Source: an uncultured Candidatus Nemicrothrix sp. (lineage in GTDB: Bacteria; Actinomycetota; Acidimicrobiia; Acidimicrobiales; MedAcidi-G1). From it: a stretch of 64,000 nucleotides of DNA. The translations under genes were made by a program, and so were the position numbers. The notes under the pieces were generated by a model. It did no database searches. It was not told the origin of the DNA and worked only from the letters and a program-made list of their open reading frames with translations. The stretch lies in the NCBI GenBank assembly GCA_913055915.1, contig CAJXKL010000002.1, positions 62,001-126,000 of the forward strand, given 5' to 3'. Positions 1 through 64,000 of this stretch are shown in pieces. Within the stretch, counting starts at the first letter, position 1. Each line of letters opens with the position of its first letter.

Positions 1-798
1 ATCAGCCGTGTTGAGGTTGAGCGCACCCGCGACCGTCTCCGGATCGATGTGCACACGGCCAGGCCAGGGATCGTCATCGGCCGAAAGGGCGCCGAAGCCG
101 ACCGCCTGAGGGCCGGCCTGGGTGAGATCACCGGGAACAACAGGGTCCAACTCAACATCCAGGAGATCAAGGAGCCTGAGTTGGATGCGGCCCTCATTGC
201 GCAGGGTGTCGCCGACCAGTTGGCCGGCCGGATCGCCTTTCGACGGGCAATGAAGCGTGCCGTCCAGAACGCCCAGAAGGCCGGTGCCCTCGGAATCAGG
301 GTGCAATGCTCGGGTCGTCTCGGTGGCTCAGAGATGTCCCGTTCCGAGTGGTACCGCGAGGGTCGTGTGCCGCTTCACACCCTGCGGGCCGATATCGACT
401 ATGGGTTCCGCGAGGCCCGCACGACCTACGGCCGCATCGGCGTGAAGGTCTGGATCTACAAGGGCGACATCCTGCCCTACAAGAGCCAACTCGAGGACAA
501 GATCACCAGGGAGGCCGCAATGGCCGTCGGGGAGACCTCGGGCCAGACAAAGCCGGGCAAGGTTGTCTCTTCGTCCGCAGCGGTCCATCGCCGTCCGGCT
601 GAAGAGGTAGTGGCTGAACAGGAGCAGGTGCCGTCAGAGGCAACCGCCGAGGCCGGCGACACCGACGCAGAACCGGCTCCGCTCGTCAAGGAGGGCGACG
701 CCGAGTTCGAGAAGTTGCTCGCCGAAGAGGAGGCCATCGAGGCCTCTACCCGCGAACAGCACGAAACACCCCACTTCCGCTCCGGGGATGGTGACTGA
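1..798 (+). CDS. rpsC: 30S ribosomal protein S3 (5' end outside the window)
   Basis: Small-subunit protein at the mRNA entry site. The frame is open from base 1 and lacks a start, so the N-terminal part of the KH domain is missing. The KH signature [13 protein letters not shown] is encoded from about base 49, and the conserved C-terminal half ([21 protein letters not shown]) follows. The last roughly 80 residues are a low-complexity acidic tail rich in Glu and Ala, longer than in E. coli S3 and common in actinobacterial S3. The stop lies 2 nt before rplP, consistent with one ribosomal operon. Confidence 0.97.
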
Positions 799-800
799 TC

Positions 801-1217
801 ATGCTGATGCCAAAGAAGGTCAGGCACCGAAAGCAGCACCGTGGTCGGATGCGCGGCAACTCCAAGGGGATGACCGAGGTCACCTTCGGCGAGTATGGAA
901 TCCAGGCACTGGAGCCCGGGTGGATCACCGCCCGCCAGATCGAAGCTGCCCGTATCGCCATGACCCGTCACATCAAGCGCGGTGGCAAGGTCTGGATCAA
1001 CGTCTTCCCAGACAAGCCGGTCACCGAAAAGCCTGCTGAGACCCGCATGGGTTCAGGCAAGGGAAGCCCCGAGAAGTGGGTTGCCGTGGTCAAGCCCGGC
1101 CGAGTCCTGTTCGAACTCTCCTACAGCGACATAGTCGTTGCCCGAGAGGCGATCGACCGGGCCATCCAGAAGCTTCCGATCAGGGCTCGGTTCGTCGAGC
1201 GTGAGGAGGGCTTCTAG
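801..1217 (+). CDS. rplP: 50S ribosomal protein L16
   Basis: Large-subunit protein near the A site and peptidyl-transferase centre. The 138-residue product has the family start [15 protein letters not shown], the RMGSGKG loop and the core [14 protein letters not shown]. Length is normal. The ATG at 801 is preferred to the in-frame ATG at 807 because family members begin ML(M/I)P. It sits between rpsC and rpmC with 2 nt on each side. Confidence 0.98.
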
Positions 1218-1219
1218 TA

Positions 1220-1456
1220 ATGGCGAAGAAGAAGGCACTTACCGATGTCGGTGATACCGAATTGCTCGAGCAGTTGAGCGAGTCCAAAGAGGAATTCTTC
1301 AACCTGCGGTTTCAGTTGGTAACCGGCGAGTTGGAGAACCACGCACGCATCGGCGAGGTCAAGAAGACCATCGCCCGCCTCTTGACAGAGTTGCGTGCAC
1401 GTGAGATCGAAGCAGCAGAAGCCATGGCTAATGCTGGCGAGGAGGTGGCCGGCTGA
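1220..1456 (+). CDS. rpmC: 50S ribosomal protein L29
   Basis: Small helical protein of 78 residues at the peptide exit tunnel, docking site for SRP and trigger factor. It has the L29 core [15 protein letters not shown] and [14 protein letters not shown]. The C-terminal tail is slightly longer than in E. coli and Ala/Glu-rich. It starts 2 nt after rplP, and its TGA shares one base with the ATG of rpsQ. Confidence 0.97.
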
Positions 1457-1749
1457 TGGCCGAGACCGAAGCAACCAGCCCTGAGGGGACAGAGGCCAGG
1501 CCGAACCGCCGCAAGGTGCGTGAAGGCGTGGTCGTGTCAGACGTTCAGGACAAGACGGCGGTGGTCCTCGTGGTCGACCGTGTGCGGCACCGCCGCTACG
1601 GCAAGACCATCCAGAGGTCCAAGCGCCTACACGCCCACGATGAGACCAACGACGCCAAGATCGGCGACCGGGTCAGGGTCCAGGAGACCCGTCCGCTCTC
1701 CAAGTTGAAGCGGTGGCGTCTGGTCGACATTCTCGAGAGGGCCAGGTAG
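1456..1749 (+). CDS. rpsQ: 30S ribosomal protein S17
   Basis: OB-fold primary 16S rRNA-binding protein, 97 residues. Conserved S17 elements are [34 protein letters not shown] and the [15 protein letters not shown] segment. It carries an N-terminal acidic/Thr-rich extension of about 17 residues before the family core. It overlaps rpmC by one base and abuts rplN. Confidence 0.97.
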
Positions 1750-2118
1750 ATGATCCAACAGGAGACCCGACTCAGGGTGGCCGACAACTCGGGTGCCCGT
1801 GAGGTGCTCTGCATCAAGGTGCTGGGCGGCTCGAAGCGGCGTTATGCGTCCATCGGCGACGTGTTCACCGCGACGGTGAAGGAAGCCACTCCGGGCGCAG
1901 CGGTAAAGAAGGGCGAGGTCGTCAGGTGTGTTGTCGTACGCACGAAGAAGGAACGTCGGCGTCCCGACGGCTCATACATCAGGTTCGACGAGAACGCTGC
2001 AGTGTTGCTCAACGAACAGGACCAGCCGCGCGGGACACGCATCTTCGGTCCTGTAGGTCGCGAGCTGCGGGACCGGAAGTTCATGCGAATCGTCTCCCTT
2101 GCGCCGGAGGTGCTCTGA
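1750..2118 (+). CDS. rplN: 50S ribosomal protein L14
   Basis: Large-subunit protein of 122 residues at the subunit interface (bridge B8 region). The start [17 protein letters not shown] and the motifs [13 protein letters not shown] and [13 protein letters not shown] are diagnostic, and the length is exactly typical. The ATG directly follows the rpsQ stop. This is the usual first gene of the spc portion of the cluster. Confidence 0.98.
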
Positions 2119-2119
2119 G

Positions 2120-2434
2120 ATGAAGATCAAGAAGGGTGACAACGTACGGATCTTGGCCGGCAAGGATAGGGGACGCGAGGGAGAGGTGACCCGCGTACTC
2201 CCGGCAGGGGACAAGGTGATCGTTGAGGGCGTAAACATCGCCAAGCGCCACCAGAAGCCGACCAGCGCCACCATGCAGGGAGGCATCATCGACAAGGCCA
2301 TGCCGCTCCACGTGTCCAACGTGGCGCTCATCAGCCCCAGTGACGGTAAGCCGACCAGGGTGGGCTACCGCTTCGATGCCGATGGCGTGAAGGTCAGGAT
2401 CTGTCGTAGGACGGGGGTGGATCTCGATGGCTGA
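2120..2434 (+). CDS. rplX: 50S ribosomal protein L24
   Basis: Assembly-initiating large-subunit protein with a KOW motif. From the ATG at 2120 the product has 104 residues beginning [21 protein letters not shown]; the KOW glycine lies in this first strand. An upstream in-frame start at 2099 would overlap rplN and adds nothing conserved, so it is rejected. The end overlaps rplE by 8 nt. Confidence 0.97.
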
Positions 2435-2999
2435 GACAACCACCTCAACCGCCGTCCGTCTCCGCGACCTGTACGCCGACGAGGTCCAGTTGGCCCTCCA
2501 GGCCGAGTTGGGTCTTGCCAACATCATGCAGGTACCGAAGCTCAAGAAGATCGTCGTCAACATGGGTGTTGGTGACGCCGCCCAGCAGGCGAAGCTGCTC
2601 GATGGTGCTCTTGTCGACCTCGAGTTGATCACCGGCCAGAAGCCCCTTGTGACCAAGGCCCGGACCTCCATCTCCAACTTCAAGTTGAGGGAAGGGCAGT
2701 CGATCGGCGCCAAGGTCACGCTCCGGGGTCCACGAATGTACGAGTTTCTGGATCGGCTGATCAGCCTCGCTATTCCCCGGGTCCGTGACTTCCGGGGTCT
2801 CAACCCGCGGTCGTTTGACGGCAACGGGAACTACACGTTCGGCGTGACCGAACAGTTGATCTTCCCTGAGATCGACTACGACACCGTTGATCGCACACGG
2901 GGCATGGACATAACGATCGTGACATCCGCATCCGATGACGCTGGAGGCCGTGCCCTCCTCACCGCATTCGGATTTCCGTTCCGCAAGGAGGGGCAGTAG
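2427..2999 (+). CDS. rplE: 50S ribosomal protein L5
   Basis: 5S rRNA-binding protein of the central protuberance, 190 residues. Clear L5 blocks are [39 protein letters not shown] and the MDITIVTSA stretch near the C-terminus. The 8-nt overlap with rplX and the one-base overlap with the next gene suggest translational coupling. Confidence 0.98.
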
Positions 3000-3184
3000 T
3001 GGCAAAGAAAGCACTCGTCAACAAACAGCAGAAGACACCCAAGTTCAAGGTCCGCGCCTACACGCGGTGCCGTCGCTGTGGGCGTCCGCGGTCCGTGTAC
3101 CGGGCCTTCAACCTGTGTCGGGTATGCCTGCGCTCGATGGCCCATGCCGGTGAGATCCCGGGCCTCACCAAGGCCAGTTGGTAG
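2999..3184 (+). CDS. rpsN: 30S ribosomal protein S14, zinc-binding (type Z)
   Basis: S14 of the short form, 61 residues. Two CxxC pairs (Cys24-Cys27 and Cys40-Cys43, within CRRCGRP and CRVCLR) form a zinc ribbon, so this is the zinc-dependent paralogue. The GTG start overlaps the rplE stop by one base. Organisms with this form often also have a Cys-free copy under Zur control; none is in this window. Confidence 0.96.
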
Positions 3185-3196
3185 GGGTGATCTGAG

Positions 3197-3601
3197 ATGA
3201 CGATGACAGACCCAGTGGCCGACATGCTCACCCGCATCCGCAACGCCAACCAGGCGATGCACGACGGGCTGGACATGCCGTCCTCCAACCAGAAGGTCGC
3301 CCTGGCAGGGGTCCTCAAGAACGAGGGCTACATCGCCGACTTCGGCGTGGCCGATGCCTCCAGTGGACCCGGCAAGGTGCTGACGATCCAGATGAAGTAC
3401 TCCCCTGAGCGGGAGAGGGTGATAAGCGGAGTCCAGCGTGTGTCAAAGCCGGGCCTCCGCGTCTACACCAACTCAAGCAAGATTCCCCGTGTTCTGGGCG
3501 GTCTCGGCGTTGCCGTGATCAGCACCAGTAAGGGCCTGATGAGCGACCGTGAGGCACGTCGCCGCCATATGGGCGGCGAGGTGCTCTGCTACGTCTGGTA
3601 G
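3197..3601 (+). CDS. rpsH: 30S ribosomal protein S8
   Basis: Primary 16S rRNA binder of 134 residues. The N-terminus [16 protein letters not shown] and the C-terminal [15 protein letters not shown] with GGEVLCYVW are diagnostic. The ATG at 3197 gives MTMTDP; an ATG at 3203 is an equally possible start and gives the commoner MTDP. In E. coli S8 represses the spc operon by binding mRNA; nothing visible here proves that. Confidence 0.97.
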
Positions 3602-3613
3602 GGGAGGAACGAC

Positions 3614-4153
3614 ATGTCCAGAGTCGGCAAGGCTCCAATCACCGTTCCCTCCGGCGTCGAGGTGACCCTCGACGGCCAGCACGTCGAGGTGACAGGCCCA
3701 AAGGGAACCATCGACATGACCGTCCCGGGTGAGATCAGCGTGCGCCAGGACGGCGACACGATCGTGGTGGAACGGCCCGATGACGAGAGGAAGAACCGGG
3801 CTCTCCACGGCCTGGCCAGGTCTCTCGTGAACAACATGGTGCTGGGCGTATCAGAGGGCTTCAGTCGTGAACTCCAGATCGTCGGAGTCGGCTACCGGGC
3901 CGTGGCCAAGGGTACCGATGCCCTCGAGTTGCAGTTGGGCTTCAGCCACCCGGTCAACGTGAAGGCCCCCGACGGGGTCACGTTCGACGTTCCCGAACCC
4001 ACGAGGATCATCGTGTCTGGGGTCGACAAGCAGGCGGTGGGCCAGACGGCCGCTGTCATCCGTTCGTACCGCAAGCCCGAGCCGTACAAGGGCAAGGGAG
4101 TCCGGTACCTCGGTGAACATGTGGCCCGCAAGGCCGGAAAGGCAGCCAAGTGA
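3614..4153 (+). CDS. rplF: 50S ribosomal protein L6
   Basis: Large-subunit protein of 179 residues with two similar domains, located near the GTPase centre. Family markers are the start MSRVGKAPI, the VTGPKG motif and the C-terminal [17 protein letters not shown]. Length is normal. The preceding GGGGAGGA before 3614 is a good ribosome-binding site. The end overlaps rplR by 4 nt (GTGA). Confidence 0.98.
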
Positions 4154-4506
4154 GCGCCATCGATCGACGCACGGGACGCATCCGCCGGCACCGTCGGGTA
4201 CGCAAGGCCGTTCGCGGCACTGCATCCCGGCCGCGCCTTGCTGTATTCCGGTCCAGCCGGAACATCTCGGCACAGGTCATCGACGACCACACCGGAACCA
4301 CCCTGGCTTCGGCTTCCAGCCAGCAGGCCGGGGTCGCCGATGGTTCCACCGGTATGGCTGCGGCTACCGAGGTGGGGAGGGCCGTGGCCGAACGGGCGCG
4401 CACGGCCGGAATCGAAATGGTTGTATTCGACCGGGGCGGTTACCGGTACCACGGACGGGTGGCGGCTCTGGCCGATGCCGCCCGCGATGCAGGACTGGAG
4501 TTCTAG
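4150..4506 (+). CDS. rplR: 50S ribosomal protein L18
   Basis: 5S rRNA-binding protein of 118 residues. It shows [23 protein letters not shown] and the C-terminal [20 protein letters not shown], both typical. GTG start overlapping the rplF stop; its TAG shares one base with the rpsE GTG start. Confidence 0.97.
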
Positions 4507-5099
4507 TGGCACAGCAGAGGCACAAGACCGACGACTCCCAGCTTCGGGAGTCGAGGGTCATCCACATCAACCGGGTCGCCAAGGTGGTCAAGGGTGGTCG
4601 ACGGTTCTCGTTCACGGCCCTTGTGGTCGTCGGCGACGGCGCAGGCCGGGTCGGCCTCGGGTACGGAAAGGCCAAGGAGGTCCCCCTCGCTATCCAGAAG
4701 GGCACCGAAGAGGCCAAGCGGAACCTGTTCGACGTGGCGTTGACAGGCTCCACGATCATCCATCCGGTCCTCGGGGTCATGGGTGGTGGGCGTGTCATGC
4801 TCAAGCCCGCTGCTCCCGGAACCGGCGTGATCGCCGGTGGCGCTGCCAGGGCCATCCTCGAAGAGGCTGGTGTCCACGACATTCTCTGCAAGTCGATGGG
4901 ATCCTCCAACCACATCAACGTGGCGAGGGCCACGATCAACGGCCTCAAGGCCCTTCGCAGGCCCGATGAGATCGCACGCCTGCGGGGTCTCGACCCCGAG
5001 GAGTTCGTGCCTGCGGCACTGCTCACCTCCTACCGCCGTACCGAGGCCGGCATCGACGGACCGGGATCCGACGAGGCTGACGAAGAGGTGTCTGCATGA
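4506..5099 (+). CDS. rpsE: 30S ribosomal protein S5
   Basis: Decoding-fidelity protein on the solvent side of the 30S subunit, 197 residues from the GTG at 4506. It has the double-stranded RNA-binding block ([35 protein letters not shown]) and the S5 C-terminal domain ([20 protein letters not shown]). A longer open frame runs back to 4113 through rplR, but that part is out-of-frame shadow. The GTG overlaps the rplR stop by one base. C-terminal tail acidic. Confidence 0.97.
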
Positions 5100-5293
5100 G
5101 CGCCGCCAAGACCGGGAACCTCAAGGTGACCCAGATCCGCTCAACGATCGGCACCAAGCCAAAGCAGCGTGGGACCATCCGGGCGCTGGGCCTGGGCAAG
5201 ATCGGTCGAAGTAACATCCTGCCTGACCGGGGCGAGATCCGCGGCATGATCGCCCGGGTCCCACACCTGGTGACGGTAGAGGAGGTCGAGTGA
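5096..5293 (+). CDS. rpmD: 50S ribosomal protein L30
   Basis: Small large-subunit protein, 65 residues. The core [28 protein letters not shown] and the ending [16 protein letters not shown] match L30. It overlaps rpsE by 4 nt (ATGA) and is followed by rplO after one base. Confidence 0.97.
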
Positions 5294-5294
5294 T

Positions 5295-5780
5295 ATGAAG
5301 GTCCATGATCTGACTCCGCCACCCGGGTCTCACAAGCGGGGCAAGCGGGTAGCGCGAGGCATCGGCGGCAAGGGTGGCAAGACCGCCGGTCGCGGCATGA
5401 AGGGCCAGCGTGCCCGCAACACGGTCCGTCTCGGCTTCGAAGGCGGACAGATGCCCTTCCACCAGCGAATTCCGAAATTGCGTGGCTTCAAGAACCCGTT
5501 CCGGGTCGAGTACCAGGCCATCAACCTGGACTCCATCGAGGAGTCCGGCCTGACCGACGTGAGCCCTGAGACACTGCTCGTCAAGGGCCTGGCCGGCAAG
5601 AACTCCCTCGTCAAAATCCTGGGTCGGGGCGAGGTCACGCGAGCAGTGAACGTGAAGGCCCACGCCTTCTCCGGGCCCGCCGAGGAGGCGATCGTGGCTG
5701 CCGGAGGGAGCATCGAGAAGCTGCCCCTGCCGTTTGCCGTGAGGCCTCCTGCCAGCGGCAACGCTCTGATGAACCGCTGA
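5295..5780 (+). CDS. rplO: 50S ribosomal protein L15
   Basis: Late-assembly 23S rRNA-binding protein of 161 residues. The basic glycine-rich N-terminus (PPPGSHKRGKRVARG, GKTAGRGMKGQRAR) and the GFEGGQMPFHQRIPKLRGF block are diagnostic. Last gene before a 55-nt gap containing a hairpin and then secY. Confidence 0.97.
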   Translation: MKVHDLTPPPGSHKRGKRVARGIGGKGGKTAGRGMKGQRARNTVRLGFEGGQMPFHQRIPKLRGFKNPFRVEYQAINLDSIEESGLTDVSPETLLVKGLAGKNSLVKILGRGEVTRAVNVKAHAFSGPAEEAIVAAGGSIEKLPLPFAVRPPASGNALMNR

Positions 5781-5794
5781 CCACATCCATTCAC

Positions 5795-5811
5795 CCCCGG
5801 TCGAACCGGGG
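5795..5811 (+). other. Small hairpin between rplO and secY
   Basis: A 7-bp perfect stem (CCCCGGT/ACCGGGG) around a 3-nt loop, lying in the only sizeable gap of the spc section. No T-run follows, so it is not an obvious terminator. It could be an RNA-processing or translational-control element that sets secY output apart from the ribosomal genes. Function inferred only from position. Confidence 0.45.
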
Positions 5812-5835
5812 AACACCCGACCACCGGGAGCCAAC

Positions 5836-7167
5836 GTGATTTCCAGCATGCTGAACATGTTCAGGGTCGCCGATCTACGCAAGCGGATCCTGTTCACCCT
5901 CCTCATGATCCTGCTTTACCGGATCGGCGCGTTCATGCCCGCTCCGGGAATCGACGTTGAGCAGGTCCAGTTGCTGCGAGACAGGGCCAACCAGGGCGGC
6001 GTGCTGGCCTTCCTCCAGTTGTTCTCGGGTGGCGCCCTGACCACGTTCGCCGTGTTCGCCCTTGGTGTAATGCCCTACATCACCGCGTCGATCATCATGC
6101 AGGTCCTCGGAGTGGTCGTTCCCAAGATCGAACAGTGGCAGCAGCAGGGCGCCGTGGGGCAGCGCAAGATCACCCAGTGGACCCGCTACCTGACCGTGGC
6201 AATTGCCGTCATCCAGTCCACCAGCTTCGCCTTCCTGTTCAACAGCGGCGGCAACTCGATCAGCGGCTCGTCGGGTGCGAACCTGCTACCCAACTTCCAC
6301 ATAGGAACGGTCAGCGTCGTGGTGCTCACCCTCACCGCAGGCACCGCGCTCCTCATGTGGATGGGTGAGCTGATCACCCAGAAGGGGATCGGCAACGGTA
6401 TGTCGCTCCTGATCATGATCTCGATCGTGAGTGCCTTCCCAGCGCAGGGGTCACTGATTCACGCCGAGAACGGTCCGGTAGCGCTGGGCATAGTCCTTGT
6501 TGTCCTGATCGGGCTGGTGGCTGCGATCGTGTTCGTTGAACAGGGGCAGCGTCGGATCCCGGTGCAGTTCGCCAAGCGGGTGGTGGGTCGCCGCATGTAC
6601 GGAGGCCAGAACACCTACATACCCCTCAAGGTCAACCAGTCGGGTGTGATCCCGATCATCTTCGCCTCGTCGGTCCTGTACCTTCCGGTGCTTCTCGCTG
6701 CCGCCCTTCCGTGGGACGGCTTCCGTCGCTGGATCGACGACAACCTGGCCCAGCCCGACAACGTCTTCTACTTCAGCATCACCGGCCTGCTGGTGGTGGG
6801 CTTCGCGTACTTCTACACGGCAATCACCTTTGATCCGGTCAAGCAGGCCGACACGATCCGCAAGCAGGGTGGGTTCGTTCCCGGAATCCGTCCCGGCTAC
6901 CAGACCGAGCGGTACCTGGCCAAGATCCTTTCCCGGATCACGCTGCCCGGCGCCCTCTTCCTGGCGGCGGTTGCGCTGATCCCGTCGATCCTCATCAACG
7001 TGTTCCTCGATACCAGTTCCGGGATCGGCGGCTCCTCCGGAGCGGGTGCGGCGGGCTTCGGGTTCGTCGGTATCTCGATCCTGATCGCAGCCGGTGTGTC
7101 CCTCGAGACCATGAAGCAGGTCGACTCACAGCTGACCATGCGCAACTACGAGGGCTTCCTCAAGTAG
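5836..7167 (+). CDS. secY: Preprotein translocase subunit SecY
   Basis: Channel-forming subunit of the Sec translocon in the inner membrane, 443 residues with about ten hydrophobic helices. Family features: the start MLNMFRVADLRKRILFTL, the plug region after TM1, SIIMQVL in TM2, the cytoplasmic loop with KRVVGRRMYGGQNTYIPLKVN, and the loop GIRPGYQTERYL near the C-terminus. GTG start with GGGAG 4 nt upstream. Classic spc-operon position between rplO and adk. Confidence 0.98.
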   Translation: MISSMLNMFRVADLRKRILFTLLMILLYRIGAFMPAPGIDVEQVQLLRDRANQGGVLAFLQLFSGGALTTFAVFALGVMPYITASIIMQVLGVVVPKIEQWQQQGAVGQRKITQWTRYLTVAIAVIQSTSFAFLFNSGGNSISGSSGANLLPNFHIGTVSVVVLTLTAGTALLMWMGELITQKGIGNGMSLLIMISIVSAFPAQGSLIHAENGPVALGIVLVVLIGLVAAIVFVEQGQRRIPVQFAKRVVGRRMYGGQNTYIPLKVNQSGVIPIIFASSVLYLPVLLAAALPWDGFRRWIDDNLAQPDNVFYFSITGLLVVGFAYFYTAITFDPVKQADTIRKQGGFVPGIRPGYQTERYLAKILSRITLPGALFLAAVALIPSILINVFLDTSSGIGGSSGAGAAGFGFVGISILIAAGVSLETMKQVDSQLTMRNYEGFLK

Positions 7168-7194
7168 TCCTCGTAGTTGGTGGAACCTGACATC

Positions 7195-7767
7195 GTGACA
7201 ACAGTCCACCTGGTGATCCTGGGCCGTCAGGGCTCAGGTAAGGGCACCCAGTGCGTACGTCTGGTGGAGGCCTACGGCATGGTTCACGTCTCGACCGGCG
7301 ACATGCTGCGGTCTGCGGTGGCAGCCGGTACCGAACTGGGTCGTGAGGCCCAGGCAATCATGGATGCCGGGGACCTCGTACCCGACGAGGTGGTGAACGG
7401 GATTGTGGCCGAGAGGCTGGCGATGCCAGACGTGGTCGAGCACGGTGTCATCCTCGATGGCTTTCCCCGTACCCCCGTCCAGGCTCAGGCGCTCGAGGAC
7501 ATGTTGGACTCTACTGGGACACCACTGTGCGGTGCCCTCAACCTGGATGTACCCGTCGATGTGGTCATCGGCCGAATGCTGGAGCGTGGCCGTGTCGACG
7601 ACACCGAGGAGGCGATACGCCTTCGCCTGGACCTGTACGAATCGGAGACAGCGCCCCTGCTCTCGTGGTTCGAGGACCGTGGCATGTTGAAGGTGGTCGA
7701 CGGCCTCGGAAGCGAGGAAGAGGTCTTTGACCGCCTCTGCACCCTTGTGGACGGGGTACTTGCATGA
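7195..7767 (+). CDS. adk: Adenylate kinase, short-LID form
   Basis: Catalyses ATP + AMP to 2 ADP in the cytosol. The P-loop GRQGSGKGTQ begins the protein, followed by the AMP-binding STGDMLR and the DGFPRT motif. The lid is the short type (RGRVDDTEEAIRLRL) without the zinc-finger insert, as in many actinobacteria. The GTG at 7195 gives 190 residues starting MTTVHLVILG; TTG 7177 and GTG 7180 are in-frame alternatives that would only add a few residues. The usual next gene, map, is absent. Confidence 0.93.
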   Translation: MTTVHLVILGRQGSGKGTQCVRLVEAYGMVHVSTGDMLRSAVAAGTELGREAQAIMDAGDLVPDEVVNGIVAERLAMPDVVEHGVILDGFPRTPVQAQALEDMLDSTGTPLCGALNLDVPVDVVIGRMLERGRVDDTEEAIRLRLDLYESETAPLLSWFEDRGMLKVVDGLGSEEEVFDRLCTLVDGVLA

Positions 7768-7799
7768 CCGGTTCTCCCCGGGCGGTCCGTATCGACGGG

Positions 7800-7828
7800 T
7801 TGGACCCTTCTGGGGCCTGCGATAGCGT
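7800..7828 (+). promoter_or_regulatory. Candidate sigma-A promoter for the infA-rpmJ-rpsM cluster
   Basis: TTGGAC (7800-7805), a 17-nt spacer and TAGCGT (7823-7828), which fits the actinobacterial TANNNT -10. It lies in the 208-nt gene-free gap between adk and infA, so infA would have a leader of about 140 nt. Apart from this promoter and leader I see nothing coding in the gap. Confidence 0.45.
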
Positions 7829-7975
7829 TGTCCCTCGGCCTCGGCCTCGGCCGGGCCGTTGCCCGCGTCGCTGGTGGGCATACGGGTACGAATGTCCACG
7901 ATCGTCTGGTGCGCCAACGGTGTTTCCCGGATGATCGGAGCCGCAGTATTCAAGCAGAAGAACACAACCGGGAGC

Positions 7976-8206
7976 ATGACCCTGACGAAGTCCAAGGAAG
8001 ACGCGATCGTGATGGAGGGCACGGTGTTGGAGCCGTTGCCCAACGCCATGTTTCGTGTCGAGTTGGAGAATGGTCACAATGTGCTGGCCCACATCTCCGG
8101 CAAGATGCGGATGCACTACATCCGGATTCTTCCGGGCGATCGCGTTCAGGTCGAGTTGACTCCCTACGACCTCCAGCGGGGTCGCATCACCTACCGCTAC
8201 AAGTAG
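7976..8206 (+). CDS. infA: Translation initiation factor IF-1
   Basis: OB-fold factor that blocks the A site during initiation; 76 residues from the ATG at 7976. Conserved core: [23 protein letters not shown] split around the family's AHISGKMR and [10 protein letters not shown] elements, ending GRITYRYK. The open frame extends back to 7859, but those 39 residues have no family match and would make the protein too long. The first residues (MTLTKSKED) are a little longer than usual. Ribosome-binding site is poorly spaced. Confidence 0.93.
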
Positions 8207-8260
8207 CCAGAGCCGGCTGGTCGATCCGACCAGCCGACACGAAGATCGAATGAGCAGGTT

Positions 8261-8374
8261 ATGAAGGTCCGAACAAGCGTCAAGCGGATGTGCGAGAAGT
8301 GCCGGGTCATCCGGCGCCACGGTCGCGTGCAGGTGATCTGCAGTAACCCGCGTCACAAGCAGCGTCAGGGCTAG
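8261..8374 (+). CDS. rpmJ: 50S ribosomal protein L36, zinc-binding form
   Basis: 37-residue large-subunit protein. It begins [15 protein letters not shown] and has the zinc ligands Cys11, Cys14, Cys27 and His32 of the C+ form. It lies in the conserved slot between infA and rpsM. The Zn-binding form agrees with the zinc-type S14 upstream. Confidence 0.96.
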
Positions 8375-8387
8375 GGGAACACACCAA

Positions 8388-8765
8388 ATGGCACGAATAT
8401 CCGGCGTCGACATCCCCCGCGAGAAGCGGGTGTTGATCGCTCTCACTTACATCCACGGCATTGGCCGTACCACCGCAGGATTGGTTTGCGAGGGTGCCGG
8501 CGTAAACCCGTCGACACGTGTAAGGGACCTCACCGACGAGGAGGTCACCCATGTCAGGGTCTTCGTCGATCAGCAGCTGAAGGTCGAAGGTGACCTGAGG
8601 CGTGAGGTCTCCCAGAACATCAAGCGCAAGATGGACATCGGCTGCTACCAGGGCCTGCGCCACCGTCGCGGCCTTCCGGTCCGCGGACAGCGCACCCACA
8701 CGAACGCCAGGACACGCAAGGGTCCCCGTAAGACAGTCGCCAACAGGAAACAGGCAGTGAAGTAA
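8388..8765 (+). CDS. rpsM: 30S ribosomal protein S13
   Basis: Head protein contacting the P-site tRNA and bridge B1; 125 residues. Start [15 protein letters not shown], helix-two-turn-helix core, and the basic tail [19 protein letters not shown] are standard. The TAA shares one base with the ATG of rpsK. Confidence 0.98.
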
Positions 8766-9163
8766 TGGCAAAACCGTCAGCAGGGGGCCGTCGTCCCCGT
8801 AAGAAGGAGCGCAAGAACGTCCCGCACGGCGTGGCGCACATCAAGAGTTCCTTCAACAACACGATCATTACCATCACCGACCAGGGTGGCAACACCCTGG
8901 CCTGGGCCACGGCGGGCAACGTGGGTTTCAAGGGCTCCCGCAAGTCGACGCCCTTCGCTGCTCAGATGGCCGCCGAGCAGTGTGCGCGTCAGGCCATGGA
9001 GCACGGGGTCCGCAAGGTCGACGTGGTTGTCAGGGGGCCAGGGTCGGGTCGTGAGACCGCCATCCGAACTATCCAGAGCACGGGCATAGAGGTGACCGGC
9101 ATCAAGGATGTCACCCCGATTCCCCACAACGGTTGCCGCCCCCCCAAGCGGCGGAGGGTCTGA
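8765..9163 (+). CDS. rpsK: 30S ribosomal protein S11
   Basis: Platform protein near the E site, 132 residues. Diagnostic blocks: [34 protein letters not shown], and the C-terminal [20 protein letters not shown]. One-base overlaps with rpsM and rpsD. Confidence 0.98.
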
Positions 9164-9780
9164 TGTCGCGCTACACGGGTCCCAGGGCGCGTATTTCGCG
9201 TCGCCTGAGCACGAACATCTTCGGGACCAAGGGTGAAACCGTTGCCCTCGACAAGCGTCCCTATCCACCCGGGGAGCACGGTCGTACCCGCCGCCGGGGC
9301 AACCCTTCCGAGTACCTGGCCCAGCTCCAGGAGAAGCAGAAGGCCAGGTTCTCCTACGGTCTGACAGAGCGACAGTTCAGGCGCCTCTACGACGAGGCCA
9401 ACCGTCGTGACGGTGTCACCGGCGACAACCTGCTCCGGTTCCTGGAGTTGCGCCTCGACAACGTGGTCTACAGGGCCGGCATGGCTGCGACCCGACCGCA
9501 GGCCCGCCAGATGGTCAACCATGGCCATGTCAACGTCGATGGGCGTCGTGTCGACATCCCCAGCTTCCGTGTCAAGAAGGGCCAGGTCGTGACCCTGCGT
9601 GACAAGGCCAGGAACATGGTCGTGGTGCAGTGGAACATCGACGTGCTCGACCGTCAGGCTCCGGCATGGCTCGAGGTCGCCGACGGCGGCCACGAGGTCA
9701 CCGTTAAGGAACTGCCCCTCCGTGACCAGATCGACATCCCGCTCCGGGAACAGCTCGTGGTCGAACTCTACAGCAAGTAA
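9163..9780 (+). CDS. rpsD: 30S ribosomal protein S4
   Basis: Primary assembly and mRNA-helicase-site protein, 205 residues from the ATG at 9163 ([15 protein letters not shown]). It contains the S4 RNA-binding domain ([31 protein letters not shown]). No N-terminal zinc cysteines, so it is the C- form. The longer open frame from 9133 runs inside rpsK. The start codon overlaps the rpsK stop. Confidence 0.97.
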
Positions 9781-9862
9781 CCGACAGGGGCCTCCGGCAC
9801 GGCTTCATTGCTCAACCCGGGACCTGCAGACAAACGATTCGAACAACACAGACAGTTGGTCG

Positions 9863-9885
9863 GGTTCCCTCCGGGAGCCGGAACC
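9863..9885 (+). other. Hairpin in the rpsD-rpoA gap
   Basis: GGTTCC/GGAACC outer stem with an inner CTC/GAG stem, in the 142-nt gap before rpoA. No T-run. It could be a leader structure modulating rpoA translation; this is inference. No promoter I would defend is visible in the gap. Confidence 0.3.
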
Positions 9886-9922
9886 AGGAAGCGCTGCGAA
9901 GGCAGCGAGAAGGTGGGCAGCC

Positions 9923-10861
9923 ATGCTGGTCATTCAGCGTCCGACCGTTGAGGTCGAAACCGAACTAGAAGGAAATCGCCAGCAGTTCGCTGTGGGTCCG
10001 CTCGAGCCGGGCTTCGGCCATACCCTCGGCAACTCCCTACGTCGCACCCTGTTGTCGTCCATTCCGGGCGCGGCGGTGACACAGGTTCGCTTTGACGATG
10101 CTCTCCATGAGTTCGGCACGATCGAAGGTGTCGTCGAGGACGTCACCGACATCATCTTGAACCTGAAGGACCTTGAGGTCCGCTGCCACAGTGACGAGCC
10201 CGTGACCCTTCGTGTCGATGTCCGTGGTGCTGTCGATGTCACAGCCGAGGTGTTGGCTACCAACGACGAGGTCGAGGTCGTGAACCCCGACCTGCACCTG
10301 GCGACGCTGAACTCCAAGGGCCGGCTGGCCTTTGAACTGACGGTCGAGCGTGGCCGTGGCTTCCTGCCTGCCGAGCGTGTCGGCGGTGAGCCGGTCATCG
10401 GGGTCATTCTCGTTGATGCCCTGTTCTCACCGGTTCGCCGGGTTGCCTTCAATGTCTCACCCACCCGGGTGGAGCAGTCGAGCGACTACGACAGGCTAGT
10501 GCTCGACATCGAGACCGATGGAACCATCTCCCCCCGGGAGGCCCTGGCTTCGGCTGGCGCCACGTTGGGTTCCCTGATCCAACTTGTCGAGAACATGAGC
10601 GATGAGCCTCAGGGTCTTGAGCTCGGCGAGGCCGAGTCCGCGATCGTGGGCTCCCCCGACATGGCCCTCCCCATCGAGGACCTAGATCTCTCGGAGCGTC
10701 CCCGCAACTGTCTCAAGCGTGCCCAGGTCGACACCATCGGCCAGTTGCTCGAGAAGTCCGAGGACGACCTCCTGGCTGTCACCAATTTCGGCCAGAAGTC
10801 CCTCGACGAGGTGATCGAGAAGTTGGACGAGCGGGGCCTGTCTCTGCGGGTTCGGGGCTGA
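9923..10861 (+). CDS. rpoA: DNA-directed RNA polymerase alpha subunit
   Basis: Assembly platform of RNA polymerase, 312 residues from the ATG at 9923. N-terminal dimerisation domain: [21 protein letters not shown]. Linker about residues 225-245, then the C-terminal domain ([28 protein letters not shown]) that binds UP elements and activators. An in-frame extension to 9599 lies within rpsD and is not coding. GAAGGTGGG precedes the ATG as ribosome-binding site. Confidence 0.98.
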
Positions 10862-10865
10862 GAAC

Positions 10866-11219
10866 ATGCCTGCAACTCCAAGGAAGGGCCGCCGTTTCGG
10901 TGGCAGTTCTGCGCACCAGAAGTCGATGATGGCCAACCTGGTTGCTTCGTTGATCGCTGCTGAGGCGATCACGACGACCGAGGCCAAGGCCAAGGCGGTG
11001 CGTCCGATAGCCGAGAAGATGATCACCAAGGCCCGCAAGGGCGGCCTCCACAACCACCGTCAGGTGGTGTCGTTCCTGCGTGACCGGGAGATGACCGCAA
11101 AGCTCTTCGACGAGATAGGCCCGCGCTACGAGGACCGGCTGGGTGGTTACACCCGGATCCTCAAGGTGGGGCCGCGCCACGGCGACAAGGCGCCGATGGC
11201 CCGTATCGAACTTGTCTGA
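10866..11219 (+). CDS. rplQ: 50S ribosomal protein L17
   Basis: Exit-tunnel-rim protein of 117 residues. It has the [21 protein letters not shown] core, the [18 protein letters not shown] block and a C-terminal [16 protein letters not shown]. Last gene of the alpha cluster, 4 nt after rpoA. Confidence 0.97.
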
Positions 11220-11257
11220 TCTCCTGTAGCCACCTCAGGTAGTCTGGCCAGGTAATT

Positions 11258-12016
11258 GTGAGAGTTCGGGCAGGGGTCGCATACGACGGGGCACCGTTTC
11301 ACGGATTTGCGGTCAACAGGGATGTACGCACCATCGCTGGTGACCTCGAGGCCGTCCTGGCCCGGGTCGTCGGGTCCGAGGTGGTCGTCACCTGTGCCGG
11401 TCGTACCGACCGTGGAGTTCACGCTGCTGGCCAGGTTCTCAGCTTCGACGTTCCAGATGATGTCGACCTTGGCAAGTTGTGCCGGTCGGTCAACCGGCTG
11501 TGTGCGCCTTCGATCGTCATGTCGGATATCGAAGCGGCCGAGGATGACTTTGACGCCCGGTTCAATGCAACCGGTCGGACATATCGCTACCGGGTCCTGA
11601 ACCGGCCCCGTCCTGACCCCCTCCTGTCGCCGACGACCTGGCACGTGGCAGAGGCACTCGATATGTCTGCGATGAATACGGCGTGTGCCGACCTGATCGG
11701 TGAGCATGACTTCACCTCGTTCTGCAGGCGGCGCAAGAACCCACTCAGCGAGAGCGCCAAGGTGCTCGTCAGGCGGATTGAGGAAGCTGCATGGAGTGGC
11801 CCTGTCGATGACGTCCTGGTCTTCGAGATAACGGCATCGGCCTTCTGCCACCAGATGGTAAGGTCGATCGTTGGGGTTCTGGTACCGATCGGGGCTGGAT
11901 GGCTTCCCGTCACAGGGGTGGCGAAGGTGCTCGCAGCCCTTGACCGTCAGGCTGCTGGCAAGCCGGCTCCACCCCAGGGCCTTTCTCTCTGGTCCGTCCG
12001 GTATCCGGTCGGTTGA
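11258..12016 (+). CDS. truA: tRNA pseudouridine(38-40) synthase TruA
   Basis: Isomerises uridines 38-40 in tRNA anticodon arms. 252 residues; the catalytic Asp51 sits in CAGRTDRGVHA. Further TruA blocks are DFDARFNATGRTYRYR and FCHQMVRSIVG. GTG start preceded by TAGTCT (11240-11245), which would place the transcript start only about 6 nt upstream. It commonly follows rplQ in actinobacteria. Confidence 0.96.
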   Translation: MRVRAGVAYDGAPFHGFAVNRDVRTIAGDLEAVLARVVGSEVVVTCAGRTDRGVHAAGQVLSFDVPDDVDLGKLCRSVNRLCAPSIVMSDIEAAEDDFDARFNATGRTYRYRVLNRPRPDPLLSPTTWHVAEALDMSAMNTACADLIGEHDFTSFCRRRKNPLSESAKVLVRRIEEAAWSGPVDDVLVFEITASAFCHQMVRSIVGVLVPIGAGWLPVTGVAKVLAALDRQAAGKPAPPQGLSLWSVRYPVG

Positions 12017-12042
12017 GCCGATCCCATGCGATGCCCGGCGGG

Positions 12043-12071
12043 TTGCCGGGCGGGGGTGTCGGGCATAGCCT
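12043..12071 (+). promoter_or_regulatory. Candidate promoter for rplM-rpsI
   Basis: TTGCCG (12043-12048), a 17-nt spacer and TAGCCT (12066-12071), in the 162-nt gap between truA and rplM. It leaves a leader of about 100 nt with several GC-rich repeats, a possible site for L13-type autoregulation. Judged from hexamers and spacing only. Confidence 0.4.
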
Positions 12072-12178
12072 TTACCCCCGGTTCGTGTGGTGACCGGGGT
12101 CTATCCCAGTTACCTGCATCCGGACCGGGCCGTGTCCCGGAACCGGGCTCCACGGCTACACATTCGAGAGGAACACCC

Positions 12179-12631
12179 GTGTCCACCTATACACCCAAGG
12201 CAGGCGAGATCGAGCGTGCGTGGCACGTCGTCGACGCTGATGGCCTGGTACTCGGTCGCCTCGCCTCCGAGGTGGCTTCGGTCCTCCGCGGCAAGCACAA
12301 GCCCACCTTCACCCCCCATGTCGACACCGGCGACCACGTCGTCATCGTGAACGCCGGCAAGGTGGTCCTGACCGGTGCCAAGGAGTCCGACAAGAACGTC
12401 TACGACCACTCCGGCTACCCGGGTGGTCTCAAGTCCCGTACTTACGGTCAGTTCCTTGCCGACAAGCCCGAAGAGGCGCTTCGCCGCACCGTCAGGGGCA
12501 TGCTCCCACGGAACCGTTTGGGCCGCCAGATGCTCAAGAAGCTGAAGGTCTACCGCGGCGCCGAACATCCCCATGGGGCACAGCAGCCGCAGCCGCTGGC
12601 CCTTGAACACACCAGGGCCCGTAGGGCCTGA
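12179..12631 (+). CDS. rplM: 50S ribosomal protein L13
   Basis: Early-assembly large-subunit protein, 150 residues from the GTG at 12179, which has GAGAGGA 7 nt upstream. Core motifs: [50 protein letters not shown]. The longer open frame from 12026 is upstream noise. Operon partner rpsI follows. Confidence 0.97.
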
Positions 12632-12645
12632 CCGAGGAACAGCTG

Positions 12646-13038
12646 ATGTCTAAGCCGATCATCCAGACCACAGGCCGTCGCAAGAGATCCGTAGCGCGCG
12701 TGCGCCTGCGTCCCGGGACCGGCACCGTGACGGTCAACGGCCGTCCTGTTGTCGACTACTTCCCATCTGAGAGCCACCGCCTCGTGTTCATGGAGCCCCT
12801 TCGGGTCACAGCCACGGAGGGCACATACGACATCGACGCGACCCTCCATGGTGGTGGTGTTAGCGGCCAGGCTGGAGCCCTTCGCCTTGGCATTGCCAGG
12901 GCTCTCGAGGCTCTCGAGTCCGAGAGGCGTCCTGCGCTCAAGGAGGCCGGGTTTCTTACCCGCGATGATCGCAAGAAGGAGTCCAAGAAGTACGGCCTCA
13001 AGAAGGCCCGTAAGGCTCCGCAGTACAGCAAGCGCTGA
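12646..13038 (+). CDS. rpsI: 30S ribosomal protein S9
   Basis: Head protein whose C-terminal tail touches the P-site tRNA; 130 residues. [14 protein letters not shown], the [19 protein letters not shown] block and the ending [12 protein letters not shown] are diagnostic, with the terminal Lys-Arg intact. Confidence 0.98.
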
Positions 13039-13069
13039 ACCCCGCGGGTACCGGGAGCAGCCCGGCCCG

Positions 13070-13081
13070 TAGTCTTCAGAG
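13070..13081 (+). promoter_or_regulatory. -10 element positioned for leaderless glmM mRNA
   Basis: TAGTCT (13070-13075) followed by 6 nt and the ATG of glmM, so transcription would begin at the start codon. No clear -35. No ribosome-binding site precedes the ATG, which agrees with leaderless translation. Confidence 0.5.
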
Positions 13082-14422
13082 ATGGACCTCAGCTTCGGGA
13101 CCGACGGGGTCCGCGGACGAATAGGCACCGAACTCGACGCTGCCTCGGTACGAGGCCTGGGTTTGGCAGCGGCTGGCCACCTGGGCTCAGCCAGGGTGGT
13201 TGTCGGACACGATTCACGCGAGTCCGGTCCCGACCTGTTGTATGCCCTCGCCGACGGCTTCGTAGCCGGTGGGGTCGAGGTGGTGTCCATCGGCATGGCG
13301 CCGACTCCGGCCGTGGCATGTCTGGCCGCCCTGGACTCGGTTGCCGGGGCAATGGTCTCGGCTTCGCACAACCCCTGGTGGGACAACGGTGTGAAGTTGT
13401 TTGCTGCCGGTGGGCGCAAGCTGGGTGACGCAACCCAGGCAGCGATCCAGGAGGTCTGGCATCTGCGCCCCCGGCTCGACCCGACCGGCAACTTCTCCGT
13501 TGTCGACGTCGACGACGGTCGGTGGGCCGACTCCGTTGTGAGCTCAGTTGCCCCCGGGGTGCTTACCGGGATGCGTCTTGTCGTTGACTGCGCAAACGGT
13601 GCCACGTCTTTGAGCGCCGGCGGGGTTCTGTCGAAGCTCGGCGCACAGGTGACCGTCATCCACGATTCTCCCGACGGCCGGAACATCAACGAGGGGTGCG
13701 GATCCACGAGGCCCGAAGGCCTGCAGGATGCAGTGGTGTCGTTGGGGGCCGATGCGGGCCTTGCGTTCGATGGAGACGGTGACCGTGTAGTCGTCGTGGC
13801 CGCTGATGGTTCTCTGCTGGACGGCGACCACCTGTTGGCCATCTGCGCGGTGGACCGCCTCGGTAGGGGGTTGTTGACCGGGTCGACCGTCGTCGTCACC
13901 GTCATGGCCAACCTGGGCCTTCGTCGTGGCCTCGCTGATCACGGAATCATGGTCCATGAGACCGATGTCGGGGACCGCAACGTTCTGGAGGCGCTCGACA
14001 ACGGCGGCTGGTCCCTGGGTGGTGAGCAGTCCGGCCACATTGTGTTCCCCGAGTTCGCCACTACAGGTGACGGCCTGCTGACCGGGGTGCAGGTTCTTGA
14101 TGCAGTGGTGAGGGCGGGCCGCACGATCGGAGACATGGCCGCCGAGTTGGTCAGCCGTGCGCCACAGGTCCTCGAGAGCATCCCGGTGTCGGGGAGCGGT
14201 GCTGCCGTTGTGGCCGGTGTCGCAGACCTGATCCACGAGGAGGCGGATCGCCTCGGCTCGAATGGGCGTGTGCTGGTGAGACCCTCAGGGACCGAGCCCG
14301 TGGTGAGGGTGATGGTCGAGGCAGTTGATGCCGGTACAGCCGAGGCCGTGGCAGAGAGGCTCTGTCTGGCCGTAAGGAATGCTGACGCGGGCACTGAACC
14401 GGGGGCCGCGACGGGCAGTTGA
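13082..14422 (+). CDS. glmM: Phosphoglucosamine mutase
   Basis: Converts glucosamine-6-phosphate to glucosamine-1-phosphate for UDP-GlcNAc. 446 residues, typical. Domain I begins FGTDGVRG; the phosphorylated catalytic Ser95 lies in SASHNP; the metal loop is FDGDGDR; the sugar-binding GGEQSGH and the phosphate-binding RPSGTEP are all present. It is next to glmS, its pathway partner. Confidence 0.97.
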   Translation: MDLSFGTDGVRGRIGTELDAASVRGLGLAAAGHLGSARVVVGHDSRESGPDLLYALADGFVAGGVEVVSIGMAPTPAVACLAALDSVAGAMVSASHNPWWDNGVKLFAAGGRKLGDATQAAIQEVWHLRPRLDPTGNFSVVDVDDGRWADSVVSSVAPGVLTGMRLVVDCANGATSLSAGGVLSKLGAQVTVIHDSPDGRNINEGCGSTRPEGLQDAVVSLGADAGLAFDGDGDRVVVVAADGSLLDGDHLLAICAVDRLGRGLLTGSTVVVTVMANLGLRRGLADHGIMVHETDVGDRNVLEALDNGGWSLGGEQSGHIVFPEFATTGDGLLTGVQVLDAVVRAGRTIGDMAAELVSRAPQVLESIPVSGSGAAVVAGVADLIHEEADRLGSNGRVLVRPSGTEPVVRVMVEAVDAGTAEAVAERLCLAVRNADAGTEPGAATGS

Positions 14423-14433
14423 CCGGACGGTCC

Positions 14434-14439
14434 TAGAAT
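14434..14439 (+). promoter_or_regulatory. Candidate -10 upstream of glmS
   Basis: TAGAAT just after the glmM stop; transcription would start near 14446 and give glmS a leader of about 100 nt ending in a purine-rich stretch (GCGAGGATCAGGG) before the ATG. I see no resemblance to the glmS ribozyme core. Confidence 0.35.
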
Positions 14440-14544
14440 TGGTGGAAGGGCACCCCTGGAGGGCGCGCCACAGATCCGGATACACCGGCTCCGATACGAG
14501 AACCAAGGCCTGCCGATCAGGCGAGAAAGGGCGAGGATCAGGGC

Positions 14545-17500
14545 ATGTGCGGCATTATCGCGGTTCTCAGGCGGCCCTCGGGTCGGCCGGTTCCGACGGC
14601 TACAGATGTCACAGGTCCCGTTCAACTGGCTCTTGATCTCCTCGGTGGGTTGGTAGCCGCTCCAGACGAAGTCGGCCTGAAGGAGGTGGCCGACCAGCTT
14701 GAACTGGCCGACCGGTTGTTGGGTGGTGTTTCCGGGTTGACGGCAATGGAGGCCGAAGGTTCGCTCATCGGGTCACTTGATCTACTGCTGGAACAGGTTT
14801 CTGAGCACCTCATTCGGATGGAGAAGGTCCTCGAAGGTGCGCGGGCCGACCTCGAGTTGGCCAACGTCGCCCTGGTGAGGGCCAGGGACGCTGCATGGTC
14901 GCTGTGCCACGACCGCATGGGTGCCCATGCCGGCGTGGCTTCGCTGTCGTCACTGCGCCGGCCACCCAGCGAGTCCGGCCGTGCCGTGCTGCTCTCGGTC
15001 CACCAGGCCCTCACCGCCATCGACAGGCTGGAGGTTCGTGGTCGGGATTCGGCGGGCCTCGTCGTAACCGTCTGGGACCACGGCTTCGATGACGTTGACG
15101 TGATGGGCCGTGACGAGGATCCCCTTCTCCGCAGCGGAGCGGTCAGGCCCCTCGCCGGCGGCGGCTTCTCGTTCGTGGTGAAGGCTGCAGCGGAGATCGG
15201 GGAGTTGGGGGACAACACCGCTGCAATGCGAAGGGCTCTCGCCGGTGACACGGTGCTGGCCGGCCTGCTCGTCAGCCCGTCGGTTCGTGGTGCCGTGCTG
15301 GGCCACACCCGCTGGGCCAGCGTCGGCCTCATTTCTGAGGCGAACGCACATCCGCTCGACTCCACCCGGGCCGACGGAGCGGCCGCACCGCTGGTGCTGG
15401 CCGTCCAGAACGGCGATGTCGACAACCATGCGGACCTTGTTGCCTCCGAGGACCTTTCGGTGGCAGCCGAGATCACGACCGACACGAGGGTTGTTTCTGC
15501 GTTGTGTGCAAGGCACCTGACCGCAGGCGAGTCCGAGGACGAGGCCTTCCGACGTACCGTCGCCGCCTTTGAGGGGTCGGTCGCCGTAGCTGCTTCGATG
15601 GGTGCCTCTCCAGATCGCCTCTGGCTGGCCCTACGCGGCAGTGGACAGGCCCTCTACGTAGGCGTTGCCGAAGACGCCTTCATCGTCGCGAGTGAGCCGT
15701 ACGGGGTGGTGGAGCTGACAGATGCCTACCTGCGAATGGAGGGAGGGGCCGTCTCTGATGGTGTCGGCCCGGCGGTCGGCAACGGCCAGATCATCGGGTT
15801 GGACGGTTCGCTTGCCGGTGACCTGGCCGGCATCGACCGACGGTCCTACGACGGCAGGCTGCTCCCAGTGGGAGAGCACGAGTTCGTTAGGGCCGGCATC
15901 ACCACACGTGACATTGACCGCGGCGACAGCCCTCACTATCTGATCAAGGAGATTGGCGAGGCTCCGGCTTCGGTCCGGTCCACCCTGCGGGGCAGGCTCG
16001 TCGATGTCAACGGTACGCCTACGGTGAGGCTCGGAGAACGTGCCCTGGGCGCTGACCTGCGCGCCGACCTGGCTGGGGGCCGGATCCGTCGGGTGACCAT
16101 CATCGGACAGGGAACCGCAGCAGTGGCGGGCGAGGCGGTTGCGCTCTCGGTAGCCGCAGAGTTCGCAGGGTCAGACCTGATCACCGAGGCGAGGACTGCC
16201 ACAGAACTGTCTGGCTCAGGTCTGCGTCGCGACATGTCAGACACCCTGATTGTCGCGATCAGCCAGTCCGGTACGACTACCGACACCAATCGCACCGTTG
16301 ACCTGGTGAGGGCCCGCGGTGCCAGGGTGCTCGCAATAGTGAACCGTAGGAACAGCGACCTGACCGATCGGGCCGACGGCGTGTTCTACACATCCGATGG
16401 TCGTGACGTCGAGATGAGCGTCGCATCCACCAAGGCCTTCTACGCCCAGGTGGTGGCAGGCGTCCTGTTGGCAGCGGCGCTCGCCGATGCCGCCGGCCTC
16501 CCCGGTGCCGATGACCGGGCGGGCCTCCTCGACGGCTTGCGCGAGCTTCCCGAAGCCATGGTCGAGGTGTTGGCGCTACAGGAGCAGATCGGGAATGTGG
16601 CTGACCGGTACGGGCCCGGGCGTCGCCACTGGGCCGTTGTCGGAACTGGTGCGAACCTGATCGCGGCCCGCGAGATCAGGATCAAGCTCTCAGAACTCTG
16701 TTACAAGTCCATCGCCGCTGACGCCACCGAGGACAAGAAGCACATCGACCTGTCGGCTGAGCCGCTGGTGCTTGTCTGTGCCACCGGAATGGTGGGTTCG
16801 ACGGCTGATGACGTGGCCAAGGAGGTTGCCATCTACCGGGCCCACAAGGCCGCGCCGATTGTCGTTACCGACGCCGATCCCGGCCTCGGTAGGTTCCCTG
16901 ACGCCCTCGACGTCGTGACCGTTCCGCGGGTGCACCCGCGTCTGGCATTCGTGCTCTCGACAATGGTCGGGCACCTGTTCGGCTACGAGGCTGCGCGTTC
17001 CATCGACGCCCAGGCGACCCCGCTGCGAGAGGCACATGCCGCCATCGAACGCCTGGCTGCGGCCGGTCTGGCAGCTGATGCATCCACCGGCCCGGTCGAG
17101 GCCCTGCGGTCGCAGTTGAGGCCGCTGGCATCCCGGTTCTTCGACGAGCTCAGGTCTGGCCGCCTGAACGGCCACCTCGAAGCTTCAACGGCTGCCCGCC
17201 TGTCAGCACAGTTCCGTTACGCCACCGGAGACCTGCCACTGGAGTCCTATCAGCTTGAGTTCGGTCCGGTTGGCACCCCGGCGCTGGTACTCGACGACCT
17301 GGCCGGAGCCCTGACGCAGGCCATCGAGGAACTCACCCGACCCATCGACGCCATCAAGCACCAGGCCAAGACGGTCACGGTGGGGATCTCCAGGAGCGAC
17401 GAGATGCTCCTCACCGCCGGCCTTGTCCGCGAGGTCCTCGATGCCGGGGCGCCGCGTGATTCGCTCAGCTACAGGACCCTACGGTTGCTCGCCGACCTGG

Positions 17501-17976
17501 ACGCTGCCGTTGCCCAGGTCGTCGGGTTCACCCGTTACCGGGTCGATGGGTTCGACGGGGACACCCCGACGGTGGCGATCGTCGACAGGGGTGGAATCTC
17601 CACGGGCATTGAGTCACGTTCTGATCGTGATCCTGCACTTCGCGGCACCAAGCACAGCGTGGTCGTGGCACGTGAGGTTCTCGTTACCCGGGGAGCCAGG
17701 GACGGCCGCACGATCGTCCTGGTTCCCGAGGTAAAGGACCGTCAGGCGGTCGGCCTGACCCTGCTTCATGTGGTGCTCCACGAGTACCTGCCTCCTGATG
17801 ACCTGCGTGGTGTGCTCCATGGCTACCGCAACCGGTACGACAAGATCCGCGATGCCGTCTGTGAGACAGAGCCCCACCTGCGCGACGACCGGTTGGCCGA
17901 CCTGCCAGTCGAGGACCTCCTGGTTGATCCCGTGGGAGGGATAGCTGATCGCCTTCGTGCGGAGGGTTCGTCCTGA
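14545..17976 (+). CDS. glmS: GlmS-type glutamine:fructose-6-phosphate aminotransferase, double-length form
   Basis: Expected to make glucosamine-6-phosphate from fructose-6-phosphate and glutamine. The product has 1143 residues against about 610 for ordinary GlmS. Glutaminase parts are recognisable but spread out: nucleophile Cys2 in MCGII, RGRDSAG at 165-171, HTRWAS at 254-259 and QNGDVDNH at 288-295. The hinge HYLIKEIGEAP (464-474) leads to SIS domain 1 with SQSGTT at 573-578 and STKAF; SIS domain 2 follows (about 690-860) and the family lysine tail resembles AKTVTV near 940. Two parts are extra: about 140 mostly helical residues (about 15-155) between Cys2 and RGRDSAG, and about 200 residues after 945. 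Neither is a domain I can name. Lies downstream of glmM. Confidence 0.85.
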   Translation: MCGIIAVLRRPSGRPVPTATDVTGPVQLALDLLGGLVAAPDEVGLKEVADQLELADRLLGGVSGLTAMEAEGSLIGSLDLLLEQVSEHLIRMEKVLEGARADLELANVALVRARDAAWSLCHDRMGAHAGVASLSSLRRPPSESGRAVLLSVHQALTAIDRLEVRGRDSAGLVVTVWDHGFDDVDVMGRDEDPLLRSGAVRPLAGGGFSFVVKAAAEIGELGDNTAAMRRALAGDTVLAGLLVSPSVRGAVLGHTRWASVGLISEANAHPLDSTRADGAAAPLVLAVQNGDVDNHADLVASEDLSVAAEITTDTRVVSALCARHLTAGESEDEAFRRTVAAFEGSVAVAASMGASPDRLWLALRGSGQALYVGVAEDAFIVASEPYGVVELTDAYLRMEGGAVSDGVGPAVGNGQIIGLDGSLAGDLAGIDRRSYDGRLLPVGEHEFVRAGITTRDIDRGDSPHYLIKEIGEAPASVRSTLRGRLVDVNGTPTVRLGERALGADLRADLAGGRIRRVTIIGQGTAAVAGEAVALSVAAEFAGSDLITEARTATELSGSGLRRDMSDTLIVAISQSGTTTDTNRTVDLVRARGARVLAIVNRRNSDLTDRADGVFYTSDGRDVEMSVASTKAFYAQVVAGVLLAAALADAAGLPGADDRAGLLDGLRELPEAMVEVLALQEQIGNVADRYGPGRRHWAVVGTGANLIAAREIRIKLSELCYKSIAADATEDKKHIDLSAEPLVLVCATGMVGSTADDVAKEVAIYRAHKAAPIVVTDADPGLGRFPDALDVVTVPRVHPRLAFVLSTMVGHLFGYEAARSIDAQATPLREAHAAIERLAAAGLAADASTGPVEALRSQLRPLASRFFDELRSGRLNGHLEASTAARLSAQFRYATGDLPLESYQLEFGPVGTPALVLDDLAGALTQAIEELTRPIDAIKHQAKTVTVGISRSDEMLLTAGLVREVLDAGAPRDSLSYRTLRLLADLDAAVAQVVGFTRYRVDGFDGDTPTVAIVDRGGISTGIESRSDRDPALRGTKHSVVVAREVLVTRGARDGRTIVLVPEVKDRQAVGLTLLHVVLHEYLPPDDLRGVLHGYRNRYDKIRDAVCETEPHLRDDRLADLPVEDLLVDPVGGIADRLRAEGSS

Positions 17977-17998
17977 TGCGGGCGGTGGGGGCGCCGCG

Positions 17999-18364
17999 TT
18001 GATTGGTATCGGAACGGACCTGGTCGACATGGGGCGCTTCCGCCGTTCCCTTGAGCGCACCCCCGGCCTGAGGGCACGGTTGTTCAGGCCGGCTGAGCGT
18101 GCCTACGCCGACCTGCGAGCCGATCCGACGGAGAGGTATGCGGTTCGATTTGCGGCCAAGGAGGCGGTGCTCAAGGCACTCGGCCTCGGCCTGGGTGGTG
18201 CCGCGATGTATGACATCGAGGTTGTGCGCGAGCCGTCTGGCAGGCCGGCCCTGCTCCTTCACGGCGGAGCGGCCGAAGCCGCCAGCGCTGCCGGCGTGGA
18301 GCGCTGGCTCCTGACCCTCAGCCACACCGACCTGGTGGCGACGGCCACGGCGGTGGCTCTGTGA
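17999..18364 (+). CDS. acpS: Holo-[acyl-carrier-protein] synthase
   Basis: Transfers 4'-phosphopantetheine from CoA to acyl carrier protein. From TTG 17999 it is 121 residues, normal for AcpS. Motifs: IGIGTDLVD with the metal Asp, and RFAAKEAVLKALG. A GTG at 17957 is in frame but lies inside glmS and has no ribosome-binding site, whereas GGTGGGGG precedes the TTG by about 8 nt. The start choice is reasonable but not certain. Confidence 0.9.
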   Translation: MIGIGTDLVDMGRFRRSLERTPGLRARLFRPAERAYADLRADPTERYAVRFAAKEAVLKALGLGLGGAAMYDIEVVREPSGRPALLLHGGAAEAASAAGVERWLLTLSHTDLVATATAVAL

Positions 18365-18392
18365 CGGGCCGGGCTCTCAGGGCGGCCGTGTC

Positions 18393-19754
18393 GTGATTCC
18401 GGTTGTCACCCCGGCTGAGATGGCCGAGATCGATGCGGCTTCCCCGGAGGCGGTAGACGTCCTGGTCGGACGTGCCGGAGCCGCGGTGGCACGGGCCGTA
18501 CTCGAGGAGCTGGGTGGTGGCTACGGCAGGCGGGTGGTGGTGCTCGCCGGCCCGGGTTCCAACGGCGCCGACGGTCGGGTGGCCGCCGAGAGGTTGGAGC
18601 AGCGAGGCGTACGGACCATCGTAGTTGACGCCCTTGACGCACCCGAGCGGCTTCCTCCGGCGGATCTCGTCGTGGATGCGGCATTCGGCACCGGGCTGCG
18701 ACATCCTTTCGAGCCACCTCGAACGTCTTCGCCAGTACTGGCCGTTGACCTGCCCTCTGGTCTTGACGGCCTGACCGGTGTGGCCATGGGTGCTCCGATG
18801 GGCGCTGTACGGACCGTCACGTTCGCTGCCCTCAAGCCGGGCCTGCTGCTCGGTGAAGGGCCCGGCCTGGCTGGGCGGGTCGAGGTGGCCGACATCGGCC
18901 TCGACGTCTCTGGGGCCGGAGCCTTCTTGGTCGAGGACAGCGACATCTCCGGCCTCGTTCCAATGCGGCGACCGGATGCCCACAAGTGGCACAGCGCCTG
19001 CTGGGTGGTAGCCGGATCTCCCGGCATGGAGGGGGCCGCCCACCTGGCGGCCGCCGCGGCCCAGCGGGCTGGTGCCGGTTACGTGCGCCTCTCGGTTCCC
19101 GGTGGCGTTGACGCAGGTACACCTGTCGAGGTGGTCGGGCATCCGGTGGATGTCGGCCTGGCAGAGGTCTCCGGGGATCTGGACAGGTTCGCATCGCTGG
19201 TGGTGGGGCCCGGTCTCGGTACCGACGGTGATACCTGGTCAGGGGTGCGGCGCCTGGTGGCCAGTTCGACCGTCCCGGTCGTTGTCGATGGTGACGCCCT
19301 GAACGCCCTCGTGGGTGGTGACCAGGAGCGTCGGTGGGTGGCACCGGTGGTCCTGACCCCACATGACGGGGAGTACGAGCGCCTGACCGGTAGCCGCCCG
19401 GAACCTGACCGCATCGGAGCCGCCAGGGCCCTGGCCCGGTCGTTCGATGCGGTCGTGCTCCTGAAGGGTCCGACGACGGTCGTGGCGGCACCCGACGGAC
19501 GGGTCCGGCTGGTCACGGCTGGTGACAGCCGTCTGGCCACTGCGGGTACCGGTGACGTCCTGGCGGGCATCTTGGGGGCTTTCGTGGCCCGTGGGGCCGA
19601 CCCGTTGGACGCGGCAGCCGCAGCAGCGCACGTGCACGGCCGGTTGGCGACAGCCTGCCCCGAAACCGGTCTGGTAGCCGGAGACCTGGCCACGCATCTC
19701 GTCGAGGTGCTCGTGGGTCTCAAGGTCGACCCTTTAGAGGGGGCGTCGTTCTGA
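18393..19754 (+). CDS. nnr: Bifunctional NAD(P)H-hydrate epimerase / ADP-dependent dehydratase
   Basis: Repairs hydrated NADH/NADPH. 453 residues. N-terminal YjeF_N epimerase domain (about 1-190) with AGPGSNGADG and VVDAAFGTGL; C-terminal carbohydrate-kinase-like dehydratase domain (about 210-450) with VVGPGLGTD, the HDGEYERL element (commonly HPGE) and the catalytic loop TAGTGDVLAGI. GTG start. Its stop shares bases with the alr ATG. The acpS-nnr-alr order is common in actinobacteria. Confidence 0.95.
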   Translation: MIPVVTPAEMAEIDAASPEAVDVLVGRAGAAVARAVLEELGGGYGRRVVVLAGPGSNGADGRVAAERLEQRGVRTIVVDALDAPERLPPADLVVDAAFGTGLRHPFEPPRTSSPVLAVDLPSGLDGLTGVAMGAPMGAVRTVTFAALKPGLLLGEGPGLAGRVEVADIGLDVSGAGAFLVEDSDISGLVPMRRPDAHKWHSACWVVAGSPGMEGAAHLAAAAAQRAGAGYVRLSVPGGVDAGTPVEVVGHPVDVGLAEVSGDLDRFASLVVGPGLGTDGDTWSGVRRLVASSTVPVVVDGDALNALVGGDQERRWVAPVVLTPHDGEYERLTGSRPEPDRIGAARALARSFDAVVLLKGPTTVVAAPDGRVRLVTAGDSRLATAGTGDVLAGILGAFVARGADPLDAAAAAAHVHGRLATACPETGLVAGDLATHLVEVLVGLKVDPLEGASF

Positions 19755-20851
19755 TGAGACCCACATGGGCCGACATCGACCTTGCGGCTATTGCCCACAA
19801 CGTCAGCGTGTTCTTGGAGGTAGCCGGCAAGAGTGACCTGTGCGCCGTTGTCAAGGCCGGTGCCTACGGTCATGGAACTGGCGAGGTGGGCAGGGTCGTT
19901 GTCGAGGCTGGTGCTAAGTGGCTGGGGGTGGCCCTGGTCGACGAGGCCGCTGAGCTCCGGTCAGCCGGAATTGACGTCCCGATCCTTGTCCTTTCCGAGC
20001 CGAGGCCGTCCGAGATGGCCGGGTTGGCCGAACTCGCCGGAGTCAGGCCCACCGTGTACTCCGAGGCCGGTGTAGATGCCTTCGCCTCTGTCGCACCAGC
20101 CGGCTCACCGGCCCATCTCAAGCTCGACACGGGGATGAATCGGGTGGGTGCGAAGCCGTCGGATGCGGTCCGGCTGGCCGGGCACATCAAGGAGGCGGGC
20201 TTGACCCTGGAGGGACTCTTCACCCACTTCGCCTCGGCTGACCAGCCCGGCGACCACCTCACCGGGGCCCAGGTGGAAGCGTTCGACGGGGCATTGGCAG
20301 AACTCTCGGCCGCTGGTCTGAACCCGCCCGTCGTCCACATGGCCAACACGGGGGCGACCCTCACCCGGCCGGACTGCCACAGGTCAATGGTCAGGATCGG
20401 AATTGGCCTCTACGGAGTGGAACCCTCAACGGCACTCCGAGGGGTGTGCGCGGACCTGGGGCTCCGACAGGCCGTTCGCCTCCGTAGCGAGGTCGCCCAT
20501 CTGCACGATGTGGAAGCCGGCGGGGTCGTCTCGTATGGCCGCATGTGGATGGCTGACCGACGGACGAGGTTGGCCACCCTGCCGATCGGTTACGCAGACG
20601 GCCTCACCAGGTCGTGGTGGGAGCATGGGCAGGTGCTCATCGGTGGAAGGCGCCGGGCCGTACGAGGCGTGATCACCATGGACCAGACGGTCGTCGAGGT
20701 GGACGACCGGGTTGCCGTTGGCGACGAGGCCGTGATCCTCGGTGGCCAGGGTGACGGGTTCCTGGCTGTCGGCGAGATGGCAGATGCGACCGGCACCATC
20801 GGGTACGAGGTTCTTGCCACCGTCGGGTCCCGGGTGCCCCGCAGGTACTGA
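19754..20851 (+). CDS. alr: Alanine racemase
   Basis: PLP enzyme making D-alanine for peptidoglycan; 365 residues. The PLP lysine is Lys34 in AVVKAGAYGHG. The barrel domain includes KLDTGMNRVG and LFTHFASAD; the C-terminal beta domain has VSYGRMWMADRRTRLATLPIGYADG, which carries the catalytic tyrosine, and MDQTVVEV. Start overlaps the nnr stop by one base. Confidence 0.97.
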   Translation: MRPTWADIDLAAIAHNVSVFLEVAGKSDLCAVVKAGAYGHGTGEVGRVVVEAGAKWLGVALVDEAAELRSAGIDVPILVLSEPRPSEMAGLAELAGVRPTVYSEAGVDAFASVAPAGSPAHLKLDTGMNRVGAKPSDAVRLAGHIKEAGLTLEGLFTHFASADQPGDHLTGAQVEAFDGALAELSAAGLNPPVVHMANTGATLTRPDCHRSMVRIGIGLYGVEPSTALRGVCADLGLRQAVRLRSEVAHLHDVEAGGVVSYGRMWMADRRTRLATLPIGYADGLTRSWWEHGQVLIGGRRRAVRGVITMDQTVVEVDDRVAVGDEAVILGGQGDGFLAVGEMADATGTIGYEVLATVGSRVPRRY

Positions 20852-20871
20852 GTCGGATCCGGAACAGACCA

Positions 20872-21984
20872 GTGAGCCGTGTCCTCCTCGTCGAGCCGTA
20901 CCACAGCGGCTCGCATGCAGCGTGGGCCGAGGGCCTCGCCGCCCACAGCCGCCACGAGGTAGTGGGCGTGAACCACCCGGGCGCCTACTGGAGGTGGCGG
21001 ATGCGGGGTTCGTCGCTGACGCTGGCAGCCGCGGCCGAGGCCGCCGTGGAGCGGGCGGGACAACCTGACCTCGTGATCGTCAGCGGCATGATCGACCTGG
21101 CGGCGTGGCTGGGGTTCAGCCGCCGGTTCCTCGGTGACGTTCCGGTTGTCCTGTACATGCACGAGAACCAGCTCATGTATCCCCTGGCCCCCGGTCAGCG
21201 AGTCGATGACTCACTACCGCTGATCAACTGGTTGGGGATGGCTGCTGCCGACGAGGTCTGGTTCAACTCGGCCTTCCAGCGCGACGGCCTCCTCGACGCC
21301 CTGCCGGCCCTCCTCGAGCGTGCTCCCGACGAGGTGCACACCCCGTGGCTGGCAGGTGTCGCCTCGGCCTGTCAGGTCGTGCCTGTGGGAGTCGACCTCT
21401 CGGACGTACCGGTCCGTGACACCGCTGCCAGCCCGGAGGTGCCGATGGTTCTCTGGAACCAGCGCTGGGACCACGACAAGAACCCCGGAGCGGTGATGAA
21501 CGCGCTACTGAGGCTGGCTGCCGAGGGTGTTGCATTCCGGGTGGCCGTGGTGGGCGAGAACTCGCGTGTGGACCCGAGGGAGATGACCGAAGCCAGGGTG
21601 CAGTTGGGTGACCGGGTAGTCCAGTTCGGGCACCTGCCAAGGCCGGAGTACGTGGGTCTGCTGGGAACCAGCGACGTGGTGGTGAGCGCTGCCCACCACG
21701 AGTTCTTCGGGATAGCGGTGGTCGAGGCAATGGCAGCGGGTGCGGTGCCGGTGTTGCCGACCAGACAGAGCTATCCGGAGCTGGTGCCGGACAGATGGCA
21801 CGGGGTGGCCCTTTATCCCGACGAAGGGCTCACCAGCCGCCTCAGGGATGTCCTCGGCGACCTTCCCGGGTGGCGTGATCGGGTGGCGGGGCTGGACGCG
21901 GTGATGCACCGGTTCGACTGGCGACGGGTGGTCGAGGACTATGACGACCGCATCGATGCGCTGGTCGCAGGGGCGTGCAACTAG
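20872..21984 (+). CDS. DUF3524 glycosyltransferase, tRNA-queuosine mannosyltransferase-like
   Basis: 370 residues with a GT-B layout. The N-terminal half resembles DUF3524 and the vertebrate enzyme QTMAN/GTDC1, which mannosylates queuosine in tRNA: early EPYHSGSH, the aromatic WRWRMRGSS segment at about 40-48, LYMHENQLMYPL and WFNSAF. The C-terminal half has the GT4-type donor site, with HHEFFGIAVVEAMAAGAVP followed by ELVP. Family membership is read from these motifs; the substrate is inference, and a role in surface glycosylation is possible. GTG start 20 nt after alr. Confidence 0.8.
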   Translation: MSRVLLVEPYHSGSHAAWAEGLAAHSRHEVVGVNHPGAYWRWRMRGSSLTLAAAAEAAVERAGQPDLVIVSGMIDLAAWLGFSRRFLGDVPVVLYMHENQLMYPLAPGQRVDDSLPLINWLGMAAADEVWFNSAFQRDGLLDALPALLERAPDEVHTPWLAGVASACQVVPVGVDLSDVPVRDTAASPEVPMVLWNQRWDHDKNPGAVMNALLRLAAEGVAFRVAVVGENSRVDPREMTEARVQLGDRVVQFGHLPRPEYVGLLGTSDVVVSAAHHEFFGIAVVEAMAAGAVPVLPTRQSYPELVPDRWHGVALYPDEGLTSRLRDVLGDLPGWRDRVAGLDAVMHRFDWRRVVEDYDDRIDALVAGACN

Positions 21985-21994
21985 CGTCGGTGGT
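21982..21994 (+). promoter_or_regulatory. -10 element for leaderless P1-peptidase mRNA
   Basis: TAGCGT (21982-21987), then 7 nt to the GTG at 21995. The TAG is also the stop codon of the preceding glycosyltransferase. No ribosome-binding site lies in the 10-nt gap between the genes. Confidence 0.45.
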
Positions 21995-22882
21995 GTGAAG
22001 TTCCCGATCGACGGCGTCAGGGTGGGCCACTGGACCGACGAGGCTGCACTCACGGGGTGTACAGCAGTCCTGTTCCCTGAGGGGACGGTTGCATCCGGTG
22101 AAGTCCGTGGGGGAGCGCCGGCCACACGCGAGTTCGACCTGCTGGCTCCCGAGAGGAGCGTCAGCCGCCTGGATGCCGTCGTCATCTCTGGTGGATCGGC
22201 CTTCGGCCTGGCGGCAGCAGATGGCGTCGTGGCCCATCTCGAGGAGCAGGGTGTCGGCTTTCCCACACCTGCTGGTCCGGTGCCGATCGTGGTGGGGATG
22301 TCCCTCTTTGACCTCATGGTGGGTGACGGTTCGGTCAGGCCCGGTGTCGCCGAGGGGCGCATGGCAGCCCTCGCGGCCGTGCCAGATGACGTGGGTGTCG
22401 GCCGGGTGGGTGCCGGTGCAGGTGCCACGGTCGGAACGTGGCGGGGACGGGGCCATTCAGCCCCCGGAGGAATCGGAATCGCCTCCGCCCAGCGTGGCGA
22501 TCTGGTCGTGGCGGCCGTCCTGGCGGTCAACGCAGCCGGCGACATCGACGACGGTTCGGTTCCGGAGTCGGTCGTCGATGGCGTGTTTGACTCATGGCCT
22601 GACATGACAGCGGCTGGTTCGCTTGCCGATGGAGGCAGGGACAACACGACGATCGGTGTGGTTGTCACAAACGGGGCTGTCGACAAGGCCGGATGCCTGC
22701 TGCTGGCGCAGTCGGCCCATGACGGCCTGGCCCGGGCGATCTTTCCCCCTCACACGAGGTCCGACGGTGACGCCGTGGTGGCAGCCGCGACCGGTGGGGT
22801 TCCCGTCGGTGGACCCGAGCTCGACATCCTGCGGGTGCTGACCGTGGCTGTCGTGGAGAGGGCGATCAGGAACGCCTGCTGA
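21995..22882 (+). CDS. P1 family (S58) N-terminal-nucleophile peptidase/amidase
   Basis: 295 residues. The family that includes DmpA aminopeptidases and NylC nylon-oligomer hydrolases self-cleaves before a Thr or Ser. Here the likely site is the second Thr of RDNTTIGVVVTN at about residue 227. Other family signals: VGHWTDEAALTGCTAV near the start, ISGGSAFGL, and VGAGAGATVG. Cytosolic, no signal peptide. The GTG at 21995 is chosen over 21941, which lies inside the upstream gene. Substrate unknown. Confidence 0.88.
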   Translation: MKFPIDGVRVGHWTDEAALTGCTAVLFPEGTVASGEVRGGAPATREFDLLAPERSVSRLDAVVISGGSAFGLAAADGVVAHLEEQGVGFPTPAGPVPIVVGMSLFDLMVGDGSVRPGVAEGRMAALAAVPDDVGVGRVGAGAGATVGTWRGRGHSAPGGIGIASAQRGDLVVAAVLAVNAAGDIDDGSVPESVVDGVFDSWPDMTAAGSLADGGRDNTTIGVVVTNGAVDKAGCLLLAQSAHDGLARAIFPPHTRSDGDAVVAAATGGVPVGGPELDILRVLTVAVVERAIRNAC

Positions 22883-22917
22883 AGCCGGTTGCGCCCGGCC
22901 GGGACAGCCCTTGTCTG

Positions 22918-22929
22918 TACGCTTCAGGG
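22918..22929 (+). promoter_or_regulatory. -10 element for leaderless UDG mRNA
   Basis: TACGCT (22918-22923) followed by 6 nt and the GTG at 22930. No ribosome-binding site or convincing -35 in the 47-nt gap. Confidence 0.45.
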
Positions 22930-23490
22930 GTGTCAACCTCTCTGGAACTGCTGGCCGTGGAGGCCGGCTCATGCACCATGTGCGGCCTCGCTGACGGTCG
23001 CAGCAGTGTTGTCTTCGGTTCGGGTGACCCTGCAGCGAACCTGATGTTCGTCGGCGAGGGACCCGGTGCCGAGGAGGACCGCCAGGGCATTCCGTTCGTT
23101 GGCCGGTCGGGAACGCTGCTGGACCGCCTGCTCGACGAGGAACTGGGCATCGACCGTGCCGACTGCTACATCACGAACGTCGTCAAGTGCCGGCCTCCCG
23201 AGAACCGCGACCCGAGGCCGGACGAGATTGCGGCGTGTCGCCCCTACCTGGGTGACCAGATCCGGTCCATTGACCCCGCGGTCGTCGTCACCCTCGGAAA
23301 CTTCTCCTCCAAACTGCTTCTCGAGACCGACACAGGCATCACGAAGTTGAGGGGGAGGGCCTACCCGTTCGGTGACAGGCACCTCGTGCCGACCTTTCAC
23401 CCGGCTGCGGCCCTGCGCGGCGGCGCTGACGTCCTGTCCCGGATGCGGTCAGACATGGTCCGGGCGAAGATGCTGATGGAGCGGGTATGA
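22930..23490 (+). CDS. Uracil-DNA glycosylase, family 4 (Fe-S)
   Basis: Removes uracil from DNA. 186 residues. Four cysteines (15, 18, 87, 103) are placed as in the 4Fe-4S family 4 enzymes. Motif A is GEGPGAEEDRQGIPFVG, the KCRPPENRDP block follows, and motif B is TFHPAAALR. GTG start. Its end overlaps tsaE by 4 nt (ATGA), so the t6A genes are probably co-transcribed with it. Confidence 0.95.
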   Translation: MSTSLELLAVEAGSCTMCGLADGRSSVVFGSGDPAANLMFVGEGPGAEEDRQGIPFVGRSGTLLDRLLDEELGIDRADCYITNVVKCRPPENRDPRPDEIAACRPYLGDQIRSIDPAVVVTLGNFSSKLLLETDTGITKLRGRAYPFGDRHLVPTFHPAAALRGGADVLSRMRSDMVRAKMLMERV

Positions 23491-23990
23491 GCGCACTGAC
23501 GGTCATAGCCACCCACTCCGCTGGCCAGACCATGGCCGTGGCGCGTTCCCTGGCCGGGTTGGTCAGGGCCGGCGACCTGATCGTGTTGTGCGGCGACCTC
23601 GGTGCGGGCAAGACGGCATTCACCCAGGGCCTCGGCCGGGCCCTCGGGGTGACCACACCGGTCACGTCGCCCACGTTCACCCTTGCCAACCGCTACGAGG
23701 GGGATTTCGTGGTGAACCACCTCGACGTCTACCGACTCGTCCACATCGACGAGGTGCGCGACCTGGGTCTCCATGAACTGCTTGACGACAGGTCCGTGAC
23801 GGTTATCGAGTGGGGTGACGCCATCGCCGGTGCACTACCCGGTGGATACCTCGAGGTCCGGATGACCCTCGGCGACGGCCCCGACGACCGATTCCTCGAG
23901 CTCCGCACGGTTGGTGACGGGTGGGCTGACCGTGAGGCCACCCTTGCCGCCATGGACGCCTTGACGGCGAACGGCGGTGAGCCGTGTTGA
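23487..23990 (+). CDS. tsaE: tRNA t6A threonylcarbamoyl ATPase TsaE
   Basis: ATPase that cycles the TsaBD complex during N6-threonylcarbamoyladenosine synthesis at tRNA position 37. 167 residues. Walker A CGDLGAGKTAF; VTSPTFTLANRY and HLDVYRL are family markers; VTVIEWGD is the Walker B-like strand. First of four overlapping genes tsaE-tsaB-rimI-tsaD. Confidence 0.96.
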   Translation: MSALTVIATHSAGQTMAVARSLAGLVRAGDLIVLCGDLGAGKTAFTQGLGRALGVTTPVTSPTFTLANRYEGDFVVNHLDVYRLVHIDEVRDLGLHELLDDRSVTVIEWGDAIAGALPGGYLEVRMTLGDGPDDRFLELRTVGDGWADREATLAAMDALTANGGEPC

Positions 23991-24685
23991 TCCTCGCCAT
24001 CGAGAGTGCCAGCGGCCAGGTTGGCTGTGCGATCGGAGGTCACGAGGGGGTGCTGGCCTCGGCCCATTCAGGTCAGGGCCGCCGTCACGCCGAGGCCCTG
24101 GGCCCGCAGATCGACTTTGTGCGGCGCCAGGCCGGCATCCAGCTCACCGACCTGGGTGCCGTGGCGATCGACGTGGGTCCGGGCCTGTACACGGGCCTCC
24201 GGGTCGGCATTGTCGCCGGCGTGTCGATGGCATACGCGCTGAGTATCCCGGTGATTGGTGTCTCAAGCCTTGACCTGTTGGCATTTCCGGCCCGCTGGAC
24301 CAGCCGCCTGATCGTGTCCGCCCTCGACGCACGGAGGGGCGAGTTGTTCGTGGCCATGTTCCGAAAGGTCCCCGGTGGGATTCAACGGGTGGTGGACCCA
24401 CGTGTGTGCGGTCCGGCTGACCTTGCCTCAGAACTGGAGGCCTCCGAGGAGAGGAGCCTGCTTGTCGGTGACGGGGCCCTTCGCTACCAGGAGATGTTCG
24501 CCGGCATCAGGGGGGTGGAGTTGGCCGAACAGGGGCTGGCCAACCCCAGCGCCAGAGCGCTTGCCCAGCTCGCCCACGCCAGGGTCATGCGCGAGGAGTT
24601 CGTGCAGCCGTGGGAGCTCGAACCGGTCTACCTGCGTAGGCCCGATGCTGAGATCAACTGGACAACGAGGGAGGGCGGGGCGTGA
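23984..24685 (+). CDS. tsaB: tRNA t6A protein TsaB
   Basis: Inactive ASKHA-fold partner that dimerises with TsaD. 233 residues. Start MLILAIESASGQVGCAIG, then LGAVAIDVGPGLYTGLRVGI, typical of TsaB. GTG start inside the tsaE end (7-nt overlap), and a 4-nt overlap with rimI. Confidence 0.94.
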   Translation: MLILAIESASGQVGCAIGGHEGVLASAHSGQGRRHAEALGPQIDFVRRQAGIQLTDLGAVAIDVGPGLYTGLRVGIVAGVSMAYALSIPVIGVSSLDLLAFPARWTSRLIVSALDARRGELFVAMFRKVPGGIQRVVDPRVCGPADLASELEASEERSLLVGDGALRYQEMFAGIRGVELAEQGLANPSARALAQLAHARVMREEFVQPWELEPVYLRRPDAEINWTTREGGA

Positions 24686-25227
24686 GTGTCGTCACAGCAG
24701 GCGACCCGGTTGTCCTGCGGCAGATGGGCGAGGCTGACGTTCATGCCGTGACGGCCATCGACGAGATGGTCTTCGTGCGGCCCTGGTCCACCGGCTTTCT
24801 GCGTGATCAGGTCCTTGGAACCGACACCAGGTTCCATGTCGTCGCCGAGGCGGGTGGCGAGGTGGTTGGCCATGCGGGTCTCGCAGTGGTGGCCGACGAG
24901 GGTCATGTCACCACCGTGGCAGTTCATCCGACGGCTCAGGGGACGGGGATCGGTTGCCTCCTGCTGGCCGAACTCTGCCGCCGGTCGGTGTCGCTCGACC
25001 TGGTGGCGATGACGCTCGAGGTGAGGGCATCCAACGTTCCGGCAAGGGGTCTCTACGCCAGGTTTGGGTTCGCCCCGTCGGGTGTACGGCCCGGCTACTA
25101 CTCCGACAACGACGAGGATGCCCTTGTCATGTGGGTGCACGACATCGCCGATCCGTCGTTCATGGAGCGGGTCGAGGCGGCCTGCGTGGCCCGTCAGGTT
25201 CCAGGTGGGGGTGGTGACCATGTCTGA
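24682..25227 (+). CDS. rimI: Ribosomal-protein-alanine N-acetyltransferase RimI-like
   Basis: GNAT acetyltransferase expected to acetylate an N-terminal alanine (S18 in E. coli). 181 residues. Acetyl-CoA loop VHPTAQGTGIGCLLL; C-terminal family pattern LEVRASNVPARGLYARFGF. RimI commonly sits between tsaB and tsaD in actinobacteria, sometimes fused to TsaD. GTG start overlaps tsaB by 4 nt. Confidence 0.9.
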   Translation: MSVVTAGDPVVLRQMGEADVHAVTAIDEMVFVRPWSTGFLRDQVLGTDTRFHVVAEAGGEVVGHAGLAVVADEGHVTTVAVHPTAQGTGIGCLLLAELCRRSVSLDLVAMTLEVRASNVPARGLYARFGFAPSGVRPGYYSDNDEDALVMWVHDIADPSFMERVEAACVARQVPGGGGDHV

Positions 25228-26251
25228 CCTGGTTCTGGCAATCGAGACCTCGTGTGATGAGACCGCCGCTTCCGTGGTCGAGGCTGCGCGGCTGGTGCGC
25301 TCATCGGTCGTCAGCAGTCAGGTTGACCAGCACGCCAGGTACGGAGGTGTGGTCCCCGAAGTTGCTAGCCGGGCACACGTCGAGTTGTTGGTTCCGGTCG
25401 TGGCCGAGGCGATGGTTGCAGCCGGGGTCGAGGGCCGCGATCTTGCGGTTGTAGCCGCCACCACCGGGCCCGGCTTGGTCGGTTCGCTGCTGGTGGGGGT
25501 GAGCGCCGCCAAGGCGCTGTCGCTCTCGTGGGATGTCCCCTTCGTGGCCGTCAACCACCTCGAGGCCCACCTCTACGCCGCCCTCCTCGAGGAGCCCGAC
25601 CTGGAGATGCCGATGGTCGTCCTTTTGGTCTCGGGTGGCCACACCATGCTCGTCGTCATGGAGGACCACGGTCGCTACAGGCTGCTCGGGTCGACGCTCG
25701 ACGATGCCGCCGGTGAGGCTTTCGACAAGGTGGCACGCTATCTGGGCCTGGGGTACCCGGGGGGACCGGCCGTTGACCACCTGGCACTGGACGGTGATCG
25801 GTCGGCGTATTCCTACCCACGTGCCCTCGTCCAGGAGAATCCGGCGACCCTTTCCGGCGATCGTCGCTACGCGTTCTCGTTCAGCGGGTTGAAGACGGCG
25901 GTCGTGAACCACCTCCGATCCGACCCCGATGCGTCGACAGTTGATGTCGTTGCCTCCTTCCAGGAGGCGGTGGTGGACGCCCTCGTGACCAAGGCCCGGT
26001 GGGCGATCGAGGAGACGGGTGTGAGGGCCGCCTGCCTGGGAGGGGGCGTGGCAGCCAACTCCCGCCTTAGGGAACGGTTCACAGAGATCTGCGAGGGTGC
26101 CGGTGCGCGCGCGTTTCTGCCTCCGCCTTCGATGTGTACCGACAACGCAGCGATGGTCGCTGCTGCGGGTTGGTGGCAGTTCAGGCGTGAGGGGCCCAGC
26201 CCGCTCGACACCGGTGCCGATCCGAACCTGGGCCTGAACCTGATCGGTTAG
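25220..26251 (+). CDS. tsaD: tRNA t6A threonylcarbamoyltransferase TsaD
   Basis: Transfers the threonylcarbamoyl group to A37. From the ATG at 25220 the product has 343 residues. AIETSCDETAASVV opens the ASKHA fold; metal-binding histidines are in VNHLEAHLYA; LLVSGGHTML and CLGGGVAANSRLR are family signatures. The 8-nt overlap with rimI supports this start over the in-frame 25064. Last gene of the t6A run; a 125-nt gap with the groES control region follows. Confidence 0.97.
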   Translation: MSDLVLAIETSCDETAASVVEAARLVRSSVVSSQVDQHARYGGVVPEVASRAHVELLVPVVAEAMVAAGVEGRDLAVVAATTGPGLVGSLLVGVSAAKALSLSWDVPFVAVNHLEAHLYAALLEEPDLEMPMVVLLVSGGHTMLVVMEDHGRYRLLGSTLDDAAGEAFDKVARYLGLGYPGGPAVDHLALDGDRSAYSYPRALVQENPATLSGDRRYAFSFSGLKTAVVNHLRSDPDASTVDVVASFQEAVVDALVTKARWAIEETGVRAACLGGGVAANSRLRERFTEICEGAGARAFLPPPSMCTDNAAMVAAAGWWQFRREGPSPLDTGADPNLGLNLIG

Positions 26252-26299
26252 GCGGCCCGGCGGTTTCCGGCGGACTCTCGCGAAACTCCGGCCGGCACG

Positions 26300-26328
26300 T
26301 TGTGGGCCACACCGCCCACCCCTATCGT
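26300..26328 (+). promoter_or_regulatory. groES-groEL promoter
   Basis: TTGTGG (26300-26305), exact 17-nt spacer and TATCGT (26323-26328). The last base of the -10 is the first base of the CIRCE operator, so a bound repressor would cover the transcription start. Confidence 0.65.
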
Positions 26329-26354
26329 TAGCACTCGTCCAAGGAGACTGCTAA
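26328..26354 (+). promoter_or_regulatory. CIRCE operator (HrcA site), one mismatch
   Basis: TTAGCACTC, 9-nt spacer, GACTGCTAA. The left arm is the exact CIRCE consensus; the right arm differs from GAGTGCTAA in one base. HrcA is known to bind CIRCE and repress chaperonin genes; hrcA is not in this window. Confidence 0.92.
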
Positions 26355-26376
26355 CCGCCAGATGGAGGCGTTTTCT

Positions 26377-26667
26377 ATGAATCTTCAACCACTTGAGGAC
26401 CGCATTGTGGTCCGCCCCAGCGAGTCCGAGGAGACCACGGCCAGCGGCCTGGTCATTCCCGACACAGCCAAGGAGAAGCCCCAGCAGGGTGAGGTCCTGG
26501 CCGTCGGCCCCGGTCGTCGTTCCGACCAGAGCGGTGAGCTCGTCCCGATGGACGTAGCCACCGGCGACACCGTCGTCTACAGCAAGTACGGCGGCACCGA
26601 GATCGCCGTTGCCGGCGAGGACCTCTTGATCCTCAACGCCCGCGACGTGCTGGCAATCGTCAAGTAG
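26377..26667 (+). CDS. groES: Co-chaperonin GroES
   Basis: Heptameric lid of GroEL. 96 residues from the ATG at 26377, which has GGAGG 7 nt upstream; an in-frame ATG at 26362 overlaps that ribosome-binding site and is rejected. Start [16 protein letters not shown], mobile loop [20 protein letters not shown], then VLAVGPGRR. Followed after 6 nt by groEL. Confidence 0.98.
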
Positions 26668-28326
<1,659 letters not shown>

Positions 28327-28347
28327 CGGTCCCTCGGGACAGTTCGA

Positions 28348-28385
28348 CCGGGAGCCGGGCCGCAGGGCCCGGCTCCCGGCGTTTT
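28348..28385 (+). terminator. Rho-independent terminator after groEL
   Basis: A perfect 14-bp GC-rich stem (28348-28361 with 28366-28379) around a 4-nt loop, followed by CGTTTT. It begins 21 nt after the groEL stop and ends the groES-groEL transcript. Confidence 0.93.
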
Positions 28386-28397
28386 GGGCGACCCCGG

Positions 28398-28409
28398 TAC
28401 CCTCGGTAC
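28398..28409 (+). promoter_or_regulatory. -10 element upstream of a short leader ORF
   Basis: TACCCT (28398-28403), then 6 nt to an ATG at 28410. Matches the leaderless layout seen elsewhere in the window and lies just beyond the groEL terminator. Confidence 0.4.
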
Positions 28410-28463
28410 ATGGAACCCCCGGTGGACAGCGACGTTGGCCTGACGGATCCGACAGCGTGGTGA
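28410..28463 (+). CDS. Possible 17-residue leader peptide upstream of the Nudix gene
   Basis: ATG-initiated ORF reading MEPPVDSDVGLTDPTAW. It starts exactly at the predicted transcript start, and its TGA overlaps the GTG at 28460 of the next gene (GTGA), in a different frame. This would deliver a terminating ribosome to a Nudix start that has no ribosome-binding site. Evidence is positional only; it may equally be part of an untranslated leader. Confidence 0.35.
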   Translation: MEPPVDSDVGLTDPTAW

Positions 28464-29149
28464 ACAGGCGCCCCGGCCGGGGGCCCCAGGTGATCCGGCG
28501 CCCTGACGGCTGGACCGAGGGTGGACCGTCGCCGTGGGCCGACCTGGCTCACGTGGCACCCACGATCACGGATCTGGCGCTGGCTCTGGCCCGCCACGAG
28601 CCGTTACCGGTGGACCGCCCCGAGGCTCCGGCACCTGAACGGACCTCGGCCGTGCTGGTGCCCCTCTACGAGTCCAACGGTGCTGCAACCGTCGTGCTCA
28701 CTCGGCGATCACCCGGCCTCCGGGCGCACGGCCACGAGGTGAGCTTTCCGGGGGGTGGTCATGATGTCGACGACACCGACCACTGGACTACCGCCCTCCG
28801 GGAGGCACACGAGGAGATCGGCCTCGACCCTTCCCTCCCGGCCCGGCTGGGTGAGTTGGACAGGTGGATGACCGTGGGAAGCCGCAGTTGGATCCACACC
28901 TACGTGGCCGAACTCACCGACATTCCCGAACTGGTGCCCGACCCCTCCGAGGTCGAGCTGATCCTGCACGTGCCCCTCATTGATCTGCTCGGTGACGGCG
29001 TGTTCAGCGAGGAGTTCTGGCCCATCGACGGGAACGTCAGGACTGTCACGTTCTTCGAGCTGGCCGGTGACACGGTCTGGGGGGCCACGGCCGCGATGCT
29101 GCGCCAACTGCTCTGTATCGGTCTGGGCATAGAGGACCGGCAGCGGTAG
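28460..29149 (+). CDS. Nudix hydrolase, CoA-pyrophosphatase (NudL)-like
   Basis: 229 residues. The Nudix box runs GGGHDVDDTDHWTTALREAHEEIG: the REAHEEIG core is intact and Asp replaces the usual first Glu, as in NudL-type enzymes. The segment just before (SFPGGG) and ALREAHEE match CoA/acyl-CoA pyrophosphatases. Substrate is inferred. GTG 28457 and 28460 are both in frame; 28460 is chosen for its overlap with the leader ORF stop. Confidence 0.82.
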   Translation: MNRRPGRGPQVIRRPDGWTEGGPSPWADLAHVAPTITDLALALARHEPLPVDRPEAPAPERTSAVLVPLYESNGAATVVLTRRSPGLRAHGHEVSFPGGGHDVDDTDHWTTALREAHEEIGLDPSLPARLGELDRWMTVGSRSWIHTYVAELTDIPELVPDPSEVELILHVPLIDLLGDGVFSEEFWPIDGNVRTVTFFELAGDTVWGATAAMLRQLLCIGLGIEDRQR

Positions 29150-29158
29150 GGTCCGACG

Positions 29159-29206
29159 ATGTTCCCAGGGCCGCTTTCGACCGGGGTGGGCAACCGTGCT
29201 CACTGA
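29159..29206 (+). other. Possible 15-codon upstream ORF over the decarboxylase start
   Basis: TAGGGT (29147-29152, its TAG being the Nudix stop) stands 6 nt before an ATG that opens the ORF MFPGPLSTGVGNRAH, ending 11 nt inside the following gene in another frame. Same geometry as other leaderless starts here, but the support is weak. Confidence 0.25.
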
Positions 29207-30605
29207 GCCACCACATCATCTCACCCCCGAGGAGTTCCGCGAGGCGGGCTACGTCACCATCGATTGGATCGTGGATTACCTGGCCGGCATAGAGGACCAA
29301 CCCGTGTTTCCGGCCGTGGAGCCGGGCCAGATCCGCGCATCCCTTCCAGACGCTGTTCCCGAGGTCGGAGAACCGATCGAGGACGTGCTGGCCGACGTGG
29401 ACCGCCTGATCGCTCCGGGCATCACACACTGGCAGCATCCCGGCTTTTTCGGCTACTTCCCCGGGAACTCGTCGGCCCCGGCGGTGCTGGGCGAGTTGAT
29501 CTCCGCAGGCTTCGGGATTCAGGGAATGCTCTGGTCGACCAGCCCCGCGTGCACGGAATTGGAGATTCATGTCCTGGACCTTCTGGTCGACATCTGTGGT
29601 CTGCCCGACCGGTTCAGGTCAGACGGTCCGGGGGGTGGCGTGATCCAGGACTCTGCCTCGTCGGCGTCACTCTGTGCCGTGTTGGCTGCACGCGATCGGG
29701 CCGGCGGTGCGGCGGTTCTGGCGGACCTGCGTGTGTACACCTCCAGCCAGTCGCACTCCTCGATCGAGAAGGACGTGCGGGTCGCCGGGTTCGGAGCCCA
29801 CCAGCTGCGGGCCATCGACACCGACGGTGACTACGCCATGGACCCCTCAGCCCTCCGTGCCGCTGTCAAGGCCGACCTGGCCGATGGCCTGATTCCGTGT
29901 CTCGTCGTGGCTACCGTCGGCACGACGTCGTCAGGCGCGTTTGATCCGCTTCCAGAGATCGCCGAGGTGGCCGCCGGTGCCGGTGCGTGGTTGCACGTGG
30001 ATGCTGCATGGGCCGGCTCAGCAGCCGTCTGTCCCGAATACCGCTGGATCCTGGCCGGGCTCGAGCATGCTGACAGCTATGTGTTCAACCCGCACAAGTG
30101 GATGCTCACAAACTTTGACTGCAGCGCCTTCTTCGTAGCCGACAGGAAACCCCTGCTCGACTCGTTGTCGGTGGTTCCCGAGTACCTGCGCAATACCGCC
30201 AGCGACTCGGGAGAGGTCATCGACTACCGGGACTGGCAGGTTCCCCTTGGTCGCCGGTTCCGGTCCCTGAAGCTCTGGTTCGTGCTGCGTAGCTACGGGG
30301 TCGAGGGCCTGCGTGCCCACATCCACCACCACGTCGAGGCGGCCTCGGAACTGGCTGGGCGCATCTCAGCGAACCCACGACTGGAGTTGGCTACTCCGGT
30401 GTCGCTGGCGCTGGTCTGCTTCAGGCACGTGGACGGCGATGTCGCCGGGGAGAACCTCCTGACTGCCCTAAACGCCACCGGAGAGGTCCTGTTGACCCAT
30501 ACCAGGCTGTCTGACCGGTACGTCCTTCGGGTGGCGGTCGGCGGTAGCCGGACCACCTCGGACCATGTCGGGCGGCTGGCCGACCTGCTCGACGATCTGG
30601 CCTGA
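29196..30605 (+). CDS. Pyridoxal-dependent (aromatic-L-amino-acid type) decarboxylase
   Basis: 469 residues, group II decarboxylase (DDC/tyrosine decarboxylase family). Substrate-side motif HWQHPGFFGYFPGNSS near residue 78; GVIQDSASSASLCAVLAARD; PLP contacts at WLHVDAAWAGSA; the Schiff-base lysine is in NPHKWMLTNFDC. GTG start. The substrate (Tyr, Phe, Trp, DOPA) cannot be told from sequence. Nothing adjacent suggests an amine pathway. Confidence 0.9.
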   Translation: MLTEPPHHLTPEEFREAGYVTIDWIVDYLAGIEDQPVFPAVEPGQIRASLPDAVPEVGEPIEDVLADVDRLIAPGITHWQHPGFFGYFPGNSSAPAVLGELISAGFGIQGMLWSTSPACTELEIHVLDLLVDICGLPDRFRSDGPGGGVIQDSASSASLCAVLAARDRAGGAAVLADLRVYTSSQSHSSIEKDVRVAGFGAHQLRAIDTDGDYAMDPSALRAAVKADLADGLIPCLVVATVGTTSSGAFDPLPEIAEVAAGAGAWLHVDAAWAGSAAVCPEYRWILAGLEHADSYVFNPHKWMLTNFDCSAFFVADRKPLLDSLSVVPEYLRNTASDSGEVIDYRDWQVPLGRRFRSLKLWFVLRSYGVEGLRAHIHHHVEAASELAGRISANPRLELATPVSLALVCFRHVDGDVAGENLLTALNATGEVLLTHTRLSDRYVLRVAVGGSRTTSDHVGRLADLLDDLA

Positions 30606-30701
30606 GAGGGGCGTTTCGTCGCTTCTGTCGGCGCCTCTGACGTGGGTCATTGGCCGCTAAGGTCTTCTCTTTCCACCTGGCGGAGGAAGGGCCGGTGAGC
30701 C

Positions 30702-31865
30702 GTGGCTGAGATTGAGATCGGTATGGGCAAGAGTGGACGTCGGGCGTACGGCTTTGACGACATCGCGATCGTGCCCAGTAGGCGTACCCGAGACCCTGAG
30801 GACGTCGACATCAGCTGGCAGATTGACGCCTACCGGTTCGACCTGCCCCTGATGGCATCGGCGATGGATGGCGTGGTCAGCCCCGCCACGGCCATCGAGG
30901 TGGGCCGCCTGGGGGGTGTGGGTGTGCTCAACCTTGAGGGCCTGTGGACCCGCTACGAGGACGCCGATGCCGTGCTCGCCGAGATCGCCTCGCTTTCCGT
31001 CGAGCAGGCAACCCAGCGGATGCAGGAGCTCTACCAGGCACCCGTGAAGCCCGAACTGATCACCGCCCGGATCAGGGAGATCCGGGAGGCCGGGGTCGTT
31101 GCTTGTGCGTCGGTCACCCCTCAGCGGACCGAGGCATATCTTGACCACATCCTGGCCGGTGAGCTCGACATCCTGGTCATCCAGGGAACGGTCGTGTCCG
31201 CAGAGCACGTGTCGACCACGGTCGAGCCTCTGAACCTGAAGACCTTCATCCGCAAGCTCGACATTCCGGTGATCGTCGGCGGTTGTGCCACGTACAAGGC
31301 GGGCCTGCACCTGATGCGAACCGGTGCTGCCGGTATCCTCGTCGGCGTCGGCCCGGGTCACGCCTGCACAACCCGGGGCGTACTCGGCCTTGGCGTGCCA
31401 CAGGCAACGGCAATAGCCGATGTCCGGGCAGCACGGATGCGCCACCTCGACGAGACCGGCGTCTACTGCCATGTGATCGCCGATGGCGGTATGGCCACCG
31501 GTGGTGACATCTCCAAGGCAATCGTCTGTGGCGCCGACGCCGTCATGGTCGGATCCCCCCTGGCGGCCGCCTCCGAGGCGCCGGGCCGTGGCTACCACTG
31601 GGGAATGGCCACGTTCCACCCGACCCTGCCCAGGGGTGCCCGCGTCAAGACCGACACGAGGGGCACGCTCAGCGAGATCCTCCTCGGCCCAGCCAGGGAG
31701 AACGACGGTCGCCTGAACCTGTTCGGTGGCCTGCGGACCTCGATGGCCACCTGCGGCTACCTCGACATCAAGGAGTTCCAGAAGGCCGAGGTGATGGTGG
31801 CGCCTGCGCTCCAGACCGAGGGCAAGTCGCTGCAGAAGTCCCAGGGTGTGGGGATGGGGCACTGA
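30702..31865 (+). CDS. guaB3: GuaB3 family IMP dehydrogenase-related protein
   Basis: 387 residues, an IMPDH-like TIM barrel without the two CBS domains of GuaB. The catalytic-loop cysteine is in GPGHACTTRGVLGLGVPQ; IMP-phosphate loops IADGGMATGGDI and MVGSPLAA are present; the flap region has the RGYHWGMA sequence. A cyanobacterial GuaB3 has been reported to have IMPDH activity; whether this one does is inference. TAAGGT at 30658 is a likely -10, and GGAGGAAGG lies about 15 nt before the GTG. Directly followed by guaA. Confidence 0.92.
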   Translation: MAEIEIGMGKSGRRAYGFDDIAIVPSRRTRDPEDVDISWQIDAYRFDLPLMASAMDGVVSPATAIEVGRLGGVGVLNLEGLWTRYEDADAVLAEIASLSVEQATQRMQELYQAPVKPELITARIREIREAGVVACASVTPQRTEAYLDHILAGELDILVIQGTVVSAEHVSTTVEPLNLKTFIRKLDIPVIVGGCATYKAGLHLMRTGAAGILVGVGPGHACTTRGVLGLGVPQATAIADVRAARMRHLDETGVYCHVIADGGMATGGDISKAIVCGADAVMVGSPLAAASEAPGRGYHWGMATFHPTLPRGARVKTDTRGTLSEILLGPARENDGRLNLFGGLRTSMATCGYLDIKEFQKAEVMVAPALQTEGKSLQKSQGVGMGH

Positions 31866-31889
31866 CCCTGACGCCATGAGCACCGGTCC

Positions 31890-33461
31890 ATGACAGGGGT
31901 CTCAGACTCCATAGGCGGTGCCGCTGCGGCGACCGACCGCATCCTGGTGGTCGACTTCGGCGCCCAGTACGCGCAGTTGATAGCCCGGCGGGTGCGCGAG
32001 GCGAACGTGTTCAGCGAGATCGTTCCGCATGACATCTCGGCAGCCGACCTTGCGGCCCTCAGGCCTTCGGGAGTCATCTTTTCCGGTGGCCCCACCTCGG
32101 TGCACGTCGAGGGGGCGCCCCGGATAGATCCCGGTGTCTACGACCTCGGGGTTCCGATTCTCGGCATCTGTTACGGGGCGCAACTGATTGCCCACCAGAG
32201 GGGCGGCACGGTGGGGCGCAACGAGCGGGGCGAGTACGGCCGAACCGACATGACCGTCACAGATCCCGGGGTGCTGCTTGTTGATGCCGGAAGCGGGTTG
32301 CACGGGGTGTGGATGAGCCACTTCGACGCCATCACAGCCGCACCCGACGGCGCCGCGGTCACTGCGTCCTCCCCCGACGCTCCCGTGGCTGTTTTCGAGG
32401 CCCCCGAGCACGGTTTCTACGGGGTCCAGTTCCATCCCGAGGTGCACCACACGCCGTGTGGGCAGGACCTTCTGGCTCGGTTCGTCCACGAGGTGTGCGG
32501 CTGCGCCGGCGACTGGAACATGGGCTCCATCATCGGATCGTCTGTGACCGCCATCCGCGAGCAGGTGGGTACCGGTAGGGCCATCTGTGGCCTCTCAGGC
32601 GGGGTCGACTCGGCCGTGGCCGCAGCGCTCGTCCATGAGGCGATCGGCCACCAGTTGACCTGCGTGTTCGTTGACACCGGGTTGATGCGGGCCGGTGAGG
32701 GCAAGCAGGTCGTCGAGACCTTTCAGAAGACCCAGGGGATCGAGTTGATCCACATTCGGGCGGCCGACCGGTTCTTTGAGGGTCTGGTCGGAGTCACCGA
32801 GCCAGAGGCGAAGCGGAAGGTAATCGGCGAGCTGTTCATCCGCATCTTCGAGGGGGCTGCGGGGGGCATCGATGATGCACGCTTCCTGGTGCAGGGCACG
32901 CTCTACCCCGACGTCATCGAGTCGGGTATCGGCCATGCCGCCAAGATCAAGAGCCATCACAACGTGGGAGGCCTACCAGATGACATGGGCTTCGAGTTGG
33001 TGGAGCCCCTGAGGAACCTGTTCAAAGACGAGGTCCGGTCGGTGGGCAGCCAGCTGGGTCTGCCCGACGAGATCGTCATGCGCCAGCCGTTTCCGGGCCC
33101 CGGACTCGGGGTGCGCATCATCGGCGAGGTGACCCCTGAAACCGTCGGAGTGCTCCAGGCAGCCGACCTGATCGTCCGTGAGGAGTTGCACAGTGCGGGC
33201 CTCGAGCGTGAGATCTGGCAGGCCTTCGCAGTGCTGCCCGACATCCGGTCCGTGGGTGTTATGGGCGATGAGCGCACCTACGCCCGCCCGGTGATCATCC
33301 GGGCCGTTTCCAGCGAGGATGCAATGACCGCCGACTGGGCACGCCTCCCATACGACCTGCTCGAGACCATGTCGAGTCGTATCATCAACGAGGTGGACGG
33401 CGTCAACAGGGTCGCCTACGACATCACCTCAAAGCCCCCGGGAACGATCGAGTGGGAGTAG
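31890..33461 (+). CDS. guaA: GMP synthase (glutamine-hydrolysing)
   Basis: Makes GMP from XMP, glutamine and ATP. 523 residues. Class I glutaminase domain: [18 protein letters not shown], nucleophile Cys in GICYGAQ, His in [12 protein letters not shown]-loop: [14 protein letters not shown]-terminal dimerisation domain ends KPPGTIEWE. Operon partner of guaB3, 24 nt downstream. Confidence 0.98.
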
Positions 33462-34060
33462 GCGACGGCCCCGCCGGCGCGGCTGCGTCGCCGGTGGCCG
33501 TGGATAGCCTTGCGGCTTACACGACGGCGTGCGCCTTCTTCGGTGAGCAACTCTCGTTGGTTGGCGATGACGACTGGGATGCCGCTACGCGATGTGATGG
33601 GTGGGATGTCCGCTCCCTCGTGGCCCACGTGGTGCTGGGCGAGGCGATGGTCGTGGATCTGTTCAACGGCGGCGAGGTTGCCAGGGCCCCCGAGGTGGAC
33701 ACCTCGGTGCTGGGCCCAAACCCAATGGCGACCTGGAGGGGCACGGCTGTGGCTGCTCTAGAGGCGGCGTCGGTCGGCGATGTGCTGGACCGCTCCCACA
33801 GCCACCCCTCTGGCGACTTCATCGGCACGGTCATCTTGGGCTTCAGGGCAACCGACAACCTGATCCACGGCTGGGACCTGGCTACGGCGTGTGGCCGTCA
33901 GGTGGAACTTCCCGTCTCTCTTGCCGAGAGGTGCCTCGACTTCTGGCGACCGGTGGCCGGCACGGGGGCGATGAGCGGCCACTTCGCCGAACCGGTCATG
34001 CCACCCGAGGATGCTCCGGCGGGGGTGCGCCTGCTGGCGCTGCTGGGCCGTTCAGGCTGA
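33452..34060 (+). CDS. DinB/MDMPI-type protein (TIGR03086-like)
   Basis: 202 residues from a GTG that overlaps the guaA stop. The N-terminal helical domain resembles the mycothiol-dependent maleylpyruvate isomerase family: [16 protein letters not shown], then [20 protein letters not shown] with a metal-type His, and [14 protein letters not shown] carrying a second conserved His. Often a putative metal and thiol-cofactor protein; function unknown. A GTG near 33497 is an alternative start. Confidence 0.72.
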
Positions 34061-34075
34061 AGCCTCCCGAGTGGG

Positions 34076-35008
34076 TCAGACCCCTGTGAGGGCCTCGACC
34101 ACCGGCCCGAACTCGACCATGGAGTCCTCGTTCATGCCTATGTAGGTGAGGCCCCAGCGCTCTCGCCAGGCCAGCAGGGTCTCGACACACTGACCCTCCG
34201 AGCCGACAAGGACGTGCGGAGAAGCCAGCGCCTCCTCGGGGGAGATGCCGAGGGCCGGGGCCATCAGGTCGGCGATTCCCTCCGGGTCGTCTGTGATCAA
34301 GGCAAGGTGGACGCGGGTCTGGAGTTCGATCTGGCTGAACCGGTCTCCGGCGGCCTCTCTGATCCATTGCAGTTTCTGGTCTGTAGCAGCCGTCGTGGCC
34401 GATGGTCCTGCGTTGTGGTCGATCACGCCGGCGTGGAGGCTGGCGTTGAGGCCCACGATGTCGGCCTGGTGTGCAGCGAGGGTGAGCATTCGCTGGCCGC
34501 CTCCGGCCAGCAGGATCGGGGGGTGTGGCCGCTGGACGCAGGCAGGCTGGCCGTCGAGGCCGCGGATCGTGTAGTGCTCGCCGTCGAAGTCGAACGGGCC
34601 GTCCGTGAAGCATCCCTTGAGTACGGCGATGGCCTCGGCAAGCCTCTCGATTCGTATGCCGGGACGGTCCAGGGGGATTCCCGACTGCTCGTAGTCGGAT
34701 GTCTTCCAGCCGGCGCCCACCCCGAGTTCGAGGCGACCGTCGGACAACAGGTCGAGGGTGGCAGCCTGCTTTGCCAGAAAGGCCGGGTGACGGAAGTCGT
34801 TTGACAGCACAAGGGTCGTGAGGCGCAGGTTGTGGGTCGCCTCGGCGGTGACGGCCAGGGCGATCAGTGGGGCCATCTCGGTGTCAAGGTGGTCGGAAAC
34901 CGAGACGGCCGAGTAGCCGAGGTCTTCGGCGCGTCGGCCCAACTCGCGCCATTCGGCAGCCGGCCTTGGAACCGACGCCTGGATGCTGAAGCGGAAGGGT
35001 CTGGTCAT
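34076..35008 (-). CDS. LLM-class F420-dependent oxidoreductase
   Basis: 310 residues from the minus-strand ATG at 35008 (MTRPFRFSIQAS); a longer frame begins at 35056. Luciferase-like TIM barrel of the actinobacterial TIGR03621 type: GYSAVSVSDHLD near the start, LSDGRLELGVGAGWKTSDYEQSGIP, and PPILLAGGGQRML. F420 rather than FMN use is inferred from the family. Lies convergent with the preceding gene and divergent from the helicase gene. Confidence 0.88.
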   Translation of the reverse strand: MTRPFRFSIQASVPRPAAEWRELGRRAEDLGYSAVSVSDHLDTEMAPLIALAVTAEATHNLRLTTLVLSNDFRHPAFLAKQAATLDLLSDGRLELGVGAGWKTSDYEQSGIPLDRPGIRIERLAEAIAVLKGCFTDGPFDFDGEHYTIRGLDGQPACVQRPHPPILLAGGGQRMLTLAAHQADIVGLNASLHAGVIDHNAGPSATTAATDQKLQWIREAAGDRFSQIELQTRVHLALITDDPEGIADLMAPALGISPEEALASPHVLVGSEGQCVETLLAWRERWGLTYIGMNEDSMVEFGPVVEALTGV

Positions 35009-35066
35009 GGCCGGCAACACTATCCAAAGGCTGGTCGGAGCAAGGGAGCCGGTCACACCCCAGCGG

Positions 35067-35079
35067 TAGGGTGGCGCCG
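35067..35079 (+). promoter_or_regulatory. -10 element for leaderless helicase mRNA
   Basis: TAGGGT (35067-35072), 7 nt, ATG at 35080. It supports 35080 over the upstream GTG at 35071, which would start inside the promoter. Confidence 0.5.
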
Positions 35080-37413
35080 ATGGCCCCAGCCGATCCAGAA
35101 ACCCACGAGACGGGCCTCAACCCGGCCCAACTCGATGCCGTGACCCATCCCACGGGTCCCCTGCTCGTGGTGGCCGGTGCAGGGTCCGGCAAGACCCGTG
35201 TCCTCACCAAGCGGGTGGCCCATCTGATCGCCGAGAGGAATGTCTCGCCCTTCGGGATCCTGGCCATCACGTTCACTAACAAGGCCGCCGCTGAGATGAA
35301 GGAGAGGGTGGCGGCCCTCGTTGGTCCTGTCGCCCACCGGATGTGGGTGTCGACATTCCACTCGGCGTGTGTGCGAATGCTGCGCTCTGACGCCGAACAC
35401 ATCGGGTTCCCGTCACGGTTCAGCATCTACGACCAGGGCGATGCCGTCCGTCTGACCGGCTACGTCATCCGTGACCTGAACCTCGACAACAAGCGGTTCC
35501 CCGCCCGGGCGATCCATGCATCCATCTCTGCCTCCAAGAACGAGGGTGTCGGCTCGTCGGCCTACACAGAGAGGGCGACCGGCCCGTTCGAGCAGAGGAT
35601 TGCCGAGGTGTTCATCGAGTACCAGAAGCGGCTCCAGCGAGCCGGCGCCATGGACTTCGACGACCTGCTGGCCAACACGGTCCACCTACTGCGCTCCAAC
35701 CCCGATGTCCTGGACCAGCACCGCAGGCGGTTCCAGCACGTCCTGGTCGACGAGTACCAGGACACCAACCGGGTCCAGAACGAACTGGTGATGTTGCTGG
35801 CTGAGGAGCACCGGAACCTGTTCGTGGTGGGTGACAGCGACCAGTCCATCTACAGGTTCCGCGGAGCTGACATCCGCAATATCCTGGACTTCGAGACCGC
35901 CTTCCCCGATGCCACCGTTGTGGTGCTTGACCAGAACTACCGCTCCACCCAGACGATCCTGGATGCCGCCAACGCTGTGATCACCAGGAACGCCGGCCGC
36001 ATGCCCAAGGAACTCTGGACCGACACCGGGCCCGGTGAGTCAATCCTGGCCTACAAGGCCGGCGATGAGGAGGACGAGGCGCGCTGGGTGGTTGAACGCA
36101 TCAAGGCACTCTGTTCCGGTGGTGGTTTCCGCTGGTCGGACATGGCTGTCTTCTACCGGACCAACGCCCAGAGCAGGGTGGTCGAGGAACGGCTAGTTCG
36201 CAGCGGGGTTCCCTACATGGTCGTCGGTGGTACCCGCTTCTATGAGAGGCGTGAGGTCCGCGACGCAATGGCCTACCTCAAGCTGGCCGCCAACCCCGCC
36301 GACGAGGTGGCGGCCAAGCGGGTACTGAACGTTCCCAAGAGGGGGGTTGGTGACACCTCGGTACGACGCATCGACGCCCTGGCCGAGGTGACGGGATGCG
36401 GGTTCCTCGAGGCGCTCTACCGGTGTTCTGAGGCAGGCGTGTCCGGTCGTGCCGTTGGAGGTATCCGTTCGTTCCTGGACCTGCACGAGACCTTGGTCGA
36501 CCATATCGATGACGGGCCCGCGGCGGTTCTCGAAGCTGCACTTGCGGGCTCCGGGTACCTTGACGAACTGGCGGCCGAGCACTCGGTCGAGGCCGACGGA
36601 AGGCTCGAGAACCTGGCTGAACTGGTTGGGGTGGCGAGGGATTTCGACGACGTGGCCGACTTCCTGGAACAGGTCGGGCTGGTCGCCGACACCGACGATC
36701 TTCCAGATTCGGCCGATGAACCCGACGGTGGTGGGTCAGGTACGAGAGCGCCTGCCGACGGCGAGGTCGTCCTGATGACGCTGCACGCCGCCAAGGGCCT
36801 CGAGTACCCGGTGGTGTTCATCATCGGCATGGAGGACGGCGTCTTCCCACACATGCGGTCCCTGGGTGATCCCGACCAGCTCGAGGAGGAGAGGCGCCTC
36901 GCCTATGTGGGCATCACCCGGGCCCGACAGCGACTCCACCTCAGCCATGCCTGGTGTCGGATGCTGCACGGCCAGACCCAGTACAACCCGCCGAGCAGGT
37001 TCCTTGAGGAGATACCTGAAGGTCTCGTGAAGGAGGTCGACGGTGGAAGGTCTGCAGGCTCAAACAACAGATCGTCGGGTTGGGGAACGGGCTCGCGTCG
37101 AAACGGTGGTTCCGAGGATCGCAGCTGGTTCGGCCCCACCCGGACGCCTGATGACGTGAGAGACAAGGACGGCGACGAGTCCGGTGGCATGATCTTCGGC
37201 AGAGGGACGGGTTCCAGGTCAGCCGGGTCATCCTCGACGGGCGCCCACGACCTCGGCCTCCAGGCCGGTGATGATGTGGTCCATTCGGCGTGGGGTGACG
37301 GCGTCGTCGTATCGGTGAGCGGCGCCGGCGACCGGGCCGAGGCCGTGGTCCGGTTCCCGAAGAAGGGAGAGAAGCGGCTGCTGTTGGCCTGGGCCCCCCT
37401 CGTCCGACCCTGA
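35080..37413 (+). CDS. pcrA: UvrD/PcrA-type superfamily 1 DNA helicase
   Basis: 777 residues. Motifs in order: Q-motif LNPAQLDAV, Walker A VVAGAGSGKTRVL, Ia ITFTNKAAAEMKER, II LVDEYQDTN, III VVGDSDQSIYRFRGAD, IV QNYRST, V VVLMTLHAAKGLEYPVVF, VI EERRLAYVGITRAR. The C-terminal 80 residues form the Tudor-like domain (AGDDVVHSAWGDGVVV) that in PcrA binds RNA polymerase. A Ser/Gly-rich linker (about 655-715) precedes it. Works in nucleotide excision repair and replication-transcription conflicts. Confidence 0.96.
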   Translation: MAPADPETHETGLNPAQLDAVTHPTGPLLVVAGAGSGKTRVLTKRVAHLIAERNVSPFGILAITFTNKAAAEMKERVAALVGPVAHRMWVSTFHSACVRMLRSDAEHIGFPSRFSIYDQGDAVRLTGYVIRDLNLDNKRFPARAIHASISASKNEGVGSSAYTERATGPFEQRIAEVFIEYQKRLQRAGAMDFDDLLANTVHLLRSNPDVLDQHRRRFQHVLVDEYQDTNRVQNELVMLLAEEHRNLFVVGDSDQSIYRFRGADIRNILDFETAFPDATVVVLDQNYRSTQTILDAANAVITRNAGRMPKELWTDTGPGESILAYKAGDEEDEARWVVERIKALCSGGGFRWSDMAVFYRTNAQSRVVEERLVRSGVPYMVVGGTRFYERREVRDAMAYLKLAANPADEVAAKRVLNVPKRGVGDTSVRRIDALAEVTGCGFLEALYRCSEAGVSGRAVGGIRSFLDLHETLVDHIDDGPAAVLEAALAGSGYLDELAAEHSVEADGRLENLAELVGVARDFDDVADFLEQVGLVADTDDLPDSADEPDGGGSGTRAPADGEVVLMTLHAAKGLEYPVVFIIGMEDGVFPHMRSLGDPDQLEEERRLAYVGITRARQRLHLSHAWCRMLHGQTQYNPPSRFLEEIPEGLVKEVDGGRSAGSNNRSSGWGTGSRRNGGSEDRSWFGPTRTPDDVRDKDGDESGGMIFGRGTGSRSAGSSSTGAHDLGLQAGDDVVHSAWGDGVVVSVSGAGDRAEAVVRFPKKGEKRLLLAWAPLVRP

Positions 37414-37495
37414 TGCCCGACCTCAGGGCAGTGGGCCCGAGCACCAGGTGGCTCCAGTACGCTTGCCGATCGCATCCCTCCTCACGGTGGGATCT

Positions 37496-37568
37496 GCCCG
37501 TGTAGCTCAGTCGGAAGAGCGGCTCACTCGTAATGAGCAGGTCCGGGGTTCGAATCCCCGCGCGGGCT
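37496..37568 (+). tRNA. tRNA-Thr(CGU)
   Basis: 73 nt. Acceptor GCCCGTG pairs with CGCGGGC (one G-U); D arm GCTC/GAGC; anticodon stem GCTCA/TGAGC with loop CTCGTAA, anticodon CGT, reading ACG; T arm with GTTCGAATC. Discriminator T, CCA not encoded. A TACGCT at 37458-37463 is a plausible -10. Confidence 0.96.
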
Positions 37569-37573
37569 CGTGG

Positions 37574-37592
37574 CGGTCGGTTGAATCGACCG
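37574..37592 (+). terminator. Weak hairpin after tRNA-Thr
   Basis: 6-bp stem CGGTCG/CGACCG with a 7-nt loop, 6 nt after the tRNA. The T-rich stretch that follows is short and interrupted, so termination is only possible. Confidence 0.35.
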
Positions 37593-37642
37593 TGTCCGTA
37601 ACCGTTTCGTCGGCAGTTGTCCGTGCCGACCGTTCCAACTCA

Positions 37643-37655
37643 TAGGATGCGAACC
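37643..37655 (+). promoter_or_regulatory. -10 element for leaderless small-protein mRNA
   Basis: TAGGAT (37643-37648), then 7 nt to the ATG at 37656. This is independent support that the short ORF downstream is real. Confidence 0.45.
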
Positions 37656-37790
37656 ATGAACCTTCTAGCTGGCGTCATCTGGCACTACTGGCTGGCAGTG
37701 CCCCTCGTAGGCGGTGGCATTCTGCTCTGCATCGCCACCCTGGTCGGATACCTGCAGAAGGTGTCAGCGACCCGCTATCCAAAGCGCTGA
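37656..37790 (+). CDS. Small single-span membrane protein
   Basis: 44 residues. It has a Trp/His/Tyr-containing start (MNLLAGVIWHYWLAV), one hydrophobic helix of about 22 residues (about 11-33) and a basic tail ending ATRYPKR. The basic C-terminus suggests N-out/C-in topology. It lies 10 nt before the zincin gene, so the two are probably co-transcribed. No family I can name with certainty. Confidence 0.6.
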   Translation: MNLLAGVIWHYWLAVPLVGGGILLCIATLVGYLQKVSATRYPKR

Positions 37791-37800
37791 AGGCCTGACC

Positions 37801-38904
37801 GTGGCGGCCGGTGTGCCGTCCGCCGGCATCTCTGACCGGTTGCCGTCGGTCATTGACTGGGATGTGGCGGAACAGGTAGCAACCCGTATCGCCGCCAGGG
37901 CACCCTTTGGCGGAACCCACCACCTCGATGGTCTCGTCGAGGAGTTCGACGTCCATACGGCGAGGGCCGAGGGGCTGGTTGCCGAAACTACCGGGTTGAG
38001 AGCCCTGCATGGCGAGGCCCGGGCGCGTGTGGTCGACAGGGACGACTGGATCCGAGCCAACCTGGCGTCGTTGCAGCGGTTGCTGCGACCCCTGCTGGAC
38101 AAGATGGCCGAACGCTCCTCCACCTCGCTCACGCCGCTGACAAGCCGGGTGGCTGGTATCGAGTTGGGGGCTGTTCTGGGGTGGATGTCAATACGGGTTC
38201 TGGGCCAGTACGACCTGTTGGTGCTCGAGGACGAGGCCGCCGAGGACCAGGACCTCGTCTACTACGTGGGTCCCAACCTAGTTGCCCTTGAACGTCGCTA
38301 CGCCTTTGACCCGCACCAGTTCAGGTTGTGGCTGGCTCTCCACGAGGTGACCCACAGGGCGCAGTTCACCGGAGTGCCGTGGATGAGGGAGCACTACCTG
38401 AGTCTTGTGAGGTCCCTCCTCGAGGACTCCGACGTAGAGCCGACCCACCTGCTCGACTCCCTCAGGTCCCTGGTGGAGGGACGCCGCAACGGTTCCGACA
38501 TCGGCGGAGGCGTGCTGACGGCGATCGCCTCACCGGAACAACAAGAGGCCCTTGATGACATTGCCGGCCTGATGAGCCTGCTGGAGGGCCACGGCGACGT
38601 GACCATGGACCGGGCAGGAGAGGGAATCGTCGTGGGGGCTGACCGGTTCGGCAGGGTCCTCCGGGAGCGGCGACGGTCGGCTTCGGGCTTTACCAGGATC
38701 TTCCAGAAACTCGTGGGGCTCGAGGCCAAGTTGGCTCAGTACGCCAAGGGCGAGGCATTCATCGGGAAGGTCGAGGAGGCCGGAGGGAGCACCCTGTTGA
38801 ACCGCGTCTGGGAAGCTCCGGCGAACCTTCCTGACCTGGCCGAGATCAAGTCGCCAGAGGTCTGGATCGCCCGCATGGGTGTGGTCGACGAGCCGGAACA
38901 GTGA
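37801..38904 (+). CDS. Zincin-type metalloprotease, F420-biosynthesis-associated family
   Basis: 367 residues from the GTG at 37801. Zinc motif HEVTH at 181-185, preceded by PHQFRLWLAL and followed by RAQFTGVPWMREHY, as in the Zincin_2/TIGR03624-type family that co-occurs with F420 users. No signal peptide, mostly helical, probably cytosolic. Protease activity is inferred from HExxH only. The in-frame extension to 37714 overlaps the small membrane gene. Its end overlaps tilS by 4 nt. Confidence 0.85.
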   Translation: MAAGVPSAGISDRLPSVIDWDVAEQVATRIAARAPFGGTHHLDGLVEEFDVHTARAEGLVAETTGLRALHGEARARVVDRDDWIRANLASLQRLLRPLLDKMAERSSTSLTPLTSRVAGIELGAVLGWMSIRVLGQYDLLVLEDEAAEDQDLVYYVGPNLVALERRYAFDPHQFRLWLALHEVTHRAQFTGVPWMREHYLSLVRSLLEDSDVEPTHLLDSLRSLVEGRRNGSDIGGGVLTAIASPEQQEALDDIAGLMSLLEGHGDVTMDRAGEGIVVGADRFGRVLRERRRSASGFTRIFQKLVGLEAKLAQYAKGEAFIGKVEEAGGSTLLNRVWEAPANLPDLAEIKSPEVWIARMGVVDEPEQ

Positions 38905-39776
38905 GCGGGCTCGACGTGTCGGACCTGTTGGCCCGGTGCACGTTCGCCCCACCCGGTACGCAGGTCGACTGCGCGGTTTCCGGAGGCCCCGACTCGATGG
39001 CCCTGATGGTCCTGGCAGTCGAGGCCGGCCTGGACGTCACCGCCTGGCATGTGGACCACGGGTTGCGGCCCGAGTCCGCTTCCGAGGGCGAACTCGTCGC
39101 CCGGACAGCTGTCTCGGTCAGTGCGGCCGTCATGAGGGTTGAGGCACCTGTCGAACACGGCCCGAACCTGGAGGCGCGTGCCCGTGAGGCACGCATCGTC
39201 GTCCTGCCGGCCGGGGTTCTCACAGGCCACACCGCCGATGACCAGGCCGAGACCGTGATCATGAACATCCTCCGCGGTGCAGGGATCCAGGGCGCTGCCG
39301 GCATCGGGGATCCCGACAGGCGGCCCCTGTTGGCTCTTCGCCGGGCCGAGACCACCGCAGTGTGTGCAGTTGCGGGCATCACCCCGGCTCACGACACGAT
39401 GAACGACGACCCGCGCTTTTTCCGCAACAGGGTGAGGCATGAGATCGTTCCCCTGATGGCCGAGGTCTCAGGGCGTGACCCTGTGCCCCTCCTCGCCCGT
39501 CATGCCGACCGGGCCCGAGAGGCTGTCGGCCTCCTCTCCACTCTCGTCGACGGAATTGACGCGACCGATGTCTCGGTTCTCTCCGGTCTCTCAGACGACC
39601 TTGCCAGGCTGGCCCTGAGGACATGGTTGACCGACTGCTCGGGTGGTCGACCTCCGGATCTGGCGTCGGTCGACAGGGTCCTCGAGGTTGCCCGTGGGTC
39701 ACGTCGCGCGGCAGAGGTCGTTGGTGGACACCGCGTCGAGCGGTCGGCGGGTCGACTCACCCACCTGCCCGACTAG
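38901..39776 (+). CDS. tilS: tRNA(Ile)-lysidine synthase
   Basis: Converts C34 of tRNA-Ile(CAU) to lysidine so that it reads AUA. 291 residues: the PP-loop AVSGGPDSMALMV at 25-37 is intact, followed by AWHVDHGLRPES and LTGHTADDQAETVIMN. Shorter than E. coli TilS (about 430) because the C-terminal tRNA-binding domains are reduced, as is usual in actinobacteria. GTG start overlapping the zincin stop. tilS-hpt order is conserved widely. Confidence 0.93.
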   Translation: MSGLDVSDLLARCTFAPPGTQVDCAVSGGPDSMALMVLAVEAGLDVTAWHVDHGLRPESASEGELVARTAVSVSAAVMRVEAPVEHGPNLEARAREARIVVLPAGVLTGHTADDQAETVIMNILRGAGIQGAAGIGDPDRRPLLALRRAETTAVCAVAGITPAHDTMNDDPRFFRNRVRHEIVPLMAEVSGRDPVPLLARHADRAREAVGLLSTLVDGIDATDVSVLSGLSDDLARLALRTWLTDCSGGRPPDLASVDRVLEVARGSRRAAEVVGGHRVERSAGRLTHLPD

Positions 39777-39787
39777 GGTCGTTCGCC
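39774..39787 (+). promoter_or_regulatory. -10 element near the hpt start
   Basis: TAGGGT (39774-39779; its TAG is the tilS stop) followed by 8 nt and the ATG of hpt. Would give a leaderless or nearly leaderless hpt transcript. Confidence 0.35.
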
Positions 39788-40375
39788 ATGGGCCACGACC
39801 AGCTTGAGGGCGACGCCGGACCGGGGCTGGTCCCGGGGAGAACCCTCGTCAGCGCCGAGCAGTTGGCTGAACGTGTGGCCCAACTGGGGGCCGAGATCAC
39901 GGTGGACTACGCCGGTCGTTCACCCCTGCTGGTGGGGGTGCTCAAGGGTGCGTTCATGTTCATGAGCGACCTCTCCAGGGTCATCGACCTGCCCGTCGAG
40001 TTCGACTTCATGGCCGTTTCCTCCTACGGACACTCGACGCGCTCCTCGGGTGTCGTGCGTATAGTCAAGGATCTTGACCTGGACCTGGCTGGTCGCGACG
40101 TCATCCTCGTCGAGGACATCGTCGACAGCGGCCTGACCCTCAACTACCTGCGACGTAACCTCCTTGCCAGGAACCCGGCAAGCCTCGAGGTGTGTGCGCT
40201 GCTGGTTCGTGAGGACCACAGCGTCGACGAGTCCATCTTGCGCTACGAGGGCTTCAGGATTCCCGGAGAGTTCGTGGTCGGATACGGGCTAGACGTCGAC
40301 CAGCGTTACCGCAACCTTCCCGACATCAGGGTCGTCGAGCAGGCTTCAGGGGTTGAGGTGGCCGAGGCCTCGTAG
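39788..40375 (+). CDS. hpt: Hypoxanthine phosphoribosyltransferase
   Basis: Salvages hypoxanthine and guanine with PRPP. 195 residues from the ATG at 39788. LLVGVLKGAFMFMSDL near the start, PRPP motif VILVEDIVDSGLTL, and FVVGYGLDVDQRYRNLPDI at the C-terminus are diagnostic. The in-frame stretch back to 39623 lies inside tilS. Confidence 0.96.
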   Translation: MGHDQLEGDAGPGLVPGRTLVSAEQLAERVAQLGAEITVDYAGRSPLLVGVLKGAFMFMSDLSRVIDLPVEFDFMAVSSYGHSTRSSGVVRIVKDLDLDLAGRDVILVEDIVDSGLTLNYLRRNLLARNPASLEVCALLVREDHSVDESILRYEGFRIPGEFVVGYGLDVDQRYRNLPDIRVVEQASGVEVAEAS

Positions 40376-40461
40376 CCGCCTCCGGGTGGGAGTCATCCGG
40401 AATGACTGGAAATGATCCACAATCATCGTCGGTCGGCCCCTTGCGCCACCGATCACACCGT

Positions 40462-40474
40462 TAGATTCAGGGGT
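40462..40474 (+). promoter_or_regulatory. -10 element for leaderless folP mRNA
   Basis: TAGATT (40462-40467), 7 nt, GTG at 40475. It marks the likely start of the folate-pantothenate-NAD-CoA run and helps choose the folP start. Confidence 0.45.
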
Positions 40475-41248
40475 GTGGGTGCCGTGATGGGAGTTCTGAA
40501 CGTGACCCCCGATTCCTTCTCGGACGGGGGTCTCTACCTGGACCATTCGGCTGCCCTGGAACACGGCAGAAGGCTCATTGACGAGGGTGCCACCGTTGTC
40601 GACGTGGGTGGCGAGTCAACCCGCCCCGGGGCTGACCCCGTTGGCGTCGACGAGGAGTTGAGACGGGTGATTCCGGTAGTGGCGAGCCTGGCCGACGAGG
40701 TCAGGGTCTCCATCGACACCCGTCACGAGGAGGTCGCCAGGGCCGCTGTGGCAGCCGGGGCCACGATCGTGAACGATGTGAGTGCCGGCCTGGGATCGGT
40801 AGCCGCAGACTTGGGCGTCGCGTGGGTCGCCATGCACATGCTGGGTGACCCTAGAACGATGCAGGAAGATCCCCGGTATGACGACGTGGTTGGCGAGGTA
40901 CGTGACTACCTCATCGACAGGGCCGAGCAGGCTAGGGACAACGGGGTCCGGGAGGTGTGGATCGACCCGGGGATCGGGTTCGGCAAGACGACCGGACACA
41001 ACCTCGAGATCCTGGCGAACCTGGATGCCCTCGTCGATACAGGATGGCCGGTCGTGGTCGGGGTGAGCCGCAAGAGGTTTCTCGGAGAACTGACCGCTGC
41101 AAGCGACGGGTTAGACGGGCTCACACCTGTGGGTGACCGCCGCGAGGGATCGGTGGCGCTGGCAACGTGGGCGTACGCACGGGGTGTCGACATGGTCAGG
41201 GCCCACGATGTGCGAGCGACCCTGGATGCTGCGAGGGTGGTTGCATGA
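40475..41248 (+). CDS. folP: Dihydropteroate synthase
   Basis: Joins p-aminobenzoate to hydroxymethyl-dihydropterin pyrophosphate. 257 residues from the GTG at 40475; GTG 40484 and ATG 40487 are in-frame alternatives. TIM-barrel signatures: MGVLNVTPDSFSDGG, VVDVGGESTRPGA, VSIDTRHEEV, IVNDVSAG, WIDPGIGFGKT, VGVSRKRFLG. The frame extends back to 40412 without conserved residues. Confidence 0.95.
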   Translation: MGAVMGVLNVTPDSFSDGGLYLDHSAALEHGRRLIDEGATVVDVGGESTRPGADPVGVDEELRRVIPVVASLADEVRVSIDTRHEEVARAAVAAGATIVNDVSAGLGSVAADLGVAWVAMHMLGDPRTMQEDPRYDDVVGEVRDYLIDRAEQARDNGVREVWIDPGIGFGKTTGHNLEILANLDALVDTGWPVVVGVSRKRFLGELTAASDGLDGLTPVGDRREGSVALATWAYARGVDMVRAHDVRATLDAARVVA

Positions 41249-41276
41249 GCGAAGCCACCAGCCTCGGGGAGGAACG

Positions 41277-41789
41277 ATGAGGGGTAAGTGGGCCAAGGGC
41301 ATTGTGCCCACGGCGTTCGCCTGGATCATCCAGGACCAGATTGCGGTCTGTGAGCGTCCAGGTGGCTTCGGCACCAGCCACCGACGCGTGCGGCGCCAGG
41401 AGGAGATCATCTGGATCCGCGAGAACAACTTCGACACGGTCGTCTCCCTGCTGGCGAGTGACCACAACCTCCACAACTACGACGAGTTGGATGTCGCCTG
41501 GGTGCAGTTGCCGTTCAGTGGTGCCGACGACGGTCTGGAGCGGCTCGTGGACGTGTTCGAGCGGTTCCAGGAGATGACAAAGGATGCTTGTCGTATCATC
41601 GTGCACCGCGACGAGTTGAACGACGTGGTATGTGGCCTTATGGCGGCCTTCCTGCTCTGGCGGGGGCTCGTGCCGACAGGGCCGAGGGCAATCTCGATCA
41701 CTGAGCAGTTGCTCAGCCGGCCCCTCGGCAATCCGGGTCGTAGCATTGTGGCCCTGGTGGTTGAGGCGGCTCCCGATCCGCCGTCATGA
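41277..41789 (+). CDS. Phosphatase-like protein without catalytic Cys, between folP and folK
   Basis: 170 residues; the ATG at 41277 has GGGGAGG just upstream. I read a dual-specificity-phosphatase-like layout: AFAWIIQDQIAVCERPGG, the strand DTVVSLLA, then VQLPFSGADDGLERL, and a P-loop-like segment RIIVHRDELNDVVCG at 106-120. In active enzymes this would be HCxxxxxR; here Arg111 stands for Cys and Val117 for Arg, so catalysis is unlikely. Fold assignment is inference. It takes the place where folB often stands, but does not resemble FolB. It overlaps folK by 4 nt. Confidence 0.6.
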   Translation: MRGKWAKGIVPTAFAWIIQDQIAVCERPGGFGTSHRRVRRQEEIIWIRENNFDTVVSLLASDHNLHNYDELDVAWVQLPFSGADDGLERLVDVFERFQEMTKDACRIIVHRDELNDVVCGLMAAFLLWRGLVPTGPRAISITEQLLSRPLGNPGRSIVALVVEAAPDPPS

Positions 41790-42274
41790 GCGGTGGTGCA
41801 GGCCCCACCCGTAGGGCGCTGCTCAGCCTCGGCTCCAATGTCGGCGACCGTTGGGAACACCTGCGTGGGGCCGTTGCCGCCATGCCCGACGTGGTCGACG
41901 TGTCAACCGTCTACGAGACGGCTCCCGTCGGCGGTCCCGACCAGGGCCCCTACCTGAACTGTGTGGTCCGGCTGCAGACCGACCTGTCACCGAAGGCCCT
42001 CCTCGAACTCTGTCGTGGGCTGGAGGTGGAAGCGGGACGTGTGCGTCGGGTGCGGTGGGGCCCACGGACCCTCGACGTGGACATCCTCTGGGTTGACGGT
42101 GAGAGTGTTGATGACGAGGGCCTGACGGTTCCGCATCCACGCATGTTCGAGCGGGCCTTCGTGCTGGTCCCGCTACGCGATGTTGCGCCTGACCTGGTCG
42201 ACGAGATCCCCGGTGGAACAGCCGGGGACGATGTGGTACCTGTCGGGCCACTCGCTGAACCAGCCGGGGCCTGA
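41786..42274 (+). CDS. folK: 2-amino-4-hydroxy-6-hydroxymethyldihydropteridine pyrophosphokinase
   Basis: Supplies the substrate of FolP. 162 residues. LLSLGSNVGDRWEHLRGAV at the start, STVYETAPVGGPDQGPYLN, and the ATP/Mg site RWGPRTLDVDILW followed by VPHPRMFERAFVLVPL are all typical. Overlaps the preceding gene (ATGA). Confidence 0.96.
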   Translation: MSGGAGPTRRALLSLGSNVGDRWEHLRGAVAAMPDVVDVSTVYETAPVGGPDQGPYLNCVVRLQTDLSPKALLELCRGLEVEAGRVRRVRWGPRTLDVDILWVDGESVDDEGLTVPHPRMFERAFVLVPLRDVAPDLVDEIPGGTAGDDVVPVGPLAEPAGA

Positions 42275-42277
42275 GCC

Positions 42278-43000
42278 GTGGCAGGTCGGGCACGTATCAT
42301 CGGCCCGGGCCGAGCTGGGACGGCAATGGCCAGGGCGATGGAGGACTCTGGATGGACGGTCGTCGACCTTGTCGGACGCCACGATGCACAGGATCGCGCT
42401 GCCGACGGAGTTGATCTGCTCCTGATTACCACGCCGGACCGGGCGGTCGCCGACGCCGCCTCGTCAGTAGCCCCGGTCGAGGAGACCGTGGTGGCCCACC
42501 TGTCGGGTGTGCTGGGCCTTGAGGCACTGGCTCCACACAGTCGACGGGCAAGCCTGCATCCGCTCGTTTCCCTTCCAGGTGACAGCGTCGGGACCGGTCC
42601 CGTGTTCGACGGCGCGTGGTTCGCCGTAGCCGGAGATCCACTGGCAGGACGGCTGGTTGAGGACCTCGGAGGGTGGCCTGTGGCCGTCTCCCCCGAGGAT
42701 CGGGCTGCCTACCATGCGGCGGCGGTCATCGCGTCTAACCACCTCGTGGCACTACTTGGCCAGGCCGAGCGGGTCGCCGAGTCGGTCGGGGTTCCCCTCG
42801 AGGCCTTCCTCCAGCTGGCAGCGGGATCGGTCGACAACGTGCGGAGGTTGGGTGCCGCCGGTGCGCTCACAGGGCCGGCCGCTCGAGGCGATGAGGACAC
42901 GATCAGAGCTCATCTGGAAGCCCTGGAACCCGCCGAACGCGATTCGTATTCGGCTGTGGCGGAACTGGCACGCCGGTTGGCTGGACGGACCTCCCGGTGA
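42278..43000 (+). CDS. DUF2520 Rossmann-fold protein next to panC
   Basis: 240 residues. N-terminal dinucleotide fold: RIIGPGRAGTAMARAMEDSGW; C-terminal helical DUF2520 domain with HPLVSLPG, AAAVIASNHLVALLGQAE and LTGPAARGDEDTIRAHLEAL. These NAD(P)-binding proteins resemble ketopantoate or pyrroline-5-carboxylate reductases. With panC overlapping by 4 nt, a pantothenate role (ketopantoate reduction) is plausible but not shown. No panB or panE is in view. Confidence 0.82.
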   Translation: MAGRARIIGPGRAGTAMARAMEDSGWTVVDLVGRHDAQDRAADGVDLLLITTPDRAVADAASSVAPVEETVVAHLSGVLGLEALAPHSRRASLHPLVSLPGDSVGTGPVFDGAWFAVAGDPLAGRLVEDLGGWPVAVSPEDRAAYHAAAVIASNHLVALLGQAERVAESVGVPLEAFLQLAAGSVDNVRRLGAAGALTGPAARGDEDTIRAHLEALEPAERDSYSAVAELARRLAGRTSR

Positions 43001-43854
43001 CCGGTGTCGAGGTGGCTCGGACGGTGGCAGGGCTGCGATCCAGGTTGGATGCGGAGCGCGCTGCAGGAAAGACGGTTGGCCTTGTTCCCACGATGGGATG
43101 CCTGCACGCCGGCCACGCCTCGCTGATCGACGCCGCCACCGGGAACGACCTGACCGTCGTGTCACTGTTCGTCAACCCACTCCAGTTCGCTCCCGATGAG
43201 GACCTGGCCGACTATCCGGGGGACTCGGAGGCCGACCTTGAGGTCTGCACGCTGCACGGCGCCGACCTGCTCTTCTCACCATCTGTAGAGGAGATGTACC
43301 CGGGAACCGGTGTGCCCGAGGTGGAGGTCGGTGACCTGGCAGCCCGCTATGAGGGGGCCAGCAGGCCCACACACTTCGGTGGTGTCGCCACAGCCGTTTC
43401 CAGGCTCTTCAAGGTCGTGGGCGCCTGTCGCGCCTACTTCGGGGAAAAGGACTTCCAGCAACTGGCGGTGGTGCGACAGATGGTGGCTGAGCACTCAATC
43501 CCCGTTGAGGTGATCGGCTGCCCGACTGTCCGCGAACACGACGGCCTGGCCCTGTCCAGCCGCAACGTCTACCTGACCGCACCTGAACGCGGTGAGGCAC
43601 CTGTCCTGTACCGGGCACTGCAGGTCGGGGCAGCGGTGGTGGAGGGCGGAGAGACAGATCCTGGGGCCGTTGTCTCGTTGATGGCCGAGGTGGTCGGCAG
43701 CGCAGCCACCGGTGAGTTGGACTATGCGGCGGTTGTCGATCCGGCCACGTTCGAGACGCCGACCCGCATCACCGGTGCCGGGGTTCGCCTACTGGTCGCG
43801 TGCCGGTTCGGGCGGGCGAGGCTCATCGACAACATGGCAGCGGTACCGGCATGA
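42997..43854 (+). CDS. panC: Pantothenate synthetase
   Basis: Condenses pantoate and beta-alanine with ATP. 285 residues. HIGH-type motif PTMGCLHAGHASLI, VSLFVNPLQFAPDEDL, FGEKDFQQLAVVRQMV, LALSSRN. GTG start inside the DUF2520 end, and ATGA overlap with nadC. Confidence 0.97.
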   Translation: MTGVEVARTVAGLRSRLDAERAAGKTVGLVPTMGCLHAGHASLIDAATGNDLTVVSLFVNPLQFAPDEDLADYPGDSEADLEVCTLHGADLLFSPSVEEMYPGTGVPEVEVGDLAARYEGASRPTHFGGVATAVSRLFKVVGACRAYFGEKDFQQLAVVRQMVAEHSIPVEVIGCPTVREHDGLALSSRNVYLTAPERGEAPVLYRALQVGAAVVEGGETDPGAVVSLMAEVVGSAATGELDYAAVVDPATFETPTRITGAGVRLLVACRFGRARLIDNMAAVPA

Positions 43855-44840
43855 CCGGGCCGACCGGTGGGTTGGATGACCGGAGGGAGGGGGCAGGCTG
43901 GTTGGCTATGGATGCTGATGCCGTTGACCGGGTGGCCCTGGTGGACTCCCGCATGGGTCGACGGAGCGGAACTTCTGCAACACCGCCACCTGAGGTGGTG
44001 GTTGAGTGCGTGCGGAGGGCACTTGACGAGGACCTCAGGCCCGACGGTGACCTGACAGCGGTGCTTCTGCCCGAGGGCGCCGTGGTGACAGCCACCATCG
44101 GTGCGCGCAGCGCCGGCGTCCTGGCCGGCTCCGACTGTGCCGTCGAGGCGTTCAGACAGGTTGATCCAGACATCCGTGTCGACTGGATGAGGGTCGACGG
44201 CGACGTGCTGGATGCGGGTGAGGTGATGGCAACGGTGACAGGTCCACTGGCGTCGGTGCTCACCGCGGAGCGGACCGCGCTCAACTTCGTGGGCCACCTC
44301 TCAGGCATTGCCACGCTGGTGGCCCGCTGGGTTGAGGTGGCAGGAGCAGGTGCCGTCGTCTGGGACACCCGCAAGACCACGCCGGGCCTGCGGGTGCTCG
44401 AGAAGGCGGCGGTCCGGGCCGGTGGAGGTGCCAACCACCGGGCCAACCTGAGTGAGTGGGTGATGATCAAGGACAACCACCTGTTCGGCACCGACATGGT
44501 GTCCGCCGTGAATGTGGCCCGGTCACGCTGGTCCGACCGCGCAGTCCATGTCGAGTGCGACGAGGTCGGCCAGGTCGGCCAGGCGCTCGTGGCGGGCGCC
44601 GACGCTATCCTGCTCGACAACATGGCCCCTGGCGAGGTGCGGGCCTGTGTCGAGCTCGTAGCGGAGTGGGACGGGGAGAGGCCCCTGCTCGAGGCATCCG
44701 GTGGCATTACCCTCGACGTTCTGGCCGACTATGCAGCGACCGGTGTGGACTGCATTTCCAGTGGGGTGTTGACCAACTCGGCCCCTACCCTCGACGTGGG
44801 CCTCGACCTGGGCCCTGATCTGGAAGGCTTGTCACAATGA
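43851..44840 (+). CDS. nadC: Nicotinate-nucleotide pyrophosphorylase (carboxylating)
   Basis: Converts quinolinate and PRPP to nicotinate mononucleotide. 329 residues from the ATG at 43851 that overlaps the panC stop. Catalytic features: LNFVGHLSGIATLVARWV, WDTRKTTPGLRVLEKAAVRAGGG (in two strands), NHRANLSEWVMIKDNH, VECDEVGQ, LEASGGITLD. About 50 N-terminal residues precede the usual family start; ATGs at 43911 and 43953 are possible shorter starts. No nadA or nadB here. Confidence 0.94.
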   Translation: MTGPTGGLDDRREGAGWLAMDADAVDRVALVDSRMGRRSGTSATPPPEVVVECVRRALDEDLRPDGDLTAVLLPEGAVVTATIGARSAGVLAGSDCAVEAFRQVDPDIRVDWMRVDGDVLDAGEVMATVTGPLASVLTAERTALNFVGHLSGIATLVARWVEVAGAGAVVWDTRKTTPGLRVLEKAAVRAGGGANHRANLSEWVMIKDNHLFGTDMVSAVNVARSRWSDRAVHVECDEVGQVGQALVAGADAILLDNMAPGEVRACVELVAEWDGERPLLEASGGITLDVLADYAATGVDCISSGVLTNSAPTLDVGLDLGPDLEGLSQ

Positions 44841-45658
44841 CCGCTACAACCGGGCCCGGAGGCCCCTCGATGCTGTTGACCATCGACGTGGGAAACACCC
44901 AGACCGTGATCGGCCTCTACGAGGACGACGGCGACGCATCCTCAGCCGAAGCCGGCCTCCTTGAGCACTGGCGCATAGCCACCGACGACGCCCGTACGGC
45001 CGACGAACACGCCGTTGTGATCGGCAACCTCCTGCGGTCGGCCGGGTACGACCTCGACGTGGGTGGTGTGAGCGTTTGCTCGGGCGTGCCCCGCGTGCTG
45101 GCCAGCCTCAGGGAGATGATCGACCGCTACACCGGTGCTGTTCCCGTGGTTATCGAGCCAGGCGTCAGAACCGGCATGCCGATCCTCTACGACAACCCCA
45201 AGGAGGTCGGAGCCGACCGGATCGCCAACGCCGTGGGTGCGTACGCTCTCTACGGGGGCCCCAGCGTCGTTGTCGACTTCGGCACCGGCAACAACTTCGA
45301 CGTGATCTCCGCCGATGGCGAGTTCATCGGCGGCGCCATTGCCCCCGGAATCGAGATCAGCCTCGATGCCCTCTTCGGCCGGGCGGCTGCACTGCGCTCA
45401 ATCGAGCTGGTCGAGCCGCGGAGCGTCATCGGAAAGAGCACCGTCGAGTCGCTGCAGTCTGGAGCCGTCTACGGCTTCGCAGCCCAGATCGACGGCATGG
45501 TCGAGAGGTTCCGTGGTGAGTTGGGTGAATGCACGGTCATCGCCACCGGTGGCCTGGCTTCGCTGATCTCACCCGTTGCTGCGTCGATCCAACACGTCGA
45601 GCCGTTCCTGACCCTCCACGGGCTACGCCTGGTCTTCGACCTGAACCGGGAGGGCTGA
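44837..45658 (+). CDS. coaX: Type III pantothenate kinase
   Basis: First step of CoA synthesis; the ASKHA-fold type that is not feedback inhibited by CoA. 273 residues. MLLTIDVGNTQTVIGLY is the phosphate-1 loop, GADRIANAVGAY follows, and VVDFGTGNNFDV with GGAIAPGIEIS is the phosphate-2 region. ATGA overlap with nadC; an ATG at 44870 would remove 11 extra residues. Groups with panC functionally. Confidence 0.95.
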   Translation: MTATTGPGGPSMLLTIDVGNTQTVIGLYEDDGDASSAEAGLLEHWRIATDDARTADEHAVVIGNLLRSAGYDLDVGGVSVCSGVPRVLASLREMIDRYTGAVPVVIEPGVRTGMPILYDNPKEVGADRIANAVGAYALYGGPSVVVDFGTGNNFDVISADGEFIGGAIAPGIEISLDALFGRAAALRSIELVEPRSVIGKSTVESLQSGAVYGFAAQIDGMVERFRGELGECTVIATGGLASLISPVAASIQHVEPFLTLHGLRLVFDLNREG

Positions 45659-45663
45659 CCGAA

Positions 45664-47085
45664 ATGACCGCTCCGGCCGAAGACAAGACGCCATACCGCT
45701 TCGGGCCCACGACCTTGGTGGCGGAACTCCACGAGGGCTACGCCCAACTCGAGGATGGTGAGGAGACCGGCGTCGAGGTGACCGTCGCCGGACGCCTGAT
45801 GTTGCGCCGCGACCAGGGGAAGCTGGCGTTCGGGGTGCTCGCCGACCAGACCGGCCGCATCCAGCTGTTCGCCCCTCAGGCCTCAACACCCGACTTCGAC
45901 GGGTTCACCAGCCTTCACATCGGTGACTGGCTGGGGGTCACCGGAGAGGTCATCAAGACACGGAGGGGCGAGTTGTCTGTCCGTGTCGGTTCGTGGGTGC
46001 GCCTGGCCGAGGCTCGCCTGCCGTTCCCCGACAAGTGGCACGGCATCTCCGATCCCGACACCCGCTTCCGTCAGCGCTATGTGGACCTGTGGGTGACCGA
46101 CGAGGCCCGACGGGTGTTCACCCAGCGCAGCCGGGCCGTCTCGTTGATGCGCCGCTGGCTCGAGGAACAGGACTTCATCGAAGTCGAGACCCCGGTGTTC
46201 CACCCGATTCCAGGTGGCGCCGCGGCAAACCCGTTCACGACCCACCACAACGCCCTGGACCTGGACCTGTACCTGCGCATCGCCCCCGAGCTGTATCTCA
46301 AGAGGCTCATCGTGGGTGGCTTTGAGCGGGTGTTCGAGATCGCCCGGGTGTTCCGCAACGAGGGGTTGTCCACGAGGCACAACCCCGAGTTCACGATGCT
46401 CGAGCTCTACCAGGCGTATGCGGACTACGGCGACATCATGGTGCTCGTCGAGGAGCTCGTGGCCCACCTGGCACAGGAACTCCTGGGAACCACCTCAGTT
46501 GTCTACGACGGACGCGAGCTGGACCTTTCAGCACCGTGGAGGCGCGCAACCATGTTCGATCTCCTCGAGGAGCACAGCGGGCTGCGGGTCGACATGGACA
46601 CGCCACGGTCCGAGCTTGTCGGCTACTGCGAAGAGCGTGGCATTCCCGTCGAGGGCCACCACGGTGTGGGCAAGCTCATCTTGGAGCTCTACGAGAAGAC
46701 CACCGAAGCCGAGCTCTGGGGCCCTGTGTTCGTGACCGACTATCCCAAGGAGGTCTCACCGCTGGCCCGCGACCATCGCACGAGCCCGGGGCTGGTTGAG
46801 AGATTCGAGGGGATCGTGGCCGGGCGCGAGATCTGCAACGCCTTCAGCGAGCTGGTGGATCCAGATGAGCAGAGGGCCCGCTTCGGGGCACAGGAGGCTG
46901 ACAGAGCCGCCGGCGACGACGAGGCCATGGTCGTCGACGAGGACTACCTGCGTGCCCTCGAATACGGGCTGCCTCCGACGGGCGGCCTGGGGATCGGCGT
47001 GGACCGGCTGGTGATGCTGCTTGGCGGGGTTTCGGCAATCCGCGATGTGATCCTGTTTCCGACGCTGAGGCCGGAACAGGGCTGA
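45664..47085 (+). CDS. lysS: Lysyl-tRNA synthetase, class II
   Basis: 473 residues from the ATG at 45664. N-terminal OB-fold anticodon domain ([19 protein letters not shown]); motif 1 around [17 protein letters not shown]; motif 2 [20 protein letters not shown]; motif 3 [13 protein letters not shown]. The upstream in-frame extension to 45529 lies within coaX. Converges with the minus-strand prenyl synthase, 14 nt apart. Confidence 0.97.
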
Positions 47086-47099
47086 CCCCGGTCGGCTCC

Positions 47100-48092
47100 T
47101 CAGGCGGGCAGATCCGTCACCCGTGCCAGGAGAAGGTCGCAGGTTGAGCGCAGCGTCAAGACGGCCGGCGTGTCGGGAAGGTCGTCAAGCGAGGCACGTG
47201 CACGGTCGGTGAAGTCGACGGCGGTCTGGGTGGCAGCACCAATGGCGGAGTCGGAGCGCACGATCATGCGGGCGTGGTCACGGGTGGCGTCGTCGATGGG
47301 GCCGCCCAGCAGCCCTCGCAGGTTGTCGCCCGAAGGGCCGCCCAGCGCCAGGATCACCGGCAGGGTGTAGACGCCTTCGACGAGGTCGTTGCCTGCCGGC
47401 TTACCCAGTTGCTCGTCGGTGGCGACCACGTCGAGGATGTCGTCGATTACCTGGAAGGCCATTCCGTAGTGGTAGCCGAAGTCGGTGACAGCCTTGACCA
47501 GTTGGCGGGGGTGGCCCGCCACGATTGCACCTACGTGTGCCGAGGTGGCGAGCAGGGCGGCGGTCTTGCCGGAGATCGATGTGAGGTAGGCATCGCGGGA
47601 GCGGTCCACGTCGAATGCATGCTGTAGTTCGCGGATCTGGCCTTCGCAGAGGGAGGCGATCGTGGACGCCAGTAGGCCTGCCACCTCGGTGCCCAGCCTG
47701 GCGGCTATCTCGGAGGCGCGTGCCAGCAGGTAGTCGCCGGCAAGGATGGCCTCGAGGTTGCCCCAGCGGGCGTTGACGCTCTCGACGGTGCGCCTGGTGT
47801 CGGCGCCGTCCATGACGTCGTCGTGGTAGAGGGAGCCCTGGTGCACCAGTTCCACGGCGACGCCACCGGAGATGACGTCGTCGGTGGCGCTGCCGGGTTC
47901 TGTGCTCGTGACGAGCGAGGCGGTAATGGCCAGTGCCGGTCTGATCCGCTTTCCGCCGGCGTCGATGAGGTGCCTGGCGACCTCGGTCAGGAAGGGGTCA
48001 TCGGCCTCGACGACGTGTCGGAGCCCTGCCTCAATCCGATCCAGGTCGGCCGCCATGCCGGGTGGGTCCAGGAGGGGTGTCGGGTTCGCCAC
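47100..48092 (-). CDS. Polyprenyl diphosphate synthase (trans, long chain)
   Basis: 330 residues on the minus strand. First Asp-rich motif in VHQGSLYHDDVMDGADTRR, second in FQVIDDILDVVA, and GGKRIRPAL near residue 46. Small residues before the first motif suit a long product, probably heptaprenyl to nonaprenyl diphosphate for menaquinone; chain length is inference. Divergent from clpC with a 192-nt shared control region. Confidence 0.92.
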   Translation of the reverse strand: MANPTPLLDPPGMAADLDRIEAGLRHVVEADDPFLTEVARHLIDAGGKRIRPALAITASLVTSTEPGSATDDVISGGVAVELVHQGSLYHDDVMDGADTRRTVESVNARWGNLEAILAGDYLLARASEIAARLGTEVAGLLASTIASLCEGQIRELQHAFDVDRSRDAYLTSISGKTAALLATSAHVGAIVAGHPRQLVKAVTDFGYHYGMAFQVIDDILDVVATDEQLGKPAGNDLVEGVYTLPVILALGGPSGDNLRGLLGGPIDDATRDHARMIVRSDSAIGAATQTAVDFTDRARASLDDLPDTPAVLTLRSTCDLLLARVTDLPA

Positions 48093-48181
48093 CCGGGGAG
48101 GATAGGGCGCGGGGCGGGTTGGCCGAAACTGTCGGCTTCTTGAGCTTGGGGGTCAGCCGGTCGGTGACACACCGGTAGCGG

Positions 48182-48187
48182 TACACT
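48182..48187 (+). promoter_or_regulatory. Candidate -10 for clpC
   Basis: TACACT in the divergent gap; transcription would begin near 48194, giving clpC a leader of about 90 nt. I find no convincing -35, CIRCE or HAIR-type repeat in this gap. Confidence 0.35.
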
Positions 48188-48284
48188 TTGTGGACGAGCC
48201 TGGTGTCGATGGGCCGCTGAGGCGGCCCGGTTGGCATCGGTCCGTCGATTTCACACGGGATTCAGACAGGTCAGGAGAAACCGG

Positions 48285-50822
48285 TTGTTCGAGCGGTTCA
48301 CGGACAGGGCACGCAGGGTCGTGGTACTGGCCCAGGAAGAGGCGCGCCTCCTCAATCACAACTACATCGGAACCGAGCACATCCTGCTGGGGCTGATCCA
48401 CGAGGGCGAGGGCGTTGCAGCCAAGGCCCTGGAGTCCCTCGGCATCTCACTCGAGGCCGTACGCAGCCAGGTAGAGGACCTGATCGGCCAGGGCGGTAGC
48501 TCGCCCAGCGGCCACATCCCGTTCACCCCGCGAGCCAAGAAGGTGCTTGAGCTGTCGCTGCGGGAGGCACTGCAGTTGGGCCACAACTACATCGGAACCG
48601 AGCACATCCTGCTGGGGCTCATCCGCGAGGGCGAGGGCGTTGCGGCCCAGGTTCTCGTCAAGCTGGGGGCCGACCTGTCACGGGTGCGTCAGCAGGTAAT
48701 CCAGCTGCTGTCGGGCTATTCGGGTGCTGGACCGGGTCAGGGCTCTGGCGAGAAGGCCGGTGCAACCACCGGTGGCAGCAGCGGCGACCCGGGCTCGGGT
48801 TCACTGGTGCTCGACCAGTTCGGACGCAACCTCACCCAGTCCGCCCGCGACAAGCAGCTTGATCCCGTAATCGGACGGGTGAACGAGACCGAACGCGTCA
48901 TGCAGATCCTGTCGCGTCGCACTAAGAACAACCCGGTGCTGATCGGTGAGCCGGGCGTCGGCAAGACCGCCATTGTCGAGGGCCTCGCCCAGATGATCGC
49001 CAACGACGACGTGCCGGAGACCATCGCCAACAAGCAGGTCTACACTCTCGACCTTGGTGCACTGGTTGCGGGTAGCCGCTACCGGGGTGACTTCGAGGAA
49101 CGTCTCAAGAAGGTCCTCAAGGAAATCAAGACCCGTGGCGACATCGTCTTGTTCATCGACGAGATCCACACCCTCGTCGGTGCCGGTGCAGCCGAGGGTG
49201 CCATCGATGCCGCCTCGATCCTGAAGCCCATGTTGGCCCGAGGCGAGTTGCAGACCATTGGTGCCACCACGCTCGACGAGTACCGCAAGCACTTCGAGAA
49301 GGATGCCGCCCTCGAGAGGCGCTTCCAGCCGGTCAAGGTCGACGAGCCCACGGTGACCCATACGATCGAGATCCTCAAGGGTCTCCGCGAGCGCTACGAG
49401 ACGCACCACCGCGTGACCATCACCGATCAGGCCCTCGTGGCGGCAGCCAACCTGGCAGACCGCTACATCTCCGACCGCTTCCTCCCCGACAAGGCCATCG
49501 ACCTCATCGACGAGGCCGGCTCCCGCCTGCGCATCAGGCGCATGCACACCCCCGAGGACCTTCGTGATCTGGAGGTTGCGCTGGCCGAGGTGGTGATGCA
49601 GAAGAAGGCTGCTGTCGAGGCCCAGGACTTTGAGGAGGCCGGGGGTCTGCGCGACCGCGAAAAGGAGATCCTTGCCACCAAGGAGGCCAAGGAGGCTGAG
49701 ATTCGTTCATCAGGCGTCGACCTGTTCGACGAGGTCGACGAGGAGGCCATTGCTGAGGTTCTTTCGCTCTGGACGGGAATCCCGGTCTACAAGCTCACCG
49801 AGGAGGAGACCCAGAAGCTGCTCCGAATGGAAGACGAGCTGCACAAGAGGGTCATAGGCCAGGAGGACTCCATCAAGGCGGTCAGCCAGGCCATTCGCCG
49901 CACGCGTGCCGGCCTCAAGGATCCCAAGCGGCCATCGGGTTCGTTCGTGTTCCTCGGGCCGTCCGGTGTCGGTAAGACCGAGTTGGCCAAGACCCTTGCC
50001 GAGTTCCTCTTCGGCGACGAAGACGCCCTCATTGCCCTTGACATGTCCGAGTACATGGAGAAGCACACGGTCAGCAGGCTGGTGGGCTCGCCCCCCGGCT
50101 ACGTCGGCTACGACGAGGGGGGCCAGCTGACCGAGGCGGTCCGTCGCCGTCCGTTCTCGGTGGTCCTGTTCGACGAGGTCGAAAAGGCCCACCCCGACGT
50201 GTTCAACACGCTGCTGCAGATCCTCGAAGAGGGCAGGCTCACCGATTCGCAGGGCCGGTCCGTCGACTTCCGCAACACCGTCCTGATCATGACCTCAAAC
50301 CTGGGTACGGCCGACCTGCGTAAGGCCAACCTGGGTTTCACCAAGTCAGACGAGGCCGTGTCCTACGAGCGCATGAAGGTCAAGGTGAACGATGCTCTCA
50401 AGGACCACTTCAAGCCCGAGTTCCTGAACCGAATCGACGACACCATCGTCTTCCACGAGTTGACCATTCCAGAGGTAACCCGCATCGTCGACCTCATGAT
50501 CCGTCGTGTGTCGATGCAGTTGGCCGGCCAGGGCCTGGGCCTTGAGTTGACCGATGCCGCCAAGGACCACCTGGCACACGAGGGCTACGACCCCACGATG
50601 GGAGCGAGGCCGTTGCGCCGTGCCATCCAGCACCTGGTCGAGGATCCCCTCAGCGAACGCCTGTTGAACAAGGAGTTCACTGCAGGCCAGATCGTTATCG
50701 TCGATGTGGCCACCGACGAGGAGAAGGTCGAAGCCGCCGATGATGCCCCGGTGCTGGTGTTTCGTTCCATTGAGGGTTTCGAGCCACCGACGGTCGAGAT
50801 GGCCGTAGAGGGCGCTGAGTAG
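48285..50822 (+). CDS. clpC: ATP-dependent Clp protease ATPase subunit ClpC
   Basis: AAA+ unfoldase feeding ClpP. From TTG 48285 it has 845 residues beginning with the family's [25 protein letters not shown] lies 7 nt upstream. The open frame starts at 48231 but those residues are not conserved. Two Clp_N repeats (about 3-145), first Walker A GEPGVGKT at 221-228, UVR motif (about 420-455), second AAA with [13 protein letters not shown] and the sensor/arginine regions. LGF pocket for ClpP follows in the second AAA domain. Confidence 0.97.
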
Positions 50823-50877
50823 ACCAGCGGCCGACAGCACCGCTGTCGCACCGTTCCCACGTACGTGTCCCGCTGGC

Positions 50878-50890
50878 TAGCGTCGTGACC
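50878..50890 (+). promoter_or_regulatory. -10 element for leaderless lipoprotein-HAD mRNA
   Basis: TAGCGT (50878-50883), 7 nt, ATG at 50891. It favours 50891 over the GTG at 50885, which lies too close to the -10. Confidence 0.45.
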
Positions 50891-52453
50891 ATGTCCCTGC
50901 CGCTTCTCTGCTCGCCATCGCGGCCCGGGTTCGGCCGGGTGGTTTCCCACCTGCTTCGGCTGGTGCTGCTGCTGGTGGGCCTTGTGGTGGTGGCGTCAGC
51001 CTGTCGTGTCGATACCACGGTCTCGGTTCGCCTCGGCGAGAACGGCTCAGGCGTGGTCGAGGTCGCCCTGGTTCTTGATGACGAGGCGGTGGAGGCAGTT
51101 GGCGGACTCGACCACCAGGTACGCCTCGAGGACCTGGAGGATGCAGGGTGGGACGTCGCCGGGCCGGAGCGTCTGGTCGAGAATGGCCTCACGTCGGTGG
51201 TTGCGACCAAGGGCTTCGAGGTGCCCGACAGGCTTCCACCGATTCTGGATGAGATAGCCGGCCCGGGTGTGTTCACCGACATGGGCCTTGTGAGGAAACG
51301 GTCGTTCGCGCGTACGACGTGGAGCCTGTCGGGAAGGGTCGACCTGTCGGGTGGCCTTGAGGCCTTCAGCGATCCGGCCCTCAGCGAGACGCTGTCAGGC
51401 TTGCCGTTGGGTCGTACCCGGGAGGAGTTGGCGGAACTGGCCGGTTGTGTCGGCTGCGATCCTGCCGACATGTTCAGCCTGGACCTGGTCGTGGCCCTGC
51501 CCGGCGAGGTTGTCGCCAACGTCGGCAGGGTCGATGACGGCGTGGCTGTGTGGACCGTGGCGCTGGGAGATTCGACATCGACGGTCGTCGACGTGTCCGG
51601 CTCCCTCGCCGACCGTGCCCCACGGCTCTGGTTGGGGGCGTCGCTGACGATGGCCTCGCTGCTGGTTGTGCTGGGCCTGTTCCGGCTGGTTCGCCGCCAC
51701 CTGGGCCACAACCCCCTCGGGCGCCGGGTTCGACACCTACCGAGGCCGACGCGAAGGCGTGGCCGTCCGGTCGAGATCATCGAGCAGAGGCCGCCCCGAT
51801 CCGAAGAGACCGGCGAACGTCGCCTTGAGCTCGTTGTGCTCGGCGGGATCGGGGTGGTCTGGGACGGTGGAACCGACCCGGAGGGCCTACTCGTTTCGTT
51901 CGTCAGGGAACACGGCGGCGTAGCCGATCCGCGCGAGGTCGCCGACAGGTACCGTGCCGCCAGCCTCGGCCAGGTTTCCGCTGCGGAGTTCTGGGCCGCT
52001 GTCGGAGTTGTCGGCGATGTCGCGGACTTGGATGCGCAGTACCTGTCCGGTGTCAGGCTGAGACCCGATGTTCCTGTGTTCCTCGACCAGATGGTCAAGC
52101 GGGAGATGACGGTTGCGTGCCTGACGAACGCTGTGCTGCCGTGGACCGTGTTGCTGCGCAACAGGTTCAACCTGGATGGTCTGATCAGCCACTGGGTGGT
52201 CAGCGGCGAGGTGGGGGCCCGCAAGCCGGGTCAGGCCATGTTCGAGGCCCTCCGCCGCATGTCCGCGGTGTCGTTTTCCAACATGCTGCTGATCGATTCT
52301 GAGATTGCAACGCTCGAGGCAGCCAGAACCATGGGCATGTCGACGGTGTTGATGACCGGAACGGCGCTGGTGCCCGAGGGCTTTGCACACCCGACGATTG
52401 ACACCTTCTCAGGCCTCTTCCGTCAAAGGGGTGGTCAGCCCCCGAGCCAGTAG
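50891..52453 (+). CDS. Lipoprotein domain fused through a membrane helix to a degenerate HAD domain
   Basis: 520 residues. A signal-type helix (17-37) ends in VVASAC, a lipobox-like site with Cys38. Residues 40-243 form an extracytoplasmic beta-rich domain resembling LppM (DTTVSVRLGENGSGVVEVAL). A membrane helix at about 248-266 is followed by a basic stretch (RRVRHLPRPTRRR) and a cytoplasmic HAD-like domain (312-505). HAD motif II is CLTNA (410-414), motif III Lys445 in GARKPG, motif IV LLIDSE with Asp469. Motif I is VVLGGIGVVWDGG, lacking the DxD nucleophile pair, so phosphatase activity is doubtful. Possibly a membrane sensor or scaffold. I know no described protein of this design. Confidence 0.78.
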   Translation: MSLPLLCSPSRPGFGRVVSHLLRLVLLLVGLVVVASACRVDTTVSVRLGENGSGVVEVALVLDDEAVEAVGGLDHQVRLEDLEDAGWDVAGPERLVENGLTSVVATKGFEVPDRLPPILDEIAGPGVFTDMGLVRKRSFARTTWSLSGRVDLSGGLEAFSDPALSETLSGLPLGRTREELAELAGCVGCDPADMFSLDLVVALPGEVVANVGRVDDGVAVWTVALGDSTSTVVDVSGSLADRAPRLWLGASLTMASLLVVLGLFRLVRRHLGHNPLGRRVRHLPRPTRRRGRPVEIIEQRPPRSEETGERRLELVVLGGIGVVWDGGTDPEGLLVSFVREHGGVADPREVADRYRAASLGQVSAAEFWAAVGVVGDVADLDAQYLSGVRLRPDVPVFLDQMVKREMTVACLTNAVLPWTVLLRNRFNLDGLISHWVVSGEVGARKPGQAMFEALRRMSAVSFSNMLLIDSEIATLEAARTMGMSTVLMTGTALVPEGFAHPTIDTFSGLFRQRGGQPPSQ

Positions 52454-52506
52454 GGGGTCTGGTCGGCTGATTCCCCGGGGCGGTCCCGGTGGGCTAGACA
52501 GGGTCA

Positions 52507-53163
52507 GTGAGAATTCATCTGCCCTCAGGTACGGCTGCTGAGCTGGTGCAACCGGTAGGTGGTGCAGGCAGTCGTGGTCTAGTCGTTGTTCCCGACATCA
52601 TGGGACTGCGGCCACTGTGCACCGAGATGGTGGCGGACCTGTCAGTTGCCAATGGCTGGTCGGTGTGTGCCTTCGAGCTCTATCCGGGCCAGGAGTATCT
52701 GGATCTTGAGGGGCGTCACGAGGCGGCCGCCGATCTCAGCGACGAGCGGGTCCTGGGTGATGCCGTTGCCGCAGCCGATGCGACCGGGGCCGGGATCGTC
52801 GGAATCCTTGGCTTCTGCATGGGTGGCATGTACGTGCTCAAGGCCGTGACCACGGGGCGCTTTGACCGGCACTGCCCCTTCTACGGGATGATCAGGGTGC
52901 CCGAGCGCTGGCACGGCGTTGGCCAGGGTGAGCCCCTCGCCGCCCTGTCAGAGGGTGACGCCTCGTCGGTGCTGGCGATCATCGGGTGCGATGACCCGTA
53001 CACGCCACCGGCCGATATCGACGACCTCGAGGCAACCGGTGCCACCGTGGTGCGCTACGAGGATGCCGGCCACGGTTTCGTCCATGACCCTTCCCGGCCT
53101 TCACACCGGGCAGCCGATGCAGCCGACGCCTGGAAGCGGGTCATGGAGTGGCTGGGTTCCTGA
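52507..53163 (+). CDS. Dienelactone hydrolase family alpha/beta hydrolase
   Basis: 218 residues. The nucleophile is the Cys of GILGFCMGGMY (about 103-105), the acid is probably the Asp of CDDPYTP, and the histidine is in EDAGHGFVHDPSRPSH. True dienelactone hydrolases use this Cys-Asp-His triad, but the family is broad and the substrate is unknown. Start GTG 52507; TAGACA stands 6 nt upstream, a poor -10 at the leaderless position. Convergent with the regulator gene. Confidence 0.87.
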   Translation: MRIHLPSGTAAELVQPVGGAGSRGLVVVPDIMGLRPLCTEMVADLSVANGWSVCAFELYPGQEYLDLEGRHEAAADLSDERVLGDAVAAADATGAGIVGILGFCMGGMYVLKAVTTGRFDRHCPFYGMIRVPERWHGVGQGEPLAALSEGDASSVLAIIGCDDPYTPPADIDDLEATGATVVRYEDAGHGFVHDPSRPSHRAADAADAWKRVMEWLGS

Positions 53164-53182
53164 GGGAACCGGTCAGTCCAGG

Positions 53183-53842
53183 TCAGCGGGCCCTGATGGT
53201 CAGTTGTTCGCGGTTGGTGACGCGGTAGGTGCGGTCGATCTGTTCAATCCATCCGAGTCGGATGAACAAGGCGATGGCCTTGTTGACACGTTCACGCGAT
53301 GCCCCGACCATGCCGGCCAGTTCCTCCTGGGTGATCGGGAGGAAGAACTCGTCCGACTCTCCGGCCAGTTCCAGGAGCCGTTTGGCGGTGCGACCCGTGA
53401 CGTCGAGGAACACGGAGTCGGCAAGGGCCTCGTCCATGTTGCGCAGTCGTCCGGCCAGCATCTCGACCACGGGCCAGAGCAGGGAGGGGTCTCCCTGGTA
53501 GAGGTTGTTCAGCGGTTCGTAGGAGACTGCGGTGACCACGGACGCCTCGAGGGCACGGGCTCCGGCAGATCGGCCCTGCCGGCTGAACAGGCCCATCTCG
53601 CCGAAGAGGTCGCCGGGCTCCATCAGGGCCACCATCGATTCGCGGCCGTCTATCGACCTGTTGGTGATTGCTATGCGGCCCGAGATGACCACGTAGAGCT
53701 CATCAGGGGTGTCGCCCTCTTCGAAGATGACGTCTCCGCGTTGCAGTTGGCGGTCAGTTGAGGCCGCTGCGATGGTGTTGAGGTCGGCCGGGGCGAGGCC
53801 GGCAAAGAGCGTTGTTTCGCTGAGGAGGGTGGTGTCTGGCAT
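53183..53842 (-). CDS. Crp/Fnr family transcriptional regulator
   Basis: 219 residues on the minus strand. cNMP-binding domain (about 10-125) with the phosphate cassette GEMGLFSRQGRSAGARALE; dimer helix about 115-150; winged helix-turn-helix with ITQEELAGMVGASRERVNKAI as recognition unit. Similar in size and order to the cAMP regulators Crp/GlxR of actinobacteria. Ligand is likely cAMP but not provable here. Divergent from ispD (90 nt). Confidence 0.93.
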   Translation of the reverse strand: MPDTTLLSETTLFAGLAPADLNTIAAASTDRQLQRGDVIFEEGDTPDELYVVISGRIAITNRSIDGRESMVALMEPGDLFGEMGLFSRQGRSAGARALEASVVTAVSYEPLNNLYQGDPSLLWPVVEMLAGRLRNMDEALADSVFLDVTGRTAKRLLELAGESDEFFLPITQEELAGMVGASRERVNKAIALFIRLGWIEQIDRTYRVTNREQLTIRAR

Positions 53843-53932
53843 GTCGGTTGGCCATGCTAGTTAGGTGCAACGTCACCAATCAGCATCGATCGCAACCAGA
53901 GCGATGTCTCGGCACCCAGTCGGGTGTACGTC

Positions 53933-54586
53933 ATGAGCGTGTGGACCGTGGTTGTGGCCGCCGGTGACGGCCGCCGGTTCGGCTCCGACAAGCAGTCAGC
54001 CGACCTGGGGGGAGTGTCTGTGCTCGGTCGCTCGGTAGCTACTGCGTCTGCAGCTTCGGACGGGGTCGTTGTCGTTGTCGGTGAGAGCCGGGTCGACGGT
54101 GCCCGGATGCTCCTTGCCGGCCTCGACGGTGTTGTCGAGGTGGTCAGCGGTGGTGCCACCCGCTCTGCATCGGTGAGGGCGGGCCTTGCGGCGGTTCCCG
54201 GTGCTGCCGAGGTCGTGCTCGTACACGATGGCGCCCGTCCCCTGGCAACAGGCGCCCTCTATGGTCGGGTGGTCGCTGCAGTTGAGAAGGGTGCCGACGC
54301 CGTGGTTCCGGTTGTAGCCGTTTCCGACTCGCTGCGGTCCACCTCGGGTGGCCCCGTTGACCGTGAGGCGATTGTGGCGGTCCAGACACCCCAGGGGTTC
54401 GCTGCCGGTGTGATCAGGGCCGCCCATGCCGACCGAGGAGATGCCACTGACGACGCCACGCTGGTGGAGGCCAACGGTGGCACAGTGGTGGTCGTGAAGG
54501 GCGAGACAGATAACGTGAAGATCACCCGACCGGTGGACCTTGAGGTCGCCAGGTGCCTGTCAGCGGGAGGGCGCGAGGATGCATGA
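53933..54586 (+). CDS. ispD: 2-C-methyl-D-erythritol 4-phosphate cytidylyltransferase
   Basis: MEP pathway step 3. 217 residues from the ATG at 53933. VVVAAGDGRRFGSDKQ is the nucleotide loop, VLVHDGARPL the metal site, and TPQGFAAGVIRAAH with ATDDATLVE the C-terminal signature. An in-frame GTG at 53924 is possible. Coupled to ispF. Confidence 0.95.
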   Translation: MSVWTVVVAAGDGRRFGSDKQSADLGGVSVLGRSVATASAASDGVVVVVGESRVDGARMLLAGLDGVVEVVSGGATRSASVRAGLAAVPGAAEVVLVHDGARPLATGALYGRVVAAVEKGADAVVPVVAVSDSLRSTSGGPVDREAIVAVQTPQGFAAGVIRAAHADRGDATDDATLVEANGGTVVVVKGETDNVKITRPVDLEVARCLSAGGREDA

Positions 54587-55055
54587 GATGCGCGTGGGGC
54601 AGGGATTTGACGTACACCCGTTCTCCGACGATCCGGACCGGCAACTGGTGCTGGGCGGCGTGGTGCTGGAGGGCCCGGGCCTCGTTGGGCACAGCGACTC
54701 CGACCCGGTGTCACATGCCTGTATCGACGCCCTGTTGGGTGCGGCGGGCATGGGTGATATCGGGGAGCGCTACCCCGACACGGATTCGACTTATGCCGGT
54801 GCCGACAGCGTCGGCCTGCTTGCCGACACCGTCGCTGTGCTGGGTGCCGAGGGTTGGCGGGTGGTCAACCTGGACTGCACGGTCGTGCTTGAGGCACCGA
54901 GGCTGGCACCGCATCGGGCTGTCATTCAGGATCGTCTGGGTTCGGTGGTCGGTGCACCGGTCTCGGTGAAGGCCAAGCGGGCCGAGGGTCTTGGTGCGTT
55001 GGGCCGCCGTGAGGGGATTGCCGCAATGGCGGTGGTCCTGTTGGCGCGCCAGTGA
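54579..55055 (+). CDS. ispF: 2-C-methyl-D-erythritol 2,4-cyclodiphosphate synthase
   Basis: MEP pathway step 5. 158 residues from the ATG at 54579, which has GGGAGG 8 nt upstream; an ATG at 54588 is also possible. Zinc ligands in GFDVHPF and LVGHSDSD; GDIGERYPDTD; C-terminal AKRAEGLGALGRREGIAA. Overlaps ispD by 8 nt and rlmB by 4 nt. Confidence 0.96.
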   Translation: MHEMRVGQGFDVHPFSDDPDRQLVLGGVVLEGPGLVGHSDSDPVSHACIDALLGAAGMGDIGERYPDTDSTYAGADSVGLLADTVAVLGAEGWRVVNLDCTVVLEAPRLAPHRAVIQDRLGSVVGAPVSVKAKRAEGLGALGRREGIAAMAVVLLARQ

Positions 55056-56002
55056 GTGGCCCGAAGGGCCGTAGCGGACCCACTCGGGGTGGTGGCGGCT
55101 CAGGTGGTCGTGGTGGGGGACGAGGGCGCGGGCCCGGACGTGACCCCAGGTCACGGGGTGGCGGCCAACGCGGTTCGACACCGGTTCGGGGACGGTCGAC
55201 CGAGCCCCCCAAGGGCCTCGGCGGTGACCAGGTCGAGGGAAGGCACGCCGTACGTGAGCTGTTGTTGGCCGGTACCCGCCGCACGAGGGAGGTGGTGCTG
55301 GCCACCGAGATGGACTCGGCTCCGATCCTCGACGACATCATCGACCTGGCCGACGAGGCGAGGGTCTCGATCCGTGAGCTGTCGCGTGTCAGGTTCGAGT
55401 CGATGGCCAGGACCGATGCACCTCAGGGTGTCCTGGCGATGGCAGCACCCCTTCGGGACCATGGCCTCGAGGAGTTGCTGCACCGCGACGCCTCGGGTGC
55501 CGATCCGTTCCTGTTGATGCTGGACGGTATTACCGACCCCGGTAACCTGGGGGCGATCCTCCGCTCTGCAGAGTGCGCCGGAGTGACCGGCGTGATCCTG
55601 CCGAGGCACCGCGCTGCCAGGGTCTCGCCCACGGCTGCCAAGGCCGCCGCCGGGGCAGTCGAGCACCTGCGCATGGCGAGCGTGTCCGGCCTCCCCAAGG
55701 CAATGGGTCGCCTCGCCGATGCAGGCATCTGGTCTGTGGGCCTCGACGTGGGTGGCGACCAGTTGATCCACGACCTGAAGGTGGCTGACCAGCCGCTTGC
55801 CCTGGTGATGGGTGCTGAGGGTCCGGGGTTGTCGCGCCTCGTAAGGGAGCGTTGTGACGCCCTGGCGCACATTCCGCTACGGGGGGTGCTGGGGTCCATG
55901 AACGTCTCGGCTGCGGCAGCCGTGGCCCTCTTCGAGGTGGCACGCCACAGGAACACGGCCGGGCCGGTGGAGCCCGAGGTCGGATTCGAACCGACGACCT
56001 GA
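55052..56002 (+). CDS. rlmB: 23S rRNA (guanosine-2'-O-)-methyltransferase RlmB-like (SpoU family)
   Basis: 316 residues. An Arg/Gly-rich basic N-terminus of about 55 residues (RGG-like) precedes the L30e-like substrate domain (EGRHAVRELLLAG) and the SPOUT knot: LDGITDPGNLGAILRSAECAG, VMGAEGPGLSRL, and LGSMNVSAAAAVALFE. The natural family end is near the ARHRN segment; the last 10 residues (EPEVGFEPTT) are encoded by the antisense of a tRNA gene. GTG start overlapping ispF. Confidence 0.93.
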   Translation: MSGPKGRSGPTRGGGGSGGRGGGRGRGPGRDPRSRGGGQRGSTPVRGRSTEPPKGLGGDQVEGRHAVRELLLAGTRRTREVVLATEMDSAPILDDIIDLADEARVSIRELSRVRFESMARTDAPQGVLAMAAPLRDHGLEELLHRDASGADPFLLMLDGITDPGNLGAILRSAECAGVTGVILPRHRAARVSPTAAKAAAGAVEHLRMASVSGLPKAMGRLADAGIWSVGLDVGGDQLIHDLKVADQPLALVMGAEGPGLSRLVRERCDALAHIPLRGVLGSMNVSAAAAVALFEVARHRNTAGPVEPEVGFEPTT

Positions 56003-56044
56003 CGCTTACAAGGCGCCTGCTCTGACCAACTGAGCTACTCGGGC
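55971..56044 (-). tRNA. tRNA-Thr(UGU)
   Basis: 74 nt on the minus strand. Acceptor GCCCGAG pairs with CTCGGGC; D arm GCTC/GAGC; anticodon stem GGCGC/GCGTC with loop CTTGTAA, anticodon TGT, reading ACA and wobble; T arm GTTCGAATC. Discriminator T, no encoded CCA. It overlaps the 3' end of rlmB by 32 nt on the opposite strand. A minus-strand TAGCCT at 56101-56106 is a possible -10. Confidence 0.95.
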
Positions 56045-56247
56045 TGGATGGCGCGGTTCGTGGCGCGGAATGGCCACGGGACACGATCCCTTCGGCGGTA
56101 AGGCTACTGAGGTCGATCGTTGGTGGGGCCTTCGAGTTGGTCGCCCAGTCGAGGCATTGCCTCATGAACTCCAGGCTTCGGCAGCCTCGACGATCCAGAT
56201 CCTGAACTACCCTCCGCGCGTCGGTACCTACGTGGAGGTGTGGTCTG

Positions 56248-57003
56248 GTGGCTGCTGTTGGGAACACCATGGTGGAGTTGGACGAGGACCAGATCCGCGT
56301 TGACCTTGCTGCCGCCTTCCGGCTAGCGGCCAGGATGGACCTCCACGAGTCGGTGGCAAACCACTTCAGTGCCACCATCTCGTCCGATGGAAAGCGGTTC
56401 CTCTGTAACCCGAAGTGGCGGCACTTCAGTCTCGTAAGGGCCAGCGAGCTCCTGCTTCTTGACGCCGACGACCCTTCCACCATGGACAGATCGGATGCAC
56501 CGGATCCGTCTGCCTGGTGCATCCACGGTGCAATCCACGCCAGGATTCCGACTGCCCGGGCCGTGCTGCACTGCCATCCGCCCTACGCCACGGCCATGTG
56601 CGGGCTGGCTGATCCGACAATTCCGCCGATCGACCAGGCAACGGCCCGTTTCTGGGGTCGCACTGTCTACGACATGGAAATTGGTGGGCCGCCGGACGAG
56701 CAGGCGGAGGGTGCCCGTGTGGCTGAGGCCATGGTGGGCAACACGGTGATGATGATGGGAAACCACGGCGTAACAGTGGTCGGGGAGACCGTGGCCCACG
56801 CCTTCGAGGAGCTCTACTACCTGGAGCGCGCGTGTCGTAACGTGGTGTTGGCCCTGAGTTCTGGCAGGCCTCTCCGTGTCATGGACAACGCCCTGGCAGC
56901 CAGCGTGGTCAGGATGTGGGAACGCTTCACCGACCAGGGCGTGGCCCACTTCAACGAGCAGAAGGCACTCCTGGACCTCGAGGATCCCAGCTACCGGGAC
57001 TGA
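56248..57003 (+). CDS. Class II aldolase/adducin family protein
   Basis: 251 residues. Zinc-type ligands in VLHCHPPYATAM (HxH) and MMMGNHGVTVVG; N-terminal LAAAFRLAARMDLHESVANHFSAT is typical. The family includes fuculose- and ribulose-phosphate aldolases and decarboxylases; the substrate is unknown. GTG start with GGAGGTG 7 nt upstream. Upstream 56045-56247 has no gene I would defend; it holds TACCCT at 56208-56213, a possible -10. Confidence 0.9.
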   Translation: MAAVGNTMVELDEDQIRVDLAAAFRLAARMDLHESVANHFSATISSDGKRFLCNPKWRHFSLVRASELLLLDADDPSTMDRSDAPDPSAWCIHGAIHARIPTARAVLHCHPPYATAMCGLADPTIPPIDQATARFWGRTVYDMEIGGPPDEQAEGARVAEAMVGNTVMMMGNHGVTVVGETVAHAFEELYYLERACRNVVLALSSGRPLRVMDNALAASVVRMWERFTDQGVAHFNEQKALLDLEDPSYRD

Positions 57004-57057
57004 CTGGAAGCAGCCAGCTCCGTATACGTTCGGAGAATCGGTACCACGGACTCAATG

Positions 57058-57087
57058 CCGAGGGGGGGTGCTTGTAAAGCCCCTCCG
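57058..57087 (+). other. GC-rich hairpin before the DUF3263 gene
   Basis: CCGAGGGG paired with CCCCTCCGG around a loop of about 14 nt, 20 nt before the DUF3263 start. No T-run. With TACGTT at 57025-57030 as a possible -10, it would lie in the leader of the DUF3263 mRNA. Confidence 0.4.
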
Positions 57088-57106
57088 GCTGGATGATGAT
57101 CATCAC

Positions 57107-57361
57107 ATGGCCCTGACCCAACGCGACCGGGAGATCCTGGACTTCGAGCGCACCTGGTGGGATTCCCCTGCTCCGAAGGACGTCCAGATCCTGGAACGCT
57201 TCGAGTTGTCGGCCACCCGCTACCAGCAACTGCTGACCACGCTGCTCGAGGACGAGGAGGCGATGGCCTACGACCCGCTCGTCGTGAGGCGACTCCAGCG
57301 GCAGCGTGAGCGTCGCCGTCGTGCACGCTTTGAGAGTCCGGTGGTCGAGGACACCAAGTGA
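57107..57361 (+). CDS. DUF3263 protein
   Basis: 84 residues from the ATG at 57107. MALTQRDREILDFERTWW at the start, helix-turn-helix-like LSATRYQQLLTTLL, DPLVVRRLQRQRERRRRARF at the end. A conserved small actinobacterial protein of unknown function; the HTH-like core and basic tail suggest DNA binding (inference). It commonly precedes a LytR C-terminal-domain protein, as it does here with a GTGA overlap. Confidence 0.88.
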   Translation: MALTQRDREILDFERTWWDSPAPKDVQILERFELSATRYQQLLTTLLEDEEAMAYDPLVVRRLQRQRERRRRARFESPVVEDTK

Positions 57362-57990
57362 ACATCGGGGGTCGTGGACGTAACGTCGGGCTGGGCCCCA
57401 GCAACCCGGCAGCTGCGCCGAGGGCGCTCCTGCTTATTGCCGTGGCGCTTGTAATCGGCCTTGTCCTTTTGTGGAAGGCGGTCGACAGCGATGTCGGCAC
57501 CGTGGTGGTGCCCGAACCGGCCGGTGGCGACGACACGGCCCAGGTGGACGAAACGCCCGATGCGACCGAGACAGATGCCCCGGATGACTCTGCTGCCGTG
57601 GCGCCCACAACCGAGGCCCCCGTGGCGACCACCGCTACTGCAGCCGTCCTGTTCCCGAGCAGGTCACCGAGTGATGTGAAGGTCCTTGTGGCCAACGGTT
57701 CGGGTATCGGCGGTGCAGCCGGTGCTGTGACCGACCTCTTGAACCCCAGGGGCTATGCCCTTGAATCGCCGGCCAACGCCAACCGCACCGATGTCTCGGG
57801 AATCTTCTACCGGTCCGGCTTTGCAGACGATGCCCGGATGGTCATGGAGGTGGTGGCACCGGGAAACCCGGACCTGCTGTCCCAGATACCCACCGGAGGC
57901 CTGTCGGTTCCCGACGGCACCCTTGAGCGCCTGGCCAATGCCGACGTCGTCGTCATCCTCGGCGCTGATGGAATCATCTACTCGGGCTGA
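57358..57990 (+). CDS. LytR_C domain protein, membrane-anchored
   Basis: 210 residues. Transmembrane helix at about 23-41 (LLLIAVALVIGLVLLW), then a Thr/Ala/Asp-rich spacer (about 50-95), then an extracytoplasmic LytR_C domain (VKVLVANGSGIGGAAGAV onwards). Such domains accompany cell-wall glycopolymer ligation but lack the catalytic LCP part here. GTG start overlaps the DUF3263 stop. Confidence 0.87.
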   Translation: MNIGGRGRNVGLGPSNPAAAPRALLLIAVALVIGLVLLWKAVDSDVGTVVVPEPAGGDDTAQVDETPDATETDAPDDSAAVAPTTEAPVATTATAAVLFPSRSPSDVKVLVANGSGIGGAAGAVTDLLNPRGYALESPANANRTDVSGIFYRSGFADDARMVMEVVAPGNPDLLSQIPTGGLSVPDGTLERLANADVVVILGADGIIYSG

Positions 57991-58000
57991 GGTTTCGCCG

Positions 58001-58996
58001 GTGCGGGTGGTGGCCGCACCTGACAAGTTCAGGGGAACCGGATCGGCCCAGCAGGTCGCCTGTGCCATTGCAGGTTCCGTCTCCGCGTTGGGTGGCAGCA
58101 CCGACATGGTTCCCATGGCTGACGGTGGTGAGGGCACCCTCGATGCCCTTGGAGGCCCCAATAGGTCGAGTACCGTGACCGGGCCGCTGGGCGAACCGGT
58201 GGAGGCGCAATGGCGGCTCGACGGCCGCACGGCCGTCATCGAGATGGCAAGGGCATCAGGTCTTGACCTGGCCGGGGGGCAGGTCGGGAACAGCCCCCTC
58301 GACGCCACGACAGCGGGAACCGGTGAGTTGATCCTGGCCGCAGTCGAAAAGGGCGCGCGGCGGGTAATCATCGGGCTGGGCGGGTCGGCTACCACCGACG
58401 GTGGGTTGGGTGCGCTCAAGGCGATGGGCTCACCGGCGCGGTTCCGTGGCATTGAGCTGCTTGTCGCCTGCGATGTGAGGACACGCTTCGTGGATGCGGC
58501 CGAGGTGTTCGGTCCCCAGAAGGGTGCCAGCCCGGCGCAGGTGGCAATGTTGCGTGGTCGCCTCGAGAGGCTCGCCCAGGTCTATGCAGAGGAGCACGGT
58601 GTCGAGGTGATGGGCCTTGCCAGGTCCGGGGCTGCCGGTGGTCTGGCGGGTGGCCTGGCGGCGGTGGGTGCGCGGCTGGTCGACGGCGTTGACCTTGTTG
58701 CCGAGGAGGTGGCGCTCGACGAGGTCGTGGCCGGTGCCGACCTGGTTGTCACCGGAGAGGGCCGCCTCGACGAGGCATCGTTTGAGGGCAAGGTTGTGGG
58801 CGGTGTCGCCACCCATGCGGCGGCGGCAGGCGTTCCCCTCCTGGTGGTGGCTGGGCAGGTGGATTCGGTTGTGGCCGGTCGGGTGGAGGTCGTTTCGCTG
58901 GTGGAGGAGTTCGGTGAGGAACGGGCGACCACCGACACCCTCGCCTGTGTGGAAGAGGCCGTTGGATCCAACCTGAGGTCCCGCTGGCCCGCTTGA
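58001..58996 (+). CDS. glxK: Glycerate kinase (GarK/GlxK family)
   Basis: 331 residues from the GTG at 58001. APDKFRGTGSAQQVA at the start, MADGGEGTLDAL, GLGGSATTDGG, FGPQKGA and VTGEGRLDEASFEGK are family signatures. Converts glycerate to a phosphoglycerate (2-phosphoglycerate in most of this family). The in-frame stretch from 57755 lies in the previous gene. No glyoxylate genes adjacent. Confidence 0.94.
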   Translation: MRVVAAPDKFRGTGSAQQVACAIAGSVSALGGSTDMVPMADGGEGTLDALGGPNRSSTVTGPLGEPVEAQWRLDGRTAVIEMARASGLDLAGGQVGNSPLDATTAGTGELILAAVEKGARRVIIGLGGSATTDGGLGALKAMGSPARFRGIELLVACDVRTRFVDAAEVFGPQKGASPAQVAMLRGRLERLAQVYAEEHGVEVMGLARSGAAGGLAGGLAAVGARLVDGVDLVAEEVALDEVVAGADLVVTGEGRLDEASFEGKVVGGVATHAAAAGVPLLVVAGQVDSVVAGRVEVVSLVEEFGEERATTDTLACVEEAVGSNLRSRWPA

Positions 58997-59052
58997 GCCG
59001 GGTTTTCTCTGATGGTGCGGAATCCTGACTGCTTTGGTAGGGTTTACTTCTG

Positions 59053-59094
59053 ATGGGGCGGTCGCCGTTCAGCCCGCCCCCCCCGGAACGATGA
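59053..59094 (+). other. Possible 13-residue polyproline upstream ORF
   Basis: ATG ORF reading MGRSPFSPPPPER, 13 nt before the CysO-like start. TAGGGT at 59038-59043 stands 9 nt upstream, a little further than the other leaderless cases. Four consecutive prolines would stall ribosomes without EF-P. Only suggestive. Confidence 0.25.
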
Positions 59095-59107
59095 ATAGGT
59101 GGAACCA

Positions 59108-59383
59108 ATGGCTGTAACCGTACGAATCCCGACGACGCTTCGACCTCTCACGGGCGGGGCGCCCGAGGTGGCTGTCGACGCTGCAACCGTGGGCGAGGCA
59201 CTGACGGCTCTCGACCAGTCGCATCCCGGCTTCGGTGAGCGGATCCTCGACGAGGCCGGGGCCCTGCGACGCTTCGTGAACGTGTTCGTGAGCGACGACG
59301 ACGTACGCTTCCTCGACGGCCTTGCCACCCAGGTACCCGATGGCGACACCGTGGCCATCGTCCCAGCTGTAGCCGGAGGCTGA
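59108..59383 (+). CDS. cysO: CysO-like ubiquitin-fold sulfur carrier
   Basis: 91 residues from the ATG at 59108, with GGTGG 5 nt upstream. MoaD/ThiS fold ending in the di-glycine that is thiocarboxylated (VAIVPAVAGG). Closer to mycobacterial CysO than to MoaD: MAVTVRIPTTLRPLTGG at the start, RRFVNVFVSDDDVRF, LDGLATQVPDGD. CysO donates sulfur to O-phosphoserine through CysM; cysM and mec are not adjacent here. Confidence 0.88.
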   Translation: MAVTVRIPTTLRPLTGGAPEVAVDAATVGEALTALDQSHPGFGERILDEAGALRRFVNVFVSDDDVRFLDGLATQVPDGDTVAIVPAVAGG

Positions 59384-59472
59384 ACCCCGGTCGGTTGAGC
59401 CCGGCTCCAGATGGTCCAGCCTCTCCGGTTGGCGCCCTGACAGGTTGTGATTCGCCGCTGCTGCTGGTTGGA

Positions 59473-59499
59473 TTGGCACTCGCACCATGAGAGTGCCAA
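59473..59499 (+). promoter_or_regulatory. CIRCE-type operator of the second groEL
   Basis: TTGGCACTC, 9-nt spacer, GAGTGCCAA: a perfect inverted repeat differing from the CIRCE consensus by one symmetrical base pair (A to G with the matching T to C). TTGTGA at 59445-59450 may be the -35 of a promoter just upstream. It is 77 nt before the groEL2 start. Confidence 0.88.
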
Positions 59500-59552
59500 C
59501 GGCGTGGCGTACCCCGTCCCCGGGCTATCTCACACACCACGGGTCACCATGA

Positions 59553-61196
<1,644 letters not shown>

Positions 61197-61225
61197 ACGG
61201 ACCTGTCCACCGGACACAGTTCACC

Positions 61226-61258
61226 CGGAGCGCCCCGCGGGGCGCTCCGTGGCGTTTT
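61226..61258 (+). terminator. Rho-independent terminator after groEL2
   Basis: A perfect 11-bp stem CGGAGCGCCCC/GGGGCGCTCCG with a 2-nt centre (so at least the inner pairs open as loop), followed by TGGCGTTTT. It starts 29 nt after the stop. Confidence 0.9.
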
Positions 61259-61320
61259 GGCCTCTCGGGCGTGTTCACTGGTGTCTGTGACAGTTCGATG
61301 CCGTGTCGGGGGATGTTGAG

Positions 61321-62112
61321 GTGACGGCCAGGGGGCGGACATCGAGGGTCCTGACCCGTCGTGTCGACGGTGTGGAGAACAGGCGTGTTCCTGACTACCT
61401 GATCGTCGAGGAGCCGATGTCGATCCGCCTTGACGGCACTCTGGTCGCCACGACCATGCGCACACCTGGCGATGACTTCGACCTTGCGGTCGGATTCTGC
61501 ATGACAGAGGGCGTGCTGGGTGGAGTCCCCGTAAAGGGTGTGCGCTACTGCGGTGAAGGGCCGGTCGTCGAGTCGGCATTCAACGACGTCACGGTCGAAA
61601 CCGGTGGATTGGCACCGGAGCCAACGCCACGCCTGGGCCCGGCCTCCTCATCGTGTGGCCTGTGTGGTTCCCTCACAATCGAGGAACTGTCCAAACGGCT
61701 GGAGCCTCTTGAGGTCGAGCCGTTCGACCTGGACCTTCTGGCAGGCCTTGCTGACCGGATCGGTAGTGACCAGCCGCTGTTCGGGGCAACAGGTGCCGTC
61801 CATGCAGCAGTTGCCTTCGACCGTTCTGGTGAACCGGTGGTTGAGCGTGAGGACATCGGCCGACACAACGCAGTCGACAAGGTGGTCGGCCACCTCCACC
61901 TCAACGGGCTCCTGCCTGCCACGGGCCTCGGCCTCTGGGTGAGCGGACGTGCCTCCTTTGAGCTCGCGCAGAAGGCGTGGGCAGCAGGGTTTGCCGCTCT
62001 CGTTGCCGTCAGCGCTCCGTCAGCGCTGGCTGTGGAGACAGCCCGGATAGCAGGATTCCAGCTGGCCGGTTTCGCCAGGGACAGACGCCTCAACCTCTAC
62101 ACCGGAGACTAA
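61321..62112 (+). CDS. fdhD: Formate dehydrogenase accessory sulfurtransferase FdhD
   Basis: Sulfurates the bis-MGD molybdenum cofactor of formate dehydrogenases. 263 residues from GTG 61321, preceded by GGGGGA at 8 nt; GTG 61303 is in frame without such a site. IVEEPMSIRLDG, MRTPGDDFDLAVGFCMTEG, active cysteines 112 and 115 in SSCGLCG, and EDIGRHNAVDKVVGH. No formate dehydrogenase gene in the window. Confidence 0.94.
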   Translation: MTARGRTSRVLTRRVDGVENRRVPDYLIVEEPMSIRLDGTLVATTMRTPGDDFDLAVGFCMTEGVLGGVPVKGVRYCGEGPVVESAFNDVTVETGGLAPEPTPRLGPASSSCGLCGSLTIEELSKRLEPLEVEPFDLDLLAGLADRIGSDQPLFGATGAVHAAVAFDRSGEPVVEREDIGRHNAVDKVVGHLHLNGLLPATGLGLWVSGRASFELAQKAWAAGFAALVAVSAPSALAVETARIAGFQLAGFARDRRLNLYTGD

Positions 62113-62158
62113 GAGGGTCCCGGTTGCTGCCAGCATGCCGGGCGGGCTCAGCACTACC

Positions 62159-62172
62159 TAGAATCCGTTGCG
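62159..62172 (+). promoter_or_regulatory. -10 element for leaderless hemQ mRNA
   Basis: TAGAAT (62159-62164), 8 nt, ATG at 62173. No ribosome-binding site lies upstream of this ATG. Confidence 0.45.
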
Positions 62173-62871
62173 ATGACCGAACCAGCCTCACCCTCTGAGG
62201 GCCTCTGTGTCCTGCACCTGTTCCTCAGGGTGCGCCGGTCCCTCATCGGCCCGTCGGTCGACGTCCGCGCTGTAAAGGCAGCGGTCCGGGCCGCCACGGA
62301 TGCCGGCGACCAGGTGGTTCCCGTGGCCATCCTCGGACATAAGGCCGATATGGCCCTGATGGCACTTGGCGATGACCTCTGGAGGCTCCGCGACCTCCAG
62401 ACGGCCGTGGTGGCCGCAGGCCTCGAGGTGGTCGAGAGCTATCTGTCCATGACCGAGGTCTCCGAATACGCAGCCGGAGTGCCCGACGAGATGAAGCAGG
62501 CCCGCCTCTACCCACAGCTCCCACCAGCGGGAAAGCCGGCCTGGTGCTTCTACCCGATGTCAAGGAGCCGGGTGGTCGGCGCCAACTGGTTCACCCTTCC
62601 CTTTGAGGAGCGGATGGAGTTGATGCGCGAACACGGCGCCTCGGGACGGACCTTCGCCGGTCGGATTCTCCAGGTGGTGACCGGTTCGACTGGCGTCGAC
62701 GACTACGAGTGGGGCGTGACCCTGTTCGGAGAGCGCCCTGACGACCTGAAGGAGGTCGTCTACACAATGCGCTACGATCAGGCGTCAGCCGTCTACGCAG
62801 ACTTCGGACCCTTCTACACGGGGATGGTCGACGACATCGACGTGGTGCTACGCCGTGTCGGCTGCCGTTGA
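62173..62871 (+). CDS. hemQ: Coproheme decarboxylase (HemQ/ChdC)
   Basis: Last step of the coproporphyrin-dependent haem pathway of Gram-positives. 232 residues, chlorite-dismutase fold. CFYPMSRSR (Tyr127 the likely radical tyrosine), NWFTLPFEERMELMREHG with His154 as the probable haem ligand, RTFAGRILQVVTGSTGVDDYEWGV, FGPFYTGM. The Arg of true chlorite dismutases is not evident, which favours HemQ. Confidence 0.94.
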   Translation: MTEPASPSEGLCVLHLFLRVRRSLIGPSVDVRAVKAAVRAATDAGDQVVPVAILGHKADMALMALGDDLWRLRDLQTAVVAAGLEVVESYLSMTEVSEYAAGVPDEMKQARLYPQLPPAGKPAWCFYPMSRSRVVGANWFTLPFEERMELMREHGASGRTFAGRILQVVTGSTGVDDYEWGVTLFGERPDDLKEVVYTMRYDQASAVYADFGPFYTGMVDDIDVVLRRVGCR

Positions 62872-62892
62872 CAGTGGCTGACAGAAGGCCAT

Positions 62893-64000
62893 GTGAACGC
62901 TGCCACCTTCAGCGCCGACGACCTGCTGGCTGATCGGACCCTAACGGGATCGGCATTCTGCCGGGCTCTCACCGAGCGCACCGACGCCTTTCTGGTAGAT
63001 GTGTTCGAGGCTGGCGCCCCACCTGACGCAACTGCACTGGTGGCGGTCGGCGGATACGGTCGAAGAGAGCTCTGTCCCGGAAGCGACATCGACGTGGTCC
63101 TGCTCAGCGGCCCTGGCGTCGACGTTGCAGACTTCGCCAAGAGCCTCTGGTATCCGCTGTGGGACGCCGGATTCAAGCTGGGGCACCAGGTGGGAACGGT
63201 CGAACAGATCCTTGATGTGGCCGACGGCGATCTGGATACCGCGACCAGCCTCCTGGCTGCCCGACACGTCGCCGGCAACACGGGCCTTGCAGGAGCACTC
63301 GTTGAGGGTGGCCGAGATCAGTGGATGGGCAGTGCTAAAGAGAACCTGGAGGCGCTGACTATCCGGGTCGAGGAGCGACATGGGGAACACGGCGAAGTTG
63401 CATTTCTTCTGGAACCAGAGCTGAAGGAGGGGCGCGGCGGCCTACGCGATATCCACACGCTGGCATGGGCCGAAGCCACCGAACCGGTGCTGCACGCCTC
63501 GGAAACGGTGGGCCTGTCAGATGCCTTCGAGGTGCTCCTCACCGTCCGGGTGGAGTTGCACAGGGTGACCGGTGGCCGTTCAGACAGACTTCTCCTCGAG
63601 TTGCAGGACGAGGTGGCCGAGAGGCTTGGGCACGGTGACGCCGACCGACTCATGGCCGATGTCGCCGCGGCGGCTGGTGCCATTACATGGGCGGTCGACG
63701 GTGTCACACGACGCCTCAGGCGAATGGTCAGAGACAAGCGGCGGCCGTGGCCGGTGGGTCGGTCCAGACCGAAGGTGATGGACATGGGTGGCGGCATCCG
63801 GCTCGACGGAGACAGGCTGTTTCTCGCCGACGAGGCATCGATCGGTGATGATCCCCTGCTCGTGCTGCGCGTTGCATCCGCTGCCGCCGCTGAGGGGGCC
63901 TACCTGGACCGTCTTGCTCTCGAACGCCTGGCATCGGAGTCGAAGCCGGTGCCCGAACCCTGGCCCGACGAGGCACGTCACCTCCTTGAGGGCCTGTTGG
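62893..64000 (+). CDS. glnD: [Protein-PII] uridylyltransferase GlnD-like (3' end outside window)
   Basis: Open from GTG 62893 to the window edge (369 codons, no stop). Nucleotidyltransferase motif AVGGYGRRELCPGSDIDVVLL, then YPLWDAGFKLGHQVGTVEQ, TSLLAARHVAG, and LEPELKEGRGGLRDIHTLAW, all GlnD features. The HD and ACT domains would lie beyond the edge. Senses glutamine and uridylylates or adenylylates PII; which, and its targets, cannot be seen here. Confidence 0.9.
   Translation, partial: MNAATFSADDLLADRTLTGSAFCRALTERTDAFLVDVFEAGAPPDATALVAVGGYGRRELCPGSDIDVVLLSGPGVDVADFAKSLWYPLWDAGFKLGHQVGTVEQILDVADGDLDTATSLLAARHVAGNTGLAGALVEGGRDQWMGSAKENLEALTIRVEERHGEHGEVAFLLEPELKEGRGGLRDIHTLAWAEATEPVLHASETVGLSDAFEVLLTVRVELHRVTGGRSDRLLLELQDEVAERLGHGDADRLMADVAAAAGAITWAVDGVTRRLRRMVRDKRRPWPVGRSRPKVMDMGGGIRLDGDRLFLADEASIGDDPLLVLRVASAAAAEGAYLDRLALERLASESKPVPEPWPDEARHLLEGLL

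Follow-up and report, generated by a model that had tools for sequence, protein, structure and literature searches.

A double-length GlmS as the probable sole glucosamine-6-phosphate synthase of an uncultured member of the Acidimicrobiia

Results

The long glmS gene and its parts

In most bacteria, GlmS catalyses the committed step to UDP-GlcNAc and generally comprises about 610 amino acids. The stretch of DNA analysed here, termed the window (64,000 nt), contains a glmS gene for a protein of 1143 residues. An ORF scan of the window revealed an ATG start, a protein beginning with MCGIIAV, and zero internal stops, and all GlmS landmarks claimed in a preliminary description of this single frame were recovered in the translation. 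The genes at the locus and the parts of the protein are the following:

12646..13038, + strand: rpsI, conserved upstream neighbour (ORF list, locus comparison)
13082..14422, + strand: glmM, next step of the pathway, conserved upstream neighbour (ORF list, locus comparison)
14545..17976 including the stop codon, + strand: long glmS, 1143 aa (ORF call, translation, profile matches, relatives)
14581..15000, + strand: residues 13-152, extra region 1, a bundle of helices that lengthens the stretch from Cys2 to RGRDSAG by about 138 aa over E. coli GlmS (alignment, AlphaFold2)
15073..15279, + strand: within residues 177-245, extra region 2, between RGRDSAG and HTRW, about 44 aa above E. coli GlmS (alignment)
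15289..15705, + strand: residues 249-387, glutaminase (GATase_6) core with HTRWAS, QNGDVDNH, and TDT (Pfam, alignment)
15922..17007, + strand: residues 460-821, isomerase core, two SIS domains with SQSGTT, K714, E717, and H733 (Pfam, alignment, fold match)
17008..17355, + strand: residues 822-937, extra region 3, helical, from the second SIS domain to the lysine tail, about 110 aa above E. coli GlmS (alignment, AlphaFold2)
17356..17394, + strand: residues 938-950, catalytic tail KHQAKTVTVGISR, K942 corresponding to E. coli K603 (alignment)
17395..17973, + strand: residues 951-1143, extra region 4, C-terminal alpha/beta domain with a GAF/PAS-like predicted fold, surplus of about 196 aa (predicted fold)
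17957..18364, + strand: acpS, conserved downstream neighbour, the listed frame sharing 20 bases with the 3' end of glmS (ORF list, locus comparison)
18393..19754, + strand: nnr (NAD(P)HX repair), conserved downstream neighbour (ORF list, locus comparison)

The anatomy was derived from an alignment of the long GlmS with ten standard GlmS proteins of the same order and E. coli GlmS, the sequence of which shows one difference to PDB 4amv. The long protein has 534 surplus residues compared to E. coli GlmS, located chiefly at four sites; the remainder are small insertions, mostly in or after the glutaminase domain. Between Cys2 and Arg165 of RGRDSAG, 163 residues are counted versus 25 in E. coli, and 201 residues follow the tail lysine K942 versus five behind K603. 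Both enlargements had been noticed before and are seen in this alignment. The two unassigned regions of the preliminary description, the first and the last, are real, but the two further ones of about 44 and 110 aa had been missed, giving four main regions in all. As a consequence of the last region, the catalytic tail, which is chain-terminal in standard GlmS, is internal in the long form. Its mean identity among relatives is 96%.

Relatives of the long GlmS sharing 50 to 93% identity are spread over the family, order, and class. Comparison to six of them yielded dN/dS values of 0.05 to 0.35 in each extra region, indicating purifying selection. Region 1 is the fastest-evolving part by this measure; it is also the least conserved, with a mean identity of 30%, yet G64, W118, D123, and R124 are invariant. 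For the C-terminal domain, values of 0.05 to 0.15 were obtained, a constraint similar to that of the glutaminase core. That the length results from a misassembly or frameshift in this genome has a negligible probability: equal length and layout are found in dozens of independent assemblies, complete chromosomes included, selection is purifying along the whole protein, and no point supporting an artefact was found. The earlier judgement by eye, that frameshift and misassembly are not involved, agrees with the occurrence of the same protein in many genomes and with the selection acting on all extra regions.

Relationship to GlmS and catalytic residues

Pfam searches detected GATase_6 at residues 249-384 and two SIS stretches. 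Among NCBIfam models, PRK00331.1 matched with an E value of 9e-69 and TIGR01135 with 213.6 bits (E 4.9e-63), below its curated cut-off of 418 bits; the scores of both models amount to about half to 60% of the curated cut-offs. Long-form relatives score between 198 and 236 bits with TIGR01135. Evidently, this model was not built to take in the long subfamily.

Most of the aligned catalytic residues are invariant across 61 full-length relatives. In the glutaminase domain these are C2, R256, N289, G290, and D313, corresponding to the nucleophilic Cys, Arg73, Asn98, Gly99, and Asp123 of E. coli, and in the isomerase domain K714, E717, H733, and K942, corresponding to Lys485, Glu488, His504, and Lys603. 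Altogether, equivalents of E. coli Cys1, Arg26, Arg73, Trp74, Asn98, Gly99, Asp123, Thr302, Ser347, Gln348, Ser349, Thr352, Glu481, Lys485, Glu488, His504, and Lys603 are kept. Ser303 of the E. coli enzyme, a phosphate contact, is replaced by Ala.

A full-length AlphaFold2 prediction based on 61 sequences reached a pLDDT of 88 and a pTM of 0.80. Both human GFAT-1 and E. coli GlmS are matched by the predicted core, with Z values of about 40 to 41 over about 600 residues. Region 1 is modelled as a helix bundle (19-162) and region 3 as helical (825-939), while residues 941-949 of the tail are among the parts predicted with the lowest certainty. The full-length fold search returned GlmS/SIS relatives only, so that regions 1 to 3 were barely probed for their fold.

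Operon context

Locus comparison with sister genomes revealed that long and standard glmS genes share one operon slot, rpsI-glmM-[glmS]-acpS-nnr. Between positions 9000 and 25000 of the window, neither a glmS ribozyme nor another Rfam element was matched at gathering scores. The missing ribozyme fits control on the protein without proving it. MurA is present in the genome; therefore, UDP-GlcNAc is needed.

GlmU (TIGR01173) was not recognisable in the whole genome of the window (G000) and the family members G007, G009, G012, and G014, in which MurA is present. The best TIGR01173 match there, with 64 bits, is an RmlA-like thymidylyltransferase adjoining RmlC (L174). Elsewhere, GlmU is matched with E values of the order of 1e-70 to 1e-110 in other families of the order, under the cut-off, and of about 1e-150 in other orders of the class. 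A nucleotidyltransferase of 300 aa (L182:1414-2316, + strand) might be a candidate for a GlmU substitute. The idea that the long GlmS goes along with a loss of GlmU was abandoned because many genomes with the long form have GlmU.

Distribution of long and standard GlmS

In the whole genome, which is 93.7% complete, the long glmS was the one SIS-domain gene found, and a search for a second glmS of standard length was likewise without result. Within the family of the window, 46 of 48 genomes contain the long form, in full length or in pieces, most of them over the full length; the two genomes without a match are 69 to 72% complete. The long form was also detected in many genomes of the same order. 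The named relatives are Acidimicrobiia, one of them the cultured Aquihabitans sp. G128, whose chromosome is complete.

For a survey of the class, a match to the C-terminal domain was taken to define the long form and a best TIGR01135 E value below 1e-80 the standard form. Among 296 genomes of Acidimicrobiia, 113 harbor the long form and 162 the standard form (159 of these above the cut-off), while none contains both; if the two were independent, 62 genomes with both would be expected, a figure that is not corrected for relatedness. The remaining 21 genomes, many of them incomplete, were assigned to neither form. Matches to the C-terminal domain were nearly always located in frames of more than 1100 aa unless the frame was cut short. 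Hits in frames of 768 and 782 aa (E about 1e-3) belong to methylmalonyl-CoA mutase genes and were rejected as chance matches. In one genome of the order, G082, listed as 98% complete, neither GlmS form was detectable; its lone TIGR01135 match is the glutaminase part of a 500-aa frame, probably PurF.

Several records titled Bifidobacterium breve, Dehalococcoidia, Acidobacteria, and Thermoanaerobacterales (L144, L158, L091, L124, L127, L131) show a long GlmS in typical Acidimicrobiia operons, and these names look misassigned. Beyond the Acidimicrobiia, the long form occurs sporadically among other Actinomycetota. G408, a genome of 6.5 Mb from outside the class with 5% contamination, holds a long and a standard GlmS. 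The long glmS lies apart from the glmM operon in G408 (L192) and in G521 (L190), in the latter beside map and rtcB-like genes; horizontal transfer or contamination is possible for these arrangements. No homologue of the C-terminal domain was found on plasmids.

Descent of the long form

Core identity amounts to 65% within the long forms and to 54% within the order's standard forms, but to only 29% between the two. Compared to E. coli GlmS, identity is 42% for the standard forms of the order and 26% for the long GlmS. In a tree, all long forms are split from all standard forms by a branch with a length of 3.6 substitutions per site. These identities and the long branch indicate that the long form is an old separate subfamily and no recent elongation of a local glmS. 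Intermediates between the forms were not seen in the genome surveys. The long form could have reached the glmS slot either by in-place replacement or by long divergence.

The low identity between the cores, the long branch, and the exchange of Ser303 for Ala could also be read as signs of an enzyme aminating another keto sugar phosphate, with GlcN-6-P obtained from elsewhere. We consider this very unlikely, since the gene occupies the same slot beside glmM as standard glmS, is never accompanied by standard GlmS in the class, and belongs to a genome that has MurA and no second SIS gene. Another sugar or keto substrate, as offered in the preliminary description, is thus disfavoured by locus, exclusivity, and residues. 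Its preferred role in GlcN-6-P synthesis, for which the glmM neighbour had been cited, appears strongly supported on sequence grounds by the sole SIS gene, the shared slot, the exclusion of standard GlmS in the class, and the kept residues.

The extra regions

No sequence match to any of the four extra regions was obtained in Pfam or PDB, consistent with the earlier labelling of the first and the last as unassigned. PDB profile matches of regions 1 and 3 to designed helices, M-protein, and vimentin coils were rejected as reflecting composition only. Pfam matches of single members were also discarded, with E values of 0.007 or worse and common to at most two members.

Folded alone, the C-terminal region was predicted with a pLDDT of 91.7 and a pTM of 0.86 in the order b1-b2-helices-b3-b4-b5. 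This predicted order is compatible with that of GAF/PAS-type domains, in which helices lie between the second and the third strand of an antiparallel sheet of five. Neither a Pfam GAF/PAS match common to the members nor a PDB profile match was detected; domains of this type often escape sequence searches. The best structural match is to residues 174-361 of 7jsr, the M. smegmatis large glutamate dehydrogenase (Z 9.3 over 162 residues), followed by GAF domains (Z 8.0 to 8.6 over about 80 residues), with Foldseek E values above 1e-3 throughout. The structure 7jsr has a resolution of 6.3 Å and its N-terminal part was modelled ab initio; ACT/PAS and GAF are described as sensor-type modules (PMC8175468). 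With moderate confidence, the C-terminal region may be assigned a GAF/PAS-like fold, and a shared fold alone does not establish function. Among the 61 relatives, the charged residues D1014, R1025, K1036, D1053, R1055, R1097, and E1107 of this domain are fixed.

Fixed charged residues in a domain that has no known family to judge it by could point to a second catalytic activity, there or in another extra region, and hence to a bifunctional protein. We regard this as extremely improbable: the predicted C-terminal fold resembles sensor modules, and although GAF folds also occur in free methionine sulfoxide reductases, the residues fixed in the C-terminal domain include no catalytic cysteine.

Discussion

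The analyses suggest that the long GlmS is probably the only glucosamine-6-phosphate synthase of the organism and represents a deep, double-length subfamily replacing the standard enzyme; sensing by its C-terminal domain is less certain. Points that speak against this view are the TIGR01135 score of about half the cut-off, the exchange of Ser303 for Ala, and the contaminated genome G408 with both forms; for the fold of the C-terminal domain, they are the Foldseek values and the low resolution of 7jsr. By analogy to the GlmS family, Cys2 would free ammonia from glutamine, and this ammonia would be channelled to the fructose-6-phosphate that the SIS domains bind together with K942 and H733. The product, GlcN-6-P, would feed GlmM and the cell wall.

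That the extra parts could be regulatory, as proposed before, is plausible for the C-terminal region through its predicted GAF/PAS-like fold; a regulatory role may be taken as the leading explanation. Specifically, and tentatively, proteins of the subfamily could contain a built-in sensor for a small molecule just behind the catalytic lysine tail, with ligand binding determining how the sugar site closes. The K942 tail leads straight into the C-terminal domain at one end and is held by region 3 at the other, so that a movement of these parts could set sugar-site closure. The C-terminal domain would then sense a small molecule and alter closure of the tail, the helical regions would carry the signal or mediate assembly, and hexosamine flux would be set on the protein itself.

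The main rival also has a sole GlmS, but with structural extra regions serving the oligomeric state or docking of a partner such as GlmM, without any sensing. In its favour, helices make up two of the four regions, and region 1 evolves fast with few fixed residues, as is often the case in scaffolds. Fixed charged residues and a sensor-like fold in the C-terminal domain argue against it, but weakly, since an interface fits too. We judge a purely structural role rather unlikely.

With bacterial GlmS (TIGR01135; E. coli 1jxa, 2j6h, 4amv), the long form shares the Ntn glutaminase, two SIS domains, equivalents of His504 and Lys603, the glmM neighbour, and the sole copy; it differs from these proteins of about 610 aa by its four extra regions, internal tail, and sub-cut-off score. 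Human GFAT-1 (6r4e and others), to which the core is closest in the full-length structure comparison (Z about 41), also exceeds bacterial GlmS in length, but has about 680 aa and is 23% identical to the long GlmS. In GFAT, feedback by UDP-GlcNAc operates without a C-terminal domain past the tail. L-GDH180 of M. smegmatis (7jsr) is likewise a metabolic enzyme enlarged by ACT/PAS modules, which are N-terminal there, whereas its catalytic core is unrelated and the match to the C-terminal domain shows 10% identity and is not visible at the sequence level. GAF domains (5w10, 3trc, 3ci6, and the fRMsr 3mmh) resemble the C-terminal domain in the order of strands and helices along about 80 residues, but cover less than half of it, with 9 to 20% identity and without a Pfam GAF/PAS match.

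The open-access literature searched contained nothing relevant on a long GlmS or on GlmS in Acidimicrobiia. GlmS enzymes as such are known, but nothing in that literature describes the double-length subfamily, the exchange of the standard enzyme for it in much of the Acidimicrobiia, or the C-terminal domain. One class is divided between a GlmS of about 610 aa and a deeply diverged form of double length in the same slot, and any model of GlmS closure over the substrate is constrained by the internal position of the catalytic tail. Hexosamine flux is known to be controlled by a ribozyme, sRNA, GlmR, and the mechanisms of GFAT; the sensor reading, if true, would add a control distinct from these routes. 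Should the C-terminal domain be a sensor, the supply of cell-wall precursors in these abundant Actinomycetota, which are hard to grow, would be under a control at the protein level that can be tested directly.
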